Shown here piece after piece: positions 1 to 64,000 of a stretch of 64,000 nucleotides of DNA. Under the pieces are notes generated by a model. That model ran no database searches and was not told where the DNA came from. It worked only from the letters and a program-made list of their open reading frames with translations. Numbering within the stretch: position 1 is the stretch's first letter; each line of letters starts with the position of its first letter. Both the position numbers and the translations under genes were made by a program. The DNA comes from Lentisphaeria bacterium (GTDB taxonomy: Bacteria; Verrucomicrobiota; Lentisphaeria; Victivallales; UBA1829): positions 1 to 64,000 of the forward strand of contig JAFVTF010000082.1 of NCBI GenBank assembly GCA_017503375.1. Reading direction: 5' to 3'.

Positions 1-200
1 AGCTCTGTTCCCAATAAAGGTTGTTACTTGAGGAGGGGAAAAAGCCCTTTTTAGGAAAGGTCCTTTTTCCCCTCCTCAAACTCCACCCCTTTTTTCCAAA
101 CCTTTTTGCGGCATTCCGATTTTTACGATGTAAAAATCGAAATGCCATCTTAAAGTTGAAATAGCAGAAGGATTTACCAACCTGTATGGAGAACAGCACT
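1..200. repeat. MITE-like element, family I, copy 1
   Basis: This is a non-coding element with imperfect terminal inverted repeats. The left end AGCTCTGTTCCCAATAAAGG is mirrored by the right end at about 177-200. Inside are two hairpins. A 17-bp stem of GAGGAGGGGAAAAAG type lies at about 28-79, and a second hairpin with a short loop lies at 111-145 (arms around CGATTTTTAC / GTAAAAATCG). The same end sequence and second hairpin recur at 22954, 25652 and 50495. The window begins at the element's first base, so sequence further left cannot be judged. Confidence 0.85.
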
Positions 201-267
201 AAAAAGTTATAAATATCAAGAAATATACACCCGGATGATTATGTTTTCAAATGGAAAATATCAGGAA

Positions 268-305
268 ATAAAAAAAGACCGGATGAAAAATCACCCGGTC
301 TTTCG
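268..305 (-). terminator. Rho-independent terminator of the lipoprotein/export operon
   Basis: Read on the minus strand, GAAAGACCGGGTGA and TCATCCGGTCTTT form a stem with one mismatch and a short T-rich loop, followed by a run of seven T. It lies about 25 bases past the stop of the last gene of the minus-strand operon (330-794). It therefore probably ends that whole transcript. Bases 201-267 hold nothing recognisable. Confidence 0.8.
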
Positions 306-329
306 CAAATAAATTCAACAGGTTTCAGA

Positions 330-794
330 TTAGAAACTGGTGGCTGTGAACTCGTAGCTGTGGACACATCCGTTTTTGTTGAATTTCATAACAAGACCTG
401 CGCTCTTGTAGCTTGCGCGGTTGGAAGAAACTGCAGCAGAAGCACCAACACCTGCAACGCCGAGACCTCTGCTCAAAGTGTGAGCTTTGTAGGGGAATAC
501 AGCAGAGAAGTGACCCTGTGTACGGAATCCTGCATCGCTCTGACGGACAGCGATTCTCTGGTAGACCCAAATATCGAGACCATTTTCTTTGAAGACGAGG
601 CTGGGTGCTCCGATGACATTCATAACTTCATTTTTAGTTGTTTTATTTCTGATAATTTTAATGTCGTTAGCGGACACATTATCAGAAAGAGTTGCATCTG
701 CCATAGCAGAGTTGAGTTCTTTGATTCCGGAGCAACCGGTGAAAATCAGCATGGAAGCGAGACCCATGCAAATGCTGAATACGATATGTTTCAT
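330..794 (-). CDS. Small lipoprotein, BamE/SmpA-like fold suspected
   Basis: A 154-residue protein with an N-terminal signal peptide and lipobox (IFTGC, Cys at about residue 21), so an outer-membrane or periplasmic lipoprotein. Residues 45-80 (KIIRNKTTKNEVMNVIGAPS, then an aromatic-rich WVYQR stretch) resemble the start of BamE/SmpA-like domains, where a T-K-x-E-V-x-x-x-x-G-x-P motif opens the fold. A similar layout is seen in the neighbour at 1403-1882, so the two may be diverged paralogues. A Gly/Ala-rich stretch at about 105-125 could be surface-exposed or membrane-interacting. It is the last gene of the export operon. The function is not known; the BamE resemblance is an inference from the motif only. 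Confidence 0.7.
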   Translation of the reverse strand: MKHIVFSICMGLASMLIFTGCSGIKELNSAMADATLSDNVSANDIKIIRNKTTKNEVMNVIGAPSLVFKENGLDIWVYQRIAVRQSDAGFRTQGHFSAVFPYKAHTLSRGLGVAGVGASAAVSSNRASYKSAGLVMKFNKNGCVHSYEFTATSF

Positions 795-809
795 TGTTGT
801 TATCCCTTT

Positions 810-1388
810 TTATTTGGATTTGTTGGCTGAGAATGGCTGATAGATGGAACCATTATTCATACGCAGAAAAACTTCTCTGCGGAGCTGTCCGAAGAAACGG
901 CTGGCGAAAACACCTTCCGCTGCGGGGACACCTGCACTGTCGAATCTGGCTGAAAGGCGGACAAGTGTCTGTGTTCTTGCCAGAGGTTCGAGTGTAACGG
1001 AAACTTCAATCTGTTTGTAAACTTCCGTTTTTCCAAGATAAGCTCCAACAGTGGTGCTTCCCTGTGTACCCAGCTGGGTCAGGGTGAATGCTCCGGTACT
1101 CTGTTCGTGCTGTCTTTCATAAGTATTCTGCCATACACCGTAGATAAAACCGCTGTTCTTATCAGCCTGTCTCAAAATGAAACCGTTCATCTGAAGTGTG
1201 GCAATGGTGGCATACCAGACATCATTATATCTGGCACCGAATTCATCTCCGATATTACGGGTCAACAGAACCCGCTGCTGCAAATCACTCAAGCCTGTAC
1301 TGGTATCAACAGGAGCCAACCGTTCGGTTGAACAGCCTGTCAGCATAGCAAGCGCAAGTGCTGCAAAAAGACCATAAATTTTTCTCAT
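810..1388 (-). CDS. Lipoprotein of unknown function
   Basis: A 192-residue protein that begins with a short signal peptide and lipobox (AMLTGC, Cys at about residue 19). The body has alternating polar and hydrophobic residues typical of beta-rich periplasmic domains, and a conserved-looking segment near residue 60 (ARYNDVWYATIATLQMNGF). That segment resembles the opening of small periplasmic domains in which an aromatic helix is followed by residues such as ILRQADKNSGFIYG; this is only a visual resemblance. It lies 14 bases from the next operon gene at 1403-1882, so it is almost certainly co-transcribed with the Wza-like exporter. No enzyme motif is visible. Confidence 0.7.
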   Translation of the reverse strand: MRKIYGLFAALALAMLTGCSTERLAPVDTSTGLSDLQQRVLLTRNIGDEFGARYNDVWYATIATLQMNGFILRQADKNSGFIYGVWQNTYERQHEQSTGAFTLTQLGTQGSTTVGAYLGKTEVYKQIEVSVTLEPLARTQTLVRLSARFDSAGVPAAEGVFASRFFGQLRREVFLRMNNGSIYQPFSANKSK

Positions 1389-1402
1389 GCGTTACTCCAG
1401 TT

Positions 1403-1882
1403 TTAGAAGGAGGTTACCAGCATCTTGTAGGACGTAACCTTTTCATTTTTGTCAAAGCGGACAATGATGGTAGCTGTATTGACAGAGGTAGTTTCTGTGT
1501 CAATATTTGCACCGACCTGAACGCCAGCTTCACCGATTCCGCTTCCGGCATCGTCACGATGGATTTCGTTAAATCCGAAAATCGTTGCGAAATAAGCTCC
1601 TGCTGCATAACCCTGTGCTGTACGGCGAACCTTGATCTGGTCATAGGTCCAGGTTTCTCCGGCATTGCTGTCGAGAGCTACAACGTTGGGAGCTCCGAGA
1701 GCGCGGAACACCTGCGCCTGTGTGGTTTCTCCGACCTTGACATTCATTTTTACCTGACCGGCAGTCAGTCTGAGCTTGGCATCAAAAGGCTCAGCGGGGA
1801 GATCTTTGGAACAACCGGCTGTTACGAGAGCCAGTCCGACAGCGGAAAGAGCTGCCAGAAACATTTTTTTGGAATTTTTCAT
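1403..1882 (-). CDS. Small lipoprotein, BamE/SmpA-like fold suspected
   Basis: The frame is open to 1981, but the internal Met at 1882 begins a normal lipoprotein signal (MKNSKKMFLAAL, lipobox VTAGC) and is the likely start, giving 159 residues. After the Cys the sequence contains KVGETTQAQVFRALGAPN followed by ETWTYDQIKV. This is the T-x-x-x-V-x-x-x-x-G-x-P pattern and aromatic strand also seen in the protein at 330-794. The two proteins share a C-terminal VTSF or TATSF end, which supports paralogy. It sits in the export operon downstream of the Wza-like lipoprotein. A role in envelope assembly is an inference from context. Confidence 0.75.
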   Translation of the reverse strand: MKNSKKMFLAALSAVGLALVTAGCSKDLPAEPFDAKLRLTAGQVKMNVKVGETTQAQVFRALGAPNVVALDSNAGETWTYDQIKVRRTAQGYAAGAYFATIFGFNEIHRDDAGSGIGEAGVQVGANIDTETTSVNTATIIVRFDKNEKVTSYKMLVTSF

Positions 1883-1904
1883 TTTCCTGTTTCCTTCTAT
1901 TTTA

Positions 1905-2384
1905 TTAAAGTTGATTGAACATCTTTTTTGCAGCAGGATCTTTAGTCCGGTCAGCATTTGCACCATTGCTGTTCGGGGCAATTACCCGCGGTTCCGCGAT
2001 CATTGCTTCTGCTTTTGCTTCAGGGGTCAGGGGTTCCAGAATCAATGTTACATTGTTCTGATTCAAGGTCCATGCATTGTCAAACAAAAGTCCGAATGCA
2101 GGAAGGATGAGAATGGAGGTCCAAGCCTCAATCTTTCCAAGTGTACTCAGAGAGTAGTCAATCACATGGAGTTTATCCCGGTAACCATCTTTATATGCCG
2201 TGATCAGCAGCTGTTTGCCGGTATTGGCTTCGATAAAGATGGGGGATTTGTTGTTGTACTCAACACCATTTGCGATTACTCGCGCATCTGCCGGAATGAC
2301 ATCCAGCGTTACGATCTGTGTGCGGCATCCGCAGAGAAGAACAACTGCAAGTGCCAAACATGCGATCCCTGTCATTTTTTTCAT
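1905..2384 (-). CDS. Lipoprotein with PEGA-like N-terminal strand region
   Basis: A 159-residue protein with a signal peptide and lipobox (VLLCGC, Cys at about residue 20). After the Cys the run VTLDVIPADARVIANGVEYN resembles the start of a PEGA-type domain (a strand, then P-x-x-A-x-V, then a short turn with a G). Residues 85-110 are hydrophobic (ILPAFGLLFDNAW) and may form a membrane or packing segment. The C-terminal 40 residues are low in complexity and rich in Ala and Pro. It lies 22 bases after the previous gene's region and 24 bases before the Wza-like gene, in the same operon. The PEGA assignment is tentative. Confidence 0.65.
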   Translation of the reverse strand: MKKMTGIACLALAVVLLCGCRTQIVTLDVIPADARVIANGVEYNNKSPIFIEANTGKQLLITAYKDGYRDKLHVIDYSLSTLGKIEAWTSILILPAFGLLFDNAWTLNQNNVTLILEPLTPEAKAEAMIAEPRVIAPNSNGANADRTKDPAAKKMFNQL

Positions 2385-2408
2385 TTTTTTATACTCCTAA
2401 GTTAAGTC

Positions 2409-3473
2409 TTAATCGTTGTTGTTGTAGAACTGAGAGGGGCTGCCGAACGGTCCGGCAAGAGTATTGATCATCTGAATGGAAACCATCACGTCGCGGACAA
2501 TGACATTCCATTTGGAGATAGCGTTCTTGGGGACATAGACAATATCAGAGGGCTGTAATGCGAAGTCTGACATTTTTCCGGTCTGTATATCCTGAACATT
2601 CAGGTTATAAACAACAGGATTTTTAAGCCCGCCGCGTATGATCTTGATATCTTCTGATTTTGAGTCCTTCAGACCTCCGACCTTTCCGATAGCTTGAAGA
2701 ACTGTCAAATTCGGCTGATAGATAACACTTGCCGGTCCACTGACTTCACCCAATACTGTAACTCTGGCATTTTCCAGGGATGGAACATAAATATAATCTT
2801 TATCCATAACCGGAATGTTGTTGAGCCAATCTCCATCTGTCATAACTTTATCAAAGTTGACCGGAAGGATTTTACCGTTACGCATGATATAGGCATCTTC
2901 CAGGTTGGAAAGCTGCAGGGGTTCATTTTCATCTGTGGTAGTTGAAAGGACCCCTCCGGCCAATGCCATTGCATCAGAAATTTTGGTGGTTCCAACGGCA
3001 ATAGGATAGATTCCGGGTTTCCCGACGGCGCCGACAACTGTGATCGTTGATGGGCGGGTTTTGACCGGTTCGAGGATAACTTCGCAGTCACGAATATACT
3101 TTTTATACCGTTCTGTCAAAACTTTGGAAGCTTCCGGAATGGTCAAACCAGCCAATTTGACATAACCGATGGGAGCTATACTGATCGCTCCGTCATCCAT
3201 AATTGTTACGGAAGGTCTGCTCAAGTCTTCACGATCCGGGATTGAGAACCCGAAGACATCTCCGGGCATGATCTTATAATCCGGGAAAACTGCATGTTGG
3301 AGACGTTTCAGTTCTGCTGTAACATCAGTCTGCTGAACTTTCTGCGGAACCGGGCGCATTGAGGTCGCCTTTGGAACTGCAATCGGAGCAAAGGGTGTAT
3401 TGTTACATCCTGTTCCGCAAATGACTGCGGCAGTCATTGCGGCAAAAATGAGTGATGAAATCTTATTCTTCAT
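2409..3473 (-). CDS. Wza-like polysaccharide export lipoprotein (Poly_export/SLBB)
   Basis: A 354-residue outer-membrane lipoprotein of the polysaccharide export family. The signal peptide ends in a lipobox (VICGTGC). The Poly_export domain covers about residues 58-140 and starts with YKIMPGDVFGFSIPD. A first SLBB domain follows at about 142-235 (VVGAVGKPGIYPI) and a second at about 255-330 (VTVLGEVSGPASV). Family members form the outer-membrane channel through which capsule or exopolysaccharide leaves the cell. It ends 2 bases before the upstream coding region of the Wzz-like protein starts in reading order, so the pair is tightly linked. The C-terminal stretch (MINTLAGPFGSPSQF) is short, and the amphipathic barrel helix of Wza is not obvious. 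Confidence 0.9.
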   Translation of the reverse strand: MKNKISSLIFAAMTAAVICGTGCNNTPFAPIAVPKATSMRPVPQKVQQTDVTAELKRLQHAVFPDYKIMPGDVFGFSIPDREDLSRPSVTIMDDGAISIAPIGYVKLAGLTIPEASKVLTERYKKYIRDCEVILEPVKTRPSTITVVGAVGKPGIYPIAVGTTKISDAMALAGGVLSTTTDENEPLQLSNLEDAYIMRNGKILPVNFDKVMTDGDWLNNIPVMDKDYIYVPSLENARVTVLGEVSGPASVIYQPNLTVLQAIGKVGGLKDSKSEDIKIIRGGLKNPVVYNLNVQDIQTGKMSDFALQPSDIVYVPKNAISKWNVIVRDVMVSIQMINTLAGPFGSPSQFYNNND

Positions 3474-3475
3474 TA

Positions 3476-4513
3476 TTATACCTCACGAATGAATACGTCG
3501 CAGGAGTCACTGTCAAGCAGACGTTTGATCGTTGTCTTGTTTTTCCGCTCTTTGTCCAGCGTTTTTTCTTTTTCTTCGATCAGAGATTTGAGCATGAGAG
3601 AAAGTTTCAACTGCTGAAGAGTCTGGACGTTATCGTAGAAATAAAGGATGTCGTTTGGCAACCCCGTCAACTTTTTGGGCTCCATAGAAAGACGGTAGAG
3701 GTCCGGTTTCTGTTTTGAAACTGTTTCCCGGAGATTTTTGCACTGACGGTCCATTTCATCGAGCTGAATCTTCAGATTTTTTACAATTTTATCAGCCGGA
3801 GTATAGATTTTGCATGCAAGGTCATATTTCAGCTGCATTTCGCTTCTCTTTGTTTCCATAGAACTGATGTATGTTCCATAGGCGGTCAAAAATTCTTTCT
3901 GAGCCATAACCAGCTGCTCGTTAACAGCTTGCATTTCAATATCATCATTTGTCGGCTGCAAGTCATCTCTTTTTGCGAATTTTTCTTTAAGAGTGAACAA
4001 CTTTTTCAGATCTTTTTCGCTTGTGCTGATTTTATTTTCACACAGAACCATGATCTGCTTACTTCTCTGTTTCCATTTCGCTTTATAGTCATCAAGAAAA
4101 CTTTGCGCTAAAGCTCTGGCAACTTTTCTGGAACGGTCACTGTCATTTGTATTGACATGCACAATAAAACTTCTGAAAGATTCCTGACGTTCTTTGACAT
4201 CAACAGCTTTTTTCATTTCTTCCAGAGAAACATTCCACTGATACTTTTCTCCGATCTGTTTCAGAATTTGATCGGATGTAACATAGGTGAAAATCATCTC
4301 CCGGGTAAGAATCAAATCTCTGGGAGTGTTTCCATTCAGTCCCATATCTGTCTGACGCAGCATGACCATGCCGCCGAAGTCCGGTTCCTTATGGTAAGTT
4401 TTTGTAATGCTTGTTGCAATGTAGTACATTCCTCCGATGAGGATCAGCAGAACGACCAGTGAGAAAATCGTACTGTGAAAAAATTTGGAAACAGCTTTTT
4501 TGTTAATAGCCAT
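3476..4513 (-). CDS. Wzz-like chain-length/coiled-coil protein lacking the C-terminal membrane helix
   Basis: A 345-residue inner-membrane protein with one clear transmembrane segment near residues 15-33 (LVVLLILIGGMYYIA). This is followed by a periplasmic region with a start typical of chain-length determinants (GMVMLRQTDMGLNG), and then a long charged helical region at about 130-260, probably coiled coil. Classical Wzz proteins have a second transmembrane helix near the C terminus; none is visible here. The gene lies between the Wza-like exporter (2 bases downstream) and the Wzz/kinase gene (3 bases upstream). It is therefore probably a periplasmic adaptor of the same export machine, a role inferred from position. 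Confidence 0.75.
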   Translation of the reverse strand: MAINKKAVSKFFHSTIFSLVVLLILIGGMYYIATSITKTYHKEPDFGGMVMLRQTDMGLNGNTPRDLILTREMIFTYVTSDQILKQIGEKYQWNVSLEEMKKAVDVKERQESFRSFIVHVNTNDSDRSRKVARALAQSFLDDYKAKWKQRSKQIMVLCENKISTSEKDLKKLFTLKEKFAKRDDLQPTNDDIEMQAVNEQLVMAQKEFLTAYGTYISSMETKRSEMQLKYDLACKIYTPADKIVKNLKIQLDEMDRQCKNLRETVSKQKPDLYRLSMEPKKLTGLPNDILYFYDNVQTLQQLKLSLMLKSLIEEKEKTLDKERKNKTTIKRLLDSDSCDVFIREV

Positions 4514-4516
4514 TTT

Positions 4517-5878
4517 TTATACTTCCTCCACACCATTGAGAATCACACCGGAGATATCAAGATTGGCGCGGTTCAAGGCTTCAATTGTTTGTTTTGCGGA
4601 TGCTTCCTCAGTTTTTCCTGCACGGACAAGGAGCAGAACGGAGTCTGCTGTACTGCCGGCGGAAACGATATCAGCGGTGCCGAGGTGGCAGGAGACATCA
4701 AGGAATGCATAATCATATTCTTTTTTCACCTTCTTCATGAGTTCACGGAATTTCGGTGAAATCATCAGGTTTGCAGAATTGACTTTCTTGTTACCGCAGA
4801 AAAGAACGTCCATATTAGTGTTGTTCAGGTTTTTCTTAACAGTATGTTCAAAGTCAGTTTCATCTTCGAGGATGTTCATCAGACCTTTTTCATCGGAAGT
4901 ACCGAGATAAGTCTGCAAACCGCGTTTTCCGGTGTCACAGTCGATCAGAAGTACCTTATAACCGGCTTCTGCAAGAGAGGCTCCCAAGTTAGCGGTACAG
5001 AATGTTTTTCCTTCTTTAGCCTGTGCGCTGGTAACAGCGATAACGGAACCGTCATCACCTTCTTTTTTCTGATTGATCAGGTTAACACGGAACACGCGGA
5101 AGTCTTCTGCGACCTGTGTTCTGGAATTGACTCCTGCGGAGTCCCCGAAAAGGAAGGGGTTGTTTTTATCAAGAGCAAAGTCTTTGTCCTTATGAACTGT
5201 TCCAACAACAGGAACGTTCAGAGTTCTTTCAACTTCAGAAGATGTCCAGAGAGCTCTGTTCAAAATCCTTGCGGCAATAAAAACGAGATACATCAGGAAA
5301 AAGCCTGCGGCAAATCCGACCAAAATATTTTTCTCAATATTCGGAGAAATGGGTCTTTTGTTGATTTGCGCAGAGTTCAGTGTAGTGATGTTTTGAACAC
5401 CGACCAGTTTTGGTGCATTCTTTTTGAATTCTTCCGCATAAATATTAGCCACATCCTGGCTGAAGACTGCATTATGACTGTCCACGATAATTTTCATGGA
5501 ACGGGAATTGTTTTTCAGTAATTCAGCGGAAACTTTGCAACCATAATTTCCGAGACTTTTCATACTTTTTGCCAGTTCATCTTCGACACCATCTCTGATG
5601 GCTGCTGCATTAATCAAGTGCTGATAGTCTCCGGAAAGCTGGGAGCCCAGACTCAACTGCTCTGAAACACCGAACTTTTTTCCCATGGCAAGAATATTGT
5701 CATTAACCTGTTCTTCCATTCTTCCGAAATACAGGGTAACTTCCGCCCGGTAAACTGGTTTAATGAACAATCTGCTGTACACACCTGTTGCGATGGCTGC
5801 GGCACAGGCTACGAACAAAATGATGTTCCATCTTTTTTTAAAGATGTCCCAAAAAAACCAGAAATCCATGTTCTGCAT
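4517..5878 (-). CDS. Wzz domain-tyrosine kinase (BY-kinase-like) for polysaccharide export
   Basis: The chosen start at 5878 has a GGAGG site just upstream; the frame is open to 5929. The 453-residue protein has a Wzz-type N-terminal domain with transmembrane segments near residues 19-40 and 190-212. A cytoplasmic nucleotide-binding domain follows from about residue 255. Its Walker A is AQAKEGKT, Walker A' is LLIDCD and Walker B is YAFLD. Such proteins set polysaccharide chain length and cycle through tyrosine autophosphorylation. The C terminus (SGVILNGVEEV) has no tyrosine cluster, which most autophosphorylating BY-kinases have. Kinase activity is therefore doubtful, and a pure ATPase/adaptor role is possible. 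It is the first gene of the minus-strand export operon. Confidence 0.85.
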   Translation of the reverse strand: MQNMDFWFFWDIFKKRWNIILFVACAAAIATGVYSRLFIKPVYRAEVTLYFGRMEEQVNDNILAMGKKFGVSEQLSLGSQLSGDYQHLINAAAIRDGVEDELAKSMKSLGNYGCKVSAELLKNNSRSMKIIVDSHNAVFSQDVANIYAEEFKKNAPKLVGVQNITTLNSAQINKRPISPNIEKNILVGFAAGFFLMYLVFIAARILNRALWTSSEVERTLNVPVVGTVHKDKDFALDKNNPFLFGDSAGVNSRTQVAEDFRVFRVNLINQKKEGDDGSVIAVTSAQAKEGKTFCTANLGASLAEAGYKVLLIDCDTGKRGLQTYLGTSDEKGLMNILEDETDFEHTVKKNLNNTNMDVLFCGNKKVNSANLMISPKFRELMKKVKKEYDYAFLDVSCHLGTADIVSAGSTADSVLLLVRAGKTEEASAKQTIEALNRANLDISGVILNGVEEV

Positions 5879-5942
5879 TTTTTTCCTCCAAAGTGATGTT
5901 TTATGTTTAGTCAAAAATAATCGAAACAAACTTTAATTTTCT

Positions 5943-5970
5943 AATATAGCATGAAAAAAAATTTTTTCAA
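5943..5970 (-). promoter_or_regulatory. Promoter of the polysaccharide export operon
   Basis: On the minus strand TTGAAA (5965-5970) and TATATT (5943-5948) are 16 bases apart, about 65 bases upstream of the start at 5878. The stretch from 5971 to 6130 is AT-rich with no gene or clear hairpin. Confidence 0.7.
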
Positions 5971-6130
5971 GTTTTTCGTTTGATATTTTTTTCTTTCTGG
6001 ATTTCAGAAACCTGACAGATTGCCGAAAATTCAGTTGAATTTTTATTGCAAAAATACCGGAAAAACAATCGTGCAGGATATGAAAAACAAAAAAAAATTG
6101 ATTTTCTTAAAAAAAGCTTCCCAGTTTTGT

Positions 6131-6158
6131 TTGACTTTTTCCCAAGAGGGAGTATATT
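6131..6158 (+). promoter_or_regulatory. Promoter of the small basic protein gene
   Basis: TTGACT (6131-6136) and TATATT (6153-6158) with a 16-base spacer, about 40 bases before the start codon at 6198. An overlapping TATTAT would give an 18-base spacer. Confidence 0.7.
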
Positions 6159-6197
6159 ATAGGATTGAAACTTAATTTAACAACAGGAGTTGATAAC

Positions 6198-6356
6198 ATG
6201 TCCAGACATCCCAGCTTGAAGGCTTCCGGCAAGATCCGGAAAAAGAGAAACGTTCTCAAAAGATACGAACGCATCAACATGCTTACTGAAGACGGTCGTT
6301 GGAAACCCGGTCAGAAGGTTCTCAGCGGTCTTCCGAAAACCAAGCCGATCGATTGA
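6198..6356 (+). CDS. Small basic protein of the Chlamydiae/Verrucomicrobia type
   Basis: A 52-residue, strongly basic protein starting MSRHPSLKASGKIRKKRNVL. The frame is open to 6165, but the ATG at 6198 follows AGGAG by 8 bases and matches the usual length. The sequence fits the family annotated as small basic protein in Verrucomicrobia and Chlamydiae, thought to be associated with the ribosome. The function in this organism is unproven. Its strong promoter and its own terminator (6385-6419) suggest it is abundantly made as a single-gene transcript. The gene is a useful taxonomic marker, because it points to the PVC group. Confidence 0.85.
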   Translation: MSRHPSLKASGKIRKKRNVLKRYERINMLTEDGRWKPGQKVLSGLPKTKPID

Positions 6357-6384
6357 TTTGCTTTTGTATTCAGAAATGTTACCT

Positions 6385-6419
6385 CAAGGGATGTTCCGCT
6401 CGGATCGTCCCTTTTTTTG
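6385..6419 (+). terminator. Terminator after the small basic protein gene
   Basis: AAGGGA and TCCCTT close an inner stem built from TTCCG and CGGAT, followed directly by seven T. It separates the small basic protein gene from the aconitase-like gene that starts at 6450. Confidence 0.75.
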
Positions 6420-6449
6420 TTACAAATCAATATTATGGAGTAACTGAAA

Positions 6450-8390
6450 ATGGCATCCAATACTCTTATTCAGAAAATCCTTGCAAAGCATATCGTCGGC
6501 GAATGCTCTCATGTTGCAGGGGAACCCGTTGCAATCCGCATTGATCAGACCTTGACTCAGGATGCAACAGGAACCATGGCTTACCTTGAACTGGAAGCGA
6601 TGGGTGTGAAAAAAGTCGCAACTGAACTTTCTGTTTCCTATGTTGATCACAATATGATGCAGAATGGTCCTGAAAACCGCAATGACCATCTTTATCTTCA
6701 GAGCATTGCTGCATCCCGCGGAATCCGCTTCTCACGTCCAGGGAACGGTATCTGTCATCAGCTTCATCTGGAACGTTTCGGTATCCCCGGGAAAACACTG
6801 CTCGGTTCCGATTCCCATACACCCACAGGCGGCGGAATCGGTATGATGGCGATCGGGGCAGGGGGGCTTGACGTTGCTCTTGCCATGGCCGGACAGCCTT
6901 TCCGTATGGCCTATCCCAAAATTATCGGGGTCAAACTTACCGGAAAACTCCGTCCCTGGGTTGCTGCCAAAGATGTCATTCTGAAGATGCTCTCTATCCT
7001 TACTACAAAAGGAAATGTCGGCTGCATGGTGGAATATTTCGGTGAAGGCGTTTCCACTCTGACTGTTCCCCAGCGTGCAACTATCACCAATATGGGTGCA
7101 GAACTGGGCGTAACCTGCAGTGTGTTTCCCTCTGATGGAATGACAAAAGCATTTCTGGAAGCACAGGGCAGAGGTGATTCCTGGGTGGAACTGACCGCTG
7201 AACCCAATGCGGAATATGATAAACTTATCGAAATCGATCTCGGAACACTGGAAGAACTGGCTGCTTGTCCCTCCAGTCCTGACAATATCAAAACAGTTGC
7301 AGAACTTTCCGGTATCAAAGTCGGGCAGTGTATCATCGGTTCCTGCACTAACAGTTCCTACCGTGACCTTATGATGGTTGCAGCAATGCTCAAAGGCCGT
7401 AAGATTCATCCGGATGTCACTCTTGCAATTGCTCCCGGAAGCCGTCAGGTACTGGAAATGCTTTCCCGTAACGGTGCTCTGGCTGATATCATTTCTGCCG
7501 GTGCCAGAATTCTGGAAGCCGGATGCGGCCCCTGTATCGGTCAGGGACAGAGCCCTGCAAACGAAACTGTCACCCTCCGTACATTCAACCGTAACTTCCC
7601 GGGACGTACCGGAACAAAAGGCGATCAGTCCTATCTGGTCAGCCCCGAAGTTGCAGCAGCTGCCGCTCTGACCGGAACCTTCACAGCTCCTTCCGCTCTC
7701 GGTTTTGAATATCCTGAAATCAACGATCCGGAAGAATTTCTCATCGACGATTCCATGATCATTGAACCTCCCGCAGACGGCGAAGGAATTGAGATCATCC
7801 GCAAGCCCACCATCGGCAAACCTCCTGTGAATACAGCTCTTCCTGCTGATTTGAATGGGGTTGCCCTCATCAAGACTCCGGACAAGACCAGTACCGATGA
7901 TATTATGCCTGCCGGAATCCACCTGAAACACCGCAGCAATATTCCTGAATATGCAAAAGTTGTGTTTGAACGTTTCAATGAAGCCGGAAAGCTCACCTTT
8001 GCACAGCGTGCAATGACTGCACGCGATGAAGGAAAAGCCGGTTTCATTATCGGCCGCGACAGTTATGGTCAGGGTTCCAGCCGTGAACATGCTGCGATCT
8101 GCCCGATGTATCTCGGTGTAAAAGCTGTGATTGCTATGGCAATCGAACGTATTCATGCCGCCAACCTGGTGAACTTCGGTATCATTCCGCTGATCTTTGT
8201 TGACCGTGCGGATTATGATGCTATTGCAGAAGGCGATTCCATTCAGATTTCCGATGTCCGCAAGGCTTTGGAAAACCGTGAAGAAATCGTGGCAGTCGTC
8301 AACGGTTCCAAGCAGATCCGCTTGAAATACAATCTGACGGACGAAGATATCCGCATCATTCTTGCCGGCGGAAGATTGAATTTGCGCTGA
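6450..8390 (+). CDS. Aconitate hydratase family protein (monomeric, LeuC-LeuD type)
   Basis: A 646-residue member of the aconitase/isopropylmalate isomerase superfamily, of the shorter form often annotated as putative aconitase rather than the roughly 890-residue AcnA. The N-terminal catalytic part covers about residues 1-410. The three [4Fe-4S] ligands are visible as IIGSCTNSSY and EAGCGPCIGQG. The swivelling domain covers about 480-640, with GRDSYGQGSSREHAA, the conserved loop that binds substrate carboxylates. It interconverts citrate and isocitrate if it is a true aconitase; homoaconitase or isopropylmalate isomerase activity cannot be excluded by eye. A GGAG site lies 8 bases before the ATG. 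The SGNH hydrolase gene follows 6 bases later, so they are probably co-transcribed. Confidence 0.85.
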   Translation: MASNTLIQKILAKHIVGECSHVAGEPVAIRIDQTLTQDATGTMAYLELEAMGVKKVATELSVSYVDHNMMQNGPENRNDHLYLQSIAASRGIRFSRPGNGICHQLHLERFGIPGKTLLGSDSHTPTGGGIGMMAIGAGGLDVALAMAGQPFRMAYPKIIGVKLTGKLRPWVAAKDVILKMLSILTTKGNVGCMVEYFGEGVSTLTVPQRATITNMGAELGVTCSVFPSDGMTKAFLEAQGRGDSWVELTAEPNAEYDKLIEIDLGTLEELAACPSSPDNIKTVAELSGIKVGQCIIGSCTNSSYRDLMMVAAMLKGRKIHPDVTLAIAPGSRQVLEMLSRNGALADIISAGARILEAGCGPCIGQGQSPANETVTLRTFNRNFPGRTGTKGDQSYLVSPEVAAAAALTGTFTAPSALGFEYPEINDPEEFLIDDSMIIEPPADGEGIEIIRKPTIGKPPVNTALPADLNGVALIKTPDKTSTDDIMPAGIHLKHRSNIPEYAKVVFERFNEAGKLTFAQRAMTARDEGKAGFIIGRDSYGQGSSREHAAICPMYLGVKAVIAMAIERIHAANLVNFGIIPLIFVDRADYDAIAEGDSIQISDVRKALENREEIVAVVNGSKQIRLKYNLTDEDIRIILAGGRLNLR

Positions 8391-8396
8391 GGTGAT

Positions 8397-9101
8397 ATGA
8401 TGTCTTCCAGAACAACGATTCCGGTACCGAAAATTGAAGAAGACGGTTATGACTGGTATGCCAAGCATGAGGGAATCCTCAAAATGCAGGCGAAAACTCT
8501 GTATGAGCTGGTTTTTGTCGGCGATTCCATCTGCCACAATTGGAGCGGCGATGGCCCCGGTTTGCGTGATATCGGAATTGAAAACTGGAAGAAAGATATT
8601 GCAAAATACAAAGTTTTGAATCTGGGGTTCGGTTATGACCGGACCCAGAACATGCTTTGGCGTTTGGAACATGGAGAATTGAAAGGGCAGAATCCGAAGC
8701 TGATTGTGACGAATATCGGGACCAATCAATTCTCTGTTTCCCCGAATTACGATGGTGATACTCCCGAAGCTGCGGCAGAAGGTGCGATCGCTGTTCTGAA
8801 GAAAATCCGCGAGTATTGTCCGGAAAGCAAAATCGTTGTGATGGCTGTTTTTCCCCGCGGTCCCAGACGGGACTTCTTTGATCCCAGAATCAATCCCCTC
8901 AATGCGGCTGTAAAAGTATTTACGGAACAGCAGGATAATATGCAGTTCCTTGATATTTCCGAAAAATTTCTGAATGAAGATGGTTCCCAGAATCTGGCTT
9001 TTTATGCCGATGCCGGATGTCATCCCAATAATGCCGGGTATCAACTCTGGGCAGAGGCACTGCTGCCTTATTTTCAGGAAGCCGGATTGACGGTTGAATA
9101 A
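8397..9101 (+). CDS. SGNH/GDSL-type hydrolase, PAF-acetylhydrolase-like
   Basis: A 234-residue SGNH hydrolase without a signal peptide. Block I is FVGDSICHNW with the nucleophile Ser in GDS. The oxyanion Asn is in NIGTNQF (block III), and the Asp-x-x-His pair is in DAGCHPNNAGY (block V). The same arrangement is found in the platelet-activating-factor acetylhydrolase beta/gamma-like group, which in bacteria often removes acetyl groups from sugars or lipids. The gene follows the aconitase-like gene by 6 bases. The start could be either of two adjacent ATG codons (8397 or 8400). The substrate cannot be told from the sequence. Confidence 0.85.
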   Translation: MMSSRTTIPVPKIEEDGYDWYAKHEGILKMQAKTLYELVFVGDSICHNWSGDGPGLRDIGIENWKKDIAKYKVLNLGFGYDRTQNMLWRLEHGELKGQNPKLIVTNIGTNQFSVSPNYDGDTPEAAAEGAIAVLKKIREYCPESKIVVMAVFPRGPRRDFFDPRINPLNAAVKVFTEQQDNMQFLDISEKFLNEDGSQNLAFYADAGCHPNNAGYQLWAEALLPYFQEAGLTVE

Positions 9102-9129
9102 CTGTACAGAGTGTACAGAGTGTACGGTG
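9102..9129. promoter_or_regulatory. Triple TGTAC direct repeat containing a 6-bp palindrome
   Basis: Three 9-base units begin TGTAC (9103, 9112, 9121). The first two create CTGTAC-N5-GTACAG, a perfect 17-base inverted repeat at 9102-9118. It sits between the SGNH hydrolase and umuC. It looks like a protein binding site, perhaps for an SOS-type repressor, but it does not match the E. coli, Gram-positive or published Verrucomicrobia LexA boxes exactly. The remaining 9130-9300 holds nothing else that I recognise. Confidence 0.4.
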
Positions 9130-9300
9130 GTGTGGTTTTTCGGAAAAAGTTTTTTTCTTGAAGCAATGTTTTTTTCGACCTTTGCGGAGTTGTGTACCCT
9201 AACGAAATGAACCCTCCGGACACTCAGTTCACTCTGGTATAAATCTTATATTGTTTCGCTGCATTTTCAGAAACTTGCAAAATAATATGGAAAAGAACGT

Positions 9301-10545
9301 ATGATCGGATTGGTTGACGGCAACAATTTTTTTGTTTCCTGCGAACGGGTGTTTGATCCCACGCTGGAGGGCAAGCCTGTTGCTGTGTTGTCCAATAACG
9401 ACGGCTGCTGTATCAGCCGGTCCAATGAGTTCAAAGCTCTTGGAATCAGCATGGGAACTCCCTATTTTCAAATCCGGAATATGCCCGGATTGATTCTGCG
9501 ATCCAGTAATTATGAGTTGTACGGCGATCTCTCCCGCAGGGTGATTTCCACTTTGAATACCCTTGTTCCGAATGTGGAACAATATTCCATTGATGAAGCC
9601 TTTATTCATCCGGGTTTACCGGAGGATGCGGATTTTTATTCCTTCGGGTGTGAGGTGCGGAAACGTGTTTTGAAATGGGTTGGAATTCCCTGCGGTGTCG
9701 GGTTCGCTCAGACAAAAACATTGGCAAAAATCGCAAATCATATTGGGAAAAAACGGCCGTCCGGAGTGTTTGTAATGCCCGCAGAACCCCGGGAGGTTCT
9801 GGAAAAAACGCCTGTTTCAGAAATCTGGGGAATCGGCAGGCGTCTTGCTCCGCAGCTGGAACGGCTTGGGATTCGCAACGCGTGGCAGCTATCTCAAAAA
9901 GATCCGGCTGTAATGCAGAAGAAATTCAGTGTGAATCTGGGCAGAACCGTTATGGAACTCCGGGGAACTCCCTGTTTTGAAGAAGAGGATCCGGAAGAAG
10001 CATCCAAGAGTATTACCTGTTCCCGATCCTTCGGATATCCTGTGGTTGAATTCCGGGAACTGGAAGAATCTGTGGCGGTCTATACAGCCAAAGCGGCTGA
10101 AAAATTGCGGAAAGAAAAGTTGTGCGCTGCCGGAGCGAACGTTTATTTTCAAATGTATCCGGAATATGAACCGAATCCCCGTCCGGCAGGAACAACGGCA
10201 ATTACAGTGACTTTTCCTGTTCCGACAGATGATACATCCCGGATGCTTTCTGCAATTTTTCCAAAATTAACTGCAATATTTATTGATGGCAGACGTTACA
10301 AGAAAGCAGGGGTGATATTTTTCGGTTTGGAGTCTGCGACTTCTGTTCAGCCGGATTTGTTTTCGCCTATCCCGAAAAAAGAACGGTCGGAACTGTTCAA
10401 AACGGTGGATATGGTGAATAAGAAATTCGGACGCGGAACTGTTTTCACACTGTCGGAAGGCATAGAGAAAAAATGGCAGATGAAACGGGAAATGTTATCC
10501 GGACATTATACCACAGACTGGGATGGTTTGTTAACAGTTAAATAA
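9301..10545 (+). CDS. umuC: Y-family DNA polymerase, UmuC type
   Basis: A 414-residue translesion polymerase subunit of the UmuC/ImpB/MucB family. The first catalytic Asp lies in IGLVDGNNFFVSCERVF, and the second acidic pair lies in YSIDEAF (about residues 98-104). The DNA-binding helix-hairpin-helix region around GIGRRLAPQLERLGI is present, and the length equals that of full-length UmuC. It copies damaged DNA templates with low fidelity. There is no umuD beside it, although most UmuC proteins need a cleaved UmuD partner. The partner may lie elsewhere in the genome. The next gene, a secreted repeat protein, starts 11 bases downstream and may be in the same transcript. Confidence 0.92.
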   Translation: MIGLVDGNNFFVSCERVFDPTLEGKPVAVLSNNDGCCISRSNEFKALGISMGTPYFQIRNMPGLILRSSNYELYGDLSRRVISTLNTLVPNVEQYSIDEAFIHPGLPEDADFYSFGCEVRKRVLKWVGIPCGVGFAQTKTLAKIANHIGKKRPSGVFVMPAEPREVLEKTPVSEIWGIGRRLAPQLERLGIRNAWQLSQKDPAVMQKKFSVNLGRTVMELRGTPCFEEEDPEEASKSITCSRSFGYPVVEFRELEESVAVYTAKAAEKLRKEKLCAAGANVYFQMYPEYEPNPRPAGTTAITVTFPVPTDDTSRMLSAIFPKLTAIFIDGRRYKKAGVIFFGLESATSVQPDLFSPIPKKERSELFKTVDMVNKKFGRGTVFTLSEGIEKKWQMKREMLSGHYTTDWDGLLTVK

Positions 10546-10556
10546 AGGAGGTCTTT

Positions 10557-10970
10557 ATGAAAAAGCTTTTGATTGCTCTGCTCGTATGTGCTGTTTTGTT
10601 CTGTGCTTATGCCGGAAATCGTGAAATTTACCGTGATGCTTCCGGAAGAACAACAATGACAGCAACTCAGGTTGGCAACCGCACGATTTACCGTGACAGT
10701 TCCGGACGGATGACCGGTTCGGCTCAGAAAATGGGCAACCGTGTGATCTATCGTGATGCCTCCGGAAGAACGACAACAACCGCCACCCCGGTTGGCAACC
10801 GCGTGATTTACCGTGACGGTTCCGGAAGAATGACCGGATCATCTCAAAAGCTGGGCAATCGTGTGATCTACCGTGATGCTTCCGGAAGAACGACAACGAC
10901 AGCCACCCCGGTTGGCAACCGCGTAATTTACCGTGACGGTTCCGGAAGAATGACCGGTTCCAGAAACTGA
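10557..10970 (+). CDS. Secreted protein made of 20-residue tandem repeats
   Basis: A 137-residue protein with a signal peptide (MKKLLIALLVCAVLF, predicted cleavage after CAYA) followed by six consecutive 20-residue repeats. Odd and even repeats alternate: GNRVIYRDASGRTTTTATPV and GNRVIYRDGSGRMTGSSQKL, so the DNA period is 120 bases. Each unit has the core NRxIYRDxSGR. Short repeats with the core YRDxxGR occur in other bacterial proteins of unknown function. An AAGGAGG site lies 7 bases before the ATG. It follows umuC by 11 bases. The near-identity of the units indicates recent duplication. No function is known. Confidence 0.85.
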   Translation: MKKLLIALLVCAVLFCAYAGNREIYRDASGRTTMTATQVGNRTIYRDSSGRMTGSAQKMGNRVIYRDASGRTTTTATPVGNRVIYRDGSGRMTGSSQKLGNRVIYRDASGRTTTTATPVGNRVIYRDGSGRMTGSRN

Positions 10971-10973
10971 AGA

Positions 10974-12788
10974 TCAGTTCAGTTTAAACTCTTTGAGCTT
11001 GACTTCCGGGACCAGTTCGCTGGCGGATTCAAAACGCAGATATTTCAAATTGCCATGTCCGGCAGGAATCTGATAACGGCACTGATACCACATGGTTCCC
11101 GCATTATCCCGGAAGGGCAGCGTTTCTCCGGAAACTTCCCGGTACAGCATATCGCAGGAGTAGGCATCAGCGAGTTTTTCGGGACCGTCCACGCGTTCCG
11201 TTGAGACATCGGAATTGGAAATATTTGTTCCGAAAATCACGGGAAAATAGAATTTTGTTCCGTCTTTTTCGGATTGGAAAACGTGATTCCCAAGTTTGAA
11301 ATGTTCTTCATCCAGCATGAAACCATCAAAGAAAAGCTGATACTTGATGTTGGTCTGAACGGTGTGTGTGACGGTCAGTGTTTCAAATTCCGGAGTTTCA
11401 ACCGGAGCGAATTCTCTGTACAGCTGCTTCATTGTGATGGTATCAAGTTCCGGATAATCTTCTGAACCGTATTCCGGATTCCAGACGAGTAACGCAGCAT
11501 AGAGCAGGTCATAGAAAATCCCATTCCGCTGCAGTGTCCGCCGGGAGGTTTCTCCCCAGTTGGAAATACAGATTCCTTTCGCATAGGGATTGCTGATTCT
11601 TCTGTTCCAGTCTTTGAAATTTGTGGGATTCAGATTTGCGAAACAGAAATCCCATCCGTGATCGCTGTAGACTTTATCCAGTTTACGGTCGACGGTCCAA
11701 TACCAGTGAAAGATTTCCGGATTGCATGTGATGAGATCAGCGGAAGGATAAAGAGCTTTTTGAGATTCTTTTCCGTTGGGGGCGATTTTTTCTGCGCCGC
11801 CGATCGCTTCACCATTCCGCCAATGGGAATTCAGGAATTTTTCGCCCCAGACGATCGGTTTGATACCCCGTTCATTGAGCCAGTTTCCAATGCGGTTGAT
11901 ATCGCCTGCATAAAGTTCTGTCACCTCTTTTTTACTGCATTCCGGACACAGACCGATGGTATAACATTCATCGTGGCAGATATGGATTTTTTTCGGATGA
12001 ATCAGTTCGATGACTTCTTCGAGAAGATCCTGGAAAAGTTTATGATATCCGGGATTCAGCGGACAGCAGCAATCCGGGAACGGATCCTCTGGACGTTCTG
12101 CCAGTTCTCTGTGTCTGGTGAGCAGATAATCGCTGTGGGACATGGAAGGCATTTCCGGGATGACATCCATAAAACGTTCCCGGCAATAATCAACCATTTT
12201 GAGGAACATTTCCTGCGGAATAATTTTTCCGCCGCCGTTTTCTGAATGAATGGAATTTTTTTCCCATCCGAAGCAGTTTTGCATAACGAGCGTTTTTCCG
12301 GGATATTCATTCATGAATGATGCATATTCCAGCCAGCCCTCATTGATTTCCGGATGACTTTTATATTCCAGAGCTCCGCCCAGTTCCAGCATGACAGTAT
12401 TATATTTGCAACCTGCGGCAAAGTCAATGATCTTTTTGAACTCTTCCAAACCTTTCTCTGTCGGTTCCGGAAGATAAAGTTTCAGTACCCGTTGCGGAAC
12501 GATCGGTGCGGAACGATCTGCGAATTCCCGGAATCCGTTATTCCGGACATGGGAAAGCAATTCCTGAAGTCCGAAAAACATTGCCGCATCAGAAGCTCCC
12601 TCGATAACAGCTCCGGATTGAGTCAATTCAAGAATATATTCTTCCTCTTTCAGTTCGCTCCGGCGGATGAATTTTAATTCAATATCCGCATGAAGTTTCG
12701 CGGCGAAAACAGTAAAAATTTCCGGCAGTGTTTCTGCGCAGATGATCCGCGGAGATCCATCGGGAAATGTAAGCATCTGATTTATCAT
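10974..12788 (-). CDS. Glycoside hydrolase family 20-like enzyme
   Basis: A 604-residue protein without an obvious signal peptide, so probably cytoplasmic. Residues 1-100 look like a small GH20b-type N-terminal domain (a SDAAMFFGLQELL stretch near residue 80). A TIM barrel follows from about residue 110 (VPQRVLKLYLPEPTEKGLEEF). The Asp-Glu catalytic pair of GH20 is recognisable in KIHICHDECYTIGLC at about residue 268, and the CPEC pair just after suggests a bound metal or structural Cys. GH20 enzymes remove terminal beta-hexosamine residues. The C-terminal 170 residues are likely a beta-sandwich. The family assignment is moderately firm; the substrate is unknown. It converges with the repeat protein. 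Confidence 0.7.
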   Translation of the reverse strand: MINQMLTFPDGSPRIICAETLPEIFTVFAAKLHADIELKFIRRSELKEEEYILELTQSGAVIEGASDAAMFFGLQELLSHVRNNGFREFADRSAPIVPQRVLKLYLPEPTEKGLEEFKKIIDFAAGCKYNTVMLELGGALEYKSHPEINEGWLEYASFMNEYPGKTLVMQNCFGWEKNSIHSENGGGKIIPQEMFLKMVDYCRERFMDVIPEMPSMSHSDYLLTRHRELAERPEDPFPDCCCPLNPGYHKLFQDLLEEVIELIHPKKIHICHDECYTIGLCPECSKKEVTELYAGDINRIGNWLNERGIKPIVWGEKFLNSHWRNGEAIGGAEKIAPNGKESQKALYPSADLITCNPEIFHWYWTVDRKLDKVYSDHGWDFCFANLNPTNFKDWNRRISNPYAKGICISNWGETSRRTLQRNGIFYDLLYAALLVWNPEYGSEDYPELDTITMKQLYREFAPVETPEFETLTVTHTVQTNIKYQLFFDGFMLDEEHFKLGNHVFQSEKDGTKFYFPVIFGTNISNSDVSTERVDGPEKLADAYSCDMLYREVSGETLPFRDNAGTMWYQCRYQIPAGHGNLKYLRFESASELVPEVKLKEFKLN

Positions 12789-12820
12789 AATAAAGTCACC
12801 TCTCTGGTAAAAACCGGTTT

Positions 12821-12848
12821 AATATATCACCGGAATGGTAATAATCAA
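12821..12848 (-). promoter_or_regulatory. Promoter of the GH20-like gene
   Basis: On the minus strand TTGATT (12843-12848) and TATATT (12821-12826) are 16 bases apart, 33 bases upstream of the start at 12788. Confidence 0.65.
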
Positions 12849-12896
12849 GCTGATAAAAAATATATCGGAAAAGATTTGTTGAGAAAAACGGAAAAC

Positions 12897-12924
12897 TTGA
12901 AATGTTGAAAATATGTGTTATTGT
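12897..12924 (+). promoter_or_regulatory. Promoter of the PHP-domain lipoprotein gene
   Basis: TTGAAA (12897-12902) and TATTGT (12919-12924) with a 16-base spacer. Transcription from here would start near 12931, which rules out the upstream in-frame ATG at 12913 as the start and supports 12979. Confidence 0.65.
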
Positions 12925-12978
12925 AATACTGCCGAATCAAATGCAAATTTTTTTTTATCTGACAGGAGTATATTTATT

Positions 12979-14445
12979 ATGAGTCTATTTCAGAAGTCTT
13001 CAAAAATGCCTGAAATATCTTGTTGCGATCTGAAAATGGAGCGTTTCTGCAGCTACTCTGCGAGCAGCCACAATCAAACTGCCATTTCCATCTCATCAAC
13101 TATCCCTTTTAAGTCAAAAATTGCCGGACTTTTGAAATTGCCTCTTATAAAAATGTTTGTAACGGGTCCCATTGTTATTCTGTTGACCGGCGGATGTATG
13201 TCTGCCGAAACCTCTCAAAAACCGATATGGCGCAAAGGTGCGATTCATACACATACACTTTGGTCAGATGGCAGAGCATTGCCGGAGGTGGCTGTCAAAT
13301 CCTATAAAGATTTGAAATACGACTTCCTTTGTCTTTCGGAACATAATCTTTTTCCGGAAGGTGAATGGTGGATGCCGGTTGCAAGTGAAGAGGGAAAATG
13401 GCCGCCGAATCTCTCCCGGACAGCTTTCCGTCATGCTGAAAAAATGCTGCCGGGAAAGATCATTTCCCGTGAGAGAGGATTCCGTACATTTGTCCGCTTG
13501 CGGACATTCAAAGAATTACAGGAAATGTTTGAAGAAAAAGGGAAATTTGTTCTGATTCCCGGAGGGGAATATACATTGTCTTTTTTAACTCCGGCAGGCG
13601 AATTATATAATGCCCACTTCAATGTTTTTAATGCTGTAATGAGTTATCAGGCCATAAGTGGCAAGACTCCGGAAGAATGTATGATGCTGAATTATGCTCA
13701 GTATCTGAAAGCCGCAAAAAAAGCTCCGGAAAAGTCGTTTTATATGGTGAATCATCCGCAGTACCGTTATTGGGATATTGATCCGGTCCTTCTTGTAAGG
13801 AATCCGCAAATGACACATTTTGAGATTTGCAATGGTGCTGTTCCGCCATCTGCTGTGAAGGTTTGTTCCATGGAAAAATATTGGGACTTTGTTTTGGCAC
13901 ACCGTATTGTCAACGGTCATAAAATCATCTATGCCACAGCATCCGATGATGCACACTTTTACATAAACTCTATAGGAAAGCCTGCCGGTTTGAACTGCGG
14001 CTGGGTCATGGTGAATACTCCGGAACTTACTCCGGACAAGATCTCAGAAGCTATGAACCGCGGAGATTTTTATCCTTCCTGCGGGGTTGAACTTGAAAAT
14101 ATCATCTATAACCGTGCCGAGAAAAAACTTACTGTGCAAGTCAAACCGGAAAAGAATGTGAATTACACGATTTCTTTCATCGTTACCAAAAAGGATTTTG
14201 ACCGCAAAATAGTTTCCCGGAAATACGAGCATAAGAATAAGCAATTCAATCGGGAATTTACAGTTATTCCGGAAAATATCGGCGTGACCGCTTTGACAGT
14301 AAAGGGGACAACCGGCACTTATACGCTGAAAGAAGATGATCTTTATGTTCGTGCTGTTATAAGATCCGACAAAAAGATCACCTTTGGCAAAGCCGGCGGT
14401 TATCCTGAATATCAGACTGCCTGGACTCAGCCTCTGGTGAAATAA
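12979..14445 (+). CDS. PHP-domain (CehA/McbA-like) lipoprotein with an element-derived N terminus
   Basis: The ATG at 12979 has AGGAG 10 bases upstream. Codons 3-56 of the frame come from a repeat element (12986-13144). Only after it comes a lipoprotein-like signal (MFVTGPIVILLTGGC). The enzyme domain starts with GAIHTHTLWSDGR and continues with LCLSEHN and ATASDDAHFY; these His/Asp sets are the metal ligands of PHP phosphoesterases. The protein resembles CehA/McbA family metallohydrolases, which act on phosphate or carbamate esters. Total length is 488 residues from this start. The signal sequence now begins about 60 residues in, so normal export is doubtful. Either the gene is damaged or an internal start is used, but no ribosome site is visible there. 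Confidence 0.75.
   Translation: MSLFQKSSKMPEISCCDLKMERFCSYSASSHNQTAISISSTIPFKSKIAGLLKLPLIKMFVTGPIVILLTGGCMSAETSQKPIWRKGAIHTHTLWSDGRALPEVAVKSYKDLKYDFLCLSEHNLFPEGEWWMPVASEEGKWPPNLSRTAFRHAEKMLPGKIISRERGFRTFVRLRTFKELQEMFEEKGKFVLIPGGEYTLSFLTPAGELYNAHFNVFNAVMSYQAISGKTPEECMMLNYAQYLKAAKKAPEKSFYMVNHPQYRYWDIDPVLLVRNPQMTHFEICNGAVPPSAVKVCSMEKYWDFVLAHRIVNGHKIIYATASDDAHFYINSIGKPAGLNCGWVMVNTPELTPDKISEAMNRGDFYPSCGVELENIIYNRAEKKLTVQVKPEKNVNYTISFIVTKKDFDRKIVSRKYEHKNKQFNREFTVIPENIGVTALTVKGTTGTYTLKEDDLYVRAVIRSDKKITFGKAGGYPEYQTAWTQPLVK
12986..13144. repeat. MITE-like element, family II, copy A
   Basis: About 159 bases that align along their whole length with 35180-35340. The ends are inverted repeats of the type ATTTCAAAAGTC (left copy with one change, ATTTCAGAAGTC). 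The middle has a weak hairpin. The copy lies in frame just inside the start of the PHP-domain gene. Confidence 0.8.
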
Positions 14446-14480
14446 AAATCTGTATTTTCAAGAACGGATCGCACTCAAGA

Positions 14481-14957
14481 TCAGCCGATTGTTCTTTTCA
14501 GCGGAAGATCAAAGAATCTGATAGCATTTTCTCTTGCAATTTTTTTGAAAACAGTTTCTGAGATCCGTTTCTCATCCCGCCATTTCAAAAGCAGATTCAT
14601 TGCTGAAAACTCCATGCCGAGACAGCAATAATCTGTTCCGAAATAGAGTCTGTCCTGAAATTCTGTCAGGAAATTTGCACCGAATTCCGGATCGACACCG
14701 ATGGCTTCCAATACACCCAAACCATTTCCCGGGTTGATACTTACCCGAAGATAACCGATAACGTTATTATCAGTTTCAGCGACAAAAGATATCACGATAA
14801 TACCGCCCCGTTCAGAATGGGAAATTTCTTTCCAATAGGATTCCGGTTTTGGTTCAGTTCCGAGCAGGTCTCCGAAAACGGCTCTGAAACTTCCAAACAT
14901 GATAACCTCAACCCGGGCGGCATCACGATCTTCAAACTTTCTGATTTTTATATCCAT
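14481..14957 (-). pseudogene. Chimera of a GNAT acetyltransferase start and an amidohydrolase end
   Basis: The start at 14957 follows GGAG by about 7 bases; the upstream open frame to 15032 is partly repeat sequence. Residues 1-92 look like the first half of a GNAT acetyltransferase: IKIRKFEDRDAARV, a YLRVSI strand and EAIGVDPEF, which normally leads into the acetyl-CoA loop. That loop is missing. From about residue 97 the sequence instead reads LTEFQDRLYFGTDYC and ends with RISETVFKKIARENAIRFF, a standard end of amidohydrolase-2 family enzymes. Neither half is a complete domain. It is best explained as a deletion that joined two genes. The fused frame is still open, so the product could be made. 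Confidence 0.7.
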
Positions 14958-14990
14958 AAAAAACTCCGGATTGATTTTTCCTTTTACTAA

Positions 14991-15015
14991 TTGCTCTGTT
15001 CCCAATAAAGGTTGT
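14991..15015. repeat. Solitary end of a family I MITE-like element
   Basis: TGCTCTGTTCCCAATAAAGG and the following TTG match the left end of the elements at 1 and 22954 almost base for base, but the hairpins and right end are missing. It lies 34 bases upstream of the chimeric gene's start. Confidence 0.75.
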
Positions 15016-15130
15016 TTTGCATATTCAGTCATGAACTATCAAAAAATTCAGTGATTCTGTACAGTCCTTGGATTTTTATGGGATATCTTTACATATTTTT
15101 TATAAAAAGTAAAGATAATTTTTTTTCCGC

Positions 15131-15159
15131 TTGAAAAAATTGTGATTTTATGGTATCTT
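15131..15159 (+). promoter_or_regulatory. Promoter of uppP
   Basis: TTGAAA (15131-15136) and TATCTT (15154-15159) with a 17-base spacer. This leaves a leader of about 90 bases before the start at 15256, with no hairpin that I could identify. Confidence 0.5.
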
Positions 15160-15255
15160 ATAAGAGTTGTTTTTTTCCGGAAAAGAGGAAAAGATTTTGG
15201 AAGCAAATAATTCCTGTACTGAAATACAGGATATCAATGGAATGGATGAGATCAG

Positions 15256-16092
15256 ATGTTTTTATATATCTACTCGGTTATACAGGGGATTGTTCAGGGA
15301 ATTACGGAACTCCTTCCCATCAGCAGTACAGCTCATTTGAAGATTGTGAACAGAATCATTGCCGCTTGCGGCGGGGCTGCTCCTTCTGAAAATTTCAATA
15401 ATATGTTTGATGTGGTGATTCAGCTCGGTTCCATTTTGGCGTTCCTTGTTTATTTTCACGAAAAACTTGTTCCGGCGGCGGCTTTCCGGGATAAGGCTGT
15501 ATTCCGGAAAACATTTCTGCTCTGGTTCAAAAGCGGGATCGGTTTGATTCCCACTGCCATCGCCGGATTCCTCTTTGCCGATTATGTGGAAGGTCTTGGA
15601 CTGAAAACATTTATCACAACTCTGCTCGTGGGCGGTATCATTCTTCTTTTTCTGGAAAGCCGGAAACAGAAAGACGGCATTCAGAAGATTGAGGATATTG
15701 AAAAATTTTCTTACGCCAGAGCTTTAGGCGTTGGACTCTTTCAGTGTCTTGCCCTGATTCCCGGAACTTCCCGTTCCGCGGCAACGATCATCGGCGGTCT
15801 GATTCTCGGGGCTTCCCGTCCGCTTGCGGTGGAATTTTCCTTTTTCCTTGCGATTCCCACGATGGTTGCGGCTTCCGGATATTCTCTGCTGAAACACGGG
15901 GCATCGCTCAGCGGACAGGAATGGATCGCAGTGGCAATCGGTTTTGTTGTTTCGTTTTTTGTTTCCTGGGCAACGGTTGTTCTGTTTATGAAGTATATCC
16001 GGACAAAAGATTTCAAACCTTTCGGCTGGTACCGGATCGGGCTGGCAATTGTGCTTGGAATACTTCTCTTTTCCGGTATTTTGACGAATTGA
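15256..16092 (+). CDS. uppP: Undecaprenyl-diphosphatase
   Basis: A 278-residue integral membrane protein of the UppP/BacA family. It removes a phosphate from undecaprenyl diphosphate so the lipid carrier can be reused in peptidoglycan and polysaccharide synthesis. The first signature is QGITELLPISSTAHL (residues 11-25). The second is PGTSRSAATIIGGLILGASR (about residues 171-190) with the catalytic Ser/Arg. Several hydrophobic helices fill the rest. Length is typical for the family. It ends one base before the recN stop on the other strand, so the two genes converge with no room for a terminator between them. Confidence 0.95.
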   Translation: MFLYIYSVIQGIVQGITELLPISSTAHLKIVNRIIAACGGAAPSENFNNMFDVVIQLGSILAFLVYFHEKLVPAAAFRDKAVFRKTFLLWFKSGIGLIPTAIAGFLFADYVEGLGLKTFITTLLVGGIILLFLESRKQKDGIQKIEDIEKFSYARALGVGLFQCLALIPGTSRSAATIIGGLILGASRPLAVEFSFFLAIPTMVAASGYSLLKHGASLSGQEWIAVAIGFVVSFFVSWATVVLFMKYIRTKDFKPFGWYRIGLAIVLGILLFSGILTN

Positions 16093-17751
16093 TTACGCTT
16101 TTCCGTTGAGCATGGCAGCCGCATGTTTCATTGCGGCTGTTCCGCCGCCGAGCATACGGGCAATTTCTGCAACTCTCTCTTTCCCTGAGACTTCTGTAAC
16201 AGTCGTTTCCGCAGTGGAATCTGATGTGAGTTTCACCACACGGAAATGCTTTTCAGCACACGCCGCAACCTGGGGCAGGTGGGAAATGGAAATGATCTGC
16301 TTTGTTTCAGCAAGTTTTGCCAGTTCTTCGCCCACTGTGACCGCTGTTTCTCCTCCGATATTTGCATCAATTTCATCAAAGACAAGGGTCGGAATCCTGT
16401 CAGCTCCGGCAAGAACAGTTTTCAATGCAAGCATGACACGGCAGAGTTCCCCGCTGCTGGCGACATCACGCAAGGGCAGGGCACGGACACCCGGATTGGC
16501 AGAAAAAAGAAATTCGATTTTATCTGTTCCGGTACTTCCGGCAGTTGTTTCTTCAAAGGAAATTTGGAATTCGGAGCGTTTGAATCCTAGTTTGGACAGT
16601 TCTTTTTTGAGCTGTTCCACCAGAGATTTTGCAGCATTTTTCCGGGCTTGCGAGAGTTTCCGGCAAACGTTCAGGTGCTGGGCCTCTGCTTTTGCCACTT
16701 TTTCATCAGCTTTTTCTCTTGCAAATTCAGAATTTTCAAAAATATCCAGCCGTTGTTTTGCTTCGTTGAGATAATTCAGAATTTCTTCAATGGTTGGTCC
16801 GAATTTCCGTTTGAGGGATTGCAGATCATGGATTCTTTCTTCCATCGCGGCGAATGATTCTGCATCGAGATCAACGGTTTCCGCATGAGCCGTGATTTCA
16901 TCGGAAAGATTGCGGATCAAATCGGAAATCTGTTCCAGCTGTTCCTGAAATTTTACGGCTGATTCTTCATCGATCCGTTCCAGAGAGAGAAGCAGACGGC
17001 GTACAGATGTGACCTGTTCCAACAGGGAATTTTCTGATTCTGTCAGCAGGTCCACTGCAGAAGAAGAAAGCTGCAGGATTTCACGGGAATTTGCCGCAAT
17101 GGCATGAAGTTTTTCGATTTCCGCATCTTCGCCCGGTTTCGGATTGATTTTTTCGATATTTTCCGCATCGATCCGGAATCGTTCCGCTTCAAATGATGAC
17201 GGCATATTTTTCAGGAGATTTTCCCGTTCTTTTCTTGCATTGGTGCAGTTGTTCCAGGTATGATTACATTCTGCAAGGAGTTCCTGATTTCCGGCGAACC
17301 GGTCAAGCGAGAAGAGCTGTTCCGCCGGATTGAGCAGGGTAACAGTTGCCGAAGCACCATGAATATCTGCCAGATACGCACCCAGAGAACTCAATAATTT
17401 TGAATTTGCGGCGGAGGCATTGACAAATATTTTTCCGGAAGATGGGGTGAAAACCCGTTTGATCAGAAGATTTTCCCCATCGCACTGTTCCACCCCGGCA
17501 TCATCAAGGATCTGATTGATTTTTTCCAGAGAATCGGGGTCAACAGAAAACATTCCTGCGATTTCGCAGCGTTCCGCACCTTCCCGGATTGCACTTTTTT
17601 CAAAGCGTGCACCGAGCAGGAGTCTGAGTCCGCCCATGAGAACGGATTTTCCGGCACCGGTTTCCCCGGTAACGGCATTGAAGCCGGGACTGAAATCCAG
17701 CGCGGCATCTTCTGCCAGCGCAAGATTTCTGATATGCAGCCATTTCAGCAT
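16093..17751 (-). CDS. recN: DNA repair protein RecN
   Basis: A 552-residue SMC-like ATPase used in double-strand-break repair. Walker A is TGETGAGKS (about residues 29-37). The signature motif is VASSGELCRVMLALK, and Walker B is TLVFDEIDANIGG near residue 455. The middle (about 155-365) is long, charged and helical, as expected for the coiled-coil arm. Length matches the family. It is followed on the same strand only by convergent uppP. The upstream neighbour in reading order is the small lipoprotein at 17758-18303, 6 bases away, so lpxA, that lipoprotein gene and recN form one run of genes. Confidence 0.95.
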   Translation of the reverse strand: MLKWLHIRNLALAEDAALDFSPGFNAVTGETGAGKSVLMGGLRLLLGARFEKSAIREGAERCEIAGMFSVDPDSLEKINQILDDAGVEQCDGENLLIKRVFTPSSGKIFVNASAANSKLLSSLGAYLADIHGASATVTLLNPAEQLFSLDRFAGNQELLAECNHTWNNCTNARKERENLLKNMPSSFEAERFRIDAENIEKINPKPGEDAEIEKLHAIAANSREILQLSSSAVDLLTESENSLLEQVTSVRRLLLSLERIDEESAVKFQEQLEQISDLIRNLSDEITAHAETVDLDAESFAAMEERIHDLQSLKRKFGPTIEEILNYLNEAKQRLDIFENSEFAREKADEKVAKAEAQHLNVCRKLSQARKNAAKSLVEQLKKELSKLGFKRSEFQISFEETTAGSTGTDKIEFLFSANPGVRALPLRDVASSGELCRVMLALKTVLAGADRIPTLVFDEIDANIGGETAVTVGEELAKLAETKQIISISHLPQVAACAEKHFRVVKLTSDSTAETTVTEVSGKERVAEIARMLGGGTAAMKHAAAMLNGKA

Positions 17752-17757
17752 AGAAGA

Positions 17758-18303
17758 TCAGCGGGTGAAGTGTCTGTAATTCTTTTCGCTGAACTTGGAA
17801 ATACTGTGTGCTGTGGCCTGGTCAATGGGACCTTCCAGAATCACGGTAACACTTCCGGTTTTCTTATCGATGTCATCAGGGTTGGGGATGTTCGGCATAA
17901 AGGAGCGGTAGAAAACACCATCAATGACGAGACCGAGTTTTTCACCTCTGTACTGAACTGCGATACTGGACCAGAGCATTTGACCGCGTTTATCCAGATG
18001 CAGCACCAGGTTATAGAATCCCGGATCGCCTTCCCGGATTTCCAGGTCAACTTTTTTGATATTTCTGCTGTGCAGGAACGGGTTGACATTAACGCAAATG
18101 ACTCCGCCGGAAAATGTGTCGATTTCCCGTTCCAAATCTTCTCCCCTGCGGTAACGGATTATTCTGTGAACGGAGATCACATATTCAGGATCGGTCGGAT
18201 TCAAAGAATCTTCCATCTCCTGAATAGCTTTATCCAAATCACAAGCTGTATTTGTAAAAAGGGTAAAAATCGCCAGTGCTGCCAGCAGAAAAATCTTTTT
18301 CAT
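17758..18303 (-). CDS. Lipoprotein of unknown function
   Basis: A 181-residue protein with a signal peptide and lipobox (LFTNTAC, Cys at about residue 21). Near residues 65-75 it has a beta-rich start (GGVICVNVNPFLHSRNIKKV). It is placed between lpxA (10 bases upstream) and recN (6 bases downstream). No motif lets me name a function, and the sequence has no transmembrane segment after the signal. The neighbourhood suggests an envelope role, which is only an inference. Confidence 0.7.
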   Translation of the reverse strand: MKKIFLLAALAIFTLFTNTACDLDKAIQEMEDSLNPTDPEYVISVHRIIRYRRGEDLEREIDTFSGGVICVNVNPFLHSRNIKKVDLEIREGDPGFYNLVLHLDKRGQMLWSSIAVQYRGEKLGLVIDGVFYRSFMPNIPNPDDIDKKTGSVTVILEGPIDQATAHSISKFSEKNYRHFTR

Positions 18304-18313
18304 TGGAAAAACC

Positions 18314-19150
18314 TCACATTCTTGCGTTCAAAGCATCACGCTGTTCATCAGTCAATCCTGCAAATTTCGGGTTGCCGGGCATGATGCCGCGTTTTGACTG
18401 CTTGATAAAGTCGCAGAAATGAACGACTTCCGGAACTTTCATCATTTCCGGATCAGCTTCGATTTTTGCGATTGCATTGGTGCTGTTGAGTCCATCAAAG
18501 AAGAAGGTTTTGATAGCTCTGCGGACCATCAGACGTTTCTGATTATCAAAGCCTGCTCTGCGGAGACCGATCACGTTGGGACCGGTGATAAAGTTGAATT
18601 CCCGGAGCATGGTGAACGGGGGAACGTCCTGTCCGATCATCGCTTCCGGACCGATCATAGCAAGAGCCCCGATACGGCAGAACTGATGAATTTTGACATA
18701 TCCGGAAAGCACTGCACCTGCACCGATCTGAACGTGTCCGGTCAGTGCGGTATGGTTGGAAATCGTAACTCTGTCTCCGATCACACAGTCATGTGCAACA
18801 TGAACAAATGCTTGAAGCAGAACATGATTACCGATGACCGTTTTCAGAAAATCAAACGGCGGTCTGTGGATGGTAACATATTCCCGGATGACAGTGTCAG
18901 AACCGATTTCTGTGTAGGAAACGATTCCTCTTGTGAAACGGTGGTCCTGCGGTTCGCCAATATAGGTTCCGAAATAGATCCGGCAGCGGGGGCCGATCGT
19001 GGTATACTGTCCGATTTTTACATGTGCGTCAATATAGGTATCATCACCGATTGTAACATCATCTTCGATTACGGTGTAGGGACCGATTTCCACGTTTTCC
19101 CCGATAACAGCTTTCGGAGATACAACTGCTGTTGGATGAATATTCGTCAT
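18314..19150 (-). CDS. lpxA: Acyl-ACP--UDP-N-acetylglucosamine O-acyltransferase
   Basis: A 278-residue left-handed beta-helix acyltransferase, first enzyme of lipid A synthesis. About 28 hexapeptide repeats start at TNIHPTAVVSPKAVIGENV. The catalytic His region is LQAFVHVAHDCVIGD (about residues 120-134), and the C-terminal helical domain begins near residue 195 (GLRRAGF), a conserved LpxA feature. The length is a little above the E. coli enzyme. Its presence shows the cell makes an LPS-type outer membrane. It is the first gene of a minus-strand group with a lipoprotein gene and recN. Other lpx genes are not in this window. Confidence 0.92.
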   Translation of the reverse strand: MTNIHPTAVVSPKAVIGENVEIGPYTVIEDDVTIGDDTYIDAHVKIGQYTTIGPRCRIYFGTYIGEPQDHRFTRGIVSYTEIGSDTVIREYVTIHRPPFDFLKTVIGNHVLLQAFVHVAHDCVIGDRVTISNHTALTGHVQIGAGAVLSGYVKIHQFCRIGALAMIGPEAMIGQDVPPFTMLREFNFITGPNVIGLRRAGFDNQKRLMVRRAIKTFFFDGLNSTNAIAKIEADPEMMKVPEVVHFCDFIKQSKRGIMPGNPKFAGLTDEQRDALNARM

Positions 19151-19242
19151 TTTATCAATTTTCCCTTCGTCAAATAGTGAGAAACTGTTTCTATTTTTCA
19201 GCAGACAGTACGGACAGATGTCCGATAAAACATGTCTATTGA

Positions 19243-19270
19243 ATTATACCTCTTTTTTCGTGAAAAACAA
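19243..19270 (-). promoter_or_regulatory. Promoter of lpxA
   Basis: On the minus strand TTGTTT (19265-19270) and a perfect TATAAT (19243-19248) are 16 bases apart. The leader to the start at 19150 is about 85 bases. Confidence 0.7.
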
Positions 19271-19346
19271 GTGAGATTCCAGTAAAAATCAATGTTTTTT
19301 TATGAAAATATGGTAATTTTTATGGAATAAGCAGAAAAATACATCT

Positions 19347-19382
19347 GCATTTTCATTTTTGACTGAGAAAAAATGAAAATGC
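19347..19382 (-). terminator. Perfect 14-bp hairpin after the HAD hydrolase gene
   Basis: GCATTTTCATTTTT and its exact complement enclose a 7-base loop. On the minus strand the hairpin is followed by a short T-rich stretch, so it probably ends the kinase/HAD transcript before the lpxA promoter. Confidence 0.55.
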
Positions 19383-19438
19383 TGCGATATAAAAATTTTC
19401 TGTGATTTTCCATGATTTCCGCGGTTCCATAATTATAT

Positions 19439-20158
19439 TCATGGCCGGTTCAGAAACTCAATGGCATTGAACAGTTCCCGGAATTGGTAGATGATGTAAT
19501 CTGCATCCGCTCCGCAGAAATTCTGTTCGCCCTGATTGGAACGGAAAAACACAGTTTTCATTCCGATCTCATGTGCTCCATAAACATCACGGTACATATC
19601 GTTGCCGATAAAAATGACTTCTTCCGGGGGTAATCCCATTTTTGTCAATGCCATTTCATACATTCTCCGGTCCGGTTTCCGGAAACCGTAATCTCCGGAA
19701 ACAACAGTGAATTTGAAAAACTGATCCAGTCCGGCAGAATGTAATTCCGGGATTGCCCAAATCGGCTGTCCATCGGAAACTGCTGCCAATGAATAGGATT
19801 CCGAAAGCTGCTTCAGCGTAGAAACAACTCCGTCATACGGTTCCAGTTTGTAACGACCGGCGGCACGGAAAAGAAGAGCGGCAGTTTTCGGTGTAACGGG
19901 CAGGGATTCCGGGGAACTGTAAGACGTTATGATTTCCCGGAAAAGTTTTACAACATCAAATTCCGGAAATTCTTCAGCACTTTCTTTTTTCTGACGGCGT
20001 ATTCCGTTGAAATATTCCTCTTTCAGCGTTTGCGGAGAAATTTTTATCCGGTAATAATCCAGAAAATTGGATACTGTCCGGTAAATCTGATCATCGCTTT
20101 CACTGGTGTAAATATCGATGACGGTTCCATTCAAATCAAAAAGCAGCCCTTTAATCAT
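19439..20158 (-). CDS. HAD-superfamily hydrolase
   Basis: A 239-residue HAD hydrolase. Motif I is LLFDLNGTVID with Asn at the position where phosphatases usually have the second Asp, which weakens a plain phosphatase call. A cap domain follows (about residues 20-100). Motif II lies near VSDGQ, motif III Lys in YGFRKPDRRMYE and motif IV in IFIGNDMYRDVYGA. The order and length match the haloacid-dehalogenase/phosphoglycolate phosphatase-like group. The gene starts 10 bases after the kinase-like gene and is probably co-transcribed with it, suggesting a phosphorylation/dephosphorylation pair acting on related small molecules. The substrate is unknown. Confidence 0.85.
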   Translation of the reverse strand: MIKGLLFDLNGTVIDIYTSESDDQIYRTVSNFLDYYRIKISPQTLKEEYFNGIRRQKKESAEEFPEFDVVKLFREIITSYSSPESLPVTPKTAALLFRAAGRYKLEPYDGVVSTLKQLSESYSLAAVSDGQPIWAIPELHSAGLDQFFKFTVVSGDYGFRKPDRRMYEMALTKMGLPPEEVIFIGNDMYRDVYGAHEIGMKTVFFRSNQGEQNFCGADADYIIYQFRELFNAIEFLNRP

Positions 20159-20168
20159 GATTCCCCCC

Positions 20169-21152
20169 TTATCTTTGCAGCGTTAATTTAGCTTCTTCCA
20201 CCAGCATCCGCCGATAATCATACGTGAGATAATCATTCCGTGAGATCCTCAGCAACGTCTTTCCCATATAGAAGGGCAGACGGGCGGTAATTGAAGCGAA
20301 TGCTTTGTCACGATCCGGAAACAGAGAGGCGTATTCCCACAGAAAATGTCCGATAAACGGTTCTGCAGCAAATTTATTTCCGGTATGGAGCAGGAAGAAA
20401 TGTTTTAATTCTCCGGCGATTCTTCCGGTATCGAACAATCTGTCTGAACGATGCATCCGTTCCAGATCAAAACTGATTACGTGCATATCATCTCCGAAAA
20501 AGAAGTTGGCCGGAGTTGCATCCCCGTGAACAAGAACTTCCTGGTCCTGATACATCAGCGGATCATTGATATATTCATCCCTCAAATGATAGAAGTAATC
20601 GGCTTCTCCATGATTCAGAATTGGAGATAGCTGCCGGATCACATTATCGTAATAGGTGCAGATCTTATGAAAATCCACCATGACTGGCTGTGCGGAACGA
20701 TTATGGATCGTTGCCAGAAAGTTGGCAAGGGCTGTCAATTTCTGATACAGCCTGCCTTCTTCCCTCTGATGGATCGCCTTGAGAATGATGGAATCCAGCG
20801 GTTCGCCATAGCAATATTCCACGACGAGCAGACATCCGAGAGATTCATTGCAGCCAAGAGCTTTTGCGATGTAATGACAATCCCCGAGGTATTTCCGGAA
20901 TTCATTGATATTGGAAAATTCCCGGTACATTTTCCGCTTTGCCCGTTCAAAATCCGGTTCGTCGGAGGCAAAAAATTTGCCGACTACCCGGGTTCCCGTC
21001 GCCCGGTCCTCATAGATATAAACTGCATGAGATGATTTACTGGCAAAGACTCTGAAACCGTCTTTGCCGTCTGCTCCGACTTGCGGCATGATTTCCCGAC
21101 ACAGATAATCATACATCGGATCACTTTTCTGCAAGTGTCCCTGATATTCCAT
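20169..21152 (-). CDS. Aminoglycoside-phosphotransferase-fold kinase
   Basis: A 327-residue protein with the phosphotransferase (APH/choline kinase-like) fold. The nucleotide-binding N lobe is followed by the catalytic loop VLVHGDATPANFFF (about residues 206-219; HGDxxxxN) and the metal-binding ISFDLERM. No membrane segment or signal peptide is seen, so it is cytoplasmic. Such kinases phosphorylate small alcohols, amino sugars or LPS sugars. It is 10 bases upstream of the HAD hydrolase gene in the same direction. The pairing suggests a small-metabolite phosphorylation step, but the substrate cannot be assigned. Its own start has no strong ribosome site. Confidence 0.8.
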   Translation of the reverse strand: MEYQGHLQKSDPMYDYLCREIMPQVGADGKDGFRVFASKSSHAVYIYEDRATGTRVVGKFFASDEPDFERAKRKMYREFSNINEFRKYLGDCHYIAKALGCNESLGCLLVVEYCYGEPLDSIILKAIHQREEGRLYQKLTALANFLATIHNRSAQPVMVDFHKICTYYDNVIRQLSPILNHGEADYFYHLRDEYINDPLMYQDQEVLVHGDATPANFFFGDDMHVISFDLERMHRSDRLFDTGRIAGELKHFFLLHTGNKFAAEPFIGHFLWEYASLFPDRDKAFASITARLPFYMGKTLLRISRNDYLTYDYRRMLVEEAKLTLQR

Positions 21153-21233
21153 AAAAAAACTCCCGGATTTGATAAAGTTGCTCGGTATTAATCTATCACA
21201 CCTTGTCCTCTTTTCAAATTATAAATTATTTTT

Positions 21234-21851
21234 TCAGCTGATAAAATTTGTTGAAATGCGTTCCTCCTGCATCGGCAGCGGCAGGGCGGATTTCTCCATG
21301 GATTTCAAGTAATGAGCCATATTCCGTGCAAGAGTTCTCATGGTCTGCAATCCTTCCGAATCTTTCCGGACTTCATCCGGAGTAAAGCCATGAGTGGAAT
21401 TCCAGTATTGACTTGAAATGACCGGCATTTCAAGAATCGTGAAATATTTATTGAGCCGGTCGAAAGCCGCACTTGCACCGCCTCTGCGGCAATTTACCAC
21501 ACAGGCTGCCGGTTTGCGTTTGAAATATTCTCCGGCAGAAAAGCAAACCCGGTCAAGAATCGCACACAGACTTCCCGGAGGTCCCGCATAATAAACCGGA
21601 GCTCCGATAATGATTGCATCAGCCTCTTTCATCTTAGAGGTGAAGTTCAGATAAAGATCATCCTGAAATACGCAATGTTCATGTCCGTTTCTGCATTCAA
21701 AACAGGCAATACAGCCTTGAACAGCTCTGTTTCCGATCCAGAAAATTTCACTGTCCACACCTTCGATCTTCAGTGTTTCAGCAATCTCTGTGAGAGAGGT
21801 ATAAACGCATCCGTAAGCGTGGGGACTTCCATTTACAAGCAATACTTTCAT
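21234..21851 (-). CDS. Iron-sulfur flavoprotein (Isf family)
   Basis: A 205-residue flavodoxin-fold protein of the NADPH-dependent FMN reductase family. The FMN phosphate loop is VNGSPHAYGCVY. A compact Cys motif CX2CX2CX6C (CIACFECRNGHEHC, about residues 48-61) is typical of archaeal-type iron-sulfur flavoproteins that carry a [4Fe-4S] cluster next to FMN. Such proteins pass electrons or reduce O2 and peroxide in anaerobes. It is transcribed away from a second Isf-like gene (21939) across an 87-base gap. Whether the two work together is not shown by the sequence. Confidence 0.8.
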   Translation of the reverse strand: MKVLLVNGSPHAYGCVYTSLTEIAETLKIEGVDSEIFWIGNRAVQGCIACFECRNGHEHCVFQDDLYLNFTSKMKEADAIIIGAPVYYAGPPGSLCAILDRVCFSAGEYFKRKPAACVVNCRRGGASAAFDRLNKYFTILEMPVISSQYWNSTHGFTPDEVRKDSEGLQTMRTLARNMAHYLKSMEKSALPLPMQEERISTNFIS

Positions 21852-21870
21852 GATTCTCTTCCTTTCCTGT

Positions 21871-21898
21871 TTGACTTTTTCATTAGACAGGGTAAATT
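21871..21898 (+). promoter_or_regulatory. Promoter of the Isf/NifX-like gene pair
   Basis: TTGACT (21871-21876) and TAAATT (21893-21898) with a 16-base spacer, 41 bases before the start at 21939. Confidence 0.6.
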
Positions 21899-21938
21899 AA
21901 CTCCTGTTGCAGTTTTTTCAATCAGTAAGGAGGGAAAT

Positions 21939-22472
21939 ATGGGAAAAAAAGTTTTGATTATCGGCGGAAGTCCCCGGAAGGACGGAAATTCAGCGGCACT
22001 TTGCGAACAGTTCGCCAAAGGAGCATCTGAAGCAGGGAATCAGGTGGAATACATCTCTTTATCCGGAAAGAAAATCGGATTTTGTACAGCCTGTTACGCC
22101 TGTGAGGGCGGCGAATGTCCCCAGAAAGATGATGTTCCCGGAATCATTGCAAAAATGCTGGATGCCGATGTGATCGTATTGGCAACTCCTGTTTATTTCT
22201 ATACTATGTCGGCCCAGTTGAAGGCGTTGATTGACCGTTCCGTGATGGTTTATCCGAAAATCGCGAAGAAAGAATTTTATTTCATTATGACCATGGCTGA
22301 TACAACGGTTGAAAATTTCCGGGGAACTCTGGAAGCATTGCGCGGTTTTGTCATGTGCTGTGAAGATTCCCGGGAATGTGGAATTATTTCTGCTGCCGGA
22401 GTTTATCAGAAAGGTGAAATTTCCGGAAATCCGGCATTGGAAGAAGGGTATAACGCAGGAAAAAATTGTTAA
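21939..22472 (+). CDS. Iron-sulfur flavoprotein (Isf family), second copy
   Basis: The frame is open from 21675, but the ATG at 21939 with AAGGAGG 6 bases upstream is the clear start and gives 177 residues. The FMN phosphate loop is IGGSPRKDGNSAALCEQF. A compact CX2CX2CX4C motif (CTACYACEGGEC, about residues 49-60) is the Isf cluster. The second FMN-binding stretch (ATPVYFYTMSAQLKALIDR) is typical. It is followed 12 bases later by the NifX-like gene, and both are probably read from the promoter at 21871. Isf proteins in strict anaerobes are linked to redox stress; this role is family knowledge. Confidence 0.85.
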   Translation: MGKKVLIIGGSPRKDGNSAALCEQFAKGASEAGNQVEYISLSGKKIGFCTACYACEGGECPQKDDVPGIIAKMLDADVIVLATPVYFYTMSAQLKALIDRSVMVYPKIAKKEFYFIMTMADTTVENFRGTLEALRGFVMCCEDSRECGIISAAGVYQKGEISGNPALEEGYNAGKNC

Positions 22473-22484
22473 GGAGGATGAATT

Positions 22485-22889
22485 ATGAAAATAGCAGTTA
22501 CATGTGAAAACGAACAGGTGTTCCAGCATTTTGGTCATACGCCCGGTTTTGCTGTGTTTGAAACAGAAGCCGGACAGATCGTCAACGAAAAACGGCTTTC
22601 TTCCGGTGACAGCGGTCATGGTGCATTGGCAATGCTGCTTTCCGAAGAAAAAATTGATATTCTGATCTGCGGCGGAATCGGCGGCGGAGCTGTCAACGCT
22701 CTCGCGCAGGCAAATATTTTTGTTGTCGGCGGCGCAGAAGGAAATGTCCGGGAAGTTGTTGAGGCGTTCCTGAACGGAACCCTTCAGGTCCGGGCGGAAT
22801 ATCATTGCAATCATCATCACGGCGATGGTCATACCTGCGGAAATCATGGCTGCGGCAGCGATCACAGCTGCGGCGGACATTGTCATTGA
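22485..22889 (+). CDS. NifX/NifB-type dinitrogenase cofactor-binding domain protein with His/Cys-rich tail
   Basis: A 134-residue protein. Residues 1-105 form a Nitro_FeMo-Co domain (IAVTCENEQVFQHFGHTPGF at the start; ILICGGIGGGAVNAL near the middle), a fold that binds metal cofactors. The C-terminal 28 residues (HCNHHHGDGHTCGNHGCGSD onwards) are almost entirely His, Cys and Gly and should bind metal ions. Related stand-alone proteins occur in many non-nitrogen-fixing anaerobes, so nitrogenase assembly should not be assumed. It follows the Isf gene by 12 bases and ends at a strong terminator. Confidence 0.85.
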   Translation: MKIAVTCENEQVFQHFGHTPGFAVFETEAGQIVNEKRLSSGDSGHGALAMLLSEEKIDILICGGIGGGAVNALAQANIFVVGGAEGNVREVVEAFLNGTLQVRAEYHCNHHHGDGHTCGNHGCGSDHSCGGHCH

Positions 22890-22906
22890 TAAATTTGTTC
22901 AAGCCA

Positions 22907-22949
22907 TAAAAAAATCCGGCAACCCCGAAAAGGTCTGCCGGATTTTTTA
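22907..22949. terminator. Strong terminator after the NifX-like gene
   Basis: AAAAAATCCGGCA and TGCCGGATTTTTT form a stem with a 14-base loop and T runs on both sides, so it could act in both directions. Confidence 0.85.
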
Positions 22950-22953
22950 TATT

Positions 22954-23156
22954 AGCTCTGTTCCCAATAAAGGTTGATTTGTGATCGGGGAAGAAGGGAA
23001 AAAATTTTGAGGAAATTTTTTCCCTTCTTCCCCGAACCCCATCATCCTTTTTCAAACCTTTTTGCGGCATTTCGATTTTTACGATGTAAAAATCGAAATG
23101 CCATCTTAAAGTTGAAATAGCAGAAGGATTTACCAACCTGTATGGGGAACAGCGCT
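22954..23156. repeat. MITE-like element, family I, copy 2 (full length)
   Basis: A 203-base element with ends AGCTCTGTTCCCAATAAAGG and (inverted) AGCGCTGTTCCCCATACAGG. The left half holds a long hairpin based on GGGGAAGAAGGGAAAAAATT and its complement. The right half holds the shared small hairpin (arms CGATTTTTAC / GTAAAAATCG) also present in copy 1. It lies between the terminator at 22907 and the end of the metallophosphoesterase gene. It damages no gene. Confidence 0.9.
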
Positions 23157-23175
23157 TTTATATTTGGAATTTGTC

Positions 23176-25002
23176 TTATTTGATCTTGAATTCCTGTGAA
23201 ACGGAACCGTCTATGCGGATAAGTTTCACTTTCAGGGAATCGCCTTTTGCTTCTACAATGGTCATGCTGTTATCTCTGGAACCGCGGTTTCCTTCATTTA
23301 CAAAAACAGCGAAGGGGACTTTCATTGAGTTGATTTTACGGCTGTTTTTTCCGATCGTTGTTGTGACACCGGAATTTGCTGGCATGAAACTTCCGCGATG
23401 CATGTGCCCGGAAATCAGAAGGTCAATTTTTGCAACAGGATTTTTTCCTGTGAAAATTCCGTCAATAACATTGTTGATGCCGTTGGTATAATAGGTTCGC
23501 GGTGCATGGATCGGAAAATGAGCGAAGAGAATTCTGTGTTTTGCTGTTGTGAATTCCGGACGTTTGACAGCTTCTTTCAGCCAGGCTCTCTGATTGCTGT
23601 TCCAGACATCCAGACCGATAATGCAGACATCGCCGAACCGGTTTATGGAATAACCTTTGAAGTCGGGCGTTCCGAAAACCTCAAAAAATGTTCCGGGAGA
23701 ACATCCTGCATATTCATGATTTCCACGGAAGTTCAGAATCGGTTTTTTGCTTGCAAAGATGGTCTGTGCGTCAAGATATCCGTAAATAATGGAAAGAACG
23801 CCTGTGCTGTTGGAGAGCATATCTCCTACATTCACCAGAATATCGCAGCTGTCCATGAGCTTTTTGTTGTTCAGAAGCGGAGATAACGCATAACCTTCAT
23901 TGTGTACATCGGTGAAAATTCCCATTGTCAAATCTTTTTTGCCGTGAGTTGTGAAGGTGTAAAGAGAGCCGTCTTCCGGATAAACATTACTTCCGCTTCC
24001 GGTATTGGTGATCCGGTATTCGTAGGTTGTTCCTTTCTTCAGATTTTTCAGCTGTACTCTGTGGATTCTTTTATCCCGGTCTGTGATGTTGAGATAATTC
24101 CAGGAGAAGACTTTACGGAAGTTCTTATCACCTTTTTTCCGGTATTCCAGAAACGCTCCGGATCTTCCATGATTGTACCAGCCGATGTTCATTTCTGTTT
24201 CAGAAGCCCCGAAAAGCCACGGACCGTAAAGCTTTTTCTGCGGGGGAACAGTCAGCTTGCTGCTGAGTTCTTCATACTCGCTGCGGGTCAGTTTTTTATC
24301 GGAATAATGACGGAATTTTACTTGTGCCGCCAGATCATAACTGCCGAAGATCAGTTCAGCATATTTGGGCAGATTCTGAAAATCCGGTCCGACATCATTC
24401 CAGACAGAGTACTGCCGGGAAGTTCCACCGAGACGCGCCAGATGTATGGAAATCGTTGCATTGTCAATTTTCAGAAAAGAGTGTTTGATTCTGGTTTCTG
24501 TAGTCCAGTAATCATCATAGATTGCACTCTTGCTGTCCCAGTAGGGATTTGCTCCATAACGTGCTGTTCCGGATCCCCAGCAGAACTGGGTAAGATTCGT
24601 TTCCGGGACCATTCCGCCCAGAAACAGTTCAATACAGTCTCCTGCCCAGATGTTTCCATTTTTATCAATGGGTTTGACATCTTTTCTTTTATCAAAACAT
24701 TTCATCCCGATATAGAGATATTCATCATCATGAAAAATTCTGACTTCTGTTTTGGATTTCGGCTGAGTCAATTTCTTATAAACGACAAAGTCATCAAAGA
24801 ATCCAGCCTTTTTCCAGACCTCTTCGTCCAGTTTTCCATCGAAATTGATTTTTCCCTTGAGATAAGGTGCGGCGATACTCTTCCGGTAATTTTTCTGATT
24901 GACCGGTTTTTCTGTAAGTACATCTGATGTCGTAGAAGCACATCCGGAGAATAATACAGCAGCTCCGGCAAACAGTGCAAGTGATAAAGTTTTGATCGGC
25001 AT
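23176..25002 (-). CDS. Lipoprotein with CBM9-like, FN3-like and calcineurin-type metallophosphoesterase domains
   Basis: Start 25002 has AGGAAAGGAG upstream; the frame is open to 25026. The 608-residue protein has a lipobox (AVLFSGC, Cys at about residue 21). Residues 45-215 look like a carbohydrate-binding CBM9-type sandwich (APYLKGKINFDGKLDEEVWK). A purple-acid-phosphatase-type N domain follows at about 275-370. The metallophosphoesterase domain (about 375-600) has the standard ligand motifs MGIFTDVHN, NVGDMLSNS, RGNHEYAG, FAHFPIHAP and SGHMHRG. It probably hydrolyses a phosphate ester bound to, or near, polysaccharide on the cell surface. The substrate is unknown. It is a single-gene unit by position. 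Confidence 0.85.
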   Translation of the reverse strand: MPIKTLSLALFAGAAVLFSGCASTTSDVLTEKPVNQKNYRKSIAAPYLKGKINFDGKLDEEVWKKAGFFDDFVVYKKLTQPKSKTEVRIFHDDEYLYIGMKCFDKRKDVKPIDKNGNIWAGDCIELFLGGMVPETNLTQFCWGSGTARYGANPYWDSKSAIYDDYWTTETRIKHSFLKIDNATISIHLARLGGTSRQYSVWNDVGPDFQNLPKYAELIFGSYDLAAQVKFRHYSDKKLTRSEYEELSSKLTVPPQKKLYGPWLFGASETEMNIGWYNHGRSGAFLEYRKKGDKNFRKVFSWNYLNITDRDKRIHRVQLKNLKKGTTYEYRITNTGSGSNVYPEDGSLYTFTTHGKKDLTMGIFTDVHNEGYALSPLLNNKKLMDSCDILVNVGDMLSNSTGVLSIIYGYLDAQTIFASKKPILNFRGNHEYAGCSPGTFFEVFGTPDFKGYSINRFGDVCIIGLDVWNSNQRAWLKEAVKRPEFTTAKHRILFAHFPIHAPRTYYTNGINNVIDGIFTGKNPVAKIDLLISGHMHRGSFMPANSGVTTTIGKNSRKINSMKVPFAVFVNEGNRGSRDNSMTIVEAKGDSLKVKLIRIDGSVSQEFKIK

Positions 25003-25142
25003 AAAAATGCTCCTTTCCTGTTCCATTCTGAAAATACATAAGCTACCATATTTTTCAGAAAAGTCAAGCAGAAAAAGATATTTTGAAACAAAAAAATCCC
25101 GGCTGTCAGTACCGGGAAAAGGATGTAATAAATAATGATAGC

Positions 25143-25170
25143 TTGAATTACTTGAAACCTATGCTATATT
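25143..25170 (+). promoter_or_regulatory. Promoter in front of the structured RNA candidate
   Basis: TTGAAT (25143-25148) and TATATT (25165-25170), 16-base spacer, the same form as the promoters of protein genes in this window. The first transcribed base would be near 25177. Confidence 0.6.
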
Positions 25171-25176
25171 GGTAAG

Positions 25177-25418
25177 CGAGGATTTTATTTTAACAGCAAA
25201 GGAAATTTTACGAAACAGAAAACTTTTGAATTAAACGCATTGCATAAAGGCTTTAACCCCTTAAATTACCACATAAAGCGATAAGCCTCAAAATAGAACT
25301 GATAGATTGATTTTTGTGCCGTGTATTGTGCATACACGGTGCATTCTCGTATTGTATCTATCAGTTCCGCTGTGGTAAGCGGTAGGGGTTGTATAATCGG
25401 AATGCACCTCTTTTTTTT
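25177..25418 (+). ncRNA. Candidate structured non-coding RNA with nested hairpin
   Basis: No protein frame fits. The segment folds as one nested rod: GCATT/AATGC (25237-25241 with 25401-25405), AACCCCT/AGGGGTT (25255-25261 with 25384-25390), TTACCACA/TGTGGTAA (25266-25273 with 25371-25378), GCG/CGC (25278-25280 with 25368-25370), GAACTGATAGAT/ATCTATCAGTTC (25296-25307 with 25356-25367) and CCGTGTAT/ATACACGG (25319-25326 with 25332-25339). All pairs are in order and exact. A run of eight T (25411-25418) follows. With the promoter at 25143 this has every part of a small RNA gene. A long rod with an internal bubble is reminiscent of 6S RNA, but I see no decisive 6S feature. The SNase fragment starts 33 bases later. 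Confidence 0.55.
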
Positions 25419-25450
25419 ACCAAGTGTATTCCCTATGGAATCCCCTGAAA

Positions 25451-25678
25451 ATGAAATCAATTCTTTTATTCTTTTTATTCTTTACTCTATCGTTATTTTC
25501 CGCTGAAATCTCCGGAAAAGTGATTAAAATTTCAGACGGTGACACCATCACAATCCTTGATTCAAACAACAGAAAACACAAAATCAGACTTGATAAAATA
25601 GATGCTCCTGAACAGAAACAATGTTTCGGGATCAATGCAAAGAATAAGAAAGGCTCTGTTCCCAATAAAGTTTTGTAA
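25451..25678 (+). pseudogene. Secreted staphylococcal-nuclease-like protein, truncated by a MITE
   Basis: The likely start is the ATG at 25451, giving a signal peptide (MKSILLFFLFFTLSLFSAE). The SNase domain then begins: GKVIKISDGDTITILD and IRLDKIDAPEQKQCFG, with the conserved Asp of DGDT and the first catalytic Arg. After KNKK the frame enters a family I element (from 25652) and stops 9 residues later. The second half of the domain, with the catalytic Glu region completed and the second Arg, is absent. No remainder is found on the far side of the element, where another gene ends. The product is almost certainly inactive. Confidence 0.8.
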
Positions 25679-25791
25679 ATTTTTCTACTATTCTATTTCA
25701 CTTTTTAAATGGCATTTTGATTTTTGCGACGCAAAAACCGGAATGCCGCAAAAAGGTTTGAATCCTCCTCCGCACAAGGCTGCGGAGGATA
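25652..25791. repeat. MITE-like element, family I, copy 3 (incomplete)
   Basis: GGCTCTGTTCCCAATAAAG at 25652 is one end. The shared small hairpin follows, inverted relative to copies 1 and 2 and with changed but still paired bases. Where the other copies carry their long hairpin, this copy has ATCCTCC-TCCGCA/TGCGGAGGAT (25762-25790). The far end is missing because the convergent gene's 3' end begins at 25816. The element ends the nuclease frame. Confidence 0.8.
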
Positions 25792-25815
25792 CGAAAATTT
25801 GTTTCCGGAATCCGG

Positions 25816-28800
25816 TTATTCAGAAACAAAGATTCTGAAATCATGCCGGGGAACTTCTGCTGTAAACGTGTTTCCGCTGATCGGAACAGCTGTTTTTGTT
25901 TCAATATTCTTCAGATTGGAGAATGATTTGATCCCCAATTTTTCCGGAAGAAGTTTGACTTGGAACGTTCCCTTTTCTCCCATGTTGGAAAGCATGATGA
26001 CGGTACGTTTTTTCTGTTTCCAGACGGTGACGAGCAGATCTTTGTGGTTGTGTTCAAAGACTTTGAACTTTCCTTTTGCCCAATAAGGATAAAGACGCGG
26101 AGAATCTGAATAAAAATCAAGATCATTCACGATTTTATGCCACTGTCTGATGGGTTCCCGGTTTTTCGTTGCACCGTCCCACGGAGCAATATCATGAGGC
26201 AGGATCAGTGCGAGCCATGCTCTGGAATGGTGTCCATCTTCATCATTTCCCTTGAAAACCATTTCAGAAAGGAAAATTGTATTGATCCCGAATGCGCGTC
26301 CCATGGAGACTGCCCGCATGTAATCCAGATCTTTCCAGTGGTCAATATAATCTTTTTCATTGGAATTGTCATAACGTCCGGGCTGTTCGCCGTCAATGAA
26401 GAAGGCACAATTTGTCAATGCCGGAATCAGAAGAGATGCACTTGCATGAGCTCCGGTGAGGTTTTCATAATTGTTTTTCTTGTACTGATACGCCAGGAAG
26501 TGATAGTGTTCACGGAGGTTCAGCAGGTCATATTCATTAACTCTGCGTCCCAGATTGTCGATGTAACCTTTCTTTCTGTAGGAATCGAAGAACCCGCGAA
26601 CGTGTATATTGTCCTCGTAAAAAGAGAGCAGACCGATTTTTTTCAGTTTATCACCGATTGCCCAGCCTCTGTATTTGATGTAAGAGGGAACAAATCTGTG
26701 CTGATAAACAGCAGTGGCTCCTGCAAGCCCGAAACTTTTCTGCTGGCGTCGGACAGAATGTCCTCTATATTTTCCGTCATACGGCGGACAAGCCCATTCA
26801 GAGAAATAGGTTTTCATTTCCGGAGTATTGATATTCAGCTCATCGCTGCAGTAATATTCCAGATACGAACTCTGGAGTTTATCTGCCACATCGGCATACA
26901 TTTTTTTCGTTTGTTCAATATTTCCGGTGATGATATTCTGTGTTCCGGAGGTGAATTTCGGATGTCCGGCAGAAACGAAAATCAGTTTTCTGACATTTTT
27001 CAATTTGTCATAGAACTGACGATCCATTGTCATCCATCTCGGGAAGACGGTTCCTCTCCAATTTTTGAGGGGAGCTTTCACCGGTGTGGCAAGAAGTCCG
27101 ATGTCCCATTTCACCGTCCGGTTCATTTTTCCGACCGGACGGTTGATGAAATTGATATTCAGGATAACAGAATTATTTTCTCTGGAAATTTCCAGCGCAC
27201 TTCTGGAATCATCCACATTCCAATCCCGTCCGCTGTCGGAAAAATAACAGAAACCGCGGTCTTCGTTTCCGAACCAGACAAACGGCTGGAAGGAACCGGG
27301 AGTTTTCCGTTCCTGTCCTTTGCTTTCCCAAACAACGTTATCTCTGATTTTTTTGGAAGGTGTGTATCCTGCAAAACCGCCCAGCGGAGTTTGTCCCAGT
27401 TTTTTGGAACGGTCAAGTTTGCGGTAGGTGACATCTGTAATATTCTGGTAAAGAGAAGCCTGATCCTGTTTCAGGAGAAGTCTGAGAGAAACTTTTTCCG
27501 GACGGAATGTTTTTCCGGGAATAACGGTGAAACTCATTTTGAGAACCCCGTCCGGTTCCAATCGGTTTTCAATAACCCATTCAGCTCCGGCAGCCTGAGC
27601 AGTTTGCGTCCAGAGTACAGCATATTTTTCTTTTTTGAACGCAGAACGTTTCCAGAGAAATTCTTTTCCGTCAACAGTCAGATTCACGGGTGCTGCAAAC
27701 AGTTTTTCCCATGAATTCCCGACAGTCGGTTCCTGTTGGAACGCTTCTGCCTGAGAAAGAAAACCGTTTGTATTGACGGTATAAGTTCTTCCGGAGAGGA
27801 GCAGAGAATTTCCCTTGATCTGAATCGGCTGGAATCCGGGGAACCCGTGATCTTCTTTCATCACCTGTTCAAAGGGAAAATGTTCTCTATGAAAAGTGAT
27901 TTGCCCCATAGGATAATGTTTGACCCAATTTTTCAGATGTGTGTTTTTGGGAATGAATCCGCCTGCGTTATATCTTCCGGAATAGAGGTCAAGATGAGAA
28001 ACAGCGGCATAGCCTTTTCCGGTAATCAAAACCTTTCCGTTTTTATCCAGGAATTCCCCTTTTACGGTAAATGTTCCTGTAAAGTCTTTATTGATTGAAA
28101 AAGATTTATCGGAGATCAAACTTTTTTCAAAAGGGAATTTTTCAGAACCGATGACTTTTCCATCGGAACTGACAGCGGAAAATTTTGCAGAAACGACCTG
28201 GTCGGCACAATGATCGTAAGGTGTTTCGATCATATCCAGAACGATCTTGTTTTCTGATGCAAAAAAACGGATCGGGAAATCGGCTTTTTCCGGAAATATC
28301 AGCTGAAATCCTTCCGGAATCGGAATTTCAACTTCCGGTTTTGTATGAGTCAGTTCCCGCTTGAATGAGCGGAATTTTCCAATTGTTACATTTGCGTTGG
28401 AGTGAACCCGGATAAATGGACGGATGGTAGTTACAGGCTTTTTTCCTGCCGGAGTTTTGATCTGCAGCGTTACTTCAGAAGATTTCCCGGCTTCAATCGT
28501 TTTTGAGATTACTCCCTGCCATACATTTTTTGCATCATAAAGATGAATACCCTGCTGAATACTTCCGCTTCCCGCCGCTTCAAAACGGAACTTCAGCATA
28601 TCATTTTCTTTGACTTTTTCAGGTTTGCGCGGGTAAAGTTCTACGGTGTTTTGGGGGGCAGTATTAATCGTGAGAATGGAATTTTCCGGCGTTCCGTCTC
28701 CGGAAATTCTGATAAAACTGGCTTTGGTATTTGTATTGTACATCCAGCCCTTGAAAACGGGTGTCTTTGCCAGATTTTTTTTGGAGATACCTTCCGGTTT

Positions 28801-29235
28801 ATTCACAGAGAGTGATCTGCAGAAGATTGTTCCGGACAGGAATTTGAGATATGGACGGATTTTTACAGCTCCTGCAGGAGCCTTCTGAATTTCAACAGAG
28901 AATTTTTTGAAATCCGTACTGTTGATGCTGGAGGACTGTTCCTTTTGTTTGCCGAGCCACTTCAGTTTTTTATCATAAAAATGGCAGCCGATGATGACTT
29001 TCCCATTGCCGGAGAGTTCTGCCTGAATGGATGCCGGAGCACCTTGAACATAACTCTGAGCATTTTTGTCAAAGAAATGAATCAGTTTGCGATTGGGTGA
29101 TGCTGTGACGAGTCCATCTTTGATTTTCAGCTGGTCTTCCGGAATATTGCCTTCGGCTTTCCAGGAGGTCCAGTCTGCACCTGAAAGGAGACTTGCAACG
29201 GTTCCGAGAATAACCGCAGTAAAGATTTTTTTCAT
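25816..29235 (-). CDS. Large secreted protein with DUF6067/GH123-like region, putative glycanase
   Basis: A 1139-residue protein with a signal peptide (MKKIFTAVILGTVASLLSGA). Residues 20-300 hold two beta-sandwich-like regions that look alike (RIRPYLKFLSG and TIRPFIRVHSN). The central and C-terminal part contains the features I associate with DUF6067/GH123-related proteins: FVWFGNEDRGFCYFSDS, DDSRSALEISREN and DIGLLATPVKAPLKNWRG. A barrel-like region follows at about 730-1060, with a final beta domain (AEVPRHDFRIFVSE). It probably acts on a secreted or host polysaccharide. Assignment to a numbered family is by memory of sequence features, not by search. It is the last gene of the AraR-like/pseudopilin/glycanase operon. 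Confidence 0.65.
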   Translation of the reverse strand: MKKIFTAVILGTVASLLSGADWTSWKAEGNIPEDQLKIKDGLVTASPNRKLIHFFDKNAQSYVQGAPASIQAELSGNGKVIIGCHFYDKKLKWLGKQKEQSSSINSTDFKKFSVEIQKAPAGAVKIRPYLKFLSGTIFCRSLSVNKPEGISKKNLAKTPVFKGWMYNTNTKASFIRISGDGTPENSILTINTAPQNTVELYPRKPEKVKENDMLKFRFEAAGSGSIQQGIHLYDAKNVWQGVISKTIEAGKSSEVTLQIKTPAGKKPVTTIRPFIRVHSNANVTIGKFRSFKRELTHTKPEVEIPIPEGFQLIFPEKADFPIRFFASENKIVLDMIETPYDHCADQVVSAKFSAVSSDGKVIGSEKFPFEKSLISDKSFSINKDFTGTFTVKGEFLDKNGKVLITGKGYAAVSHLDLYSGRYNAGGFIPKNTHLKNWVKHYPMGQITFHREHFPFEQVMKEDHGFPGFQPIQIKGNSLLLSGRTYTVNTNGFLSQAEAFQQEPTVGNSWEKLFAAPVNLTVDGKEFLWKRSAFKKEKYAVLWTQTAQAAGAEWVIENRLEPDGVLKMSFTVIPGKTFRPEKVSLRLLLKQDQASLYQNITDVTYRKLDRSKKLGQTPLGGFAGYTPSKKIRDNVVWESKGQERKTPGSFQPFVWFGNEDRGFCYFSDSGRDWNVDDSRSALEISRENNSVILNINFINRPVGKMNRTVKWDIGLLATPVKAPLKNWRGTVFPRWMTMDRQFYDKLKNVRKLIFVSAGHPKFTSGTQNIITGNIEQTKKMYADVADKLQSSYLEYYCSDELNINTPEMKTYFSEWACPPYDGKYRGHSVRRQQKSFGLAGATAVYQHRFVPSYIKYRGWAIGDKLKKIGLLSFYEDNIHVRGFFDSYRKKGYIDNLGRRVNEYDLLNLREHYHFLAYQYKKNNYENLTGAHASASLLIPALTNCAFFIDGEQPGRYDNSNEKDYIDHWKDLDYMRAVSMGRAFGINTIFLSEMVFKGNDEDGHHSRAWLALILPHDIAPWDGATKNREPIRQWHKIVNDLDFYSDSPRLYPYWAKGKFKVFEHNHKDLLVTVWKQKKRTVIMLSNMGEKGTFQVKLLPEKLGIKSFSNLKNIETKTAVPISGNTFTAEVPRHDFRIFVSE

Positions 29236-29257
29236 GATACTTTCTCCTCAAATTAAA

Positions 29258-29986
29258 TCAGTAAGCCGTAAAATAGGTGTTGGTAGGTTTGCTGTTTCCG
29301 ACTTGACGGACTCTTGCATGAGTCTTTGCACTCCCGTCAAGATGCAGTCCATTAACTTTATTGCCGTGACGTCCCCAGGAAAGTCTGGCAAGCCCCTGAC
29401 AGTGGTCTGCAGAATATTGATTGAAAGATCTGTTATGAGCATCAATAAGAACGATCAGTTCCGGTAAATTTGCGGCAGGAATATTGGATATTTTGAGCGG
29501 TTTTCCCGCTGTTTTTCCATCCTGGGTGGAACCGCAAAGTTCTGTGACACCATAAGTAATCATCGCATTCCCGTAAGCATCTCGTCCTATGTAGCCGTTA
29601 GCACCGCTTTTAACCAATGCTGCAGGGCACTTGTAGGGAGAGGGTTTCAGAGAAGGATTGTTATCTTCCGTTGCCGGAGCGATTTTGTAAGGAATATATG
29701 GTCCGGTGAGCTTGTACCAGACAATACTTCCATTGGATGTTGAATGTTTATGGATCAGATATCCATTGTTATCATCCTGATACATAGCTGCGGCGACACC
29801 GAGCTGTTTCAGGTTGTTGATACAGGATGAGATCTGTCCCTGCTGTTTTGCTTTGTTAAGCGCGGGCAATAACATCCCGGCGAGAATTGCAATGATAGCA
29901 ATCACAACGAGCAGTTCGATCAGCGTGAAGCACGCGTGCTTCATCCCAGTGTGCTGGGATGAAATGTTTTTACTGGCATTTTTCAT
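29258..29986 (-). CDS. Pseudopilin-like protein (type II secretion/type IV pilin leader)
   Basis: A 242-residue protein. The N-terminal leader ends at [20 protein letters not shown], the classical prepilin N-methylation and hydrophobic helix (about residues 20-42). The C-terminal part ([20 protein letters not shown]) matches the H-x-G-x-x-N-x-L-x-x-D-G-H-type end of the DUF1559-like pseudopilins that are abundant in Planctomycetota and Lentisphaerota. It lies 20 bases downstream of the AraR-like gene and 22 bases upstream of the glycanase gene. The 5' coding end has two palindromes (29927-29942 and 29941-29962). Its role with the glycanase is unknown; assembly into a secretion or surface complex is an inference. 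Confidence 0.85.
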
Positions 29987-30006
29987 TTTATTTTACCTTT
30001 ATTTTT

Positions 30007-31089
30007 TTATATTGCACGGCAGCTGCCGCGTTCTACAAGCGTTGATTCAAATATATACCGTTCCGGTTTCAGCAAACCTCCGGAAAGAACAGCTTCATTC
30101 AATAATGAAATGCATTTTTCAATGAACTGTTCCCGAGGCTGTTCGATCGCAGTCATTTCCGGAAAGGATTGCAAATCCGAGTCAATACTTATCAAAGAGA
30201 TATCCTGCGGAATTTTCAAACCTGCTTCCAGAGCACCGATCCATGCGCCGGCTGCAAATGCAATCCCGGAACAAATGACAGCTGTCGGACGCTGTTCTGC
30301 CGGCATGGCTGCAATCTGATACATTACATTTTTCGCAAACAAACGCCAGGGAATCCCATCCTTTCCGATATATATCAGCTTCTCCGGAATATTACTCTCA
30401 AAAAATTCTCTGTTACGTTCTGTCAGGTTATAAAACTCTTTTTCCTCGTAACTGATATATGCGACCCGTTTGTGATTCAGAGCCAGCAGGTATTCCGCCG
30501 CTTTGAAAATTTGACCGGGTTTCAAGCCGATCGTACAGAGATTCCGGTTTTTGACGGGAATTTCACTGGAGGATAACAGGCATGAGGGAATCGAGGATAG
30601 TTCTTCTGAAAGAAACAGTTTCGATGATTTTTTTGAATATGATGGAAATATCAATCCGGAACACCTGTTTTCTATCACTTGTTCCAGAACTTCTTTTTTC
30701 GTTTTTCCGTCATCGGAAATCAGAATAATATTTCCACGGACATTCATAAGTTGTTTTATCAATATGGAAAGCAAAATGCTTGTGTACCGCTCGTGTTCGA
30801 TTGTGGAGGGCTGACAAACAAAACCGATCCGTAATTCCTGTTGGGGTTCATAGGTTACAAAATTGTCCCGGCCCTGCTGTTGGATGATCAGGTTCTGATC
30901 CCGCAGAACTTTCAGACCTTTTCTCAACGTTAAATGATTTACTTTGAAAGAAGCTGCAAGTTCAGCTTCTGAAGGCAGAAAAGTTCCGCTCAGAAATTCT
31001 CTGTTCAGAATCCGGTCTCTCAGATTTTCCGCTATTTGCAGATAAATCGGAATTCGCGTTTTTTGTTTATTGATTTCTGTTATTTGCAT
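30007..31089 (-). CDS. AraR-like regulator: GntR-type DNA-binding domain plus LacI-type sensor
   Basis: The start at 31089 follows AGGAG by 7 bases; the frame is open to 31107. The 360-residue protein has a winged-helix GntR domain at about 5-75 (PIYLQIAENLRDRILNREFL; PSEAELAASFKVNHLTLRKG). A periplasmic-binding-protein-like sensor follows at about 90-350 (RIGFVCQPSTIEHERYTSIL). This mixture is the architecture of B. subtilis AraR. It is the first gene of an operon with a pseudopilin and a glycanase, so it probably responds to a sugar released by the glycanase. A perfect palindrome overlaps its own start codon (31083-31096), which suggests autoregulation. Confidence 0.85.
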   Translation of the reverse strand: MQITEINKQKTRIPIYLQIAENLRDRILNREFLSGTFLPSEAELAASFKVNHLTLRKGLKVLRDQNLIIQQQGRDNFVTYEPQQELRIGFVCQPSTIEHERYTSILLSILIKQLMNVRGNIILISDDGKTKKEVLEQVIENRCSGLIFPSYSKKSSKLFLSEELSSIPSCLLSSSEIPVKNRNLCTIGLKPGQIFKAAEYLLALNHKRVAYISYEEKEFYNLTERNREFFESNIPEKLIYIGKDGIPWRLFAKNVMYQIAAMPAEQRPTAVICSGIAFAAGAWIGALEAGLKIPQDISLISIDSDLQSFPEMTAIEQPREQFIEKCISLLNEAVLSGGLLKPERYIFESTLVERGSCRAI

Positions 31090-31096
31090 ATGCAAA
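31083..31096. promoter_or_regulatory. Palindromic operator overlapping the AraR-like start codon
   Basis: TTTGCATATGCAAA is a perfect 14-base palindrome. In the context ATTTGCATATGCAAAC it resembles the B. subtilis AraR box (ATTTGTACGTACAAAT) in half-site layout. It covers the start codon of the AraR-like gene. Confidence 0.5.
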
Positions 31097-31113
31097 CTCC
31101 TATACACTCCTAT

Positions 31114-31141
31114 ACTATAGCATGAAGAACAAAAAAGTCAA
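31114..31141 (-). promoter_or_regulatory. Promoter of the AraR-like/pseudopilin/glycanase operon
   Basis: On the minus strand TTGACT (31136-31141) and TATAGT (31114-31119), 16-base spacer. Transcription would start about 18 bases before the start codon. Confidence 0.65.
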
Positions 31142-31174
31142 GCTGCCGGAGCAAAAAAGTGATATAAGAGATTT

Positions 31175-32134
31175 TCAGCAGCTTTCCCGGCGGATGAATT
31201 TTGTGGAGAATTCTTTTTTTATTGCCTGTGCAGGTTTTTCTTCAATGATGGAAAGAATTGCTTTGTTCAACTCTTCTGTCGGGTGGGCAACTGTACTGAG
31301 CGATGGATAAATGATTTGTCCGGAAATATCATCATCAAAACCGATGACAGCGATCTGTTCCGGGATTCGGATTCCGTGCTGAGCGGTATAATTCAGGAAC
31401 CCCAATGCCATTTTGTCTGTGTCAAAGAAAACTGCATCGGCTCCGGATTGCATGATCTGATCTCCAAGCAGTTTTCCGTTTTCAAACGTTCCCGTTTTTT
31501 CCAATCTCAAAAGTTCCGGACGCATCTGTTCCGGCGTTTCCGAAAACGCCTGCTGAAGTCCGGTTTCACGGGATTGCAGACAGCCGCAGCGGAGGATCCG
31601 TTTTTTTCCCGTTCTGATCAGTACGGAGATGGCATCTCTGATTCCTGTTGCCCGGTCAATGGAAAGATGATGTCCGGGAAAATGCTTTTCCTGATCCACA
31701 TAAATCGGCATCATGGAGTGCTGTTCCAGAAGTTCCGGAAGTTCATCGGAAATCTCAACATCAAAGAGCGAGACAACGACAATATCGACCAGTCCGGACC
31801 AGTCGGAAAAGATCTTGTTCAGCTGTTTACCGGAACCGTCGCAGCAAGCTATGACGGGATAATATCCCCGGGATTCCAGCCGGGCCTCCAGATCCTGCAG
31901 TTTCTGGCGGAAAATTTCATAAGGCGCATCGGAACAGAGGATTCCCACGAATCTGGAACGGTTGAGCCGCAGATTCCGTGCAGCCATATTCGGAACATAA
32001 TGGTGCCGTTTGGCAAGAGAGAGAATCTGTTTCCGTTTCTCTTCCTGCACGTGCGCCTGATTTTTCAAAACACGGCTGACTGTCCGGATGGAAACTCCGG
32101 ACAGTTCTGCCAGCTGTTTCAGGGTGATCGCCAT
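31175..32134 (-). CDS. LacI-family regulator of the uronate operon
   Basis: A 319-residue LacI-type repressor. The helix-turn-helix is ITLKQLAELSGVSIRTVSRV (residues 3-22), with the hinge helix region MAARNLRLNRS. A sugar-binding core follows (VGILCSDAPYEIF; IAVIGFDDDISGQIIYPSLS). It starts 2 bases after the uxaA stop, so it is the third gene of uxaB-uxaA-lacI. By position it should control this operon, and a central-CG palindrome in the uxaB promoter (35119-35132) is a fitting target. The inducer is likely a galacturonate-pathway sugar acid, an inference from context. Confidence 0.85.
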   Translation of the reverse strand: MAITLKQLAELSGVSIRTVSRVLKNQAHVQEEKRKQILSLAKRHHYVPNMAARNLRLNRSRFVGILCSDAPYEIFRQKLQDLEARLESRGYYPVIACCDGSGKQLNKIFSDWSGLVDIVVVSLFDVEISDELPELLEQHSMMPIYVDQEKHFPGHHLSIDRATGIRDAISVLIRTGKKRILRCGCLQSRETGLQQAFSETPEQMRPELLRLEKTGTFENGKLLGDQIMQSGADAVFFDTDKMALGFLNYTAQHGIRIPEQIAVIGFDDDISGQIIYPSLSTVAHPTEELNKAILSIIEEKPAQAIKKEFSTKFIRRESC

Positions 32135-32136
32135 AA

Positions 32137-33615
32137 TTAAAGGGTGACTCCATCCTTGAAAATCGCGATTTCTTCGTAATGATAAACCTCATTCCGGGCA
32201 GGAGTGCCGTTGGCAGTTTCCAGAACAAGATTGAAAAATTCTTCTTCCAGCGCATTCTGATCTGCGCCGTCTTCAATGAGACGTCCTGCATTGAAGTCGA
32301 TCCAGTGTCCTTTCCGGGTTGCCAGATCGGAGTTTGAGGCGATTTTCAGGGTGGGAACGACGCCGCCGAACGGAGTTCCGCGTCCGGTCGTAAACAGAAC
32401 GATGTGCGCTCCTGCAGCTGTGAGCAGAGTAGTCGCGACCATATCGTTTCCGGGACCGCTCAAGAGGTTCAATCCCTGTTTTTCCACGCGACCGCCCATT
32501 TCCAGAACATCAACGACCTGCGCCGTTCCGGCTTTCTGTGTACAGCCCATGGATTTATCTTCCAGAGTAGAGATACCGCCATCTTTGTTTCCGGGAGAGG
32601 GATTTTCATAAATCGTCTGTTTGTAGCGCATGAAATATTCTTTGAAACCGTTGATCATATCCACACATTTATCGAAAATGGACCGTGTGGCGCAGCGGTT
32701 CATGAGAATGGTTTCCGCACCGAACATTTCGGGAACTTCGGAAAGAATAGTTGTTCCTCCGCAAGCGGAAAGACGGTCAGAGAATGTACCGACAAGTGCG
32801 TTTGCCGTGATTCCGGAAAGTCCATCGGAACCGCCGCATTTCAAACCGATGACCAGTTCGTTGACAGGGATCGGTTCCCGTTTGTCATCTTTTGCGATTT
32901 CCGCCAGTTCTTTCAGGATTTTCATTCCTTCGGTGAACTCATCGACACCATCCTGAGCAATGAGAAAACGGATCCGTTCTTTGTCATAATCGCCCAGTTC
33001 CTCTTTAAACTGTTCCGCGGTATTGTTTTCACAGCCGAGACCGACGACCAGGACAGCTCCTGCGTTGGGGTGATGAACAAAATCAGCCAGCAGGAGCCGG
33101 GTCAGTTCATGGTCTTTTCCAAGCTGGGAGCATCCGTAAGGATGTGTCAATGCCATTGCCCGGTCAAGAGTTCCCTGCGGCAGCAGAGTCCGGTTGACTT
33201 CATCTGCCAGATTCTGAGCAAGACGGTTCACGCAGCCGACAGTAGGTACGATCCAGAGATGGTTGCGGATTCCGACTTTTCCATCTTTTCTGCGGAACCC
33301 CTGAAAGAACAATTCCTTTTCCGGGGCAGGGCGGGCTTGGAGGTCTTCTTTTTCATACTGATAATCCAGAATCCCGGAAAGGCGGGTTTTCATGTTATGA
33401 GTATGTACTTTTTCTCCGGGGTGAATATCCTGTTTTGCGCTGCCGATGGGCATACCGTATTTCAGAATATTTTCGCCTGCTTTGATCTCTCTCAATGCGA
33501 ATTTATGACCTCTTCCGACAGCTTCTTTCAACTGGACGATTGCGTTTTCTCCTGCTTCCAGATGTTCCAGAGCAACAGCCACGTTGTCAGACGGATGGAT
33601 CTTGATGAATTTCAT
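32137..33615 (-). CDS. uxaA: Altronate dehydratase
   Basis: A 492-residue enzyme that dehydrates D-altronate to 2-keto-3-deoxy-D-gluconate in galacturonate breakdown. The N-terminal SAF domain (about 1-85) begins KFIKIHPSDNVAVALEHLEA and contains GHKFALREI. The large GD_AH domain follows with FQGFRRKDGKVGIRNHLWIV, HPYGCSQLGKDHELT and LKCGGSDGLSGITAN, all typical of UxaA/GarD enzymes, which need an iron or other divalent ion. The length is normal. It follows uxaB by 10 bases and precedes lacI by 2 bases. The isomerase (uxaC) and KDG kinase/aldolase genes are not in this window. Confidence 0.93.
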   Translation of the reverse strand: MKFIKIHPSDNVAVALEHLEAGENAIVQLKEAVGRGHKFALREIKAGENILKYGMPIGSAKQDIHPGEKVHTHNMKTRLSGILDYQYEKEDLQARPAPEKELFFQGFRRKDGKVGIRNHLWIVPTVGCVNRLAQNLADEVNRTLLPQGTLDRAMALTHPYGCSQLGKDHELTRLLLADFVHHPNAGAVLVVGLGCENNTAEQFKEELGDYDKERIRFLIAQDGVDEFTEGMKILKELAEIAKDDKREPIPVNELVIGLKCGGSDGLSGITANALVGTFSDRLSACGGTTILSEVPEMFGAETILMNRCATRSIFDKCVDMINGFKEYFMRYKQTIYENPSPGNKDGGISTLEDKSMGCTQKAGTAQVVDVLEMGGRVEKQGLNLLSGPGNDMVATTLLTAAGAHIVLFTTGRGTPFGGVVPTLKIASNSDLATRKGHWIDFNAGRLIEDGADQNALEEEFFNLVLETANGTPARNEVYHYEEIAIFKDGVTL

Positions 33616-33625
33616 ATTTCCTCCC

Positions 33626-35065
33626 TCAGAGAACGCTTTCTGCTGCTGTGCGGATTCCTTTTTCGCGGATCATGACGAATTTTTCAGTGACAAATTCAGT
33701 CATGCCGGGGATGGTGTTGAGGTCCATTTCCCAGAAAGAGGTGTTTGCAAGGATCGCTTTGATTGCATCAGCGGGAGCTGTTTCCAGCTGCGGAGTGAGC
33801 TTTGCAAAGAATTCCAGGATGTCCGGAGAATCGGAAACCGGATAGGTGCCGTGTTCACAGGTTCCTTCCGCTTTGTCATTCTGCATGTAGAAGCGGATGA
33901 GAGCTGCAAGAGAAAATGCCAGACACTGCGGGAGTTTTGCATTGAGTTTGACATAATCCAGCAGACTGGGCAGAACACGGACTTTCCATTTTGAAACGGA
34001 GTTCAGAGAGATGGAAAGCAGACGGTGCATTGCAAAGGGGTTTTCAAAGCGTTCCACGACGGAATCAGCAAAGAATGTTTTTTCTTCATCAGGCAGATCA
34101 ACGGTACAGTAGATTTCATCCTTGACAGATTTGCGGACCAGTTTTCCGAAAACAGGATTCTTCATCATTTCATCCACATAAGTCAAGCCGCCGAGACTTG
34201 CAGCGAGAACATTCCCTGTGTGAGCACCATTGAGGAAACGGACTTTTCTTGTACGGTAGGGTGTCTGATTATCGGTGATGACCACATTGAGTCCGGCAGC
34301 CTGCAGAGGCAGTTCTTCTTCAATGGATTTGGGACCTTCGATGACAAAGAAATGGAAGATTTCGCCGCAGTCGATGAGTTTATCTTCATAACCGAATTCC
34401 TTTTCCATTTCGGCGGCTTCGTTCCGGGGATATCCTGCAACGATCCGGTCAACCAGTGTGTTGAAGAAGATGTTTTCTGTATTGACCCAGTTCTTGAATG
34501 CTTCCGGAAGATTCCAGAGATCAGCATACTTGAGAATACATTCTTTCAGTTTAGCACCGTTTTTGTCGATGAGTTCGCAGGGCAGGAAGTTCAAGCCTTT
34601 TTCACCGGCGGTGAACCGTTCATAAAGAAGACTTGTTACTTTTGCGGGATAAGTATTCTGGCACTGTCCGGGGGTGAAGGGTTCTTCCTTGAACTCGATT
34701 CCAGCTTCGGTTGTATTGGAGAAGACAAAACGGACATCTTTTCCGCAGAAAGCACGGACTGTTTCCAGCCACTGATGATAGGGATTCAAACAGCCTTTGA
34801 CAGATTCGATGATCTCTTTGTTTTCTACAATTTTACCGTTTTCGACACCGCGGAGGATCAGGGTATAAAGCCCTTCCTGAGCATTGATCATCTCGCTCAT
34901 TCCCTGTTCGAGAGGCTGAACGATCTGGACCATACCATTGAATTTTCCCTGTTTGTTCATGGTGTGGATCATCCAGTCAATGAAAGCACGGAGGAAGTTT
35001 CCTTCGCCGAACTGAATGACTTTTACGGGCATGTTGACGGGTTCTGTTCTTTTGAGCAGGCTCAT
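33626..35065 (-). CDS. uxaB: Tagaturonate reductase (altronate oxidoreductase)
   Basis: A 479-residue NAD-dependent polyol dehydrogenase-family enzyme that converts D-tagaturonate to D-altronate. The Rossmann start is VKVIQFGEGNFLRAFIDWMI. The family's catalytic region is RTRKVRFLNGAHTGNV (about residues 268-283), in which a Lys acts as the catalytic base in long-chain mannitol dehydrogenases. A weak AAAGGA site lies upstream of the ATG. First gene of the operon uxaB-uxaA-lacI. Together they take galacturonate (after the isomerase step) to 2-keto-3-deoxygluconate, so the host can live on pectin-like polymers. Confidence 0.92.
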   Translation of the reverse strand: MSLLKRTEPVNMPVKVIQFGEGNFLRAFIDWMIHTMNKQGKFNGMVQIVQPLEQGMSEMINAQEGLYTLILRGVENGKIVENKEIIESVKGCLNPYHQWLETVRAFCGKDVRFVFSNTTEAGIEFKEEPFTPGQCQNTYPAKVTSLLYERFTAGEKGLNFLPCELIDKNGAKLKECILKYADLWNLPEAFKNWVNTENIFFNTLVDRIVAGYPRNEAAEMEKEFGYEDKLIDCGEIFHFFVIEGPKSIEEELPLQAAGLNVVITDNQTPYRTRKVRFLNGAHTGNVLAASLGGLTYVDEMMKNPVFGKLVRKSVKDEIYCTVDLPDEEKTFFADSVVERFENPFAMHRLLSISLNSVSKWKVRVLPSLLDYVKLNAKLPQCLAFSLAALIRFYMQNDKAEGTCEHGTYPVSDSPDILEFFAKLTPQLETAPADAIKAILANTSFWEMDLNTIPGMTEFVTEKFVMIREKGIRTAAESVL

Positions 35066-35110
35066 GGGAATATCCTTTCTATTATTGTAAATTTTTGATC
35101 AGGTTTGTTT

Positions 35111-35139
35111 ACTATACTTGCCATCGTTGGCATTTTCAA
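35111..35139 (-). promoter_or_regulatory. uxaB promoter with LacI-type operator in the spacer
   Basis: On the minus strand TTGAAA (35134-35139) and TATAGT (35111-35116) are 17 bases apart. Within the spacer lies TGCCATCGTTGGCA (35119-35132), a palindrome with one central mismatch pair and the central CG that LacI-family repressors favour. A bound repressor would block RNA polymerase directly. Confidence 0.7.
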
Positions 35140-35179
35140 GAGACAATACAATCTTTTTTCGGAATTTTATATTCGATGC

Positions 35180-35340
35180 AATTTCAAAAGTCTTCAAAAA
35201 TGTCTGAAAATTCTTGCCGTGATCTGAAAATGGAGCGTTTTCGGTGGTTACTCTTTGAGTAGCCACACTCAAACTACCATTTCCATCCCATCAGCAATCT
35301 CTTTTCAGCCAAATTTTGCCGGACTTTTGAAATTACCTCT
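35180..35340. repeat. MITE-like element, family II, copy B (intact ends)
   Basis: A 161-base element with perfect 13-base inverted ends AATTTCAAAAGTC (35180-35192) and GACTTTTGAAATT (35322-35334). It aligns with 12986-13144 throughout. Inside, GTGGTTACTC and GAGTAGCCAC form a hairpin. It lies between the uxa promoter and the stop of the glycosyltransferase gene, 3 bases from that stop. Confidence 0.85.
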
Positions 35341-35342
35341 AT

Positions 35343-36302
35343 TCATTCGAGAATTTCCAGAATTTGTTTTGCTCTGTGAAAATGGGTATGTTCTGCAAGA
35401 CAACGTTTTCTTCCGGCTTTGCCGACTTTTTTCGCAAGTTCCGTATCTTTCAGAATACGGGGGACAAGCTCGGAAAGTTCTTCCTTTGTTTTGAAGGTGA
35501 AAACTTCTTTGCCTTCTTCAAAGGCTTCCGGAAATTCTTCCACCCATTCTGCACAGAGACAGCTCCCGGTAGAGGGAATTGCAAAACATTGAAGGCTGAG
35601 GATTGTCTGAAACTGGTCCAGCGGCTCCTGAAGAATATTGATCATTGTGCGGGAATCCCGGTAAACGCCAACCAGTTCAGTTCCTTCAATATTATTTTTC
35701 TCCCGGCAGAGCGGTGCAAGATCTGTTTTTTTCCAACGGTCTCCGTAAAGGGCAAGATCACAATTCAGTACGGAGCAGTATTCCACCCGGCGGGCTGTTG
35801 CTCTGCCGATGTAGGAACATTCCGCATCGTACCGTTTTTCGCCTCCGTTTTCCGGGGAATAATAATCAGTATTGACTCCATGAGGAACGTAAAACACAGA
35901 TTCTCCTTTTTTTTTCAATTCCCGTTCAATATATCTGGAAACTGTGAGGAAAATCCCGTTCCGGCTGTATTGATAATAGTCTTCCACATTTTTTCTGCGG
36001 GGACCGTCATAGTCATGAAAGACGGGAATTCCGTTCCAGTAACTTTTCATTCTTGCGAGATCGAATTTACAGCTTCCGGCGAAGGAACAGACATCCGGTT
36101 TTACTTTTTTTACGAGTTTTTCCAACACTCTCTGGCGGTATTCCTCTTCCCATTTTTCCGGCAGGGAGAATCCAAAGAACCGTTCCATATTGTGATAATC
36201 AGCCGGAATTACTTCGCAGCCTGCCTGCTGAAATCCGGCGGTGATATGTTCCAGATGAAGTTTCATCCATGAACTGTAATTTCCTATCATTAAAACTTTC
36301 AT
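35343..36302 (-). CDS. CgeB/YkvP-like glycosyltransferase
   Basis: The preferred start at 36302 begins MKVLMIGNYSSWMKLHLEHI; the frame is open to 36353. The 319-residue protein has a GT-B-like first half and a C-terminal domain with SYIGRATARRVEYCSV, GVYRDSRTMINI and PSTGSCLCAEWVEEFPEAFEEGKEVFTF. This is the layout of spore-type CgeB/YkvP glycosyltransferases and other DUF3880-linked enzymes that modify surface polymers. A C-terminal VGKAGRKRCLAEHTHFHRA helix ends the family. A family II element lies directly after the stop. It has no close operon partner. The acceptor is unknown. Confidence 0.75.
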   Translation of the reverse strand: MKVLMIGNYSSWMKLHLEHITAGFQQAGCEVIPADYHNMERFFGFSLPEKWEEEYRQRVLEKLVKKVKPDVCSFAGSCKFDLARMKSYWNGIPVFHDYDGPRRKNVEDYYQYSRNGIFLTVSRYIERELKKKGESVFYVPHGVNTDYYSPENGGEKRYDAECSYIGRATARRVEYCSVLNCDLALYGDRWKKTDLAPLCREKNNIEGTELVGVYRDSRTMINILQEPLDQFQTILSLQCFAIPSTGSCLCAEWVEEFPEAFEEGKEVFTFKTKEELSELVPRILKDTELAKKVGKAGRKRCLAEHTHFHRAKQILEILE

Positions 36303-36504
36303 ATTGCCAGTATATCCCCTGTTTTTTTTGTCAATCAGCGGAAACTCTAGCATATCATAGAGTATTTGTCAAGTTTATTTTTATAATTTTTCCGGGAGTT
36401 GCAGGAAAAAAGCCGGATATGAAAAAAAATACTTTTCCGTGAACTTAACTTCTGTATGTTTGTTTAATTTTTAACAAAGTAACTCAAAAAATATGAAAAA
36501 TAGA

Positions 36505-36532
36505 TTGAAAAAGTAAAATGACGGTGTATATT
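36505..36532 (+). promoter_or_regulatory. Promoter of the hyp-ech gene cluster
   Basis: TTGAAA (36505-36510) and TATATT (36527-36532), 16-base spacer. The leader to hypC (36698) is about 160 bases. It contains a 42-codon open frame starting at 36541 that has no ribosome site and is probably not coding. The rest of 36303-36504 is AT-rich and shows no gene. Confidence 0.65.
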
Positions 36533-36697
36533 ACGAACCGATGGCAGGGATATGTATTTTCCATGAACAGTTGAAATATCCCTGGCTGGGAGAGATTACA
36601 GAACTTTTGCAGGAACGTTCATGCGTTTCTTTAAGGATACAGAGATTATGCGTATGCTTTCAGAAATAAGAGGCATTTCAGCGGGGAGGGGGAACTT

Positions 36698-36925
36698 ATG
36701 TGTGTTGCCCTGCCGATGAAAATCGTTTCTTTTGAAGATAAAACTCATTGTACCGTGTCCTTTTCCGGTATCGAAAGCAAAATCAATATCCGTCTGCTCC
36801 CCGATTGTCAGATAGGGGATTATGTGCTTGTTCATGCCGGTCATGCTATCGAAAAAGTGAATCCTGCCGAGGCCGAAAACACGCTTGAGGTCTTCCGTCA
36901 ATTGGAAGAGGAGATGCGGAAATGA
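36698..36925 (+). CDS. hypC: Hydrogenase maturation factor HypC
   Basis: A 75-residue HypC/HupF chaperone. It starts MCVALPMKIVSFEDKTHCTV, and the invariant Cys2, which contacts the hydrogenase precursor and HypD, is present. The protein passes the Fe(CN)2CO unit to the large subunit. A GGGAGGGGG site lies 6 bases upstream. It overlaps hypD by 4 bases (ATGA). It is the first of five maturation genes that run straight into the Ech hydrogenase genes. Confidence 0.93.
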   Translation: MCVALPMKIVSFEDKTHCTVSFSGIESKINIRLLPDCQIGDYVLVHAGHAIEKVNPAEAENTLEVFRQLEEEMRK

Positions 36926-37974
36926 GTTCAAAACAGGAAATGGTGCAGCATGTTTTCTGTGGACTGGCTGATAAAATCGGCAGACCGGTCCGCCTTATGG
37001 AGGTTTGCGGGAGTCACAGTTTTGCGATTGCCAAAGCTGGAATCCGCAACCTTCTTCCGCCGTCTGTTCAACTGTTATCCGGTCCCGGCTGTCCGGTTTG
37101 TGTTTCCGGAGAAGATTTCATTTCCCGTTCGATCAGATTGGTACGCAGCGGTATCCGCGTGGCGGTTTTCGGTGATTTGATGCGGATTCCTTCTCCTCTT
37201 GGTACTCTGGGTGCAGAGAAAGGTTTGATCGTAATTTATTCTCCGGAGGAAGTGCTGGATTATGCAGAATCCCATCCGGAAGAACAGGTTGTCTTTTCAG
37301 CTGTCGGATTTGAGCCGACAGTTTCCGCCGCCGCAGTTGTTCTGGAAACTGCCCGAAAGAAAAATCTGAAGAATTTTTCCATGCTTTGCGATTTCAAAAA
37401 TGTACGTCCGGTTCTGGATTTGCTTTGTGCCGATCAAGAAACTGCATTGGATGGTTTTTTACTGCCCGGTCATGTTGCAGCTGTGACCGGGTCTGATCTT
37501 TTTAAAGGTTTGCCGGTTCCGGGGGTGGTTTCCGGTTTTTCTCCGGAAAATATTCTTTCTTCCATTGCCTTGCTGCTGAATGAAATTGCTGCCGGCAGAA
37601 ACAGTATTCTCAATAATTATCCCTCTGCTGTTGTTCCTGAAGGGAATCCGGAAGGGTTGAAGATGATAAAATCCGTGTTTGAACCGGCGGATGGAGAATG
37701 GCGCGGAATCGGATTGGTTGTCGGCGGAAATTGGAAGATTGGCAGTGCGTACGGCGGATTTGATGCGATGGAACGGTTTTCTGTTTTGCAGGAACCCCTT
37801 CCTCCGCATCAGGACCGCGGCTGCCGCTGCGGAGAGGTTCTGAAAGGCCGAATCATGCCGGATGAGTGTCCATTGTTTGGAAAAATCTGTACATCGGAGC
37901 ATCCCGTCGGAGCGTGTATGGTGAGTGAAGAAGGTGCCTGTGCAGCACTCTGGCATAACAGGGAGGCTGTCTGA
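36922..37974 (+). CDS. hypD: Hydrogenase maturation protein HypD
   Basis: A 350-residue scaffold where the Fe(CN)2CO group of [NiFe] hydrogenase is assembled together with HypC. Conserved motifs are LMEVCGSHSFAIAKAGI, LLSGPGCPVCVSGEDFI and the C-terminal Cys-rich [4Fe-4S] region (GCRCGEVLKGRIMPDECPLF). Length is typical. It overlaps hypC by 4 bases and shares its last base with the start of hypE, showing strict translational coupling in the operon. Confidence 0.95.
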   Translation: MSSKQEMVQHVFCGLADKIGRPVRLMEVCGSHSFAIAKAGIRNLLPPSVQLLSGPGCPVCVSGEDFISRSIRLVRSGIRVAVFGDLMRIPSPLGTLGAEKGLIVIYSPEEVLDYAESHPEEQVVFSAVGFEPTVSAAAVVLETARKKNLKNFSMLCDFKNVRPVLDLLCADQETALDGFLLPGHVAAVTGSDLFKGLPVPGVVSGFSPENILSSIALLLNEIAAGRNSILNNYPSAVVPEGNPEGLKMIKSVFEPADGEWRGIGLVVGGNWKIGSAYGGFDAMERFSVLQEPLPPHQDRGCRCGEVLKGRIMPDECPLFGKICTSEHPVGACMVSEEGACAALWHNREAV

Positions 37975-38972
37975 TGGAACTTCCGGAAAAGATTATGTTA
38001 TCCCAGGGCGGCGGCGGAACGGCTTCAGCGGCATTGATTGAGGCCGAGATCGTTTCCCGGTTTGCCCGGAGCGGAGTGCTTGCCGGATTGCCCGATGCGG
38101 CATCTCTGCCGGAAGGCGTCATTTTTTCAACCGACAGTTTTGTGGTTACTCCCCGGTTTTTCCCCGGAGGAAACGTTGGAAAACTGGCTGTCTGCGGAAC
38201 GGTGAACGATATTCTTGTCAGCGGCGGAATTCCGAAATATCTTTCTCTTGCAATGGTCTTGGAAGAGGGCTTTTCCCGGAAAGAATTGGGGGAAATCCTG
38301 GATTCCGTCAAAGAAATGGCTGATGCGGAAGGTGTTCAGATTGCAACAGGAGATACCAAAGTAGTTCCAGCGGGGGCTGTGGACGGAATTTTTCTGAATA
38401 CCGCCGGAATTGGATTCTGCCGTCATGGAATCAGACTTGGCAGGGAATACCTGTCAGCCGGAGATAAAATCATTGTGAGCGGCGGGATTGGAGATCACGG
38501 AATGGCGGTTCTTTCTGCCCGTCATGGAATCAATGGCGTGGAAAGTGATTGCGGATCCTTGCGGAAGTTTGCTGATGAGGCGTTCCGGATCGGGGGACAG
38601 GGGATTAAACTGATGAGAGATCCCACCCGCGGCGGAACAGGTGCTGTTTTGACAGAACTGTTGAAGGGAACTCCGTTCGGTGCCGGATTGGAAGAAAGTG
38701 CGATTCCTGTTTCGGAAAAGACCCGGACTCTTTGCAGAATGACGGGGATTGATCCCTTGTTTGCTGCCTGTGAAGGAAGAATGATTGCGATTGTATCAGC
38801 TGAAGTTGCCGATGAAATCGTGGAGAGCTGGAAACAGCTTCCCGGCGGAGAATTGGCTGCTGTGATCGGAACGTTGAATACAAATGCGGAAGAGATCGTG
38901 CTCTGCGGAGAGTGGGGCGGAAAACGGAAACTGATTCTCCCGGCGGGAGATCCATTGCCGAGGATTTGTTGA
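37974..38972 (+). CDS. hypE: Hydrogenase maturation protein HypE
   Basis: A 332-residue PurM-like enzyme that dehydrates a thiocarboxamide on its C-terminal Cys to form the cyanide ligand. The start has IMLSQGGGGTASAAL. An ATP-binding Asp region (IFSTDSFVVTP), a GDTKVV segment and a RDPTRGGTG segment are visible. The C terminus is PLPRIC, the family's terminal Pro-Arg-Ile-Cys with the modified Cys last, so the active site is intact. It is one base in overlap with hypD and 1 base before hypA. HypF, which supplies the carbamoyl group, is not in the window. Confidence 0.95.
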   Translation: MELPEKIMLSQGGGGTASAALIEAEIVSRFARSGVLAGLPDAASLPEGVIFSTDSFVVTPRFFPGGNVGKLAVCGTVNDILVSGGIPKYLSLAMVLEEGFSRKELGEILDSVKEMADAEGVQIATGDTKVVPAGAVDGIFLNTAGIGFCRHGIRLGREYLSAGDKIIVSGGIGDHGMAVLSARHGINGVESDCGSLRKFADEAFRIGGQGIKLMRDPTRGGTGAVLTELLKGTPFGAGLEESAIPVSEKTRTLCRMTGIDPLFAACEGRMIAIVSAEVADEIVESWKQLPGGELAAVIGTLNTNAEEIVLCGEWGGKRKLILPAGDPLPRIC

Positions 38973-38973
38973 A

Positions 38974-39324
38974 ATGCATGAATTGGAAATCGCACAATCA
39001 CTGCTGAGAACGATCAGCGACTGGCGGGATCAGAACGGAGCTCCGAAGGTTCTTTCTGCCCGGATAGAAATGGGGCTTTTAAGCGGGGTCGATCCGGATG
39101 CCATGCAGTATGCCTGGGAGGCCGCCTGTGAATTTGCCTGCGGCGGTCAGATGAAAGACTGTAAATTGCTGGTGGATCATCTTCCGTTAAAATATGAATG
39201 TCCCGGCTGCGGCAGGGAATTTGAGTCTGAAACATTGATTTCAGCTTGTACTTTTTGCGGACGGGAATATCCCCGCCGCAAAGGTGGGAGAGAGCTGAAT
39301 TTGAAAAGTATAGAGGTGGAATAA
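38974..39324 (+). CDS. hypA: Hydrogenase nickel insertion protein HypA
   Basis: A 116-residue HypA protein. It starts MHELEIAQSLL; the His2 that binds nickel is present. A zinc site of two CxxC pairs follows (YECPGCGREF and CTFCGREYP). It delivers nickel to the hydrogenase large subunit together with HypB. It is translationally coupled to hypB, whose ATG begins on the last base of its TAA stop (TAATG). Confidence 0.93.
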   Translation: MHELEIAQSLLRTISDWRDQNGAPKVLSARIEMGLLSGVDPDAMQYAWEAACEFACGGQMKDCKLLVDHLPLKYECPGCGREFESETLISACTFCGREYPRRKGGRELNLKSIEVE

Positions 39325-40088
39325 TGTGTAAAGATTGCGGCTGCGGCGAACATCATCACCATGGACATGGTGAAGGCGTTCATGCCCATACGGGAGCAGA
39401 CGGGAAGGTTTATTACCATTCCCATGAGCCTGCTGCCCGTGAAGTTCCTCTGGAACAGGCGATTTTAGCGAAAAATGATAATACAGCGGAGCTGAACCGT
39501 GCATTTTTGAGAGGGCGCGGGACCCGGACCTTCAATCTGATATCGTCCCCCGGCTCTGGAAAAACAACATTGCTGACAAAGACATTGGAACATTTGAAGG
39601 CCGCCGGGATTCCGACAGCTGTCATCGTTGGAGATCAGTATGGTGAAATAGATGCGGACCGGATGCGCAGTACCGGCGTTCCTGTGACCCAGGTTCAGGT
39701 TCATGACAGCTGTCATTTGACGGCACAGCAGATTTCTGCGGTATTGGAGACCGCAGTACCTGCCGGAACAAAAATTCTTTTTATTGAAAATGTCGGAAAT
39801 CTTGTTTGCCCTGTTGCATTTGATCTTGGCGAAGATGAGAAGATTGCATTGCTTTCCACGCCGGAAGGGGAAGAGAAACCGTTGAAATATCCCGGTTTGT
39901 TTACAGCGGCGAAACTTGTCTTGCTGACGAAGATGGATATTGCCGACGCGCTCGGCTGGAATAAGGCGCTGTGTATCCGGAATATCCGTACCACGAATCC
40001 GGAGGCGGAGATCCTGGAAGTTTCTTCCAAAACGGAAACCGGTTTTGAAGCCTGGATGGAATATCTGAAACATTCTGTTAAACAATAA
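39324..40088 (+). CDS. hypB: Hydrogenase nickel incorporation GTPase HypB
   Basis: The frame is open from 39246, but the start at 39324 is fixed by the TAATG overlap with hypA and by the typical N terminus MCKDCGCGEHHHHGHGEG, a Cys/His nickel-binding segment. The P-loop is LISSPGSGKTTLL (about residues 71-83). The nucleotide-base motif is LLTKMDIAD. It has 254 residues. It uses GTP hydrolysis to load nickel with HypA. A His-rich patch follows the CxxCGC motif, so nickel storage is also likely. The Ech membrane subunit starts 26 bases downstream. Confidence 0.94.
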   Translation: MCKDCGCGEHHHHGHGEGVHAHTGADGKVYYHSHEPAAREVPLEQAILAKNDNTAELNRAFLRGRGTRTFNLISSPGSGKTTLLTKTLEHLKAAGIPTAVIVGDQYGEIDADRMRSTGVPVTQVQVHDSCHLTAQQISAVLETAVPAGTKILFIENVGNLVCPVAFDLGEDEKIALLSTPEGEEKPLKYPGLFTAAKLVLLTKMDIADALGWNKALCIRNIRTTNPEAEILEVSSKTETGFEAWMEYLKHSVKQ

Positions 40089-40114
40089 CAAATAATAACA
40101 AAAGGAAGGGAAAG

Positions 40115-42124
40115 ATGGAGAGAATCATCAACTCTTTGTTCGGGATGACTCACTGGGTATTGATCGCCATGGTCGTCGCTCCGATTCTGCTGGGAAGTTT
40201 GACATTCCTGCTGCAGAAAAAAGAAAAGCTCCGCACATTTCTGATCTGGCTTGCCTCCGCCGTGGTTCTTGTCGGCGGTATTCTGCTGGTCTGGTTATCT
40301 GCGGGAAATGAAGAAAACGTAGTAAAGGTATGGCAATGGAAGGTTTCCAGTTCCTTCGGAATGATCGGATTCGGCCTGGAAGCATTCATTCTGCTTGCTC
40401 TTTTGTACGTTGGATTCAAAATCGAAAATGGCTGGATTGTATTTCTCGGTTTGATTCAGACGGGACTTGCAATTGCATCTCATTTTATCGGAACACACCC
40501 GGAAAGTCTGGTTATTTTCCGGATTGACAATCTGACAAGAATTCTGATTCTTGTGACGGCTGTTGTCGGAAGTGCGATTCTTGTTTTTTCCATCAACTAC
40601 ATGAAGGAACATGAAAAGCATGCCCCCGAAGGTGCCGGTTCTCCGGGAAGATTTTACTTCTTCTTTATCAGCTTCATGGGGTGCATGATCGGTCTTGTTG
40701 CATCCAATAACTTTTCTCTGTTTTCAACATTCTGGGAAGCGACGACGCTTTGTTCATTTGCATTGATCGGTCAGGATGGCGGAGAAGCCCGCCGCGTGAA
40801 TGCAACCCGAGCACTGCTGATCAACAGTTTCGGCGGAGTTCTGCTTCTCGGAGCGGTCTTCTTCCTGAAATTGAATCATTGCGGGGAAGATTTCCAGAGT
40901 TTGACCGGAAGTTCCATTACCGTTCTTCCCGCAATGCTGTTCTGTATGGCAGCATTTACGAAATCTGCACTGTTTCCGTTCCAGAGCTGGCTGCTCGGGG
41001 CAATGGTTGCTCCCACACCGGTTTCTGCTCTTCTTCACGCTGCGACAATGGTGAAAGCCGGGGTTTATCTGGTGATGCGAATCAGTCCGCATTACAGTCA
41101 GTATACCTCTTTTATGATGATGATTGCGTTTACAGGTGCGCTTTCCTTTGCGGGAGCTGCATTCCTTGCATGTACCCAGTCCAATGCGAAAAAAGTTCTG
41201 GCATATTCCACAATCTCCAACCTGGGATTGGTGGTTGCCTGTGCAGGAATTGAATCTCCTCTTGCGTATGCGGCAGGTCTTTCCATTATTGCATTCCATG
41301 CGGTATCCAAAGGTTTGCTCTTCCTGTGTGTCGGCCGGATTGAACAGAAACTCGGCAGCCGCGATATTGAAATGATGGATGGTATGCCGTACAAGATGCC
41401 GTTCACCACAATGGTTGCAATGGTTGGTATGATGTCCATGCTTCTGCCTCCGTTCGGGATGCTGTTGAGTAAATGGCTTGCAATTGAAGCAACGATTCAT
41501 TCCCCGTTCCTTCTGGTTTTCCTTGTTACCGGAAGTGCCTTCACCGTTTACTTCTGGGCAAAATGGATGGGACACATGCAGATTCAGGGATATCACCCGG
41601 ATAAACCTGTGGAACAGATTTCCCATTCCACGAAATTCTCATTGGGCTACCTTGCAATTCTTGTGATCGTGACTGGTATTTTCACAATGATGATTTTCCG
41701 TCATGTATTTACCACAATGGCGGCTGAAACATTCCCCGGACTTGATATGGTTGCAAAGATTTCCTCTCTCTACCGTGAACAGGCTATGTTCCCTGCATAT
41801 CTGGTAATCGGATGTATGGCAATCAGTCTGGTGCTTACTGCAATTTTTGTAGCGTTTCTTGTCCGCAAGAAAAATATCCGTCCGCCGTACCTCTGCGGCG
41901 AGAATGCGATTACGATTGAAGAAGAGCTGAATCCTGAAAAGAACAAATCGGGATTACGCAGTTACGACTTCTATTCAGTCGGCGGCAAGGTGGAACATGC
42001 AGTGTTTTCCAGCTATTATTTCAAGAATTATATTGATGAAAATCGTGTATCCAGATATATGAACTGGATCTCCTGGCTGTCAATGATTGTATTGCTCGGC
42101 TGTGTGATTGCATCCATCAAGTAA
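40115..42124 (+). CDS. echA: Ech-type hydrogenase, antiporter-like membrane subunit
   Basis: A 669-residue membrane protein with at least 14 hydrophobic helices, related to NuoL/MrpA-type proton-conducting subunits. The central region with FSTFWEATTLCSFALIG and FPFQSWLLGAMVAPTPVSAL, followed by LLHAATMVKAGVYLVMR, is the conserved ion-translocation core with the charged residues used for proton pumping. Length matches EchA/HyfB-like subunits. An AAAGGAAGGG site precedes the start. It is the first structural gene of the hydrogenase and probably pumps protons or Na+ while ferredoxin reduces protons to H2. Confidence 0.9.
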   Translation: MERIINSLFGMTHWVLIAMVVAPILLGSLTFLLQKKEKLRTFLIWLASAVVLVGGILLVWLSAGNEENVVKVWQWKVSSSFGMIGFGLEAFILLALLYVGFKIENGWIVFLGLIQTGLAIASHFIGTHPESLVIFRIDNLTRILILVTAVVGSAILVFSINYMKEHEKHAPEGAGSPGRFYFFFISFMGCMIGLVASNNFSLFSTFWEATTLCSFALIGQDGGEARRVNATRALLINSFGGVLLLGAVFFLKLNHCGEDFQSLTGSSITVLPAMLFCMAAFTKSALFPFQSWLLGAMVAPTPVSALLHAATMVKAGVYLVMRISPHYSQYTSFMMMIAFTGALSFAGAAFLACTQSNAKKVLAYSTISNLGLVVACAGIESPLAYAAGLSIIAFHAVSKGLLFLCVGRIEQKLGSRDIEMMDGMPYKMPFTTMVAMVGMMSMLLPPFGMLLSKWLAIEATIHSPFLLVFLVTGSAFTVYFWAKWMGHMQIQGYHPDKPVEQISHSTKFSLGYLAILVIVTGIFTMMIFRHVFTTMAAETFPGLDMVAKISSLYREQAMFPAYLVIGCMAISLVLTAIFVAFLVRKKNIRPPYLCGENAITIEEELNPEKNKSGLRSYDFYSVGGKVEHAVFSSYYFKNYIDENRVSRYMNWISWLSMIVLLGCVIASIK

Positions 42125-42141
42125 GAAGGGGACAGAAAAAA

Positions 42142-43011
42142 ATGACATACATTGATATGATATTGGAATCACCTCTGTGGCGTTGTGTTGCGGTTTTGAT
42201 TCTTGCACCTACGATCGGAACGCTGCTCAGCGGTTTTGACCGGAAATTTACTGCCCGTCTTCAGGGGCGTGTCGGTCCCTCTTTCTGGCAGCCTGTTTAT
42301 GATATTTTCAAACTGTTCGGAAAACAGCAGATCCTTGTTCACCGGACACAGATTGCTTATGCTCTTCTGCATCTGTTTTTCCTGATGCTGACAGTTGTTC
42401 TGCTGGTTCTCGGGGAAGATTTGCTGATGATCCTGTTCTGCCAGGCATTTTCAGCATTGTGTCTTGTGATTGCATCCATGAGTGTGCGTTCTCCGTACAG
42501 CTGGATTGGAAGTCAGAGAAAAATTCTTCAGATGCTTGCTTATGAACCGACGCTTGTTCTGCTGATTCTGGCGGTTTACCTTCAGAACAACAGTTTTCTC
42601 GGAGCAAAAGTTCTGGAAAATGATACTCCGCTGATCTATTCCATGCCTCTGATGTTTATTTCTCTTCTCTTTGTGATTGCGATTGAGTTTGAGAAATCCC
42701 CGTTTGACGTTGCATCATCCCACCATGCGCATCAGGAAATCGTTAAGGGAACCACACTGGAATTTTCCGGTCCGTTCCTTGGATTGATTGAGGTTGCCCA
42801 CGCGTATGAAATGGCAATGTTCTTCGGTTTGATGGTAGCGTTCTGGCATACTTCTCTGATTATGGGAATTGTGCTGGCTCTTGTTGGTTTTATTCTGGTG
42901 CTGCTCATGGATAACATCTGTGCGCGTCTCACCTCCTGGTGGATGGTACGTTTCATGTGGACCATTCCCCTTACTCTGTCACTGGCAAATCTTATCTGGC
43001 TTTGGAGGTAA
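42142..43011 (+). CDS. echB: Ech-type hydrogenase, NuoH-like membrane subunit
   Basis: A 289-residue membrane protein of the NuoH/HycD family. The loop GFDRKFTARLQGRVGPSFWQ followed by PVYDIFKLFGKQQ is the hallmark quinone/ion-path loop. A second conserved loop is EFEKSPFDVASSHHAHQEIV. Eight or so hydrophobic helices are seen. It forms the membrane connection between the hydrogenase arm and the ion pump. Spacing is 17 bases after echA and 6 bases before echC. Confidence 0.93.
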   Translation: MTYIDMILESPLWRCVAVLILAPTIGTLLSGFDRKFTARLQGRVGPSFWQPVYDIFKLFGKQQILVHRTQIAYALLHLFFLMLTVVLLVLGEDLLMILFCQAFSALCLVIASMSVRSPYSWIGSQRKILQMLAYEPTLVLLILAVYLQNNSFLGAKVLENDTPLIYSMPLMFISLLFVIAIEFEKSPFDVASSHHAHQEIVKGTTLEFSGPFLGLIEVAHAYEMAMFFGLMVAFWHTSLIMGIVLALVGFILVLLMDNICARLTSWWMVRFMWTIPLTLSLANLIWLWR

Positions 43012-43017
43012 TCTGAA

Positions 43018-43539
43018 ATGTCCAAATTTACCGGAAAATCCCCTTGGGTTGTCCATTTCAACTGCAACAGCTGCAATGGATGTGATATTGAATTTCTTGC
43101 ATGTCTGACGCCTCTTTATGATGCGGAACGGTTCGGAGTTCTGCATGTAGGGAACCCGAAACACGCGGATATCCTCGTCGTGACCGGGTCCGTCAATAAG
43201 AAGAATATGCATGTCCTGAAAAACGTTTATGACCAGATTCCGTCTCCGAAAGCTGTTGTGGCGATGGGTGTCTGTGCTGCAACCGGCGGACTTTTTGCTG
43301 ATTGCTATAATGTGGTTGGCGGTATTGATAAAGTTATTCCTGTTGATGTGCATGTTCCCGGCTGTCCTCCGAAACCGGAAGCTATGCTTGACGGAATCGT
43401 GAAAGCCGTGGAAATTCTGAAAAAGAAGACGAAAGAAACGGAAACTGTTACGGAAGAACTTCCCGTTGTGATTGTAAAACCGAAGGAACTGCCTGCGGAA
43501 CCTGCAGCTCCTGAAGCAGCGAAGGAATCTGAAAAATGA
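43018..43539 (+). CDS. echC: Ech-type hydrogenase small subunit (NuoB-like)
   Basis: A 173-residue small subunit of a group 4 [NiFe] hydrogenase. Ligands of the proximal [4Fe-4S] cluster are in FNCNSCNGCDIEFLAC, VAMGVCAATGG and VPGCPPKPEA. The C-terminal 35 residues are a flexible, Lys/Glu/Pro/Ala-rich tail (VVIVKPKELPAEPAAPEAAK) that is not needed for clusters. Its stop overlaps the echD start. It carries electrons from EchF to the nickel-iron site in EchE. Confidence 0.93.
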   Translation: MSKFTGKSPWVVHFNCNSCNGCDIEFLACLTPLYDAERFGVLHVGNPKHADILVVTGSVNKKNMHVLKNVYDQIPSPKAVVAMGVCAATGGLFADCYNVVGGIDKVIPVDVHVPGCPPKPEAMLDGIVKAVEILKKKTKETETVTEELPVVIVKPKELPAEPAAPEAAKESEK

Positions 43540-43940
43540 TGAAAATCAATGAAGAAGTCTCTCTTGAGACACTGGTTGGAAAAGTTGCGGCACTGCAGGT
43601 GGCTGGCTATCGTTTTGTCACCATGACAACCGTTGACTGCGATGATTATTTTGATATTTATTATCATTACGACAAAGATTATGAGCTTTACACATTGCGT
43701 TTGAAAGTGGAAAAACCGGGTGTTGTTCCCAGTATTTCCACAGCCTGCTTTGCTGCTCTGATCATTGAAAATGAAATTCAGGATCTTTTCGGTATCACCT
43801 TTACCGGATTGGTCGTTGATTATGAAAAACATTTCCTGCTGGCTCCCGATGCCCCGGAAAAACCCTTCTGTCATGTCCCCGGTGTTAAAATCACAACCGT
43901 GGATTCACCTGCCGCAAAGAAAGAAGAGGTGGCTGAATGA
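43536..43940 (+). CDS. echD: Ech-type hydrogenase NuoC-like subunit
   Basis: A 134-residue protein corresponding to the 30-kDa subunit of complex I (NuoC/EchD). The conserved end ENEIQDLFGITFTGLVVDYE matches the ExE-x-x-DLFG signature. The first 60 residues form the alpha/beta part. It overlaps echC by 4 bases and echE by 4 bases, consistent with tightly coupled translation. It helps hold EchC and EchE together. Confidence 0.88.
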   Translation: MMKINEEVSLETLVGKVAALQVAGYRFVTMTTVDCDDYFDIYYHYDKDYELYTLRLKVEKPGVVPSISTACFAALIIENEIQDLFGITFTGLVVDYEKHFLLAPDAPEKPFCHVPGVKITTVDSPAAKKEEVAE

Positions 43941-45010
43941 GTATGATTGTTCCTTTTGGTCCTCAACATCCTGTTCTGCCGGAACCTTTGCAGCTCCGTC
44001 TGGAAATCGTTGATGAAACCGTTGTTTCCGCCCTCCCGGTGATCGGATATGTTCACCGCGGTCTGGAACGGCTTGCCGAACAGAAAGATTTTCAGCAGGA
44101 CACCTACCTGATTGAACACATTTGCGGGATTTGCTCCTTCATGCACAGTACGACATACTGTACCGGAATTGAAGAAATCATGAATATTGAAATTCCGGAA
44201 CGCGCCAAGTACCTGCGTGTTGCATGGAGCGAAATGCACCGTATTCACAGTCACCTGCTGGCATTGGGACTGCTGGCAGATGCATTCGGATTTGAAAGCC
44301 TTTTCTATCAGATCTGGCGCACCCGTGAGCATATCATGGATGCCATGGAATTTACCACAGGCGGACGTGTTATGCTCAGTGCGGCATGTGTCGGGGGGGT
44401 CCGGAAAGATATCAATGAAGAACAGAAAAAGTTCGTTCTTGAAAAACTGGCGGCTATTGAAGCTGAATTCAAGGAAGAGGCACATGTTCTTCTCGATGAC
44501 TATACAGTAAAATCCCGTACAGTCGGCGTTGGTATTCTTGATGCCAAGACAGCTTATGAGCGGGGTGCTGTCGGACCGACAGCCCGTGCAAGCGGAATCA
44601 AGATGGACCATCGTATGACCGGATATTTTGCCTATGACAAGCTTGATTTTGAGCCGGTCGTGGAAGATGGCTGTGATGCTTATTCCAGAACAAAAGTGAG
44701 AATCCGCGAAGTTTATCAGTCTATTGATCTGATCCGTCAGGCTCTGGCGGCATTGCCGGATACTCCGTTGAAAACACCGTTCAAAGGCAATCCCAACGGT
44801 GAAGCTGCTGTCCGTGCGGAACAGCCCCGCGGCGAAGTGATCTATTACCTCAAAGGGAATGGCACTGATAAATTGGCTCGCTGCCGTGTCCGTACTCCAA
44901 CCTTTGCCAACGTTGCTCCGATGCTGCACATGCTGAACGGATGCAACCTTGCAAATGTCGGTGTAATCGTTCTTTCTGTTGACCCTTGTATTTCATGTAC
45001 GGAGCGATGA
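43937..45010 (+). CDS. echE: Ech-type [NiFe] hydrogenase large subunit
   Basis: A 357-residue catalytic subunit. The nickel-iron ligands are complete: HICGICSF at about residues 56-63 (N-terminal CxxC) and DPCISC near the C terminus. Complex I homologues lack these Cys residues, so this is a hydrogenase and not NuoD. The protein ends DPCISCTER, only three residues after the last Cys, so no C-terminal peptide remains for a maturation protease to remove. This resembles R. rubrum CooH. It starts with MSMIVPFGPQHPVLPEPLQL. It overlaps echD by 4 bases and is followed directly by echF. Confidence 0.95.
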   Translation: MSMIVPFGPQHPVLPEPLQLRLEIVDETVVSALPVIGYVHRGLERLAEQKDFQQDTYLIEHICGICSFMHSTTYCTGIEEIMNIEIPERAKYLRVAWSEMHRIHSHLLALGLLADAFGFESLFYQIWRTREHIMDAMEFTTGGRVMLSAACVGGVRKDINEEQKKFVLEKLAAIEAEFKEEAHVLLDDYTVKSRTVGVGILDAKTAYERGAVGPTARASGIKMDHRMTGYFAYDKLDFEPVVEDGCDAYSRTKVRIREVYQSIDLIRQALAALPDTPLKTPFKGNPNGEAAVRAEQPRGEVIYYLKGNGTDKLARCRVRTPTFANVAPMLHMLNGCNLANVGVIVLSVDPCISCTER

Positions 45011-45011
45011 T

Positions 45012-45317
45012 ATGAAAATTGTAGTTATGTTGAAGACTCTGTTGTTCAACCTGATCAAAGGACCTGTCACCCGGAAATATCCTTATGAAGAACGTGAACC
45101 GTTCCCGGGCGAACGCGGAGTGATCCTGATGCCGGATGAATCCAAATGTATTTATTGCGGTCTCTGTGCCAGAAAATGCCCTTCCAATGCATTGACTGTC
45201 ACAAGAGCCCCCGGGAAAGAGTGGAAATATGAACGTTTCCGCTGTATTCTCTGCGGTGCATGTGTTGAAGCATGTCCGAAAAAATGTCTGGAATTCGGCT
45301 CCCGGAAACAGGGATAA
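45012..45317 (+). CDS. echF: Ech-type hydrogenase polyferredoxin subunit (NuoI-like)
   Basis: The start at 45012 (MKIVVMLKTLLFNLIKG) is one base after the echE stop; the frame is open from 44979. The 101-residue protein has two [4Fe-4S] motifs, CIYCGLCARKCP and CILCGACVEACP. It accepts electrons from ferredoxin and passes them to EchC. It is the last gene of the six-gene hydrogenase set and ends 24 bases before a strong terminator. Confidence 0.94.
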   Translation: MKIVVMLKTLLFNLIKGPVTRKYPYEEREPFPGERGVILMPDESKCIYCGLCARKCPSNALTVTRAPGKEWKYERFRCILCGACVEACPKKCLEFGSRKQG

Positions 45318-45340
45318 TTTTCAGCTGATTTGATAATCAG

Positions 45341-45382
45341 AAAGCTGCCGCAGAAGTTTTTATTTTTGCGGCAGCTTTTTTG
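45341..45382 (+). terminator. Terminator of the hyp-ech cluster
   Basis: AAAGCTGCCGCA and TGCGGCAGCTTT form a 12-bp stem with a short loop and a T run on the + strand. Confidence 0.9.
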
Positions 45383-45402
45383 ATGATTTTCCGGAGAAAA
45401 AT

Positions 45403-45431
45403 TTGTAAAATTCCATACGGCGTGTTATATT
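45403..45431 (+). promoter_or_regulatory. Promoter of the glycerophosphodiesterase gene
   Basis: TTGTAA (45403-45408) and TATATT (45426-45431), 17-base spacer, 42 bases before the start at 45474. Confidence 0.55.
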
Positions 45432-45473
45432 CATTATCAGAAATACTGAAAATTACCGAACGGAGGAATTTTT

Positions 45474-46289
45474 ATGAAAGACGGTATTATTCTCTGGGAA
45501 GCGCATCGTGCAGGTGCGGGCGGATATGAACTGCCGGAAAGCTGTCTTGCGGCATTTGAATATGGATGGGGACTGGGCGGCCGCCCGGAAGCAGATGTCA
45601 ATGTGACATCCGATGGTGTCATGGTTTCTCTGCATGATTCCACCCTTGACCGGATTTGTCCGAAACTGCCGGAACACCTGAAAGGGCGCAATATCTCTGA
45701 AATGACCTGGGCTGAATTGGAGAGCGTGGATATCGGCTGGGATGATTTCCCGGATCAGCATGTTGTTTCTCTGGATACGCTTTTTGCCATATTGCAGGCG
45801 AATCCAGACCGGAACATGGTCATTGACTACAAACGGGTTTGTATCCGCGACCTTGCAGAGAAGATCAACAGTTACGGGGTTGCCGGACAAATTACATTTG
45901 CCTGCTGCAATCCGGAACTTCTGCGGGAATTCAAAGGATATGCTCCGGAAGCGAGAACCAAGAATTGGCTGGGTGGAACTGCGGAAAGAATTGAGGAACA
46001 ATTTGAGCGTCTCCGGCAGGAGGAGTTTCATGGGATTACGGAGGTTCAGCTTCATTTGAATGATGCTCCCGGAAAAAGCTGGAGGTATGCGCTTGCTCCG
46101 GAATTTGTTTCTGAAGCATTGCAGATCACGAAAGCTCACAATGTTCTTTTACAGGTTTTGCCGTGGAAGTTTGAACGGAAAGATTTGTTTGCCATTCTTG
46201 AGCTGGGCGTGAGATCGTTTGCCGTTGATTATCCGAATCATTTCAAAAAATATTATGCTGATTACTTTGCACGGCAATATTCTGTATAA
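45474..46289 (+). CDS. Glycerophosphodiester phosphodiesterase
   Basis: A 271-residue GDPD-family enzyme without a signal peptide. The active site is recognisable: EAHRAGAGGYELPESCLAAF (the His-Arg with the PE motif), then EADVNVTSDGVMVSLHDSTL, where Glu, Asp and the second His bind the metal. The family hydrolyses glycerophosphodiesters to glycerol 3-phosphate and an alcohol. The usual HRG is HRA here and the PENT motif is PESC. A GGAGG site lies 7 bases before the ATG. The lipoprotein gene follows by 15 bases. Confidence 0.88.
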   Translation: MKDGIILWEAHRAGAGGYELPESCLAAFEYGWGLGGRPEADVNVTSDGVMVSLHDSTLDRICPKLPEHLKGRNISEMTWAELESVDIGWDDFPDQHVVSLDTLFAILQANPDRNMVIDYKRVCIRDLAEKINSYGVAGQITFACCNPELLREFKGYAPEARTKNWLGGTAERIEEQFERLRQEEFHGITEVQLHLNDAPGKSWRYALAPEFVSEALQITKAHNVLLQVLPWKFERKDLFAILELGVRSFAVDYPNHFKKYYADYFARQYSV

Positions 46290-46304
46290 CCGGAGCCGGA
46301 CTGG

Positions 46305-46832
46305 ATGAGAAGATGTTCAGCCATTCTCTTATTAACAGTTTTATCTGCCATTGTCAGCGGCTGTATTTCAAAGGATGACCTCTGCGGAAACTGGTATTGT
46401 CCGCAAGGGTACGGTGACAGCCGTGTGATTTTTACGGATAACTATGCGGTAACGTTTGGAGCTCCCGTAAAACATGATGAAAAGAATTTTGTCGGGAAAT
46501 GGCATTATGACGTGAAAAATTACGGATTATTTCTCCGGGTGAAATGCAGTACAGGCTTCACAGACAATGTTTTCAATATTTTTGGTTTCAAGCTCCGGGA
46601 TCAAAGTAATTATTGGCTTGGTTTTATTCCGGTATTGGGTTTTCAGTATTCGTACAAGATCAGTGATGAAGAGATGCTCCGTTTTCTGCGGAAATACAAG
46701 TTTTCCACAAAAGACGTAATGGATAAGCCAATTATGATGCGTCAGTATAACACCACGAAATTCGTTGTTGACAGTAGTTTTCCGGCATTGATGCAGAAAT
46801 TGCAGGAGCAACAGCCGGGCTGTAATGATTGA
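46305..46832 (+). CDS. Lipoprotein of unknown function
   Basis: A 175-residue protein with a signal peptide and lipobox (AIVSGC, Cys at about residue 20). After the Cys it has LCGNWYCPQGYGDS and VGKWHYDVKNYGL, which are beta strands with aromatic residues like those of lipocalin-type or META-like envelope proteins. This likeness is only visual. It follows the GDPD gene by 15 bases and may be co-transcribed. The gap to the next gene (46833-47010) contains only that gene's promoter. Confidence 0.65.
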   Translation: MRRCSAILLLTVLSAIVSGCISKDDLCGNWYCPQGYGDSRVIFTDNYAVTFGAPVKHDEKNFVGKWHYDVKNYGLFLRVKCSTGFTDNVFNIFGFKLRDQSNYWLGFIPVLGFQYSYKISDEEMLRFLRKYKFSTKDVMDKPIMMRQYNTTKFVVDSSFPALMQKLQEQQPGCND

Positions 46833-46902
46833 GAAAAAGAACAGCTATTTCTTGAAATATGAAAAAAGTTAAGATTTATTTGTAAAAAAGATATTTTCCC
46901 TA

Positions 46903-46931
46903 TTGGCAAAATTGCAATTTTGTGCTATAAT
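46903..46931 (+). promoter_or_regulatory. Near-consensus promoter of the TAG-interrupted gene
   Basis: TTGGCA (46903-46908) and a perfect TATAAT (46926-46931), 17-base spacer, about 80 bases before the start at 47011. Confidence 0.75.
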
Positions 46932-47010
46932 GTAGCCGGATAGCTTGCTGAATTATAAAAATCGAGAAAAACAAGTGTCCGGTCAATATAATAATCCAGG
47001 AAGGTTTATG

Positions 47011-48408
47011 ATGAAAATTACCGCAAAAAATATATTATTGCTGCTTCTGACAGCTGTCGTTTGTATTCCTGTGGCAGGTCAGCAGAAAAAAACTGCTTAT
47101 AAGACCAGAAAAGAGGTCAAGTACAATAAAGACACCGAAGGCAAAAATGTAATGTAGATTTCGGAAAATAAGATCATTTTCATCCGTGATGTTGTGAAGT
47201 CTTATGTTGATTTCAAAGATGATATTTCAGATCAGTCTGTGATTAATGAGATTTATGATAAGATTGAAAAAGAGTTTCCCATCCAGCTGAAGGGGCAGCC
47301 GGACAACCGTACCATTCTGGAAATCCGGAAAGCTGCACTTGACGAAATCAAGCGGGATAAGAATTATTCCATGGAAGAAGCTGAATACCGGAAAATGCTT
47401 ACGGAAAAGGCAGCAAAAATTTATACGACATACAAGCCCGGACAGAAGATTTCTCTTGTTTATACCAAAGGCAACAAACGTTATAAAGTGCAGGATACAT
47501 TTTACCGTTACAACGGCAGAAGTGTCAGCATCGGCTTGAGATCCATTCCTTATTATGATTTGATCGAAGAAGATAAAATCAGGGTCAACCCTGCGTATGC
47601 CCAGAAAAAACGCGATGAGTATGTGAAAAAAGAGTTGGCAGACTATTTGGAACGCCGCCGGGATGCTTTGCTTTCCAAAGAAGTGGAATTACAGAAGAAA
47701 CAATTGGAAGATAATATCAAAAACGGTTTTGTCCGTTTTGCTGAAATGTGGCGTTATCCTATTCAGGTGATCAACATCCGTCTTGTTGAAAGTATTGAAT
47801 CTGATCCCCGTTTTGCCGGAAAAGTGACAGGATTGAACTTGGATTCTATTCACCGGATTCAGATCAAACGGAAAGATGCGATTGATAAAAATGAATTGGA
47901 GGAACGAATCCGGCGTCACAAAGAAGATGCTGCAAGACGTGTAGGAAGTATTGACTCTGAGCAAGGATTTCTGAATACAGTTTTCTGGGGATTCTCAAGA
48001 GAGGAGATCAAGTTTGTTCTTGAATCTCATGGGTTGAATCTTGTTGCCGGAAAAGAATATGATAAAGTTTCAAGCTCAGACCAGCAGATCAAAGAAAACC
48101 GGCTTTATTATGAAAAGAACCGGTTGGTCAAAGTGGTTTCCATTTACAATATTGATAATTTTGAATCACTGACACGTCTGAGAACCAACATGCTTCAGAA
48201 ATACGGACCGGATGACCGGACAAAGAAAAAAGAGTTTGTTCGACCGGGAGATCCTCTTACATGGACTGGTATTATTACCGATGGACATCTTCATGTAAAA
48301 CAGAATCCGCAAACCGGAGCGTTGGAAGGAAAGATCTTTATGACTTTGAAAATGGTTCCGCTTTCTCAACGGCATAACCGTGCTGAACTTTTGAAAAAAG
48401 GAAACTGA
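47011..48408 (+). pseudogene. Secreted protein gene with one in-frame TAG
   Basis: The start is at 47008 or 47011, with AGGAAGG just upstream. A signal peptide follows (MKITAKNILLLLLTAVVCIP). After KDTEGKNVM a TAG lies at 47155-47157. The same frame then continues without a stop to 48408 (404 codons from a GTG at 47194). The rest is charged, helical and Arg/Lys-rich, with no domain that I recognise. Without the TAG the protein would be about 465 residues. No ribosome site lies near the GTG, so independent expression of the second part is unlikely. Promoter and reading frame look well kept, so the stop is either a fresh mutation or is read through. All other complete genes in this window end in TAA or TGA. 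Confidence 0.7.
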
Positions 48409-49628
48409 TGATCATGGAACTCTACGATAAGCTGTATAAAAGCGCGGAATTCTTTGATTCCAATGAGGAAACGACAGTTTGTTTCGGGATTGAAGCTGCG
48501 CCCGCATTGAGTTGCGAACTGCCTGCGCTCGGCGATAAAAATGTTCTTGTCTGTGCCGGTGGTGATTCCTCTTTTTACCGCAGCGGAGCTTTTGAGTTAC
48601 TCAATAAGTGCGTTGGTCGTTCCGATGCGAACGTTCCGCGGTTTGAAAATATTCCGCCGGAACCGGATACTGATTGTGTCCGGAGAATTGTTGCTGCAAT
48701 GGAAATGGAAAAACCGGATGTTGTTCTGGCTATTGGCGGCGGGAGCGTTATGGATGCTGCCAAAGCTGCATATCTTTCCTGGCAGACAGGGATGGATGTC
48801 AAGGAGCTTTTCGGGATATCTGTTGCCGGTAAAAAGTTCCCGGGAAAGAAATTCCGCCGGGTGTGGTGTGTGCCTACGACTTCCGGAACAGGTTCAGAAG
48901 TGACACCGTATTCCAACATTATTGATACCGACAATGGCGTGAAATGTTTGATTGTCGAACCGGAAATTATACCGGAATATGCATTTGTCGCTCCGGAATT
49001 GACTTGCCGTGTGCCGCAGAAGATAACTGTTGATACCGCATTGGATGCAATGGTGCATTGTATAGAAAGTCTTTTGAATGTGAAAGCCGGTAAGGAACAT
49101 CCAGAAGCCGCAGCGTGGGCTGTTCTGGGGATCTCTATGATTCGCGACAGTCTTCCTCTTGTGCTGAATGGAAATGCGGAACATCTTCTTGTGCGTTCTG
49201 CTCTGTCAGCAGCAGCCTGTCTCGGTGGAATGTGTATCAAGGTTTGTCCGACAAGTCTGCCGCATTTGTGCAGTTTCTCTTTCTGTGGAAAAACGACTCA
49301 TGGTGCTGCCGTTGCAGCTCTGCTGCCGCACTTCTGGCGGTATTATCTCTCCGATACCGAAATCGCGGAACGCACAATGATGCTCGCTGAGATTTTCCCC
49401 GGAAAAACACCGGATGAAGTGGTGGATTCCTGTGAAAAATTTATCCGGAGTGTTGGGATCGAAACTGCTCCCGGAACCCTCAGCGGAACAGATGCCTCTT
49501 TCATAGATCAGCTGGCAGAAAATGCCAAACTGAATCCGGTGAAATTGGTCACAGCTCCCGTCCCGATTGACCCGGAATCGGCAGGAACGGTATTTCATAA
49601 TGTCCTGGATAAAGTATGGACCCGTTAA
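48408..49628 (+). CDS. Iron-containing alcohol dehydrogenase
   Basis: A 406-residue group III (iron-type) alcohol dehydrogenase-family protein. The NAD(P)-binding GGGS loop is LAIGGGSVMDAAKAA. The next conserved stretch is VPTTSGTGSEVTPYS. The metal ligands appear in DTALDAMVHCIES (Asp and His), SLPHLCSF (His) and KTTHGAAVAALLPHF (His). The family reduces aldehydes or oxidises alcohols in fermentation, using a bound iron. The substrate is unknown. It overlaps the previous frame by one base and the next gene by 13 bases. An AAAGGAAA site supports the ATG at 48408. Confidence 0.9.
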   Translation: MIMELYDKLYKSAEFFDSNEETTVCFGIEAAPALSCELPALGDKNVLVCAGGDSSFYRSGAFELLNKCVGRSDANVPRFENIPPEPDTDCVRRIVAAMEMEKPDVVLAIGGGSVMDAAKAAYLSWQTGMDVKELFGISVAGKKFPGKKFRRVWCVPTTSGTGSEVTPYSNIIDTDNGVKCLIVEPEIIPEYAFVAPELTCRVPQKITVDTALDAMVHCIESLLNVKAGKEHPEAAAWAVLGISMIRDSLPLVLNGNAEHLLVRSALSAAACLGGMCIKVCPTSLPHLCSFSFCGKTTHGAAVAALLPHFWRYYLSDTEIAERTMMLAEIFPGKTPDEVVDSCEKFIRSVGIETAPGTLSGTDASFIDQLAENAKLNPVKLVTAPVPIDPESAGTVFHNVLDKVWTR

Positions 49629-50347
49629 GAGTAAAAAGTTTTTTATTATTGCTCTTGCTGGGGCTGCTCAGTATTCTGCATGCAGAGCAGCCTCTTAAGT
49701 CATCTATTCTTTTTCATCCGGTTTCCCTCTATGCAGAGCCGATCCACGGATCGCCTCTGGTTATTACTTTGGAGGAAGGAAAAAAAATTTCTTTTCAAAA
49801 ATTGGAAAAGGGATGGTGCAAGGTCGATTTTTCCGGTGAGATTGATGCCTGGGTTGCTTCCTGTTTTCTGGATAATGGCCGTTTTACAAACGGTGTGATT
49901 TTCCGGACGAATCCGACTGCAGCTGCCTCTGCTTTTATTGTAAAGGAGTCTTTCTCCGGAAAAAAAGCTGAAATACTTGAGACGGATACCGGTTCTTTCT
50001 GGAAAAAAGTCCGTTTAAAATCCGATTTTACCGGATATACCACTCTGGCTGAACTGGAAAACAGTCTGAAACAAAAAGTTAACGGTCATAAGATAAAATC
50101 ATTTTCCATAATCAGTACGGCTGTCGGCCGGCTTCTTCCTCTGGAGAAACCATTCTTTCAGGCAACTCACAAGCTGACCTATAAAGTGAATGATACGGAA
50201 TATCTGGTAGCGTATGTGATTCCGGATAAAGTCAATCTTAAATTGTGGGAAGATTGGGTTATTTACATCAGCGGGGAAAGCCTTTGGAATAAATCTGTTT
50301 TCACTCCGTTCATGAAGGGGGAAAACATTTTTCCTGCTTATCGCTGA
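49616..50347 (+). CDS. Secreted protein with SH3-like repeats
   Basis: A 243-residue protein with a signal peptide (MDPLRVKSFLLLLLLGLLSI, cleavage predicted near LHAEQ). Two SH3-type regions are visible: SLYAEPIHGSPLVITLEEGK with GWCKVDFSGEIDAWVASCFL, then GVIFRTNPTAAASAFIVKES with SFWKKVRLKSDFTGYTTL. Such domains bind peptidoglycan or other surface polymers. The last 90 residues look like a separate beta domain. The start overlaps the ADH gene by 13 bases. The ribosome site is poor, so a start a few codons later is possible. Confidence 0.75.
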   Translation: MDPLRVKSFLLLLLLGLLSILHAEQPLKSSILFHPVSLYAEPIHGSPLVITLEEGKKISFQKLEKGWCKVDFSGEIDAWVASCFLDNGRFTNGVIFRTNPTAAASAFIVKESFSGKKAEILETDTGSFWKKVRLKSDFTGYTTLAELENSLKQKVNGHKIKSFSIISTAVGRLLPLEKPFFQATHKLTYKVNDTEYLVAYVIPDKVNLKLWEDWVIYISGESLWNKSVFTPFMKGENIFPAYR

Positions 50348-50489
50348 ACTGCAGAAATAAGCTGATGATTTCATCTTCTTTCTTTGTTTTTTCCGGAACC
50401 GGATGCGGTTCATTGTTCAGTTCAAGGAAATGTTCTTCAAACGGGGTCAGACCGCAAAAAGCTTCAAAAAGAATAATAAAACTGTTCAT
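50310..50489 (-). CDS. Short phage-like ORF, possibly a tail-chaperone second frame
   Basis: A 59-codon frame on the minus strand starting MNSFIILFEAFCGLTPFEEH. Its 3' end overlaps the convergent SH3 gene by 38 bases. It starts just after a family I element and follows, in reading order, the two phage-tail-like frames at 51066 and 50665. Phage tail genes often encode a tail tube protein, then chaperones G and T with a frameshift between them, so this could be the T-like part. The evidence is only order and orientation, and the element now separates the frames. Confidence 0.35.
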   Translation of the reverse strand: MNSFIILFEAFCGLTPFEEHFLELNNEPHPVPEKTKKEDEIISLFLQFSDKQEKCFPPS

Positions 50490-50494
50490 TTTTT

Positions 50495-50727
50495 TTGGTT
50501 CTCCCCATATAGGTTGGTAAATCTTTCTATTTTTTCACCTAAAGATGGCATTTTGATTTTTGCTGTGCAAAAATCGGAATGCCGCAAAAAGGTTTGAAAA
50601 AGGATGATGGGGTTCGGGGAAGAAGGAAAAAAATTTCCTCAAAATTTTTTCCCTTCTTCCCCGATCACAAACCAACCTCAAAAGGTCTTTTTCCCCTCCT
50701 CAAGGAACATTCTTTATCGGGAACCTT
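50495..50727. repeat. MITE-like element, family I, copy 5 (mosaic)
   Basis: The left end GGTTCTCCCCATATAGG matches the inverted right end of copy 2. The small shared hairpin and the GGGGAAGAAGG-type hairpin of copy 2 follow. After CAAACCAACCT the sequence switches to CTTTTTCCCCTCCTCAAG, which is the right arm of the copy 1 hairpin, and ends with an inverted TIR (GTTCCCGATAAAG). The element therefore combines parts of two copies. It cuts the end of the gene at 50665-51069. Confidence 0.8.
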
Positions 50728-51069
50728 GTTTTTCAATAATTCCACTGATTTTAAGGTGTTCAGGAATTGCTCATCCTGTAATTGAAATCTGCTGTTTTGT
50801 TCAGAGACATCTCTTTCCCGGCTGAATCGTTGAATTACCCGCAGAATTTCCAAAGCGCGGAAAGGTTCATTATTCAACATTTTTCGTGCTTTCCGGAATG
50901 TCAATACCGGAGAGACCAGACCCCATTTCAATCTTTTGCAGAATGCTGTATCAGCCTTCAAAGCAAGACATTTCAGCTGTTGTGACGGCGTAAGCTGACG
51001 GATTCTGATTTTTTCACCGGAACTGAGAATATGTTCCCGTTCCGGCATATTTGAATGAATCAATATCAT
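50665..51069 (-). pseudogene. Phage tail-assembly-chaperone-like protein with an element-derived C terminus
   Basis: A 134-residue frame starting MILIHSNMPEREHILSSGEK. It overlaps the start of the phage tail-like gene (51066) by 4 bases in reading order, the coupling typical of phage tail genes. The body is small, basic and helical (SSGEKIRIRQLTPSQQLKCL). The last residues, from about VPDKECSL, are encoded by the family I element, so the natural C terminus is lost. A tail chaperone role is inferred from neighbours, since no motif is decisive. Confidence 0.5.
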
Positions 51070-51470
51070 GCTTCCGGCAGTGTTCCTGCTGATTGGATCA
51101 CGATTGTTGCTGTGGGCGGCATATTATCCAGTTTTGTATCATCCGGAGTATAAGATGCAAACCACGCATTTGAATAATTGACCGTTGTTTTGGTGACTTT
51201 CCCCTGGAATGTGACCGTTCCTTTTTTTCCGAGAATTGCAATGATTTTTGCAGCATTTTCAGGATCATCCAGAACGGTCAACTGTCCGTCTGTGACTTCA
51301 AACAGATTTCCGGGTTCAAATTCCCGGCTTCCGATTGTTGCATCTGTGGTCATATCAATTTTTTCTCCCAGTCTGATACCGGGTCTTTTTTTTGAACGGC
51401 AGGCGAACTTGATTGTCGGGTCCTGACTGCAAGTAACTGTGATGTTGAAACCTGATTTTTCAGCTGACAT
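51066..51470 (-). CDS. Phage-like major tail tube protein
   Basis: A 134-residue protein with GGAGG before its ATG. It begins MSAEKSGFNITVTCSQDPTI and is rich in beta strands with Gly/Thr turns (VTDGQLTVLDDPENAAKIIA and TVTFQGKVTKTTVNY). Length and composition fit small phage tail tube proteins, but no motif is diagnostic. It is the first of three minus-strand phage-like frames. No capsid, terminase, integrase or tape-measure gene is nearby, so this is a remnant or a domesticated piece rather than a prophage. Confidence 0.5.
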   Translation of the reverse strand: MSAEKSGFNITVTCSQDPTIKFACRSKKRPGIRLGEKIDMTTDATIGSREFEPGNLFEVTDGQLTVLDDPENAAKIIAILGKKGTVTFQGKVTKTTVNYSNAWFASYTPDDTKLDNMPPTATIVIQSAGTLPEA

Positions 51471-51545
51471 GAAAACCTCCTTAAGTTGTTTGAAAGCCCC
51501 TTGTTTGTGTCAACCGGAAAAAACAGTTTCAACCGGAAATAAAAC

Positions 51546-51573
51546 TTGATTTTTCCTGTTGCAGAATTATATT
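51546..51573 (+). promoter_or_regulatory. Promoter of the pseudopilin-ABC operon
   Basis: TTGATT (51546-51551) and TATATT (51568-51573), 16-base spacer, 40 bases before the start at 51613. I see no cobalamin riboswitch or other structured leader in the short 5' region. Confidence 0.6.
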
Positions 51574-51612
51574 ATCAAGACCCGAAAGAAGTAATAACAA
51601 AGAGTTGAAACA

Positions 51613-52290
51613 ATGAGATTGTTTTCCGGAAAACGATATATTTATACCCTGCTGGAATTGCTGGTTGTGATCGCAATCATTTCTCTTCTTGCCGGGTTGA
51701 TCGTTCCTTTTCATGTTACTTCAAAACAGCAGGCTCGGAAGATTGCCTGTATTTCCAATCTGAAGCAAATCGGAATGGCATATCATAATTATACTTCAGA
51801 TCATGGGCGTACGGTAAAAATATGGAGTTCCAATACTGTCCGGTGGATGGATGATCTGTCAGAATATATCGGAGAAAACCTCCCGGTTTGCATGTCAGAC
51901 AGGCGTACACGGAAAGAAAATATGCCGTCTTACGGAATCTCAGGCGTTCTGTCAGCCGGAGCAAAACGTTCTGACAAAGATTTATATCCGTGGTATCCGG
52001 TACAGGAAAATAAAATCAAAAAGCCATCTCAATTTATCACAGTTTCAGAAGTTGCAGATTCTTATTACATTGGAAACGGAACGGATTCTGCTGCCGTTTT
52101 CAGCGGGGTGAATGGCGAGTTTGCGGTAAGAGACGGTTTTGCAAAAAATCTTTCATTCCGTCATGACAGCCGGAAACTTTCCTTCCCAGCGGCTCTGGCA
52201 GATGGTCATGCGGAACTTCTCTGTTATAAAACAATGCCGGATAAATATTGGGATATTCGGAACATCGGCGGCTATGGAGGGGGAAAATGA
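51613..52290 (+). CDS. Pseudopilin-like protein
   Basis: A 225-residue protein with a prepilin leader: a short basic start and [20 protein letters not shown] as the hydrophobic helix with the conserved Glu. The residue before the cleavage site is Tyr-Thr-rich and not the usual Gly, so cleavage may be atypical. The C-terminal half (SFRHDSRKLSFPAALADGHA) has the H-x-S-x-x-x-x-x-P-A-A-L-A-D-G-H form that is common in DUF1559-like pseudopilins. It ends in a Gly-rich tail. Its TGA stop overlaps the start of the binding-protein gene (ATGA), so the two are translated together. This ties a pilin-like protein to an ABC importer. Confidence 0.8.
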   Translation: MRLFSGKRYIYTLLELLVVIAIISLLAGLIVPFHVTSKQQARKIACISNLKQIGMAYHNYTSDHGRTVKIWSSNTVRWMDDLSEYIGENLPVCMSDRRTRKENMPSYGISGVLSAGAKRSDKDLYPWYPVQENKIKKPSQFITVSEVADSYYIGNGTDSAAVFSGVNGEFAVRDGFAKNLSFRHDSRKLSFPAALADGHAELLCYKTMPDKYWDIRNIGGYGGGK

Positions 52291-53084
52291 GAGTTTTGAT
52301 TTTTCTTTTTCTATTGTTTGTGATCGGCGGATGTTCTCCCCGGGAAAAGGTTCAGGAACGGAAAGAAACACCGAAAAAAATCCTCTCTCTTTCAGCTGCG
52401 GCAACAAAAGTTCTGCTGGATTTGGGCGTTCCTCCGGCGGCGATAGATGAATATGGCGTAATTGCGGCCGGAAAACGGAACATTCCTGTCATCGGAAAAG
52501 GAAGTGCTGTTTCCCTCGAAAAAATGGTGGAGCTTGGGATCAATTATGTGATTCTCTGGAACTATCAGTCCGATGCAGCCCGATTATTCCGGAAAAACGG
52601 ACTGGCTGTGATTGAATTGCCTCCATTCAGGTTGGATCTTTATGGTTCATTAATCTGGAAACTCGGGGTAATGCTCGGACGGAAAGAAAAAGCAGAACAG
52701 CTTGTTCTGGAATTTGAAAAACAGATTGAAAAATTACCGCCTCCGGAGAAAAGAAAAAATGTTTATTTTGAACTTTACGGTCCCATGAAATCGGCGGGGA
52801 AAGAGAGTTATACCGGAGATTTGCTTGCCAAAGCCGGCGGTGTTTTGCTGAATAAAAAAACAGGGTTGATCAATGCTGAAAAACTCCTGGATCATCAGCC
52901 GGAAATCATCTTTTATGTGGAAGGTTTCTCCTCGGAGGAGGAAATCATAAAACGTCCCGGTTTTTCCGGTTTTCCTGCTGTGAAGAATAAAAGAATTTAT
53001 GCAGTTCCGCGTTTATTGATCACAGAAGGTCTTGCGCCGCTGGAGGCAGTTCATTTTTTCAAAAATTACATTTCAAAGGAATGA
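52287..53084 (+). CDS. BtuF/FepB-like ABC transporter binding lipoprotein
   Basis: The frame is open from 52248; the start at 52287 (MRVLIFLFLLFVIGGC) is fixed by the ATGA overlap with the previous gene and by the lipobox. The 265-residue protein is a type III periplasmic binding protein: KILSLSAAATKVLLDLGVPP near residue 38 and a central helix, then VGINYVILWNYQ and SGFPAVKNKRIYAVPRLLI. Homologues bind corrinoids, haem or ferric siderophores. The ligand cannot be decided from the sequence. It precedes the radical SAM gene by 6 bases. Confidence 0.85.
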   Translation: MRVLIFLFLLFVIGGCSPREKVQERKETPKKILSLSAAATKVLLDLGVPPAAIDEYGVIAAGKRNIPVIGKGSAVSLEKMVELGINYVILWNYQSDAARLFRKNGLAVIELPPFRLDLYGSLIWKLGVMLGRKEKAEQLVLEFEKQIEKLPPPEKRKNVYFELYGPMKSAGKESYTGDLLAKAGGVLLNKKTGLINAEKLLDHQPEIIFYVEGFSSEEEIIKRPGFSGFPAVKNKRIYAVPRLLITEGLAPLEAVHFFKNYISKE

Positions 53085-53090
53085 TAAACA

Positions 53091-53825
53091 ATGTCGTTTT
53101 ACAGAATCACACAGAATAAAAAATATGATTTTGTCACGCTCCATAACTGGGGGTGTACATTTCATTGTCCGTTTTGCAGTTATAAATTGCGCGGAGGCAA
53201 AAGCGGTTTTGCATATCCGAAGCCGGAGCGTTTCCTTTCTGTGGAAGAGCAAAAAGAAGTTTTGCAGAAAGCCGGACCCGGGAAAGTTTATTTTATGGGC
53301 GGAGAACCGACCGTTGCAAAAGAACTGCACACCATGGTGGAATTTTCTAAAAAAGAATTGGGCGCATTTACAAAATTGGGCCATACCAATGGCAGCAATT
53401 TGGATATTCCGTTCCTTGATGCCGCCAATATCGGGTTCAAAGCATGGAGCGAGGACCTGCATTTACAGCTGACCGGGCGTCCGAAATCTTTAATTTTTGA
53501 TAATTTTTCAAGAGCTTTTGATAACGGTATGGAACTTTCCGCCAGTATGATTTACATTCCCGGATTGATCGGACTGGATGAAATGGAAGGTGTGCTGAAG
53601 TTCGTCGCCTCTCTGGATAAAAATATCCCGTTCCATATCATGGGATATATTCCCGTTCCGGGATTGGATTATAAGCGTCCGACTGTGGAAGAAATGGAAG
53701 TTGCGAAAAAACTTTGCAGCAGTTATCTGACAAAAGTCGGAGTTTCCCATCTGACCTCGGAACAGGCGTTGGATCTGACCGCAAGAGATGACCGGTTCAA
53801 CGTGAAAATTATTGCCGGAGTTTGA
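53091..53825 (+). CDS. Radical SAM protein in the ABC importer operon
   Basis: A 244-residue radical SAM enzyme. The cluster motif is NWGCTFHCPFCSYK (C-x3-C-x2-C at about residues 22-29), and GGEPTV at about 68-73 is the typical GGE motif that binds SAM. The barrel is complete and no second cluster domain is seen. The sequence is not one of the families that I can name. It lies between the binding protein and the permease of an importer, and overlaps neither, so its reaction probably concerns the imported compound, such as corrinoid or siderophore processing. That is an inference from position only. Confidence 0.8.
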   Translation: MSFYRITQNKKYDFVTLHNWGCTFHCPFCSYKLRGGKSGFAYPKPERFLSVEEQKEVLQKAGPGKVYFMGGEPTVAKELHTMVEFSKKELGAFTKLGHTNGSNLDIPFLDAANIGFKAWSEDLHLQLTGRPKSLIFDNFSRAFDNGMELSASMIYIPGLIGLDEMEGVLKFVASLDKNIPFHIMGYIPVPGLDYKRPTVEEMEVAKKLCSSYLTKVGVSHLTSEQALDLTARDDRFNVKIIAGV

Positions 53826-53826
53826 C

Positions 53827-54783
53827 GTGAAACTCCTCTGGTTTACAGGTTCTTTATTATTGATTTTTCTGCTTTTGGGATTCGGGGCAGGGGATTGCGG
53901 CTTCCCGGAACTTCTCCGTTTGTTCTCCGGTCAGGAAATCCCGGAAACAGCGCGGATCGTTCTTCTGGAAATCCGTTTGCCGCGGTTACTGGCTGGATTT
54001 TTGACAGGCGGAATGCTGGCCGCTTCCGGAGCTGCTGCACAGAACCTGTTCCGGAATGATTTGGCATCGCCTCACGTTCTCGGCGTGATTTATGCCGCCG
54101 CTCTCGGCGCAGTATGCGGATTGCTCTTTTCAATTCCATCTGTGATTTTTGCTTTTTTATTCGCAGTTGCCGCTTTGCTTCTGATTTTTCTTCCCGGAAA
54201 ACGTTTTTCCTGGGACAGTGCAGCGCTGCTGCTTGCGGGGATCGCTGTCAATGCCTTTGCCTCTTCCCTGACTTCCGGTGTACTTTATCTGGCAGATGAA
54301 AAACTTTCTTCCATTGTATTCTGGATGCTTGGCGGGCTCTGGCGCGCCGGATGGAACGAAGTGCTTTTGCTAGCTGTGACATTTTTCATCGGAATCGGGA
54401 TTCTGAAATATTATTCCCGCGAGATGGATATGCTGCTTCTGGGAGACCGGAGTGCGGCTCTTTCGGGGGTGCCTCTGAAGAAAGTCAAACCCATGATTCT
54501 TCTTGCCATATCGCTTATGACAGCCAGTTGCGTCAGCTGCTGCGGCGTGATCGGATTTATCGGGCTTGCCGTTCCCCATATCGTCAGACAATTTTCCGGA
54601 GCAAAGTTTTCTTCCGTTCTCTCTGCCGGGATTTTCGCGGGCGGTATTATTTTACTGCTGGCAGATCTTCTGGCAAGAACGCTTTATATTCCCCATGAAA
54701 TCCCGGTTGGAATTTTAACATCTGCCGCAGGCGGGCCATTCTTTTTTATCCTGCTGCTTCACCGGAGAAAAGATTATGTTTAA
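53827..54783 (+). CDS. BtuC/FecCD-type ABC transporter permease
   Basis: The preferred start is a GTG at 53827 with GGAG 6 bases upstream; a TTG at 53812 is less likely. The 318-residue protein has about ten hydrophobic helices and the FecCD family stretch RLPRLLAGFLTGGMLAASGA followed by NDLASPHVLGV. Another conserved segment is CCGVIGFIGLAVPHIVRQFS, the loop that contacts the ATPase. It is translated right after the radical SAM gene and overlaps the ATPase gene by 8 bases. Confidence 0.88.
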   Translation: MKLLWFTGSLLLIFLLLGFGAGDCGFPELLRLFSGQEIPETARIVLLEIRLPRLLAGFLTGGMLAASGAAAQNLFRNDLASPHVLGVIYAAALGAVCGLLFSIPSVIFAFLFAVAALLLIFLPGKRFSWDSAALLLAGIAVNAFASSLTSGVLYLADEKLSSIVFWMLGGLWRAGWNEVLLLAVTFFIGIGILKYYSREMDMLLLGDRSAALSGVPLKKVKPMILLAISLMTASCVSCCGVIGFIGLAVPHIVRQFSGAKFSSVLSAGIFAGGIILLLADLLARTLYIPHEIPVGILTSAAGGPFFFILLLHRRKDYV

Positions 54784-55453
54784 ACTGAATAACATCTCTT
54801 TTTCTTATGATAAAATACCGATTCTGAACAGATTCAGTTATGAATTTCTGCCGGGTAGATTCTATGGGATTTTCGGCGCAAACGGGTGCGGGAAAAGTAC
54901 CCTGTTCAAATTGATGACAGGCGAACTTAAACCGGACAATGGAATGGTCTTTCCCGTTTATAAAGAAGTGATGGAACGGGCAAAAAATATTGCTTTTATG
55001 GAACAGCAGAGTCCGGAAATGATCCCTCTGACAGTCCGGGAAACCGTGGAATTGGGACGATATCCATGGCAGCGGTCCCGCAGCACTTTTTCATTTGAAC
55101 CGATTCTGGAACAGCTGAATCTGCAATCCCTGGCAGATCGTCCCTACAACAAATTAAGCGGTGGGGAAAAACAGCGGGTCATGCTTGCCAGAGTTTTGGC
55201 TCAGGATACTCCAATTCTGCTGCTGGATGAACCGTTCAGTTCTCTGGACTTTGGAAATCAGAACCTTTTTTACCGGATTTTGAAAGAACTTGCTCAGCAG
55301 GGAAAATGCGTGATCATGATTACGCATGATATTTTTGTTTCCGCAGAGTATCTGGATGAAGCATTGTTCCTGAAAAACGGTTCCTTATTCCGTCATGGCG
55401 CACCGGAAGAGATTTTCTCAAAAGAACTCTTTACAGAAGTCTATCATCATTGA
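54776..55453 (+). CDS. BtuD/FecE-type ABC transporter ATPase
   Basis: A 225-residue ATPase with Walker A GANGCGKST (about residues 34-42), Q-loop MEQQ, signature LSGGEKQRVMLAR, Walker B ILLLDEPFSSLD and the His switch ITHDIF. It drives the importer formed with the BtuC-like permease. It overlaps the permease gene by 8 bases and is the last gene of the operon. The 150 bases that follow hold no clear terminator. Confidence 0.92.
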   Translation: MFKLNNISFSYDKIPILNRFSYEFLPGRFYGIFGANGCGKSTLFKLMTGELKPDNGMVFPVYKEVMERAKNIAFMEQQSPEMIPLTVRETVELGRYPWQRSRSTFSFEPILEQLNLQSLADRPYNKLSGGEKQRVMLARVLAQDTPILLLDEPFSSLDFGNQNLFYRILKELAQQGKCVIMITHDIFVSAEYLDEALFLKNGSLFRHGAPEEIFSKELFTEVYHH

Positions 55454-55601
55454 GAAACCGTATCTTTTTTTCTGAGTTCCTCTTGATTGTTGAAATCGTT
55501 TTGTTTTACAGTGTCTGCTATTTTCTTTTGCCGGAGGCAATATAAAAATTCTGTGCTGTTTCTGTGAATTCTGTGGTTTTCAAAAATTGGAAGACACATG
55601 C

Positions 55602-56147
55602 TTATTTCTTTTCGGGAGCCTTGAGTTTTTTCTGAAAATATCTGTGAATGAAATGGGTCTGCTGCGGTTCATCCAGAACGACATTAGTTGATTGCGGTGC
55701 GTAAGAGACAATGACATAATCACCGGAATAGTTCAATTCGATTTTGTGCTGGAGGTCTTTTCCGGAATGGACAACAGGATCTTTTTCTCCCAGAATTTTC
55801 AAAGCCGCTTCTTCCCGAGCCTTGAACCCTTGCGGAAATTTTGTTGAGTTTGCAAAATATTTTTTTACAGCATCTTTTCCTTTTGGAGATTTCCCGATAT
55901 AGACAGCGAAATACATAGGGGTCCTGGAATCCTTCTGGAACAGGAAGCCTGAAATTTTTTCAATATCAAGTTCTTTGAGAACATTTTGAACCATTTGATC
56001 ATCAAATACGGCTTTTTCCCATGTATATTGCAACACCGGTTGGGTTCTTCCTTTCTGCTCATCTTTTGAGAGGATTCCAAAAGATACGACAGCAAGAATT
56101 ATAAACACGATTCCGATACAAATTCCGATTCCTTCTTTCATTTTCAT
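55602..56147 (-). CDS. Membrane-anchored protein of unknown function
   Basis: The frame is open to 56195; the Met at 56147 with GGAG upstream gives 181 residues. One hydrophobic segment near residues 7-27 (IGICIGIVFIILAVVSFGIL) anchors it to the membrane, with the rest outside. The body contains SGFLFQKDSRTPMYFAVYIG and KIELNYSGDYVIVSYAPQS but no motif that I recognise. It is a single gene with no operon partner, converging with the ABC operon. Confidence 0.6.
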   Translation of the reverse strand: MKMKEGIGICIGIVFIILAVVSFGILSKDEQKGRTQPVLQYTWEKAVFDDQMVQNVLKELDIEKISGFLFQKDSRTPMYFAVYIGKSPKGKDAVKKYFANSTKFPQGFKAREEAALKILGEKDPVVHSGKDLQHKIELNYSGDYVIVSYAPQSTNVVLDEPQQTHFIHRYFQKKLKAPEKK

Positions 56148-56254
56148 GAGACAGATACTCCGTTTAGTTATGTATATGATGATATCCCGTAACATAACAC
56201 AAATCTTTCGATTTGCAAGTTTATTCCGGAAAAACAGGACTTTTAATTCCTTTT

Positions 56255-56299
56255 CCTAAAACCGTGAAGACTTCAAGCAAAAGTCTTCACGGTTTTAGG
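56255..56299. repeat. Perfect 19-bp inverted repeat
   Basis: CCTAAAACCGTGAAGACTT and its exact complement enclose a 7-base loop. There is no T run directly after either arm, so it is not a clear terminator. It lies in a gene-poor stretch. The rest of 56300-56735 is AT-rich; one minus-strand frame there (56439-56711) has no codon pattern or ribosome site that would support it. Confidence 0.7.
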
Positions 56300-56735
56300 T
56301 TCGATTATATTTTTTATTACACAGATATCTCATAAAAAATCCAAGACCTGCACAGAATCACAGAATTTTTTTGATTGTTCATGACTGAATATGCAAAATA
56401 ACATTATTTCTTTTATGTTTCAGTCAAAATGACAGGAATTAATCCATAGCAACTGTTATATTTATTCTTGACAAACTGTCTTTGTTGAATGGACAAACTC
56501 TTTTGAATGATTTTTCTTTCATAACCGTGTCTCTCCGATAGTTCTTGTGTGCAGTATTAGACAAAATCACTTTTTCAAAAATCAATTTTCTCCCACTCAA
56601 AAAGTGTAAAAATATCTGTTTTTTGAAAATTATGGAATATCTGTGGAAAAATCCATAAATTTTCAGATTTATTTCCTCTGAAAAATTTAATTCACTTGAA
56701 ATTGAATCCATAATATAGTATATTCCATAAAATTT

Positions 56736-56951
56736 ATTTTTTACTGGTTTGAATCCGGTTCTGAAAGCAACTGGGATGCTTCAACGCTCACTTATTCCGA
56801 TGGAATAAACAGTGTTCAGGTGATTGGCGTTTCAGCGGAAGATGTCACCTTGAAATTCGGCGGAGATGTTTCAAGCCTGCCTTCCGGATGCTTTGAGGAT
56901 GCCGCCAGTGAAAAAATCTTTGAAGATTACAATAAAGGCATGATAGCCTGA
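56736..56951 (+). pseudogene. Orphan C-terminal fragment of a large surface protein
   Basis: An open frame with no start codon that ends DYNKGMIA and a TGA. It reads FYWFESGSESNWDASTLTYS and DVTLKFGGDVSSLPSGCFED, then AASEKIFEDYNKGMIA. From memory, this resembles the end of long repetitive surface or adhesin-like proteins of Lentisphaerota. Upstream the frame soon meets a stop, and no start or signal peptide is present, so the rest of the gene has been lost. Confidence 0.5.
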
Positions 56952-56987
56952 TAATAGCAGAGAATCATTTATCTGTCAGGAGAACGC

Positions 56988-58070
56988 ATGGCACAGCGAA
57001 AAACTATCAGTGATGTTGCTGACAGGGCAGGGGTTTCCCGCAGCCTTGTCAGTGCTGTGCTTTCCGGACGGAAAAGTACCATCCGTGTTTCAGAGGAAAC
57101 CCGGAAAAAAGTTTTACAGGCTGCAGAAGAAATCAATTACCGTCCGAGTTTGATCGCAAAAGGTTTGCTGGCAAAAAAATCATTTCTGCTTGCTTATATT
57201 TGTACGGGCGGGGGAAGCTGGGGTGTTTCGACCCGCCTGCTGCGCAGTATTCAGAATGCATGTCTTCAGCACGATTATTCTTTAGCTGTTTATCCCTCAG
57301 ATTCTCTGGAAGAGGAAGCGAGAAATCTTCAGGCAGCATTGGAACGGCAGGTGGATGGAATCATTGTTTCGCCATTGATGAATATTGATAAGACGAATGA
57401 ACTACTTTTCCGGAACGTTGCGGAAAGCGGAATTCCTGTGGTTCAGATCGGGGAAAGTTTTTCCGGAATTCAGGGTGTGACCAGAGATTTTTTCCAGATC
57501 GGAAGAGATGCCGCTCTGATGCTGGCTGAATCCGGACGCTGCAATATTATGATGCTGACGTACGATAACTATCTTGATCCGAAGATGGGACCTGCGTCCA
57601 ATGCGGAGTTTGAAGGCTATTGCAGTGTTATGGAAGAATACGGATTTCCGGTGGAAGTTTTCCCCGTACAGCTTTCCCGTGCATCGGCAGGATCCAATTT
57701 GAGCTACAAATCTTCTGTAACAGAATCCTGCTATCTTCAATTGAAAACGTACTTGCAGAAGACGAAAAAACAACCGGATGCTTTTCTTGCCAGTTCCAAT
57801 TCTCTTGCCTATGGAGCAGGTTTCTGCTGTAAAGATATGTCGCGGACGATTCCTGATGATACGGCAATCATTTCCTGCAGTGATGATATTGTGATTCCTT
57901 CAATGGTTCTTCCTTCCTTATCCTGTTTCCCTTTGGCGGCCGCAGAGATCGGGCGTGCTGCAGTAGAACAATGTTTGAATTCCGGAAAATCAGAAATCAT
58001 CAGGATACCGCAGAGGTATCAGGAAAATTCAAGTTTTAGTAAAGACAGGAAACTCGGAAAAGTTCAATGA
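56988..58070 (+). CDS. LacI-family regulator of the heparinase cluster
   Basis: A 360-residue LacI-type repressor. The helix-turn-helix is TISDVADRAGVSRSLVSAVL (residues 6-25), and the hinge is YRPSLIAKGLLAKKS. The sensor domain follows (LAYICTGGGSWGVSTRLL; ALERQVDGIIVSPLMNIDKT). AGGAG lies upstream of the ATG. Two nearly identical palindromes with a central CG (58138-58155 and 58999-59014) lie in front of the next two genes and are its likely targets. It is transcribed first in the direction of the pseudopilin and heparinase genes. Confidence 0.88.
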   Translation: MAQRKTISDVADRAGVSRSLVSAVLSGRKSTIRVSEETRKKVLQAAEEINYRPSLIAKGLLAKKSFLLAYICTGGGSWGVSTRLLRSIQNACLQHDYSLAVYPSDSLEEEARNLQAALERQVDGIIVSPLMNIDKTNELLFRNVAESGIPVVQIGESFSGIQGVTRDFFQIGRDAALMLAESGRCNIMMLTYDNYLDPKMGPASNAEFEGYCSVMEEYGFPVEVFPVQLSRASAGSNLSYKSSVTESCYLQLKTYLQKTKKQPDAFLASSNSLAYGAGFCCKDMSRTIPDDTAIISCSDDIVIPSMVLPSLSCFPLAAAEIGRAAVEQCLNSGKSEIIRIPQRYQENSSFSKDRKLGKVQ

Positions 58071-58099
58071 CATTTTTTTGATTTTTTTTGTACTAGGAC

Positions 58100-58128
58100 T
58101 TGAAAACCGGAAGAGCGGGCGTTATATT
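58100..58128 (+). promoter_or_regulatory. Promoter of the LacI-controlled pseudopilin gene
   Basis: TTGAAA (58100-58105) and TATATT (58123-58128), 17-base spacer. Confidence 0.65.
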
Positions 58129-58137
58129 TGAGAAAGA

Positions 58138-58155
58138 TGATAAACCGATTTATTA
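58138..58155. promoter_or_regulatory. LacI-type operator 1
   Basis: GATAAACCGATTTATT in the context TGATAAACCGATTTATTA: an inverted repeat with central CG. It starts about 10 bases after the -10 box, so a bound repressor would block early transcription. The core GATAAACCGATTTAT recurs at 58999. Confidence 0.75.
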
Positions 58156-58188
58156 GAATAAAAACCGTTTAAAATGGAGACCTTGCTT

Positions 58189-58944
58189 ATGAAAAGAAAA
58201 ATGTTTACATTGATCGAGTTGCTTGTTGTGATTGCGATCATTGCAATTCTTGCCGGTATGCTTTTACCTGCCTTGAACAGTGCCAGAAAAAGCGGACAGC
58301 GCGCCAATTGTTCAGCCAATCTCAAACAATGCGGTCAGGTCTTCCAATTTTATGCCGCGGATAATGACGATTATATCATGCCTCTTGAAAACAGAAGTGC
58401 AGCGACTTTTGTCGGTCTTCTTGCCCATGTGTCTATCGTGAACTATACAAAGACGAACTATGATGCAATCAAGCGCAGAAAACATGTTCTGTACTGTGAC
58501 CGCGGCGAAAAAACTTCCATGACCGACTATGGAAATATCAACATGGGGCATACTTATAAACCCTGGTTTGATCCCCGGACAGCAGCGATTTCTCTGACAT
58601 ATACCTATGCATTCAATGCAATGCTTTGTGCCTACGGTACGAAGTATGATGGCACATCTTACGGCGAAGTGCATGAGCGGAAAACTCATGATGTTACAAG
58701 TGCCTCCGGAGCTTTGCTGATGGCGGATGGTTCCAACCGGACTCTGGTTCCTTACAGCCAGTATTTCATGGTTCGCCACGGCGGATTCGTCAATACTTTG
58801 TGGCTTGACGGTCATGTGGAAGCCAAGAGAAGCAAATTTACTGACGGAACAACAATCGTGACCCAGTCAGGAAATGACAAATATCTTTTCACTACAACCC
58901 GTGATGGTATTCCCTGGCAGTGGAAAAACGGGAAGAAAAATTAA
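58189..58944 (+). CDS. Pseudopilin-like protein under LacI control
   Basis: The start at 58189 follows GGAG by about 9 bases; the frame is open from 58174. The 251-residue protein begins [20 protein letters not shown], a short basic leader, cleavage context and hydrophobic helix of type IV/type II pseudopilins. It continues with a [16 protein letters not shown] stretch. The C-terminal part ([20 protein letters not shown]) has the H-x-G-x-x-N-x-L-W-x-D-G-H form of DUF1559-like proteins. It lies between the LacI gene and the unclassified gene at 59046, each with a matching operator upstream. Its role in glycan degradation is unknown. Confidence 0.85.
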
Positions 58945-58998
58945 ACTGATCGAATCAACCACCTTGCTTAAAAAAGTTAGGGTGGGGTTAAATTATAA

Positions 58999-59014
58999 GA
59001 TAAACCGATTTATC
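58999..59014. promoter_or_regulatory. LacI-type operator 2
   Basis: GATAAACCGATTTATC is palindromic except for one pair and shares its core with operator 1. It lies 32 bases before the start at 59046. A weak CCACC/GGTGG hairpin that could end the pseudopilin transcript lies just upstream. Confidence 0.75.
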
Positions 59015-59045
59015 AAATAAAATACAAGTTCAGGAGAAAGAAAAA

Positions 59046-60842
59046 ATGAGCTTTGCAGACGAAAAAAGAAGCATTCTCTTTACCGGTTATACCGCTATGG
59101 GGAATGGACTCACCTTTGAACAGTTCAAGGAAGTTGCAACCAATGCAAAAGAAGTCGGCTTGACACATGTCGATCTTGGCAGTGCCATGCTGGACCGTTC
59201 CCGCTGGCAGCTGGATAACAATGGAAATTATGAGCCGGGATATGATTTTTATCCGGAATATACCGCAGCTTTTGCAGATCCTTTCAAGTTCCATTGTCCG
59301 AAAGCATTGGAAAAACATCTTCCGGTTGATCTGATCAAGGCGAATCATGATGAACTGGCACGCCGCGCCGCATTTCTGGATTCCATCGGAATGAAGGCTT
59401 GTATCATCGGAGCATTCCCCCAGTGGCTGCCGGAATCTGTTTATCAGGAACATCCCGAATGGCGCGGTCCCCGCTGTGACATGCCTTTCCGCAGCCGCAG
59501 AGCTTATTTTGCACCCTGTGTCGACAATGAAGAAGTGCTTGATCTTTACCGTGAAGTCAGCCGTGAACTGGGAAAGATCGCTCCCAATCTTGACACGATG
59601 ATTTTCATGACCAATGACTCCGGCACAAGTTTCTGCTGGAACTCCAATTCCTACCCCGGAAAGAATGGTCCGGAGGCTTGCAAGAACCGTACTATGGAAG
59701 AACGTGTGACCGGTTTCCTGAAAGCATTGGAATCCGGAATGCCTTCTGCGGATGCTCTGGCTTATAATGCATGGCAGGGCTTCTGGTGTTTCAGCGGAAA
59801 GATTTCTCCTCATGAAGGAAATATGCGGAAAGAAAATATCTGGTTCGTACGTCCGCCTCAGGATAAGCCGGTCGCTTACGAAAACCCGCTTTCCATGATC
59901 GAAGAACTGGAAAATGCAGTCCTTGCGAATCCTGATGTGATCGTCATCAACATTGAACAGACTCAGCATTTGTTCAAGAAGGGCGGTGTTTACTATGAAT
60001 TGCTGAAGAGATATCATAAGTCCACGAATGGAATGACTGACCGCGTTCTTTTCCTGAAAGATCTTATCGAATCCATGAAGCTTGATGATGGTTATGATCT
60101 GCTTGATGCATGGCAATATCTCTATCGCGGAATTGATGATACCTCTCTGAAGCATCTGTTCTATTACAGTGTTGCTCTCTATGGAGCCATGAGCTGCCGT
60201 ACACTGGTGCGTCCCTTCGTGCCGATTCCGGAAAAACTGACAGAAGAAGAAAAGTACTATTACAAGAAGCATGTGTTTGATTCACTTGACCGTCAGGATT
60301 ATGAACTTGACCTGCTGAATATCCACGGTCTGCGCAATGTGTTCCAGGGCAGAACACAGGAAGAAGCGGATCGCAGTGTGATTTGCTGGAACTCCATTCT
60401 GACAACTCTTTCCAAGGCAAGAGCTTCCTATCAGAAAGCGATGAACAATGCAGGATCGAACAAGGAATATCTCAAAGATTCCATGCGCCGTCTGGATTTC
60501 CTGATGTGTATCCTGAAAAACCTGCGGAACTGCTGTCAGTTCCAGGCTATTCTTGACCGTGCAAAGAGTGAAGGATATTCCTCTCTTGCCAACTCTGATA
60601 TTCTGGAAGTTGTTATGCGCGATGAATATGACAATGCAACCAATATGATCCGTCTTTTGGAAGATGGCGGAGCTCCGCTGCTGCCGCTTGCAGATTCTCC
60701 GGAAAATGAAACCACCTTCCTGTTCGGTCCCGATCTTGCCGATCAGCTGCGGAAGAAACAGCAGCTGATGATGAAATACTGGCGTGATTCTCAGATTCTC
60801 TTCAAGTTCAGAAACAGATTCCACGAACGGGCCGGATCATGA
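59046..60842 (+). CDS. Large protein of unknown function, likely TIM-barrel enzyme
   Basis: A 598-residue protein with no signal peptide, so probably cytoplasmic. A barrel-like N-terminal half contains VGLTHVDLGSAMLDRS and ACIIGAFPQWLPESVYQEHP, then LDTMIFMTNDSGTSFCWN with acidic residues in a strand end, as in glycoside hydrolases. The C-terminal 250 residues are mostly helical. I could not match it to a named family. It has AGGAG 7 bases upstream of the ATG, and its TGA overlaps the heparinase start (ATGA). With operator 2 in front, it is part of the LacI regulon and probably works on the heparinase product, which is an inference. Confidence 0.7.
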   Translation: MSFADEKRSILFTGYTAMGNGLTFEQFKEVATNAKEVGLTHVDLGSAMLDRSRWQLDNNGNYEPGYDFYPEYTAAFADPFKFHCPKALEKHLPVDLIKANHDELARRAAFLDSIGMKACIIGAFPQWLPESVYQEHPEWRGPRCDMPFRSRRAYFAPCVDNEEVLDLYREVSRELGKIAPNLDTMIFMTNDSGTSFCWNSNSYPGKNGPEACKNRTMEERVTGFLKALESGMPSADALAYNAWQGFWCFSGKISPHEGNMRKENIWFVRPPQDKPVAYENPLSMIEELENAVLANPDVIVINIEQTQHLFKKGGVYYELLKRYHKSTNGMTDRVLFLKDLIESMKLDDGYDLLDAWQYLYRGIDDTSLKHLFYYSVALYGAMSCRTLVRPFVPIPEKLTEEEKYYYKKHVFDSLDRQDYELDLLNIHGLRNVFQGRTQEEADRSVICWNSILTTLSKARASYQKAMNNAGSNKEYLKDSMRRLDFLMCILKNLRNCCQFQAILDRAKSEGYSSLANSDILEVVMRDEYDNATNMIRLLEDGGAPLLPLADSPENETTFLFGPDLADQLRKKQQLMMKYWRDSQILFKFRNRFHERAGS

Positions 60843-63424
60843 GATATCTTCTGATTCTTCTTTTCTTCGTTGCCGGACTTTCGGCAGCGGAGCATCCGCA
60901 TTTGCTGTTTTCCAAAGAAGACGTTCCTGCTTTGCAGGCAAAAATCAAAGCAGGCGGAATTCCCGGCAAAACATTTAAAATGCTGGAAGCACGCTGTGCA
61001 AAACATCTTCAGATGAAAGCTGTTCCCAATAAAGTTGTGAAAGGACAGCTTTCTGATTCCAAACTGGATGCTTTGAGCGAACTGGCCTTCATGTGGCAGC
61101 TTACCGGAGATGCAAAATATCTGAAAGCGGTTGAACGGCTGGTCACAGATGCACGGAACAAAAAAATCGATCTGGTCAAGACAGGTCATCATGTTCCGTA
61201 TATTTTTGACTGGGCTTATACAGGATTGAGTGCGGAAAATCAGAAGTATCTCAAAGATTCGATTCTGAAAGAATTGAAAACCAATCCGAAAATGAACCGT
61301 CATCCGGCGTTTTCCATTTTCGGAAACTGGGGCTATTTCATGTATATGCCGTATTCCATCCGCTGGCGCGCTGTGCTGAGCGGACATCCGGAATTTGACA
61401 AACGCGGCTTGGATAAAGCGGCGTTTGCAATGAAAACCCAGTTGAAACATGCGATCACCCCGGACGGCGCAGCCACCGAACACGGAGCCTATTTGAATTA
61501 TCCTTTTGTGATAAACGGCAGTGCCATTCTCATGCTGGAACGGAAAGGCTATTCCATGGTGAAAGGGTCAAATCTTCCGAAAGTTGCGAATTGGATTCTT
61601 CTGGAAACGGCTCCCATGCGTCCGCTGCGCTATCTCTCTATGTCTGACTGCAATGTGCAGGACCCTGCATGTTATGTATTGCGGTTGTTTGATTATCTCA
61701 TGCCGGATTCCGCAGCGATCCAGCAGCTGCTTGTCTGGGGAAATGCGGAAAACGAACTGGCTCCCGATCCCATTTCCGGGATCATCTATCACAGAAAACC
61801 GAAGAGTGTTGCCACGGATAAATTTGCTTTGAGTCAATTTTATCCGGAAATGAATATGATGCTTTACCGTTCCGACTGGAGCGAAAAGGCTCTTCATTTT
61901 GCTTCTGAAGCAATTGTCGGCCGCGGACATTCCCACTCAGATGTCGGTTCATTCATTCTTCATTACGATGGTGCAATGAGAACCTTTGACCCGGGTTACG
62001 GTGTCAAAAGCGGACTTTCCCATAATATCGTAACGATCAATGGAAAAGCCCCCAGCGAACATGGCGGGGCAGGGCTGGTCAATGGTCAGGTCACCGGAAA
62101 ATTTGCTATGCTTTATGCTGTTGATGCATTCGATGCATGGAACAGAAAAGTAGCTTACAGCAGCCGTATGACTGAAACTCCCTCCGTCACAAAGGCGGAA
62201 CGGAACTTTGCTGTCATGCCGCCCGATGCAAAAAATAAAATTCCGGGCTATATGATTGTTGCTGACTCCATCCGTTCTCTGAATCCGAATGCAACCTATG
62301 AATTCCGTTTGCAGCAGGAATCTTTCAATAACATTACGACCGGAAAAAATACGGCAGAAATTCTTGTCGGAACCGGAGCCGCAACAGATTTGAAGAAAAA
62401 AACAGTCAAACTGAAAGTTGCTCAGGCGGGAACCTATGATCTTTATTTGCTTGCAGCCGGAAAAAGTCAGCTTTTCACAAAAGCAAACGGTAAGGGCGTC
62501 GGTAAGTTCTGGTTTACAACACCTCTTCCGTTCCGGTTCATGTGGCATTGTATTGCAAAGAAAGTAGCGTTGAAAGCAGGTGAGAACGCCATTGAATTGG
62601 ATGCGGTGAACGGATTGAAGGCTGCATATCTTCATGCCGGAAACATCAAACCTGTCTTTGGTATTCCTGAAGAGAATTCAATTGCTTTGAATTCAAAAAA
62701 TCTGAAAACAACTGTCTGGTTTGCTTCTCCCAAAAATGTGACAATGAAAGTCGCAGATGTAAAACAGAAAGCTGATTTTCAGAATCACCGTACATTAACG
62801 GCGGAAAGCAAGATTGGAGAATTCCTGACGGTTCTCCTTCCGGATGCTGTTCAGCCTGTCCGGAAAGAGTTGAACAACTGGTATGGCTTTACCCATTCTC
62901 TGGAATGGAAAAATGCTGTTGATTTCTTTGCGATGGGTGTTGCTCCGAAATCTCCGGCGGCACCGCTTCAGCCTCAGTTGAAACTGATCCGTGTTCCCCG
63001 GAAAGCTCTTGGCGCATTCCCTAAAGTTCTGCCCTCTGATTTGAAATATTTCATTGCAGGCGGCGGAGACCTGAAACTGCATACAAATGTTGTTTTTGAA
63101 GCAAAAGAAGCACAGGGGGATAAACAGATGATTACGTATCCCCGTGTTGCAATTCAGGCCTGGGTCGTGAATGATGGGGATTCTTTGACGATGGATCTCC
63201 GTTTGGAACGCAGATCTAATGCATATTCCCGTAAAATTCTTGTAAAAGCATTTGCACCGAACGCAAAGACGGTGTATTGTAATGGGAAAGCGGTAAATTT
63301 CCGGAAAGAGGGGAAATATATTCTTTTCACCGTCATGCCCGAAGCCTCCAGGGTTCCGGGAGTTTGGCAGAAAGCCGCTCAAACACGTTTTACAGAAGAA
63401 TTTTATCAGGAAACTGAAAAATGA
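60839..63424 (+). CDS. Secreted heparinase II/III-family protein
   Basis: An 861-residue protein with a signal peptide (MRYLLILLFFVAGLSAAE). An alpha/alpha-barrel part covers about residues 20-340 (HLLFSKEDVPALQAKIKAGG). The beta-sandwich heparinase II/III domain follows, with the signature SHSDVGSFILHYDGAMRTFD and GYG. The usual lyase His/Tyr residues are plausible in VGRGHSHSDV. It is likely to cleave uronic-acid-containing polysaccharides such as alginate- or heparin-like polymers, but the substrate is not fixed. Start and stop overlap the neighbours by 4 bases (ATGA), so the three genes are translated as a unit. Confidence 0.85.
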   Translation: MRYLLILLFFVAGLSAAEHPHLLFSKEDVPALQAKIKAGGIPGKTFKMLEARCAKHLQMKAVPNKVVKGQLSDSKLDALSELAFMWQLTGDAKYLKAVERLVTDARNKKIDLVKTGHHVPYIFDWAYTGLSAENQKYLKDSILKELKTNPKMNRHPAFSIFGNWGYFMYMPYSIRWRAVLSGHPEFDKRGLDKAAFAMKTQLKHAITPDGAATEHGAYLNYPFVINGSAILMLERKGYSMVKGSNLPKVANWILLETAPMRPLRYLSMSDCNVQDPACYVLRLFDYLMPDSAAIQQLLVWGNAENELAPDPISGIIYHRKPKSVATDKFALSQFYPEMNMMLYRSDWSEKALHFASEAIVGRGHSHSDVGSFILHYDGAMRTFDPGYGVKSGLSHNIVTINGKAPSEHGGAGLVNGQVTGKFAMLYAVDAFDAWNRKVAYSSRMTETPSVTKAERNFAVMPPDAKNKIPGYMIVADSIRSLNPNATYEFRLQQESFNNITTGKNTAEILVGTGAATDLKKKTVKLKVAQAGTYDLYLLAAGKSQLFTKANGKGVGKFWFTTPLPFRFMWHCIAKKVALKAGENAIELDAVNGLKAAYLHAGNIKPVFGIPEENSIALNSKNLKTTVWFASPKNVTMKVADVKQKADFQNHRTLTAESKIGEFLTVLLPDAVQPVRKELNNWYGFTHSLEWKNAVDFFAMGVAPKSPAAPLQPQLKLIRVPRKALGAFPKVLPSDLKYFIAGGGDLKLHTNVVFEAKEAQGDKQMITYPRVAIQAWVVNDGDSLTMDLRLERRSNAYSRKILVKAFAPNAKTVYCNGKAVNFRKEGKYILFTVMPEASRVPGVWQKAAQTRFTEEFYQETEK

Positions 63425-64000
63425 ATAAAACAATCTGCTCAGCCTTGTTTGCGGTGATCGGTTTATTGCCGGTTACGCTGAATGCAAAGCTGGTTTATGG
63501 GACAGATGCCCGGGATGCTTCCGGGCGTCCTGTCAGAATTATTGAACAGATCAATACCGATGGCTCAGGGCGGAAACAGTTGATTTCCTCTGATTTCAAA
63601 GGGGAGAATTTCTGGCCCGGATATCGCGGATTCGGGCCGACTCAATTTGAATACTCTGATATGAATGATCAGGGCGATTTGATTTTTACCAATACTTATA
63701 ATTTCTTTGTTATTCCATCCGGTGGGAATGTTATTTACAATCTGACCCGTTTCACCCGGGAAAAATATCAGCCGCGCTGGTCCCCTTGCGGGAAAAGAAT
63801 CGCTTTTGTGACAGATTTGAACAACAACTGCGAAATTTTTGTAATGAATTCCGATGGCACAGGAATGAAAAATATCTCCTGGAACAAAGCCACTCATCTC
63901 TCTCCTTCCTGGTCTCCCGACGGAAAATATATTTCTTTCATCAGCAACCGGAGCGGAAAATATGAACTTTATATTTCCGATGCTGAAGGTATCGCGCAGA
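63421..64000 (+). CDS. Secreted TolB-like beta-propeller protein (partial)
   Basis: The gene starts at 63421 on the ATGA overlap with the heparinase stop and continues beyond the window. The first residues form a signal peptide (MNKTICSALFAVIGLLPVTL). PD40/WD40-like TolB repeats follow (YQPRWSPCGKRIAFVTD; LSPSWSPDGKYISFISN), each ending in ...D-x-x-x-N-C/E-I-F/L-V/Y. Such propellers in PVC bacteria often bind sugars or form part of oligosaccharide-processing enzymes. The complete length and any further domain cannot be seen. Its place at the end of the LacI-controlled cluster suggests a part in polysaccharide use. Confidence 0.75.
   Translation, partial: MNKTICSALFAVIGLLPVTLNAKLVYGTDARDASGRPVRIIEQINTDGSGRKQLISSDFKGENFWPGYRGFGPTQFEYSDMNDQGDLIFTNTYNFFVIPSGGNVIYNLTRFTREKYQPRWSPCGKRIAFVTDLNNNCEIFVMNSDGTGMKNISWNKATHLSPSWSPDGKYISFISNRSGKYELYISDAEGIAQ

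Follow-up and report, generated by a model that had tools for sequence, protein, structure and literature searches.

The question raised by positions 25143 to 25418 of this DNA is whether they encode a free-standing small RNA or something that belongs to the gene that follows. Working from the window alone, by which we mean the whole 64,000-nucleotide stretch analyzed, the sequence-only reading had proposed a promoter-driven RNA of about 240 nt, possibly a new small RNA, in which all helices nest, with some resemblance to the design of 6S RNA and with the caveat that a recombination site might be present instead. Comparison with related genomes indicates that the element is one copy of an undescribed and strongly conserved RNA family of gut Lentisphaeria, and we favor, at a probability of roughly 0.58, the reading that it is a cis-acting structured leader RNA of a new class, namely a transcription attenuator resembling an orphan riboswitch.

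An interlocked RNA fold and its covariation

All features of the window copy lie on the forward strand. The sigma-70-like promoter (25143-25170) consists of TTGAAT at 25143-25148, a 16-nt spacer, and TATATT at 25165-25170, the latter preceded by TGC, and a T8 run at 25411-25418 forms the 3′ end of an intrinsic terminator; both had been placed correctly by the sequence-only reading. The 5′ leader, whose start at 25177 is predicted from the promoter position, extends to 25243 and carries a Shine-Dalgarno-like AAAGGA without a start codon at 25198-25203; it is AT-rich and partly kept in other copies. About 75 nt of leader separate the promoter from the RNA core. No long frame covers the element, as had also been recognized, with ORFs of at least 80 aa either stopping by 25091 or starting close to where the T run ends. 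The predicted folding energy of the 248-nt RNA is -66.8 kcal/mol, compared with -50.9 kcal/mol for dinucleotide shuffles (z -3.5), and only one of 200 shuffles does as well.

The main helices are present where they had been seen, and comprise P2 (AACCCC 25255-25260 with GGGGTT 25385-25390), P3 (TTACCAC 25266-25272 with GTGGTAA 25372-25378), the 11-bp P4 (AACTGATAGAT 25297-25307 with ATCTATCAGTT 25356-25366), and the apical hairpin P5 (GTGCCGTGTAT 25316-25326 with ATACACGGTGC 25332-25342). These four form a nested set, but the claim that no helices cross does not survive, because P1, P7 and P6 all cross it and homologs support all three. P1 (AGGCTT 25248-25253 with AAGCCT 25283-25288) surrounds the 5′ strands of P2 and P3 and crosses both. 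P7 is a hairpin (CCGC 25367-25370 with GCGG 25379-25382) whose loop, TGTGGTAA, is the 3′ strand of P3, so that P3, as a loop contact, crosses P7. In the terminator helix P6, the 3′ side of the apical arm (strand B, GGTGCATTCT 25338-25347) pairs with the strand directly before the U run (strand C, GGAATGCACC 25399-25408); read from the sequence, its 5′ strand overlaps the 3′ strand of P5, and strand C thus competes for strand B with strand A (25316-25320) at the base of P5. The predicted fold is an interlocked pseudoknot that P6 closes, and CACCTCTTTTTTT at the terminator end is invariant or nearly so in an alignment of 28 copies.

Compensatory changes, which had been named as the check to make, are abundant. 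In the 28-copy alignment, P2, P3, P5 and P7 are together 96.4% paired, with two-sided changes in 18 of 26 pairs (105 such cells vs 27 shuffled); with a covariance model the fetched loci then yielded 106 matches, and in the resulting larger alignment two-sided changes extend to all 26 pairs (620 cells vs 157 shuffled). The shuffle controls ignore the tree; a second control, which retains the relatedness of the copies, slides the partners by one to three columns, upon which pairing falls from 96.5% to 30-51%. Two-sided changes occur in eight of eight pairs of P2, seven of seven of P3 (98.9% paired), seven pairs of P5 (94.8% paired) and four of four of P7 (95.3% paired), in an alignment that is biased toward P2, P3 and P5 because these are inside the alignment model; P6 and P7 lie outside it. 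P6 is 93.7% paired with two-sided changes in 8 of its 12 pairs (99 cells vs 41.6 shuffled), and the double changes between subfamilies include UA-to-CG and GC-to-AU.

An alignment-free test on 100 copies, in which the 5′ arm of each copy is paired with its own 3′ arm or with those of other copies, favors the native arms for P1 (15.6 vs 12.4), P2 (21.8 vs 10.9), P3, P4 (25.2 vs 16.9), P6, and P7, the last being the weakest (10.9 vs 9.8). The P4 arms are of wholly different sequence from copy to copy, and the support for P1 and P4 comes from this test rather than from aligned columns.

Two known folds invite comparison. In the HDV topology the strands are ordered P1a-P2a-small loop-P1b-arm-P2b, and the element has a similar order and shares the interleaved P1/P2 double pseudoknot, as would a self-cleaving ribozyme of this type. 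We consider such an activity extremely improbable, however, as the extra kissing hairpin P7 sits at the junction of the HDV catalytic cytosine, P3 is a 7-bp loop-loop contact, the RNA ends in a terminator, and none of the scanned loci reaches the Rfam HDV threshold. With 6S RNA the element has in common a promoter-driven rod of about 200 nt with an unpaired interior, but the proposed 6S-like design fails: a long rod with an open-promoter-like central bubble is not what we find, as P1, P6 and P7 cross and covary, and the element is an interlocked pseudoknot that occurs in multiple copies per genome, precedes diverse cargo genes and has no Rfam 6S match.

A multi-copy family nearly confined to one Lentisphaeria order

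The covariance model finds a single copy in the window, the other match, at 35429, having an E-value of 0.9, and the sequence-only reading had missed that the genome contains more. DNA similarity gives five matches in this genome, including the window copy, of which two others are near full length (78-83% identity) and two are divergent; covariance model R2 gives seven. Copies are found by DNA search in 7 of 60 relatives (8 of 61 genomes with its own), and the exact pattern of the apical hairpin in 23 GTDB contigs, all of them Lentisphaeria, Lentisphaerae or Victivallis MAGs and mostly labelled ruminant gut. Model R1 is positive in 13 of 36 genomes of the same family and in 36 of 388 genomes sampled from the phylum, of which 34 belong to the same order and only two do not. 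Model R2 yields about 199 matches, spread over 66 of 137 genomes from this order, the richest having 13, 11 and 11 copies. The genome assemblies are drafts, the named contigs belong to MAGs, and model E-values are rough because the calibration was short. That the element is a new structured RNA, kept in relatives and with compensatory changes, is strongly borne out.

The Rfam search that had been suggested, made against Rfam 15, returned, at gathering score, only one tRNA outside the element for the window and 36 further loci. A permissive scan produced weak matches to BTnc201 and SNORD65 only, which we judge to be chance; the likeness to BTnc201 (RF04177), a Bacteroides sRNA, is at the terminator strands (E 0.045), and its 23.9 bits are far under the gathering score of 105, with a 42-nt insert required and a model without the core helices of the element. 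Acido-Lenti-1 (RF01687) is a published motif listed for Lentisphaerae (PMC2864571), and its Rfam model matches neither the window nor the other scanned loci. Literature searches found no description of the RNA family, although absence from Rfam and open-access text is not proof of absence everywhere.

The family could also be viewed as a DNA-level site, either a recombination site or the end of a mobile cassette, with its RNA-like look incidental, and tandem RNA-gene duplications (L012, L139, L223, L224, L026), partial tandem repeats in L013, and the many copies at contig ends are in keeping with this. The earlier caveat therefore survives as a rival, but a very improbable one: the helices cross and have wobble-compatible covariation, a promoter lies on one side and a terminator on the other, and the orientation to the gene is constant. 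Phage and plasmid collections searched by DNA similarity, and viral contigs searched by three patterns, gave no match, and at that sensitivity nothing points to carriage by a phage or plasmid.

Locus L013 (1-427; contig 229 of G016) carries partial repeats in tandem, about 138 nt long and each with the 3′ half of the RNA, which look like the outcome of unequal recombination between copies. The copy at 4160-4332 of L034 has a 5′ half like one neighbor and a 3′ half like another, and is either a recombinant of tandem copies or an assembly chimera.

Placement ahead of accessory genes

Among the 107 copies with sufficient flank, the downstream neighbor is on the same strand in 97 (p 5e-19) and the upstream neighbor in 72. 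The cargo start codons are mostly 12-60 nt past the RNA end, at offsets characteristic of each family (31-35 nt for most methyltransferases and 13-17 nt for the MIEK family); in the window the gene starts 33 nt past the T run, which had gone unremarked. Such spacing leaves no room for a separate promoter, and we therefore reject a private promoter for the downstream gene in most copies. Together with the shared strand it makes a 5′ leader likelier than a small RNA.

If the element instead encoded a small RNA of about 240 nt that acts in trans, ends at the U run every time and merely has accessory genes for neighbors, this would explain the presence of its own promoter, a strong terminator and a stable fold. 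It would not explain the same-strand gene in 97 of 107 copies, often only 12-60 nt away and at family-specific offsets, nor the up to 13 diverged copies per genome, none of which a shared trans RNA would require. We regard this explanation as unlikely.

The leader has a conserved layout of its own. Hexamers resembling a -10 box peak 70-110 nt 5′ of the core (99 copies) at five to eight times the control rate, and AGGA, GGAG or GAGG peaks 40-60 nt 5′ of the core, with 64 in one 10-nt bin vs about five elsewhere. The Shine-Dalgarno-like motif is present in 88 of 98 copies, and only four have an ATG, GTG or TTG after it; as this purine motif lacks a start codon, we reject a leader peptide. Its pairing with the 16S tail scores 15.7 vs about 12 for control or shuffled DNA, and several relatives have the standard 16S tail sequence GATCACCTCCTTTCTA. 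Pairing of the motif with the RNA's own 3′ tail was rejected (native 14.5 vs swapped 14.8) in preference to 16S pairing.

The nearest idea for a start-codon-free motif of this kind is, as cited in PMC11805744, the STAB-SD of Agaisse and Lereclus (1996). A structured 5′ leader might similarly set mRNA stability or translation, through 30S binding and the pseudoknot as a 5′ barrier, with termination unregulated, and the positioned motif is as expected from such a role. With an invariant terminator and a covarying P6, however, most transcripts would be cut short, and a terminator is something that a stabilizer can do without, which makes this role distinctly unlikely.

The RNA end of the window copy (25338-25417, CACCUCUUUU) is similar to the anti-Shine-Dalgarno tail of 16S rRNA.

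Candidate attenuation and the downstream genes

In the attenuating leader that we favor, the promoter would start the transcript with its leader of about 75 nt, in which the start-codon-free motif is perhaps a 30S-binding stabilizer; P1, P2, P3 and P7 would then fold with the P4/P5 arm as an interlocked pseudoknotted domain, and the RNA would stop at an intrinsic terminator that precedes the accessory gene's start codon by 12-60 nt. Strand B has two possible partners, strand A at the P5 base and strand C, which adjoins the U run and with which it forms P6, and this opposition of A:B and B:C pairing suggests a transcription-attenuator layout. A signal sensed by the pseudoknotted domain would settle whether P6 forms, and hence whether transcription enters the gene, and the family probably acts as an on/off switch for reading the downstream accessory genes. 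We infer conditional termination, the direction of the switch, and the sensing of a ligand or trans factor, and P6 could be merely a constitutive terminator. The P2/P3 conformation is on average about 15 kcal/mol better than the P6 conformation in nested-only energies, from which switching is not evident, and the nested model cannot treat the pseudoknotted state.

The element resembles attenuating and orphan riboswitches in having a conserved structured 5′ leader with pseudoknots, many different downstream genes, and an intrinsic terminator helix overlapping an upstream helix. The structured, covarying domain lies in the 5′ leader of same-strand genes (97 of 107), and covarying P6, with its 5′ strand overlapping the 3′ strand of P5, has the form of an expression platform. 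The element differs from riboswitches in its lack of an Rfam match, its near confinement to one Lentisphaeria-type order, and its ties to accessory and restriction genes, and it is riboswitch-like only as a putative class, with ligand binding as a candidate property.

The cargo is functionally mixed, and the signal is therefore hidden. It is possible, though we consider it doubtful, that the class responds to a common signal, for instance a second messenger or an indicator of either phage attack or foreign DNA, and that controlled termination coordinates a scattered Lentisphaeria regulon of restriction-modification operons, a secreted nuclease, surface-modifying enzymes and accessory genes. 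If there is such a switch, it would bring entire restriction-modification operons, and many accessory genes besides, under one RNA-sensed signal in gut Lentisphaeria, and we know of no description of restriction systems controlled by an RNA leader. So large an RNA class, with multiple copies per genome, very strong covariation and no counterpart in Rfam, offers a ready starting point for ligand searches.

The window copy precedes a truncated gene for a secreted SNase (25451-25678), with 75 aa left of about 154, which tracks the intact relative L011 as far as GINAKN, after which the reading frame departs from it and terminates. The RNA of the window copy looks intact, but its cargo gene is already broken. 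In relatives, and on contigs C87 and C71 of this genome, other copies are followed by SNase genes with complete domains. About 16 of some 80 SNases lie behind the RNA, mostly the top-scoring ones.

When 119 distinct downstream proteins are grouped by similarity, the largest group contains 26 zinc-ribbon, Sel1 and related proteins, and a group of 15 is mainly EcoRI-type methylases, to which a chimeric ORF links two sulfatase-like proteins. There are 13 secreted SNases plus four lipoproteins with an SNase-like motif, four ankyrin proteins, and two further families of 10 and 8 members, whose tested representatives match nothing in Pfam, PADLOC or PHROGs. Among the proteins that occur singly are GmrSD, a Type IIG enzyme, a DrmD-like helicase, a candidate defense protein, UDP-sugar enzymes and peptidases. 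We claim no enrichment statistic, because the PADLOC proteins were partly picked by Pfam hits.

Ten of the 14 near-complete EcoRI-type methylases of the order lie directly behind the RNA. Eight of nine methylase loci examined matched the search (L008, L098, L099, L102, L106, L121, L220, L236), and in all eight the methylase gene runs 4-11 nt into a DUF262 gene. Two of the DUF262 genes, submitted to PADLOC, were called as a Type II restriction enzyme (REase_II, E < 1e-135); methylase and DUF262 gene together make up a compact restriction-modification operon that follows the RNA.

In L223 (3252-4740), L224 (3899-5080), L139, L026 and L211, units of RNA and gene stand in tandem or in clusters, and their small cargo genes are paralogous; the MDDFxGL... 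and MIEKTAVL... families of these units go unmatched in Pfam, PADLOC and PHROGs. The unknown families that recur as cargo provide testable candidates for defense or stress genes. In L014 (1-1467) a single ORF is methylase-like at its start (MADNSNLQKANKAKQDEFYTQLSD) and then continues as a sulfatase-like membrane protein, apparently a fusion of cargo genes.
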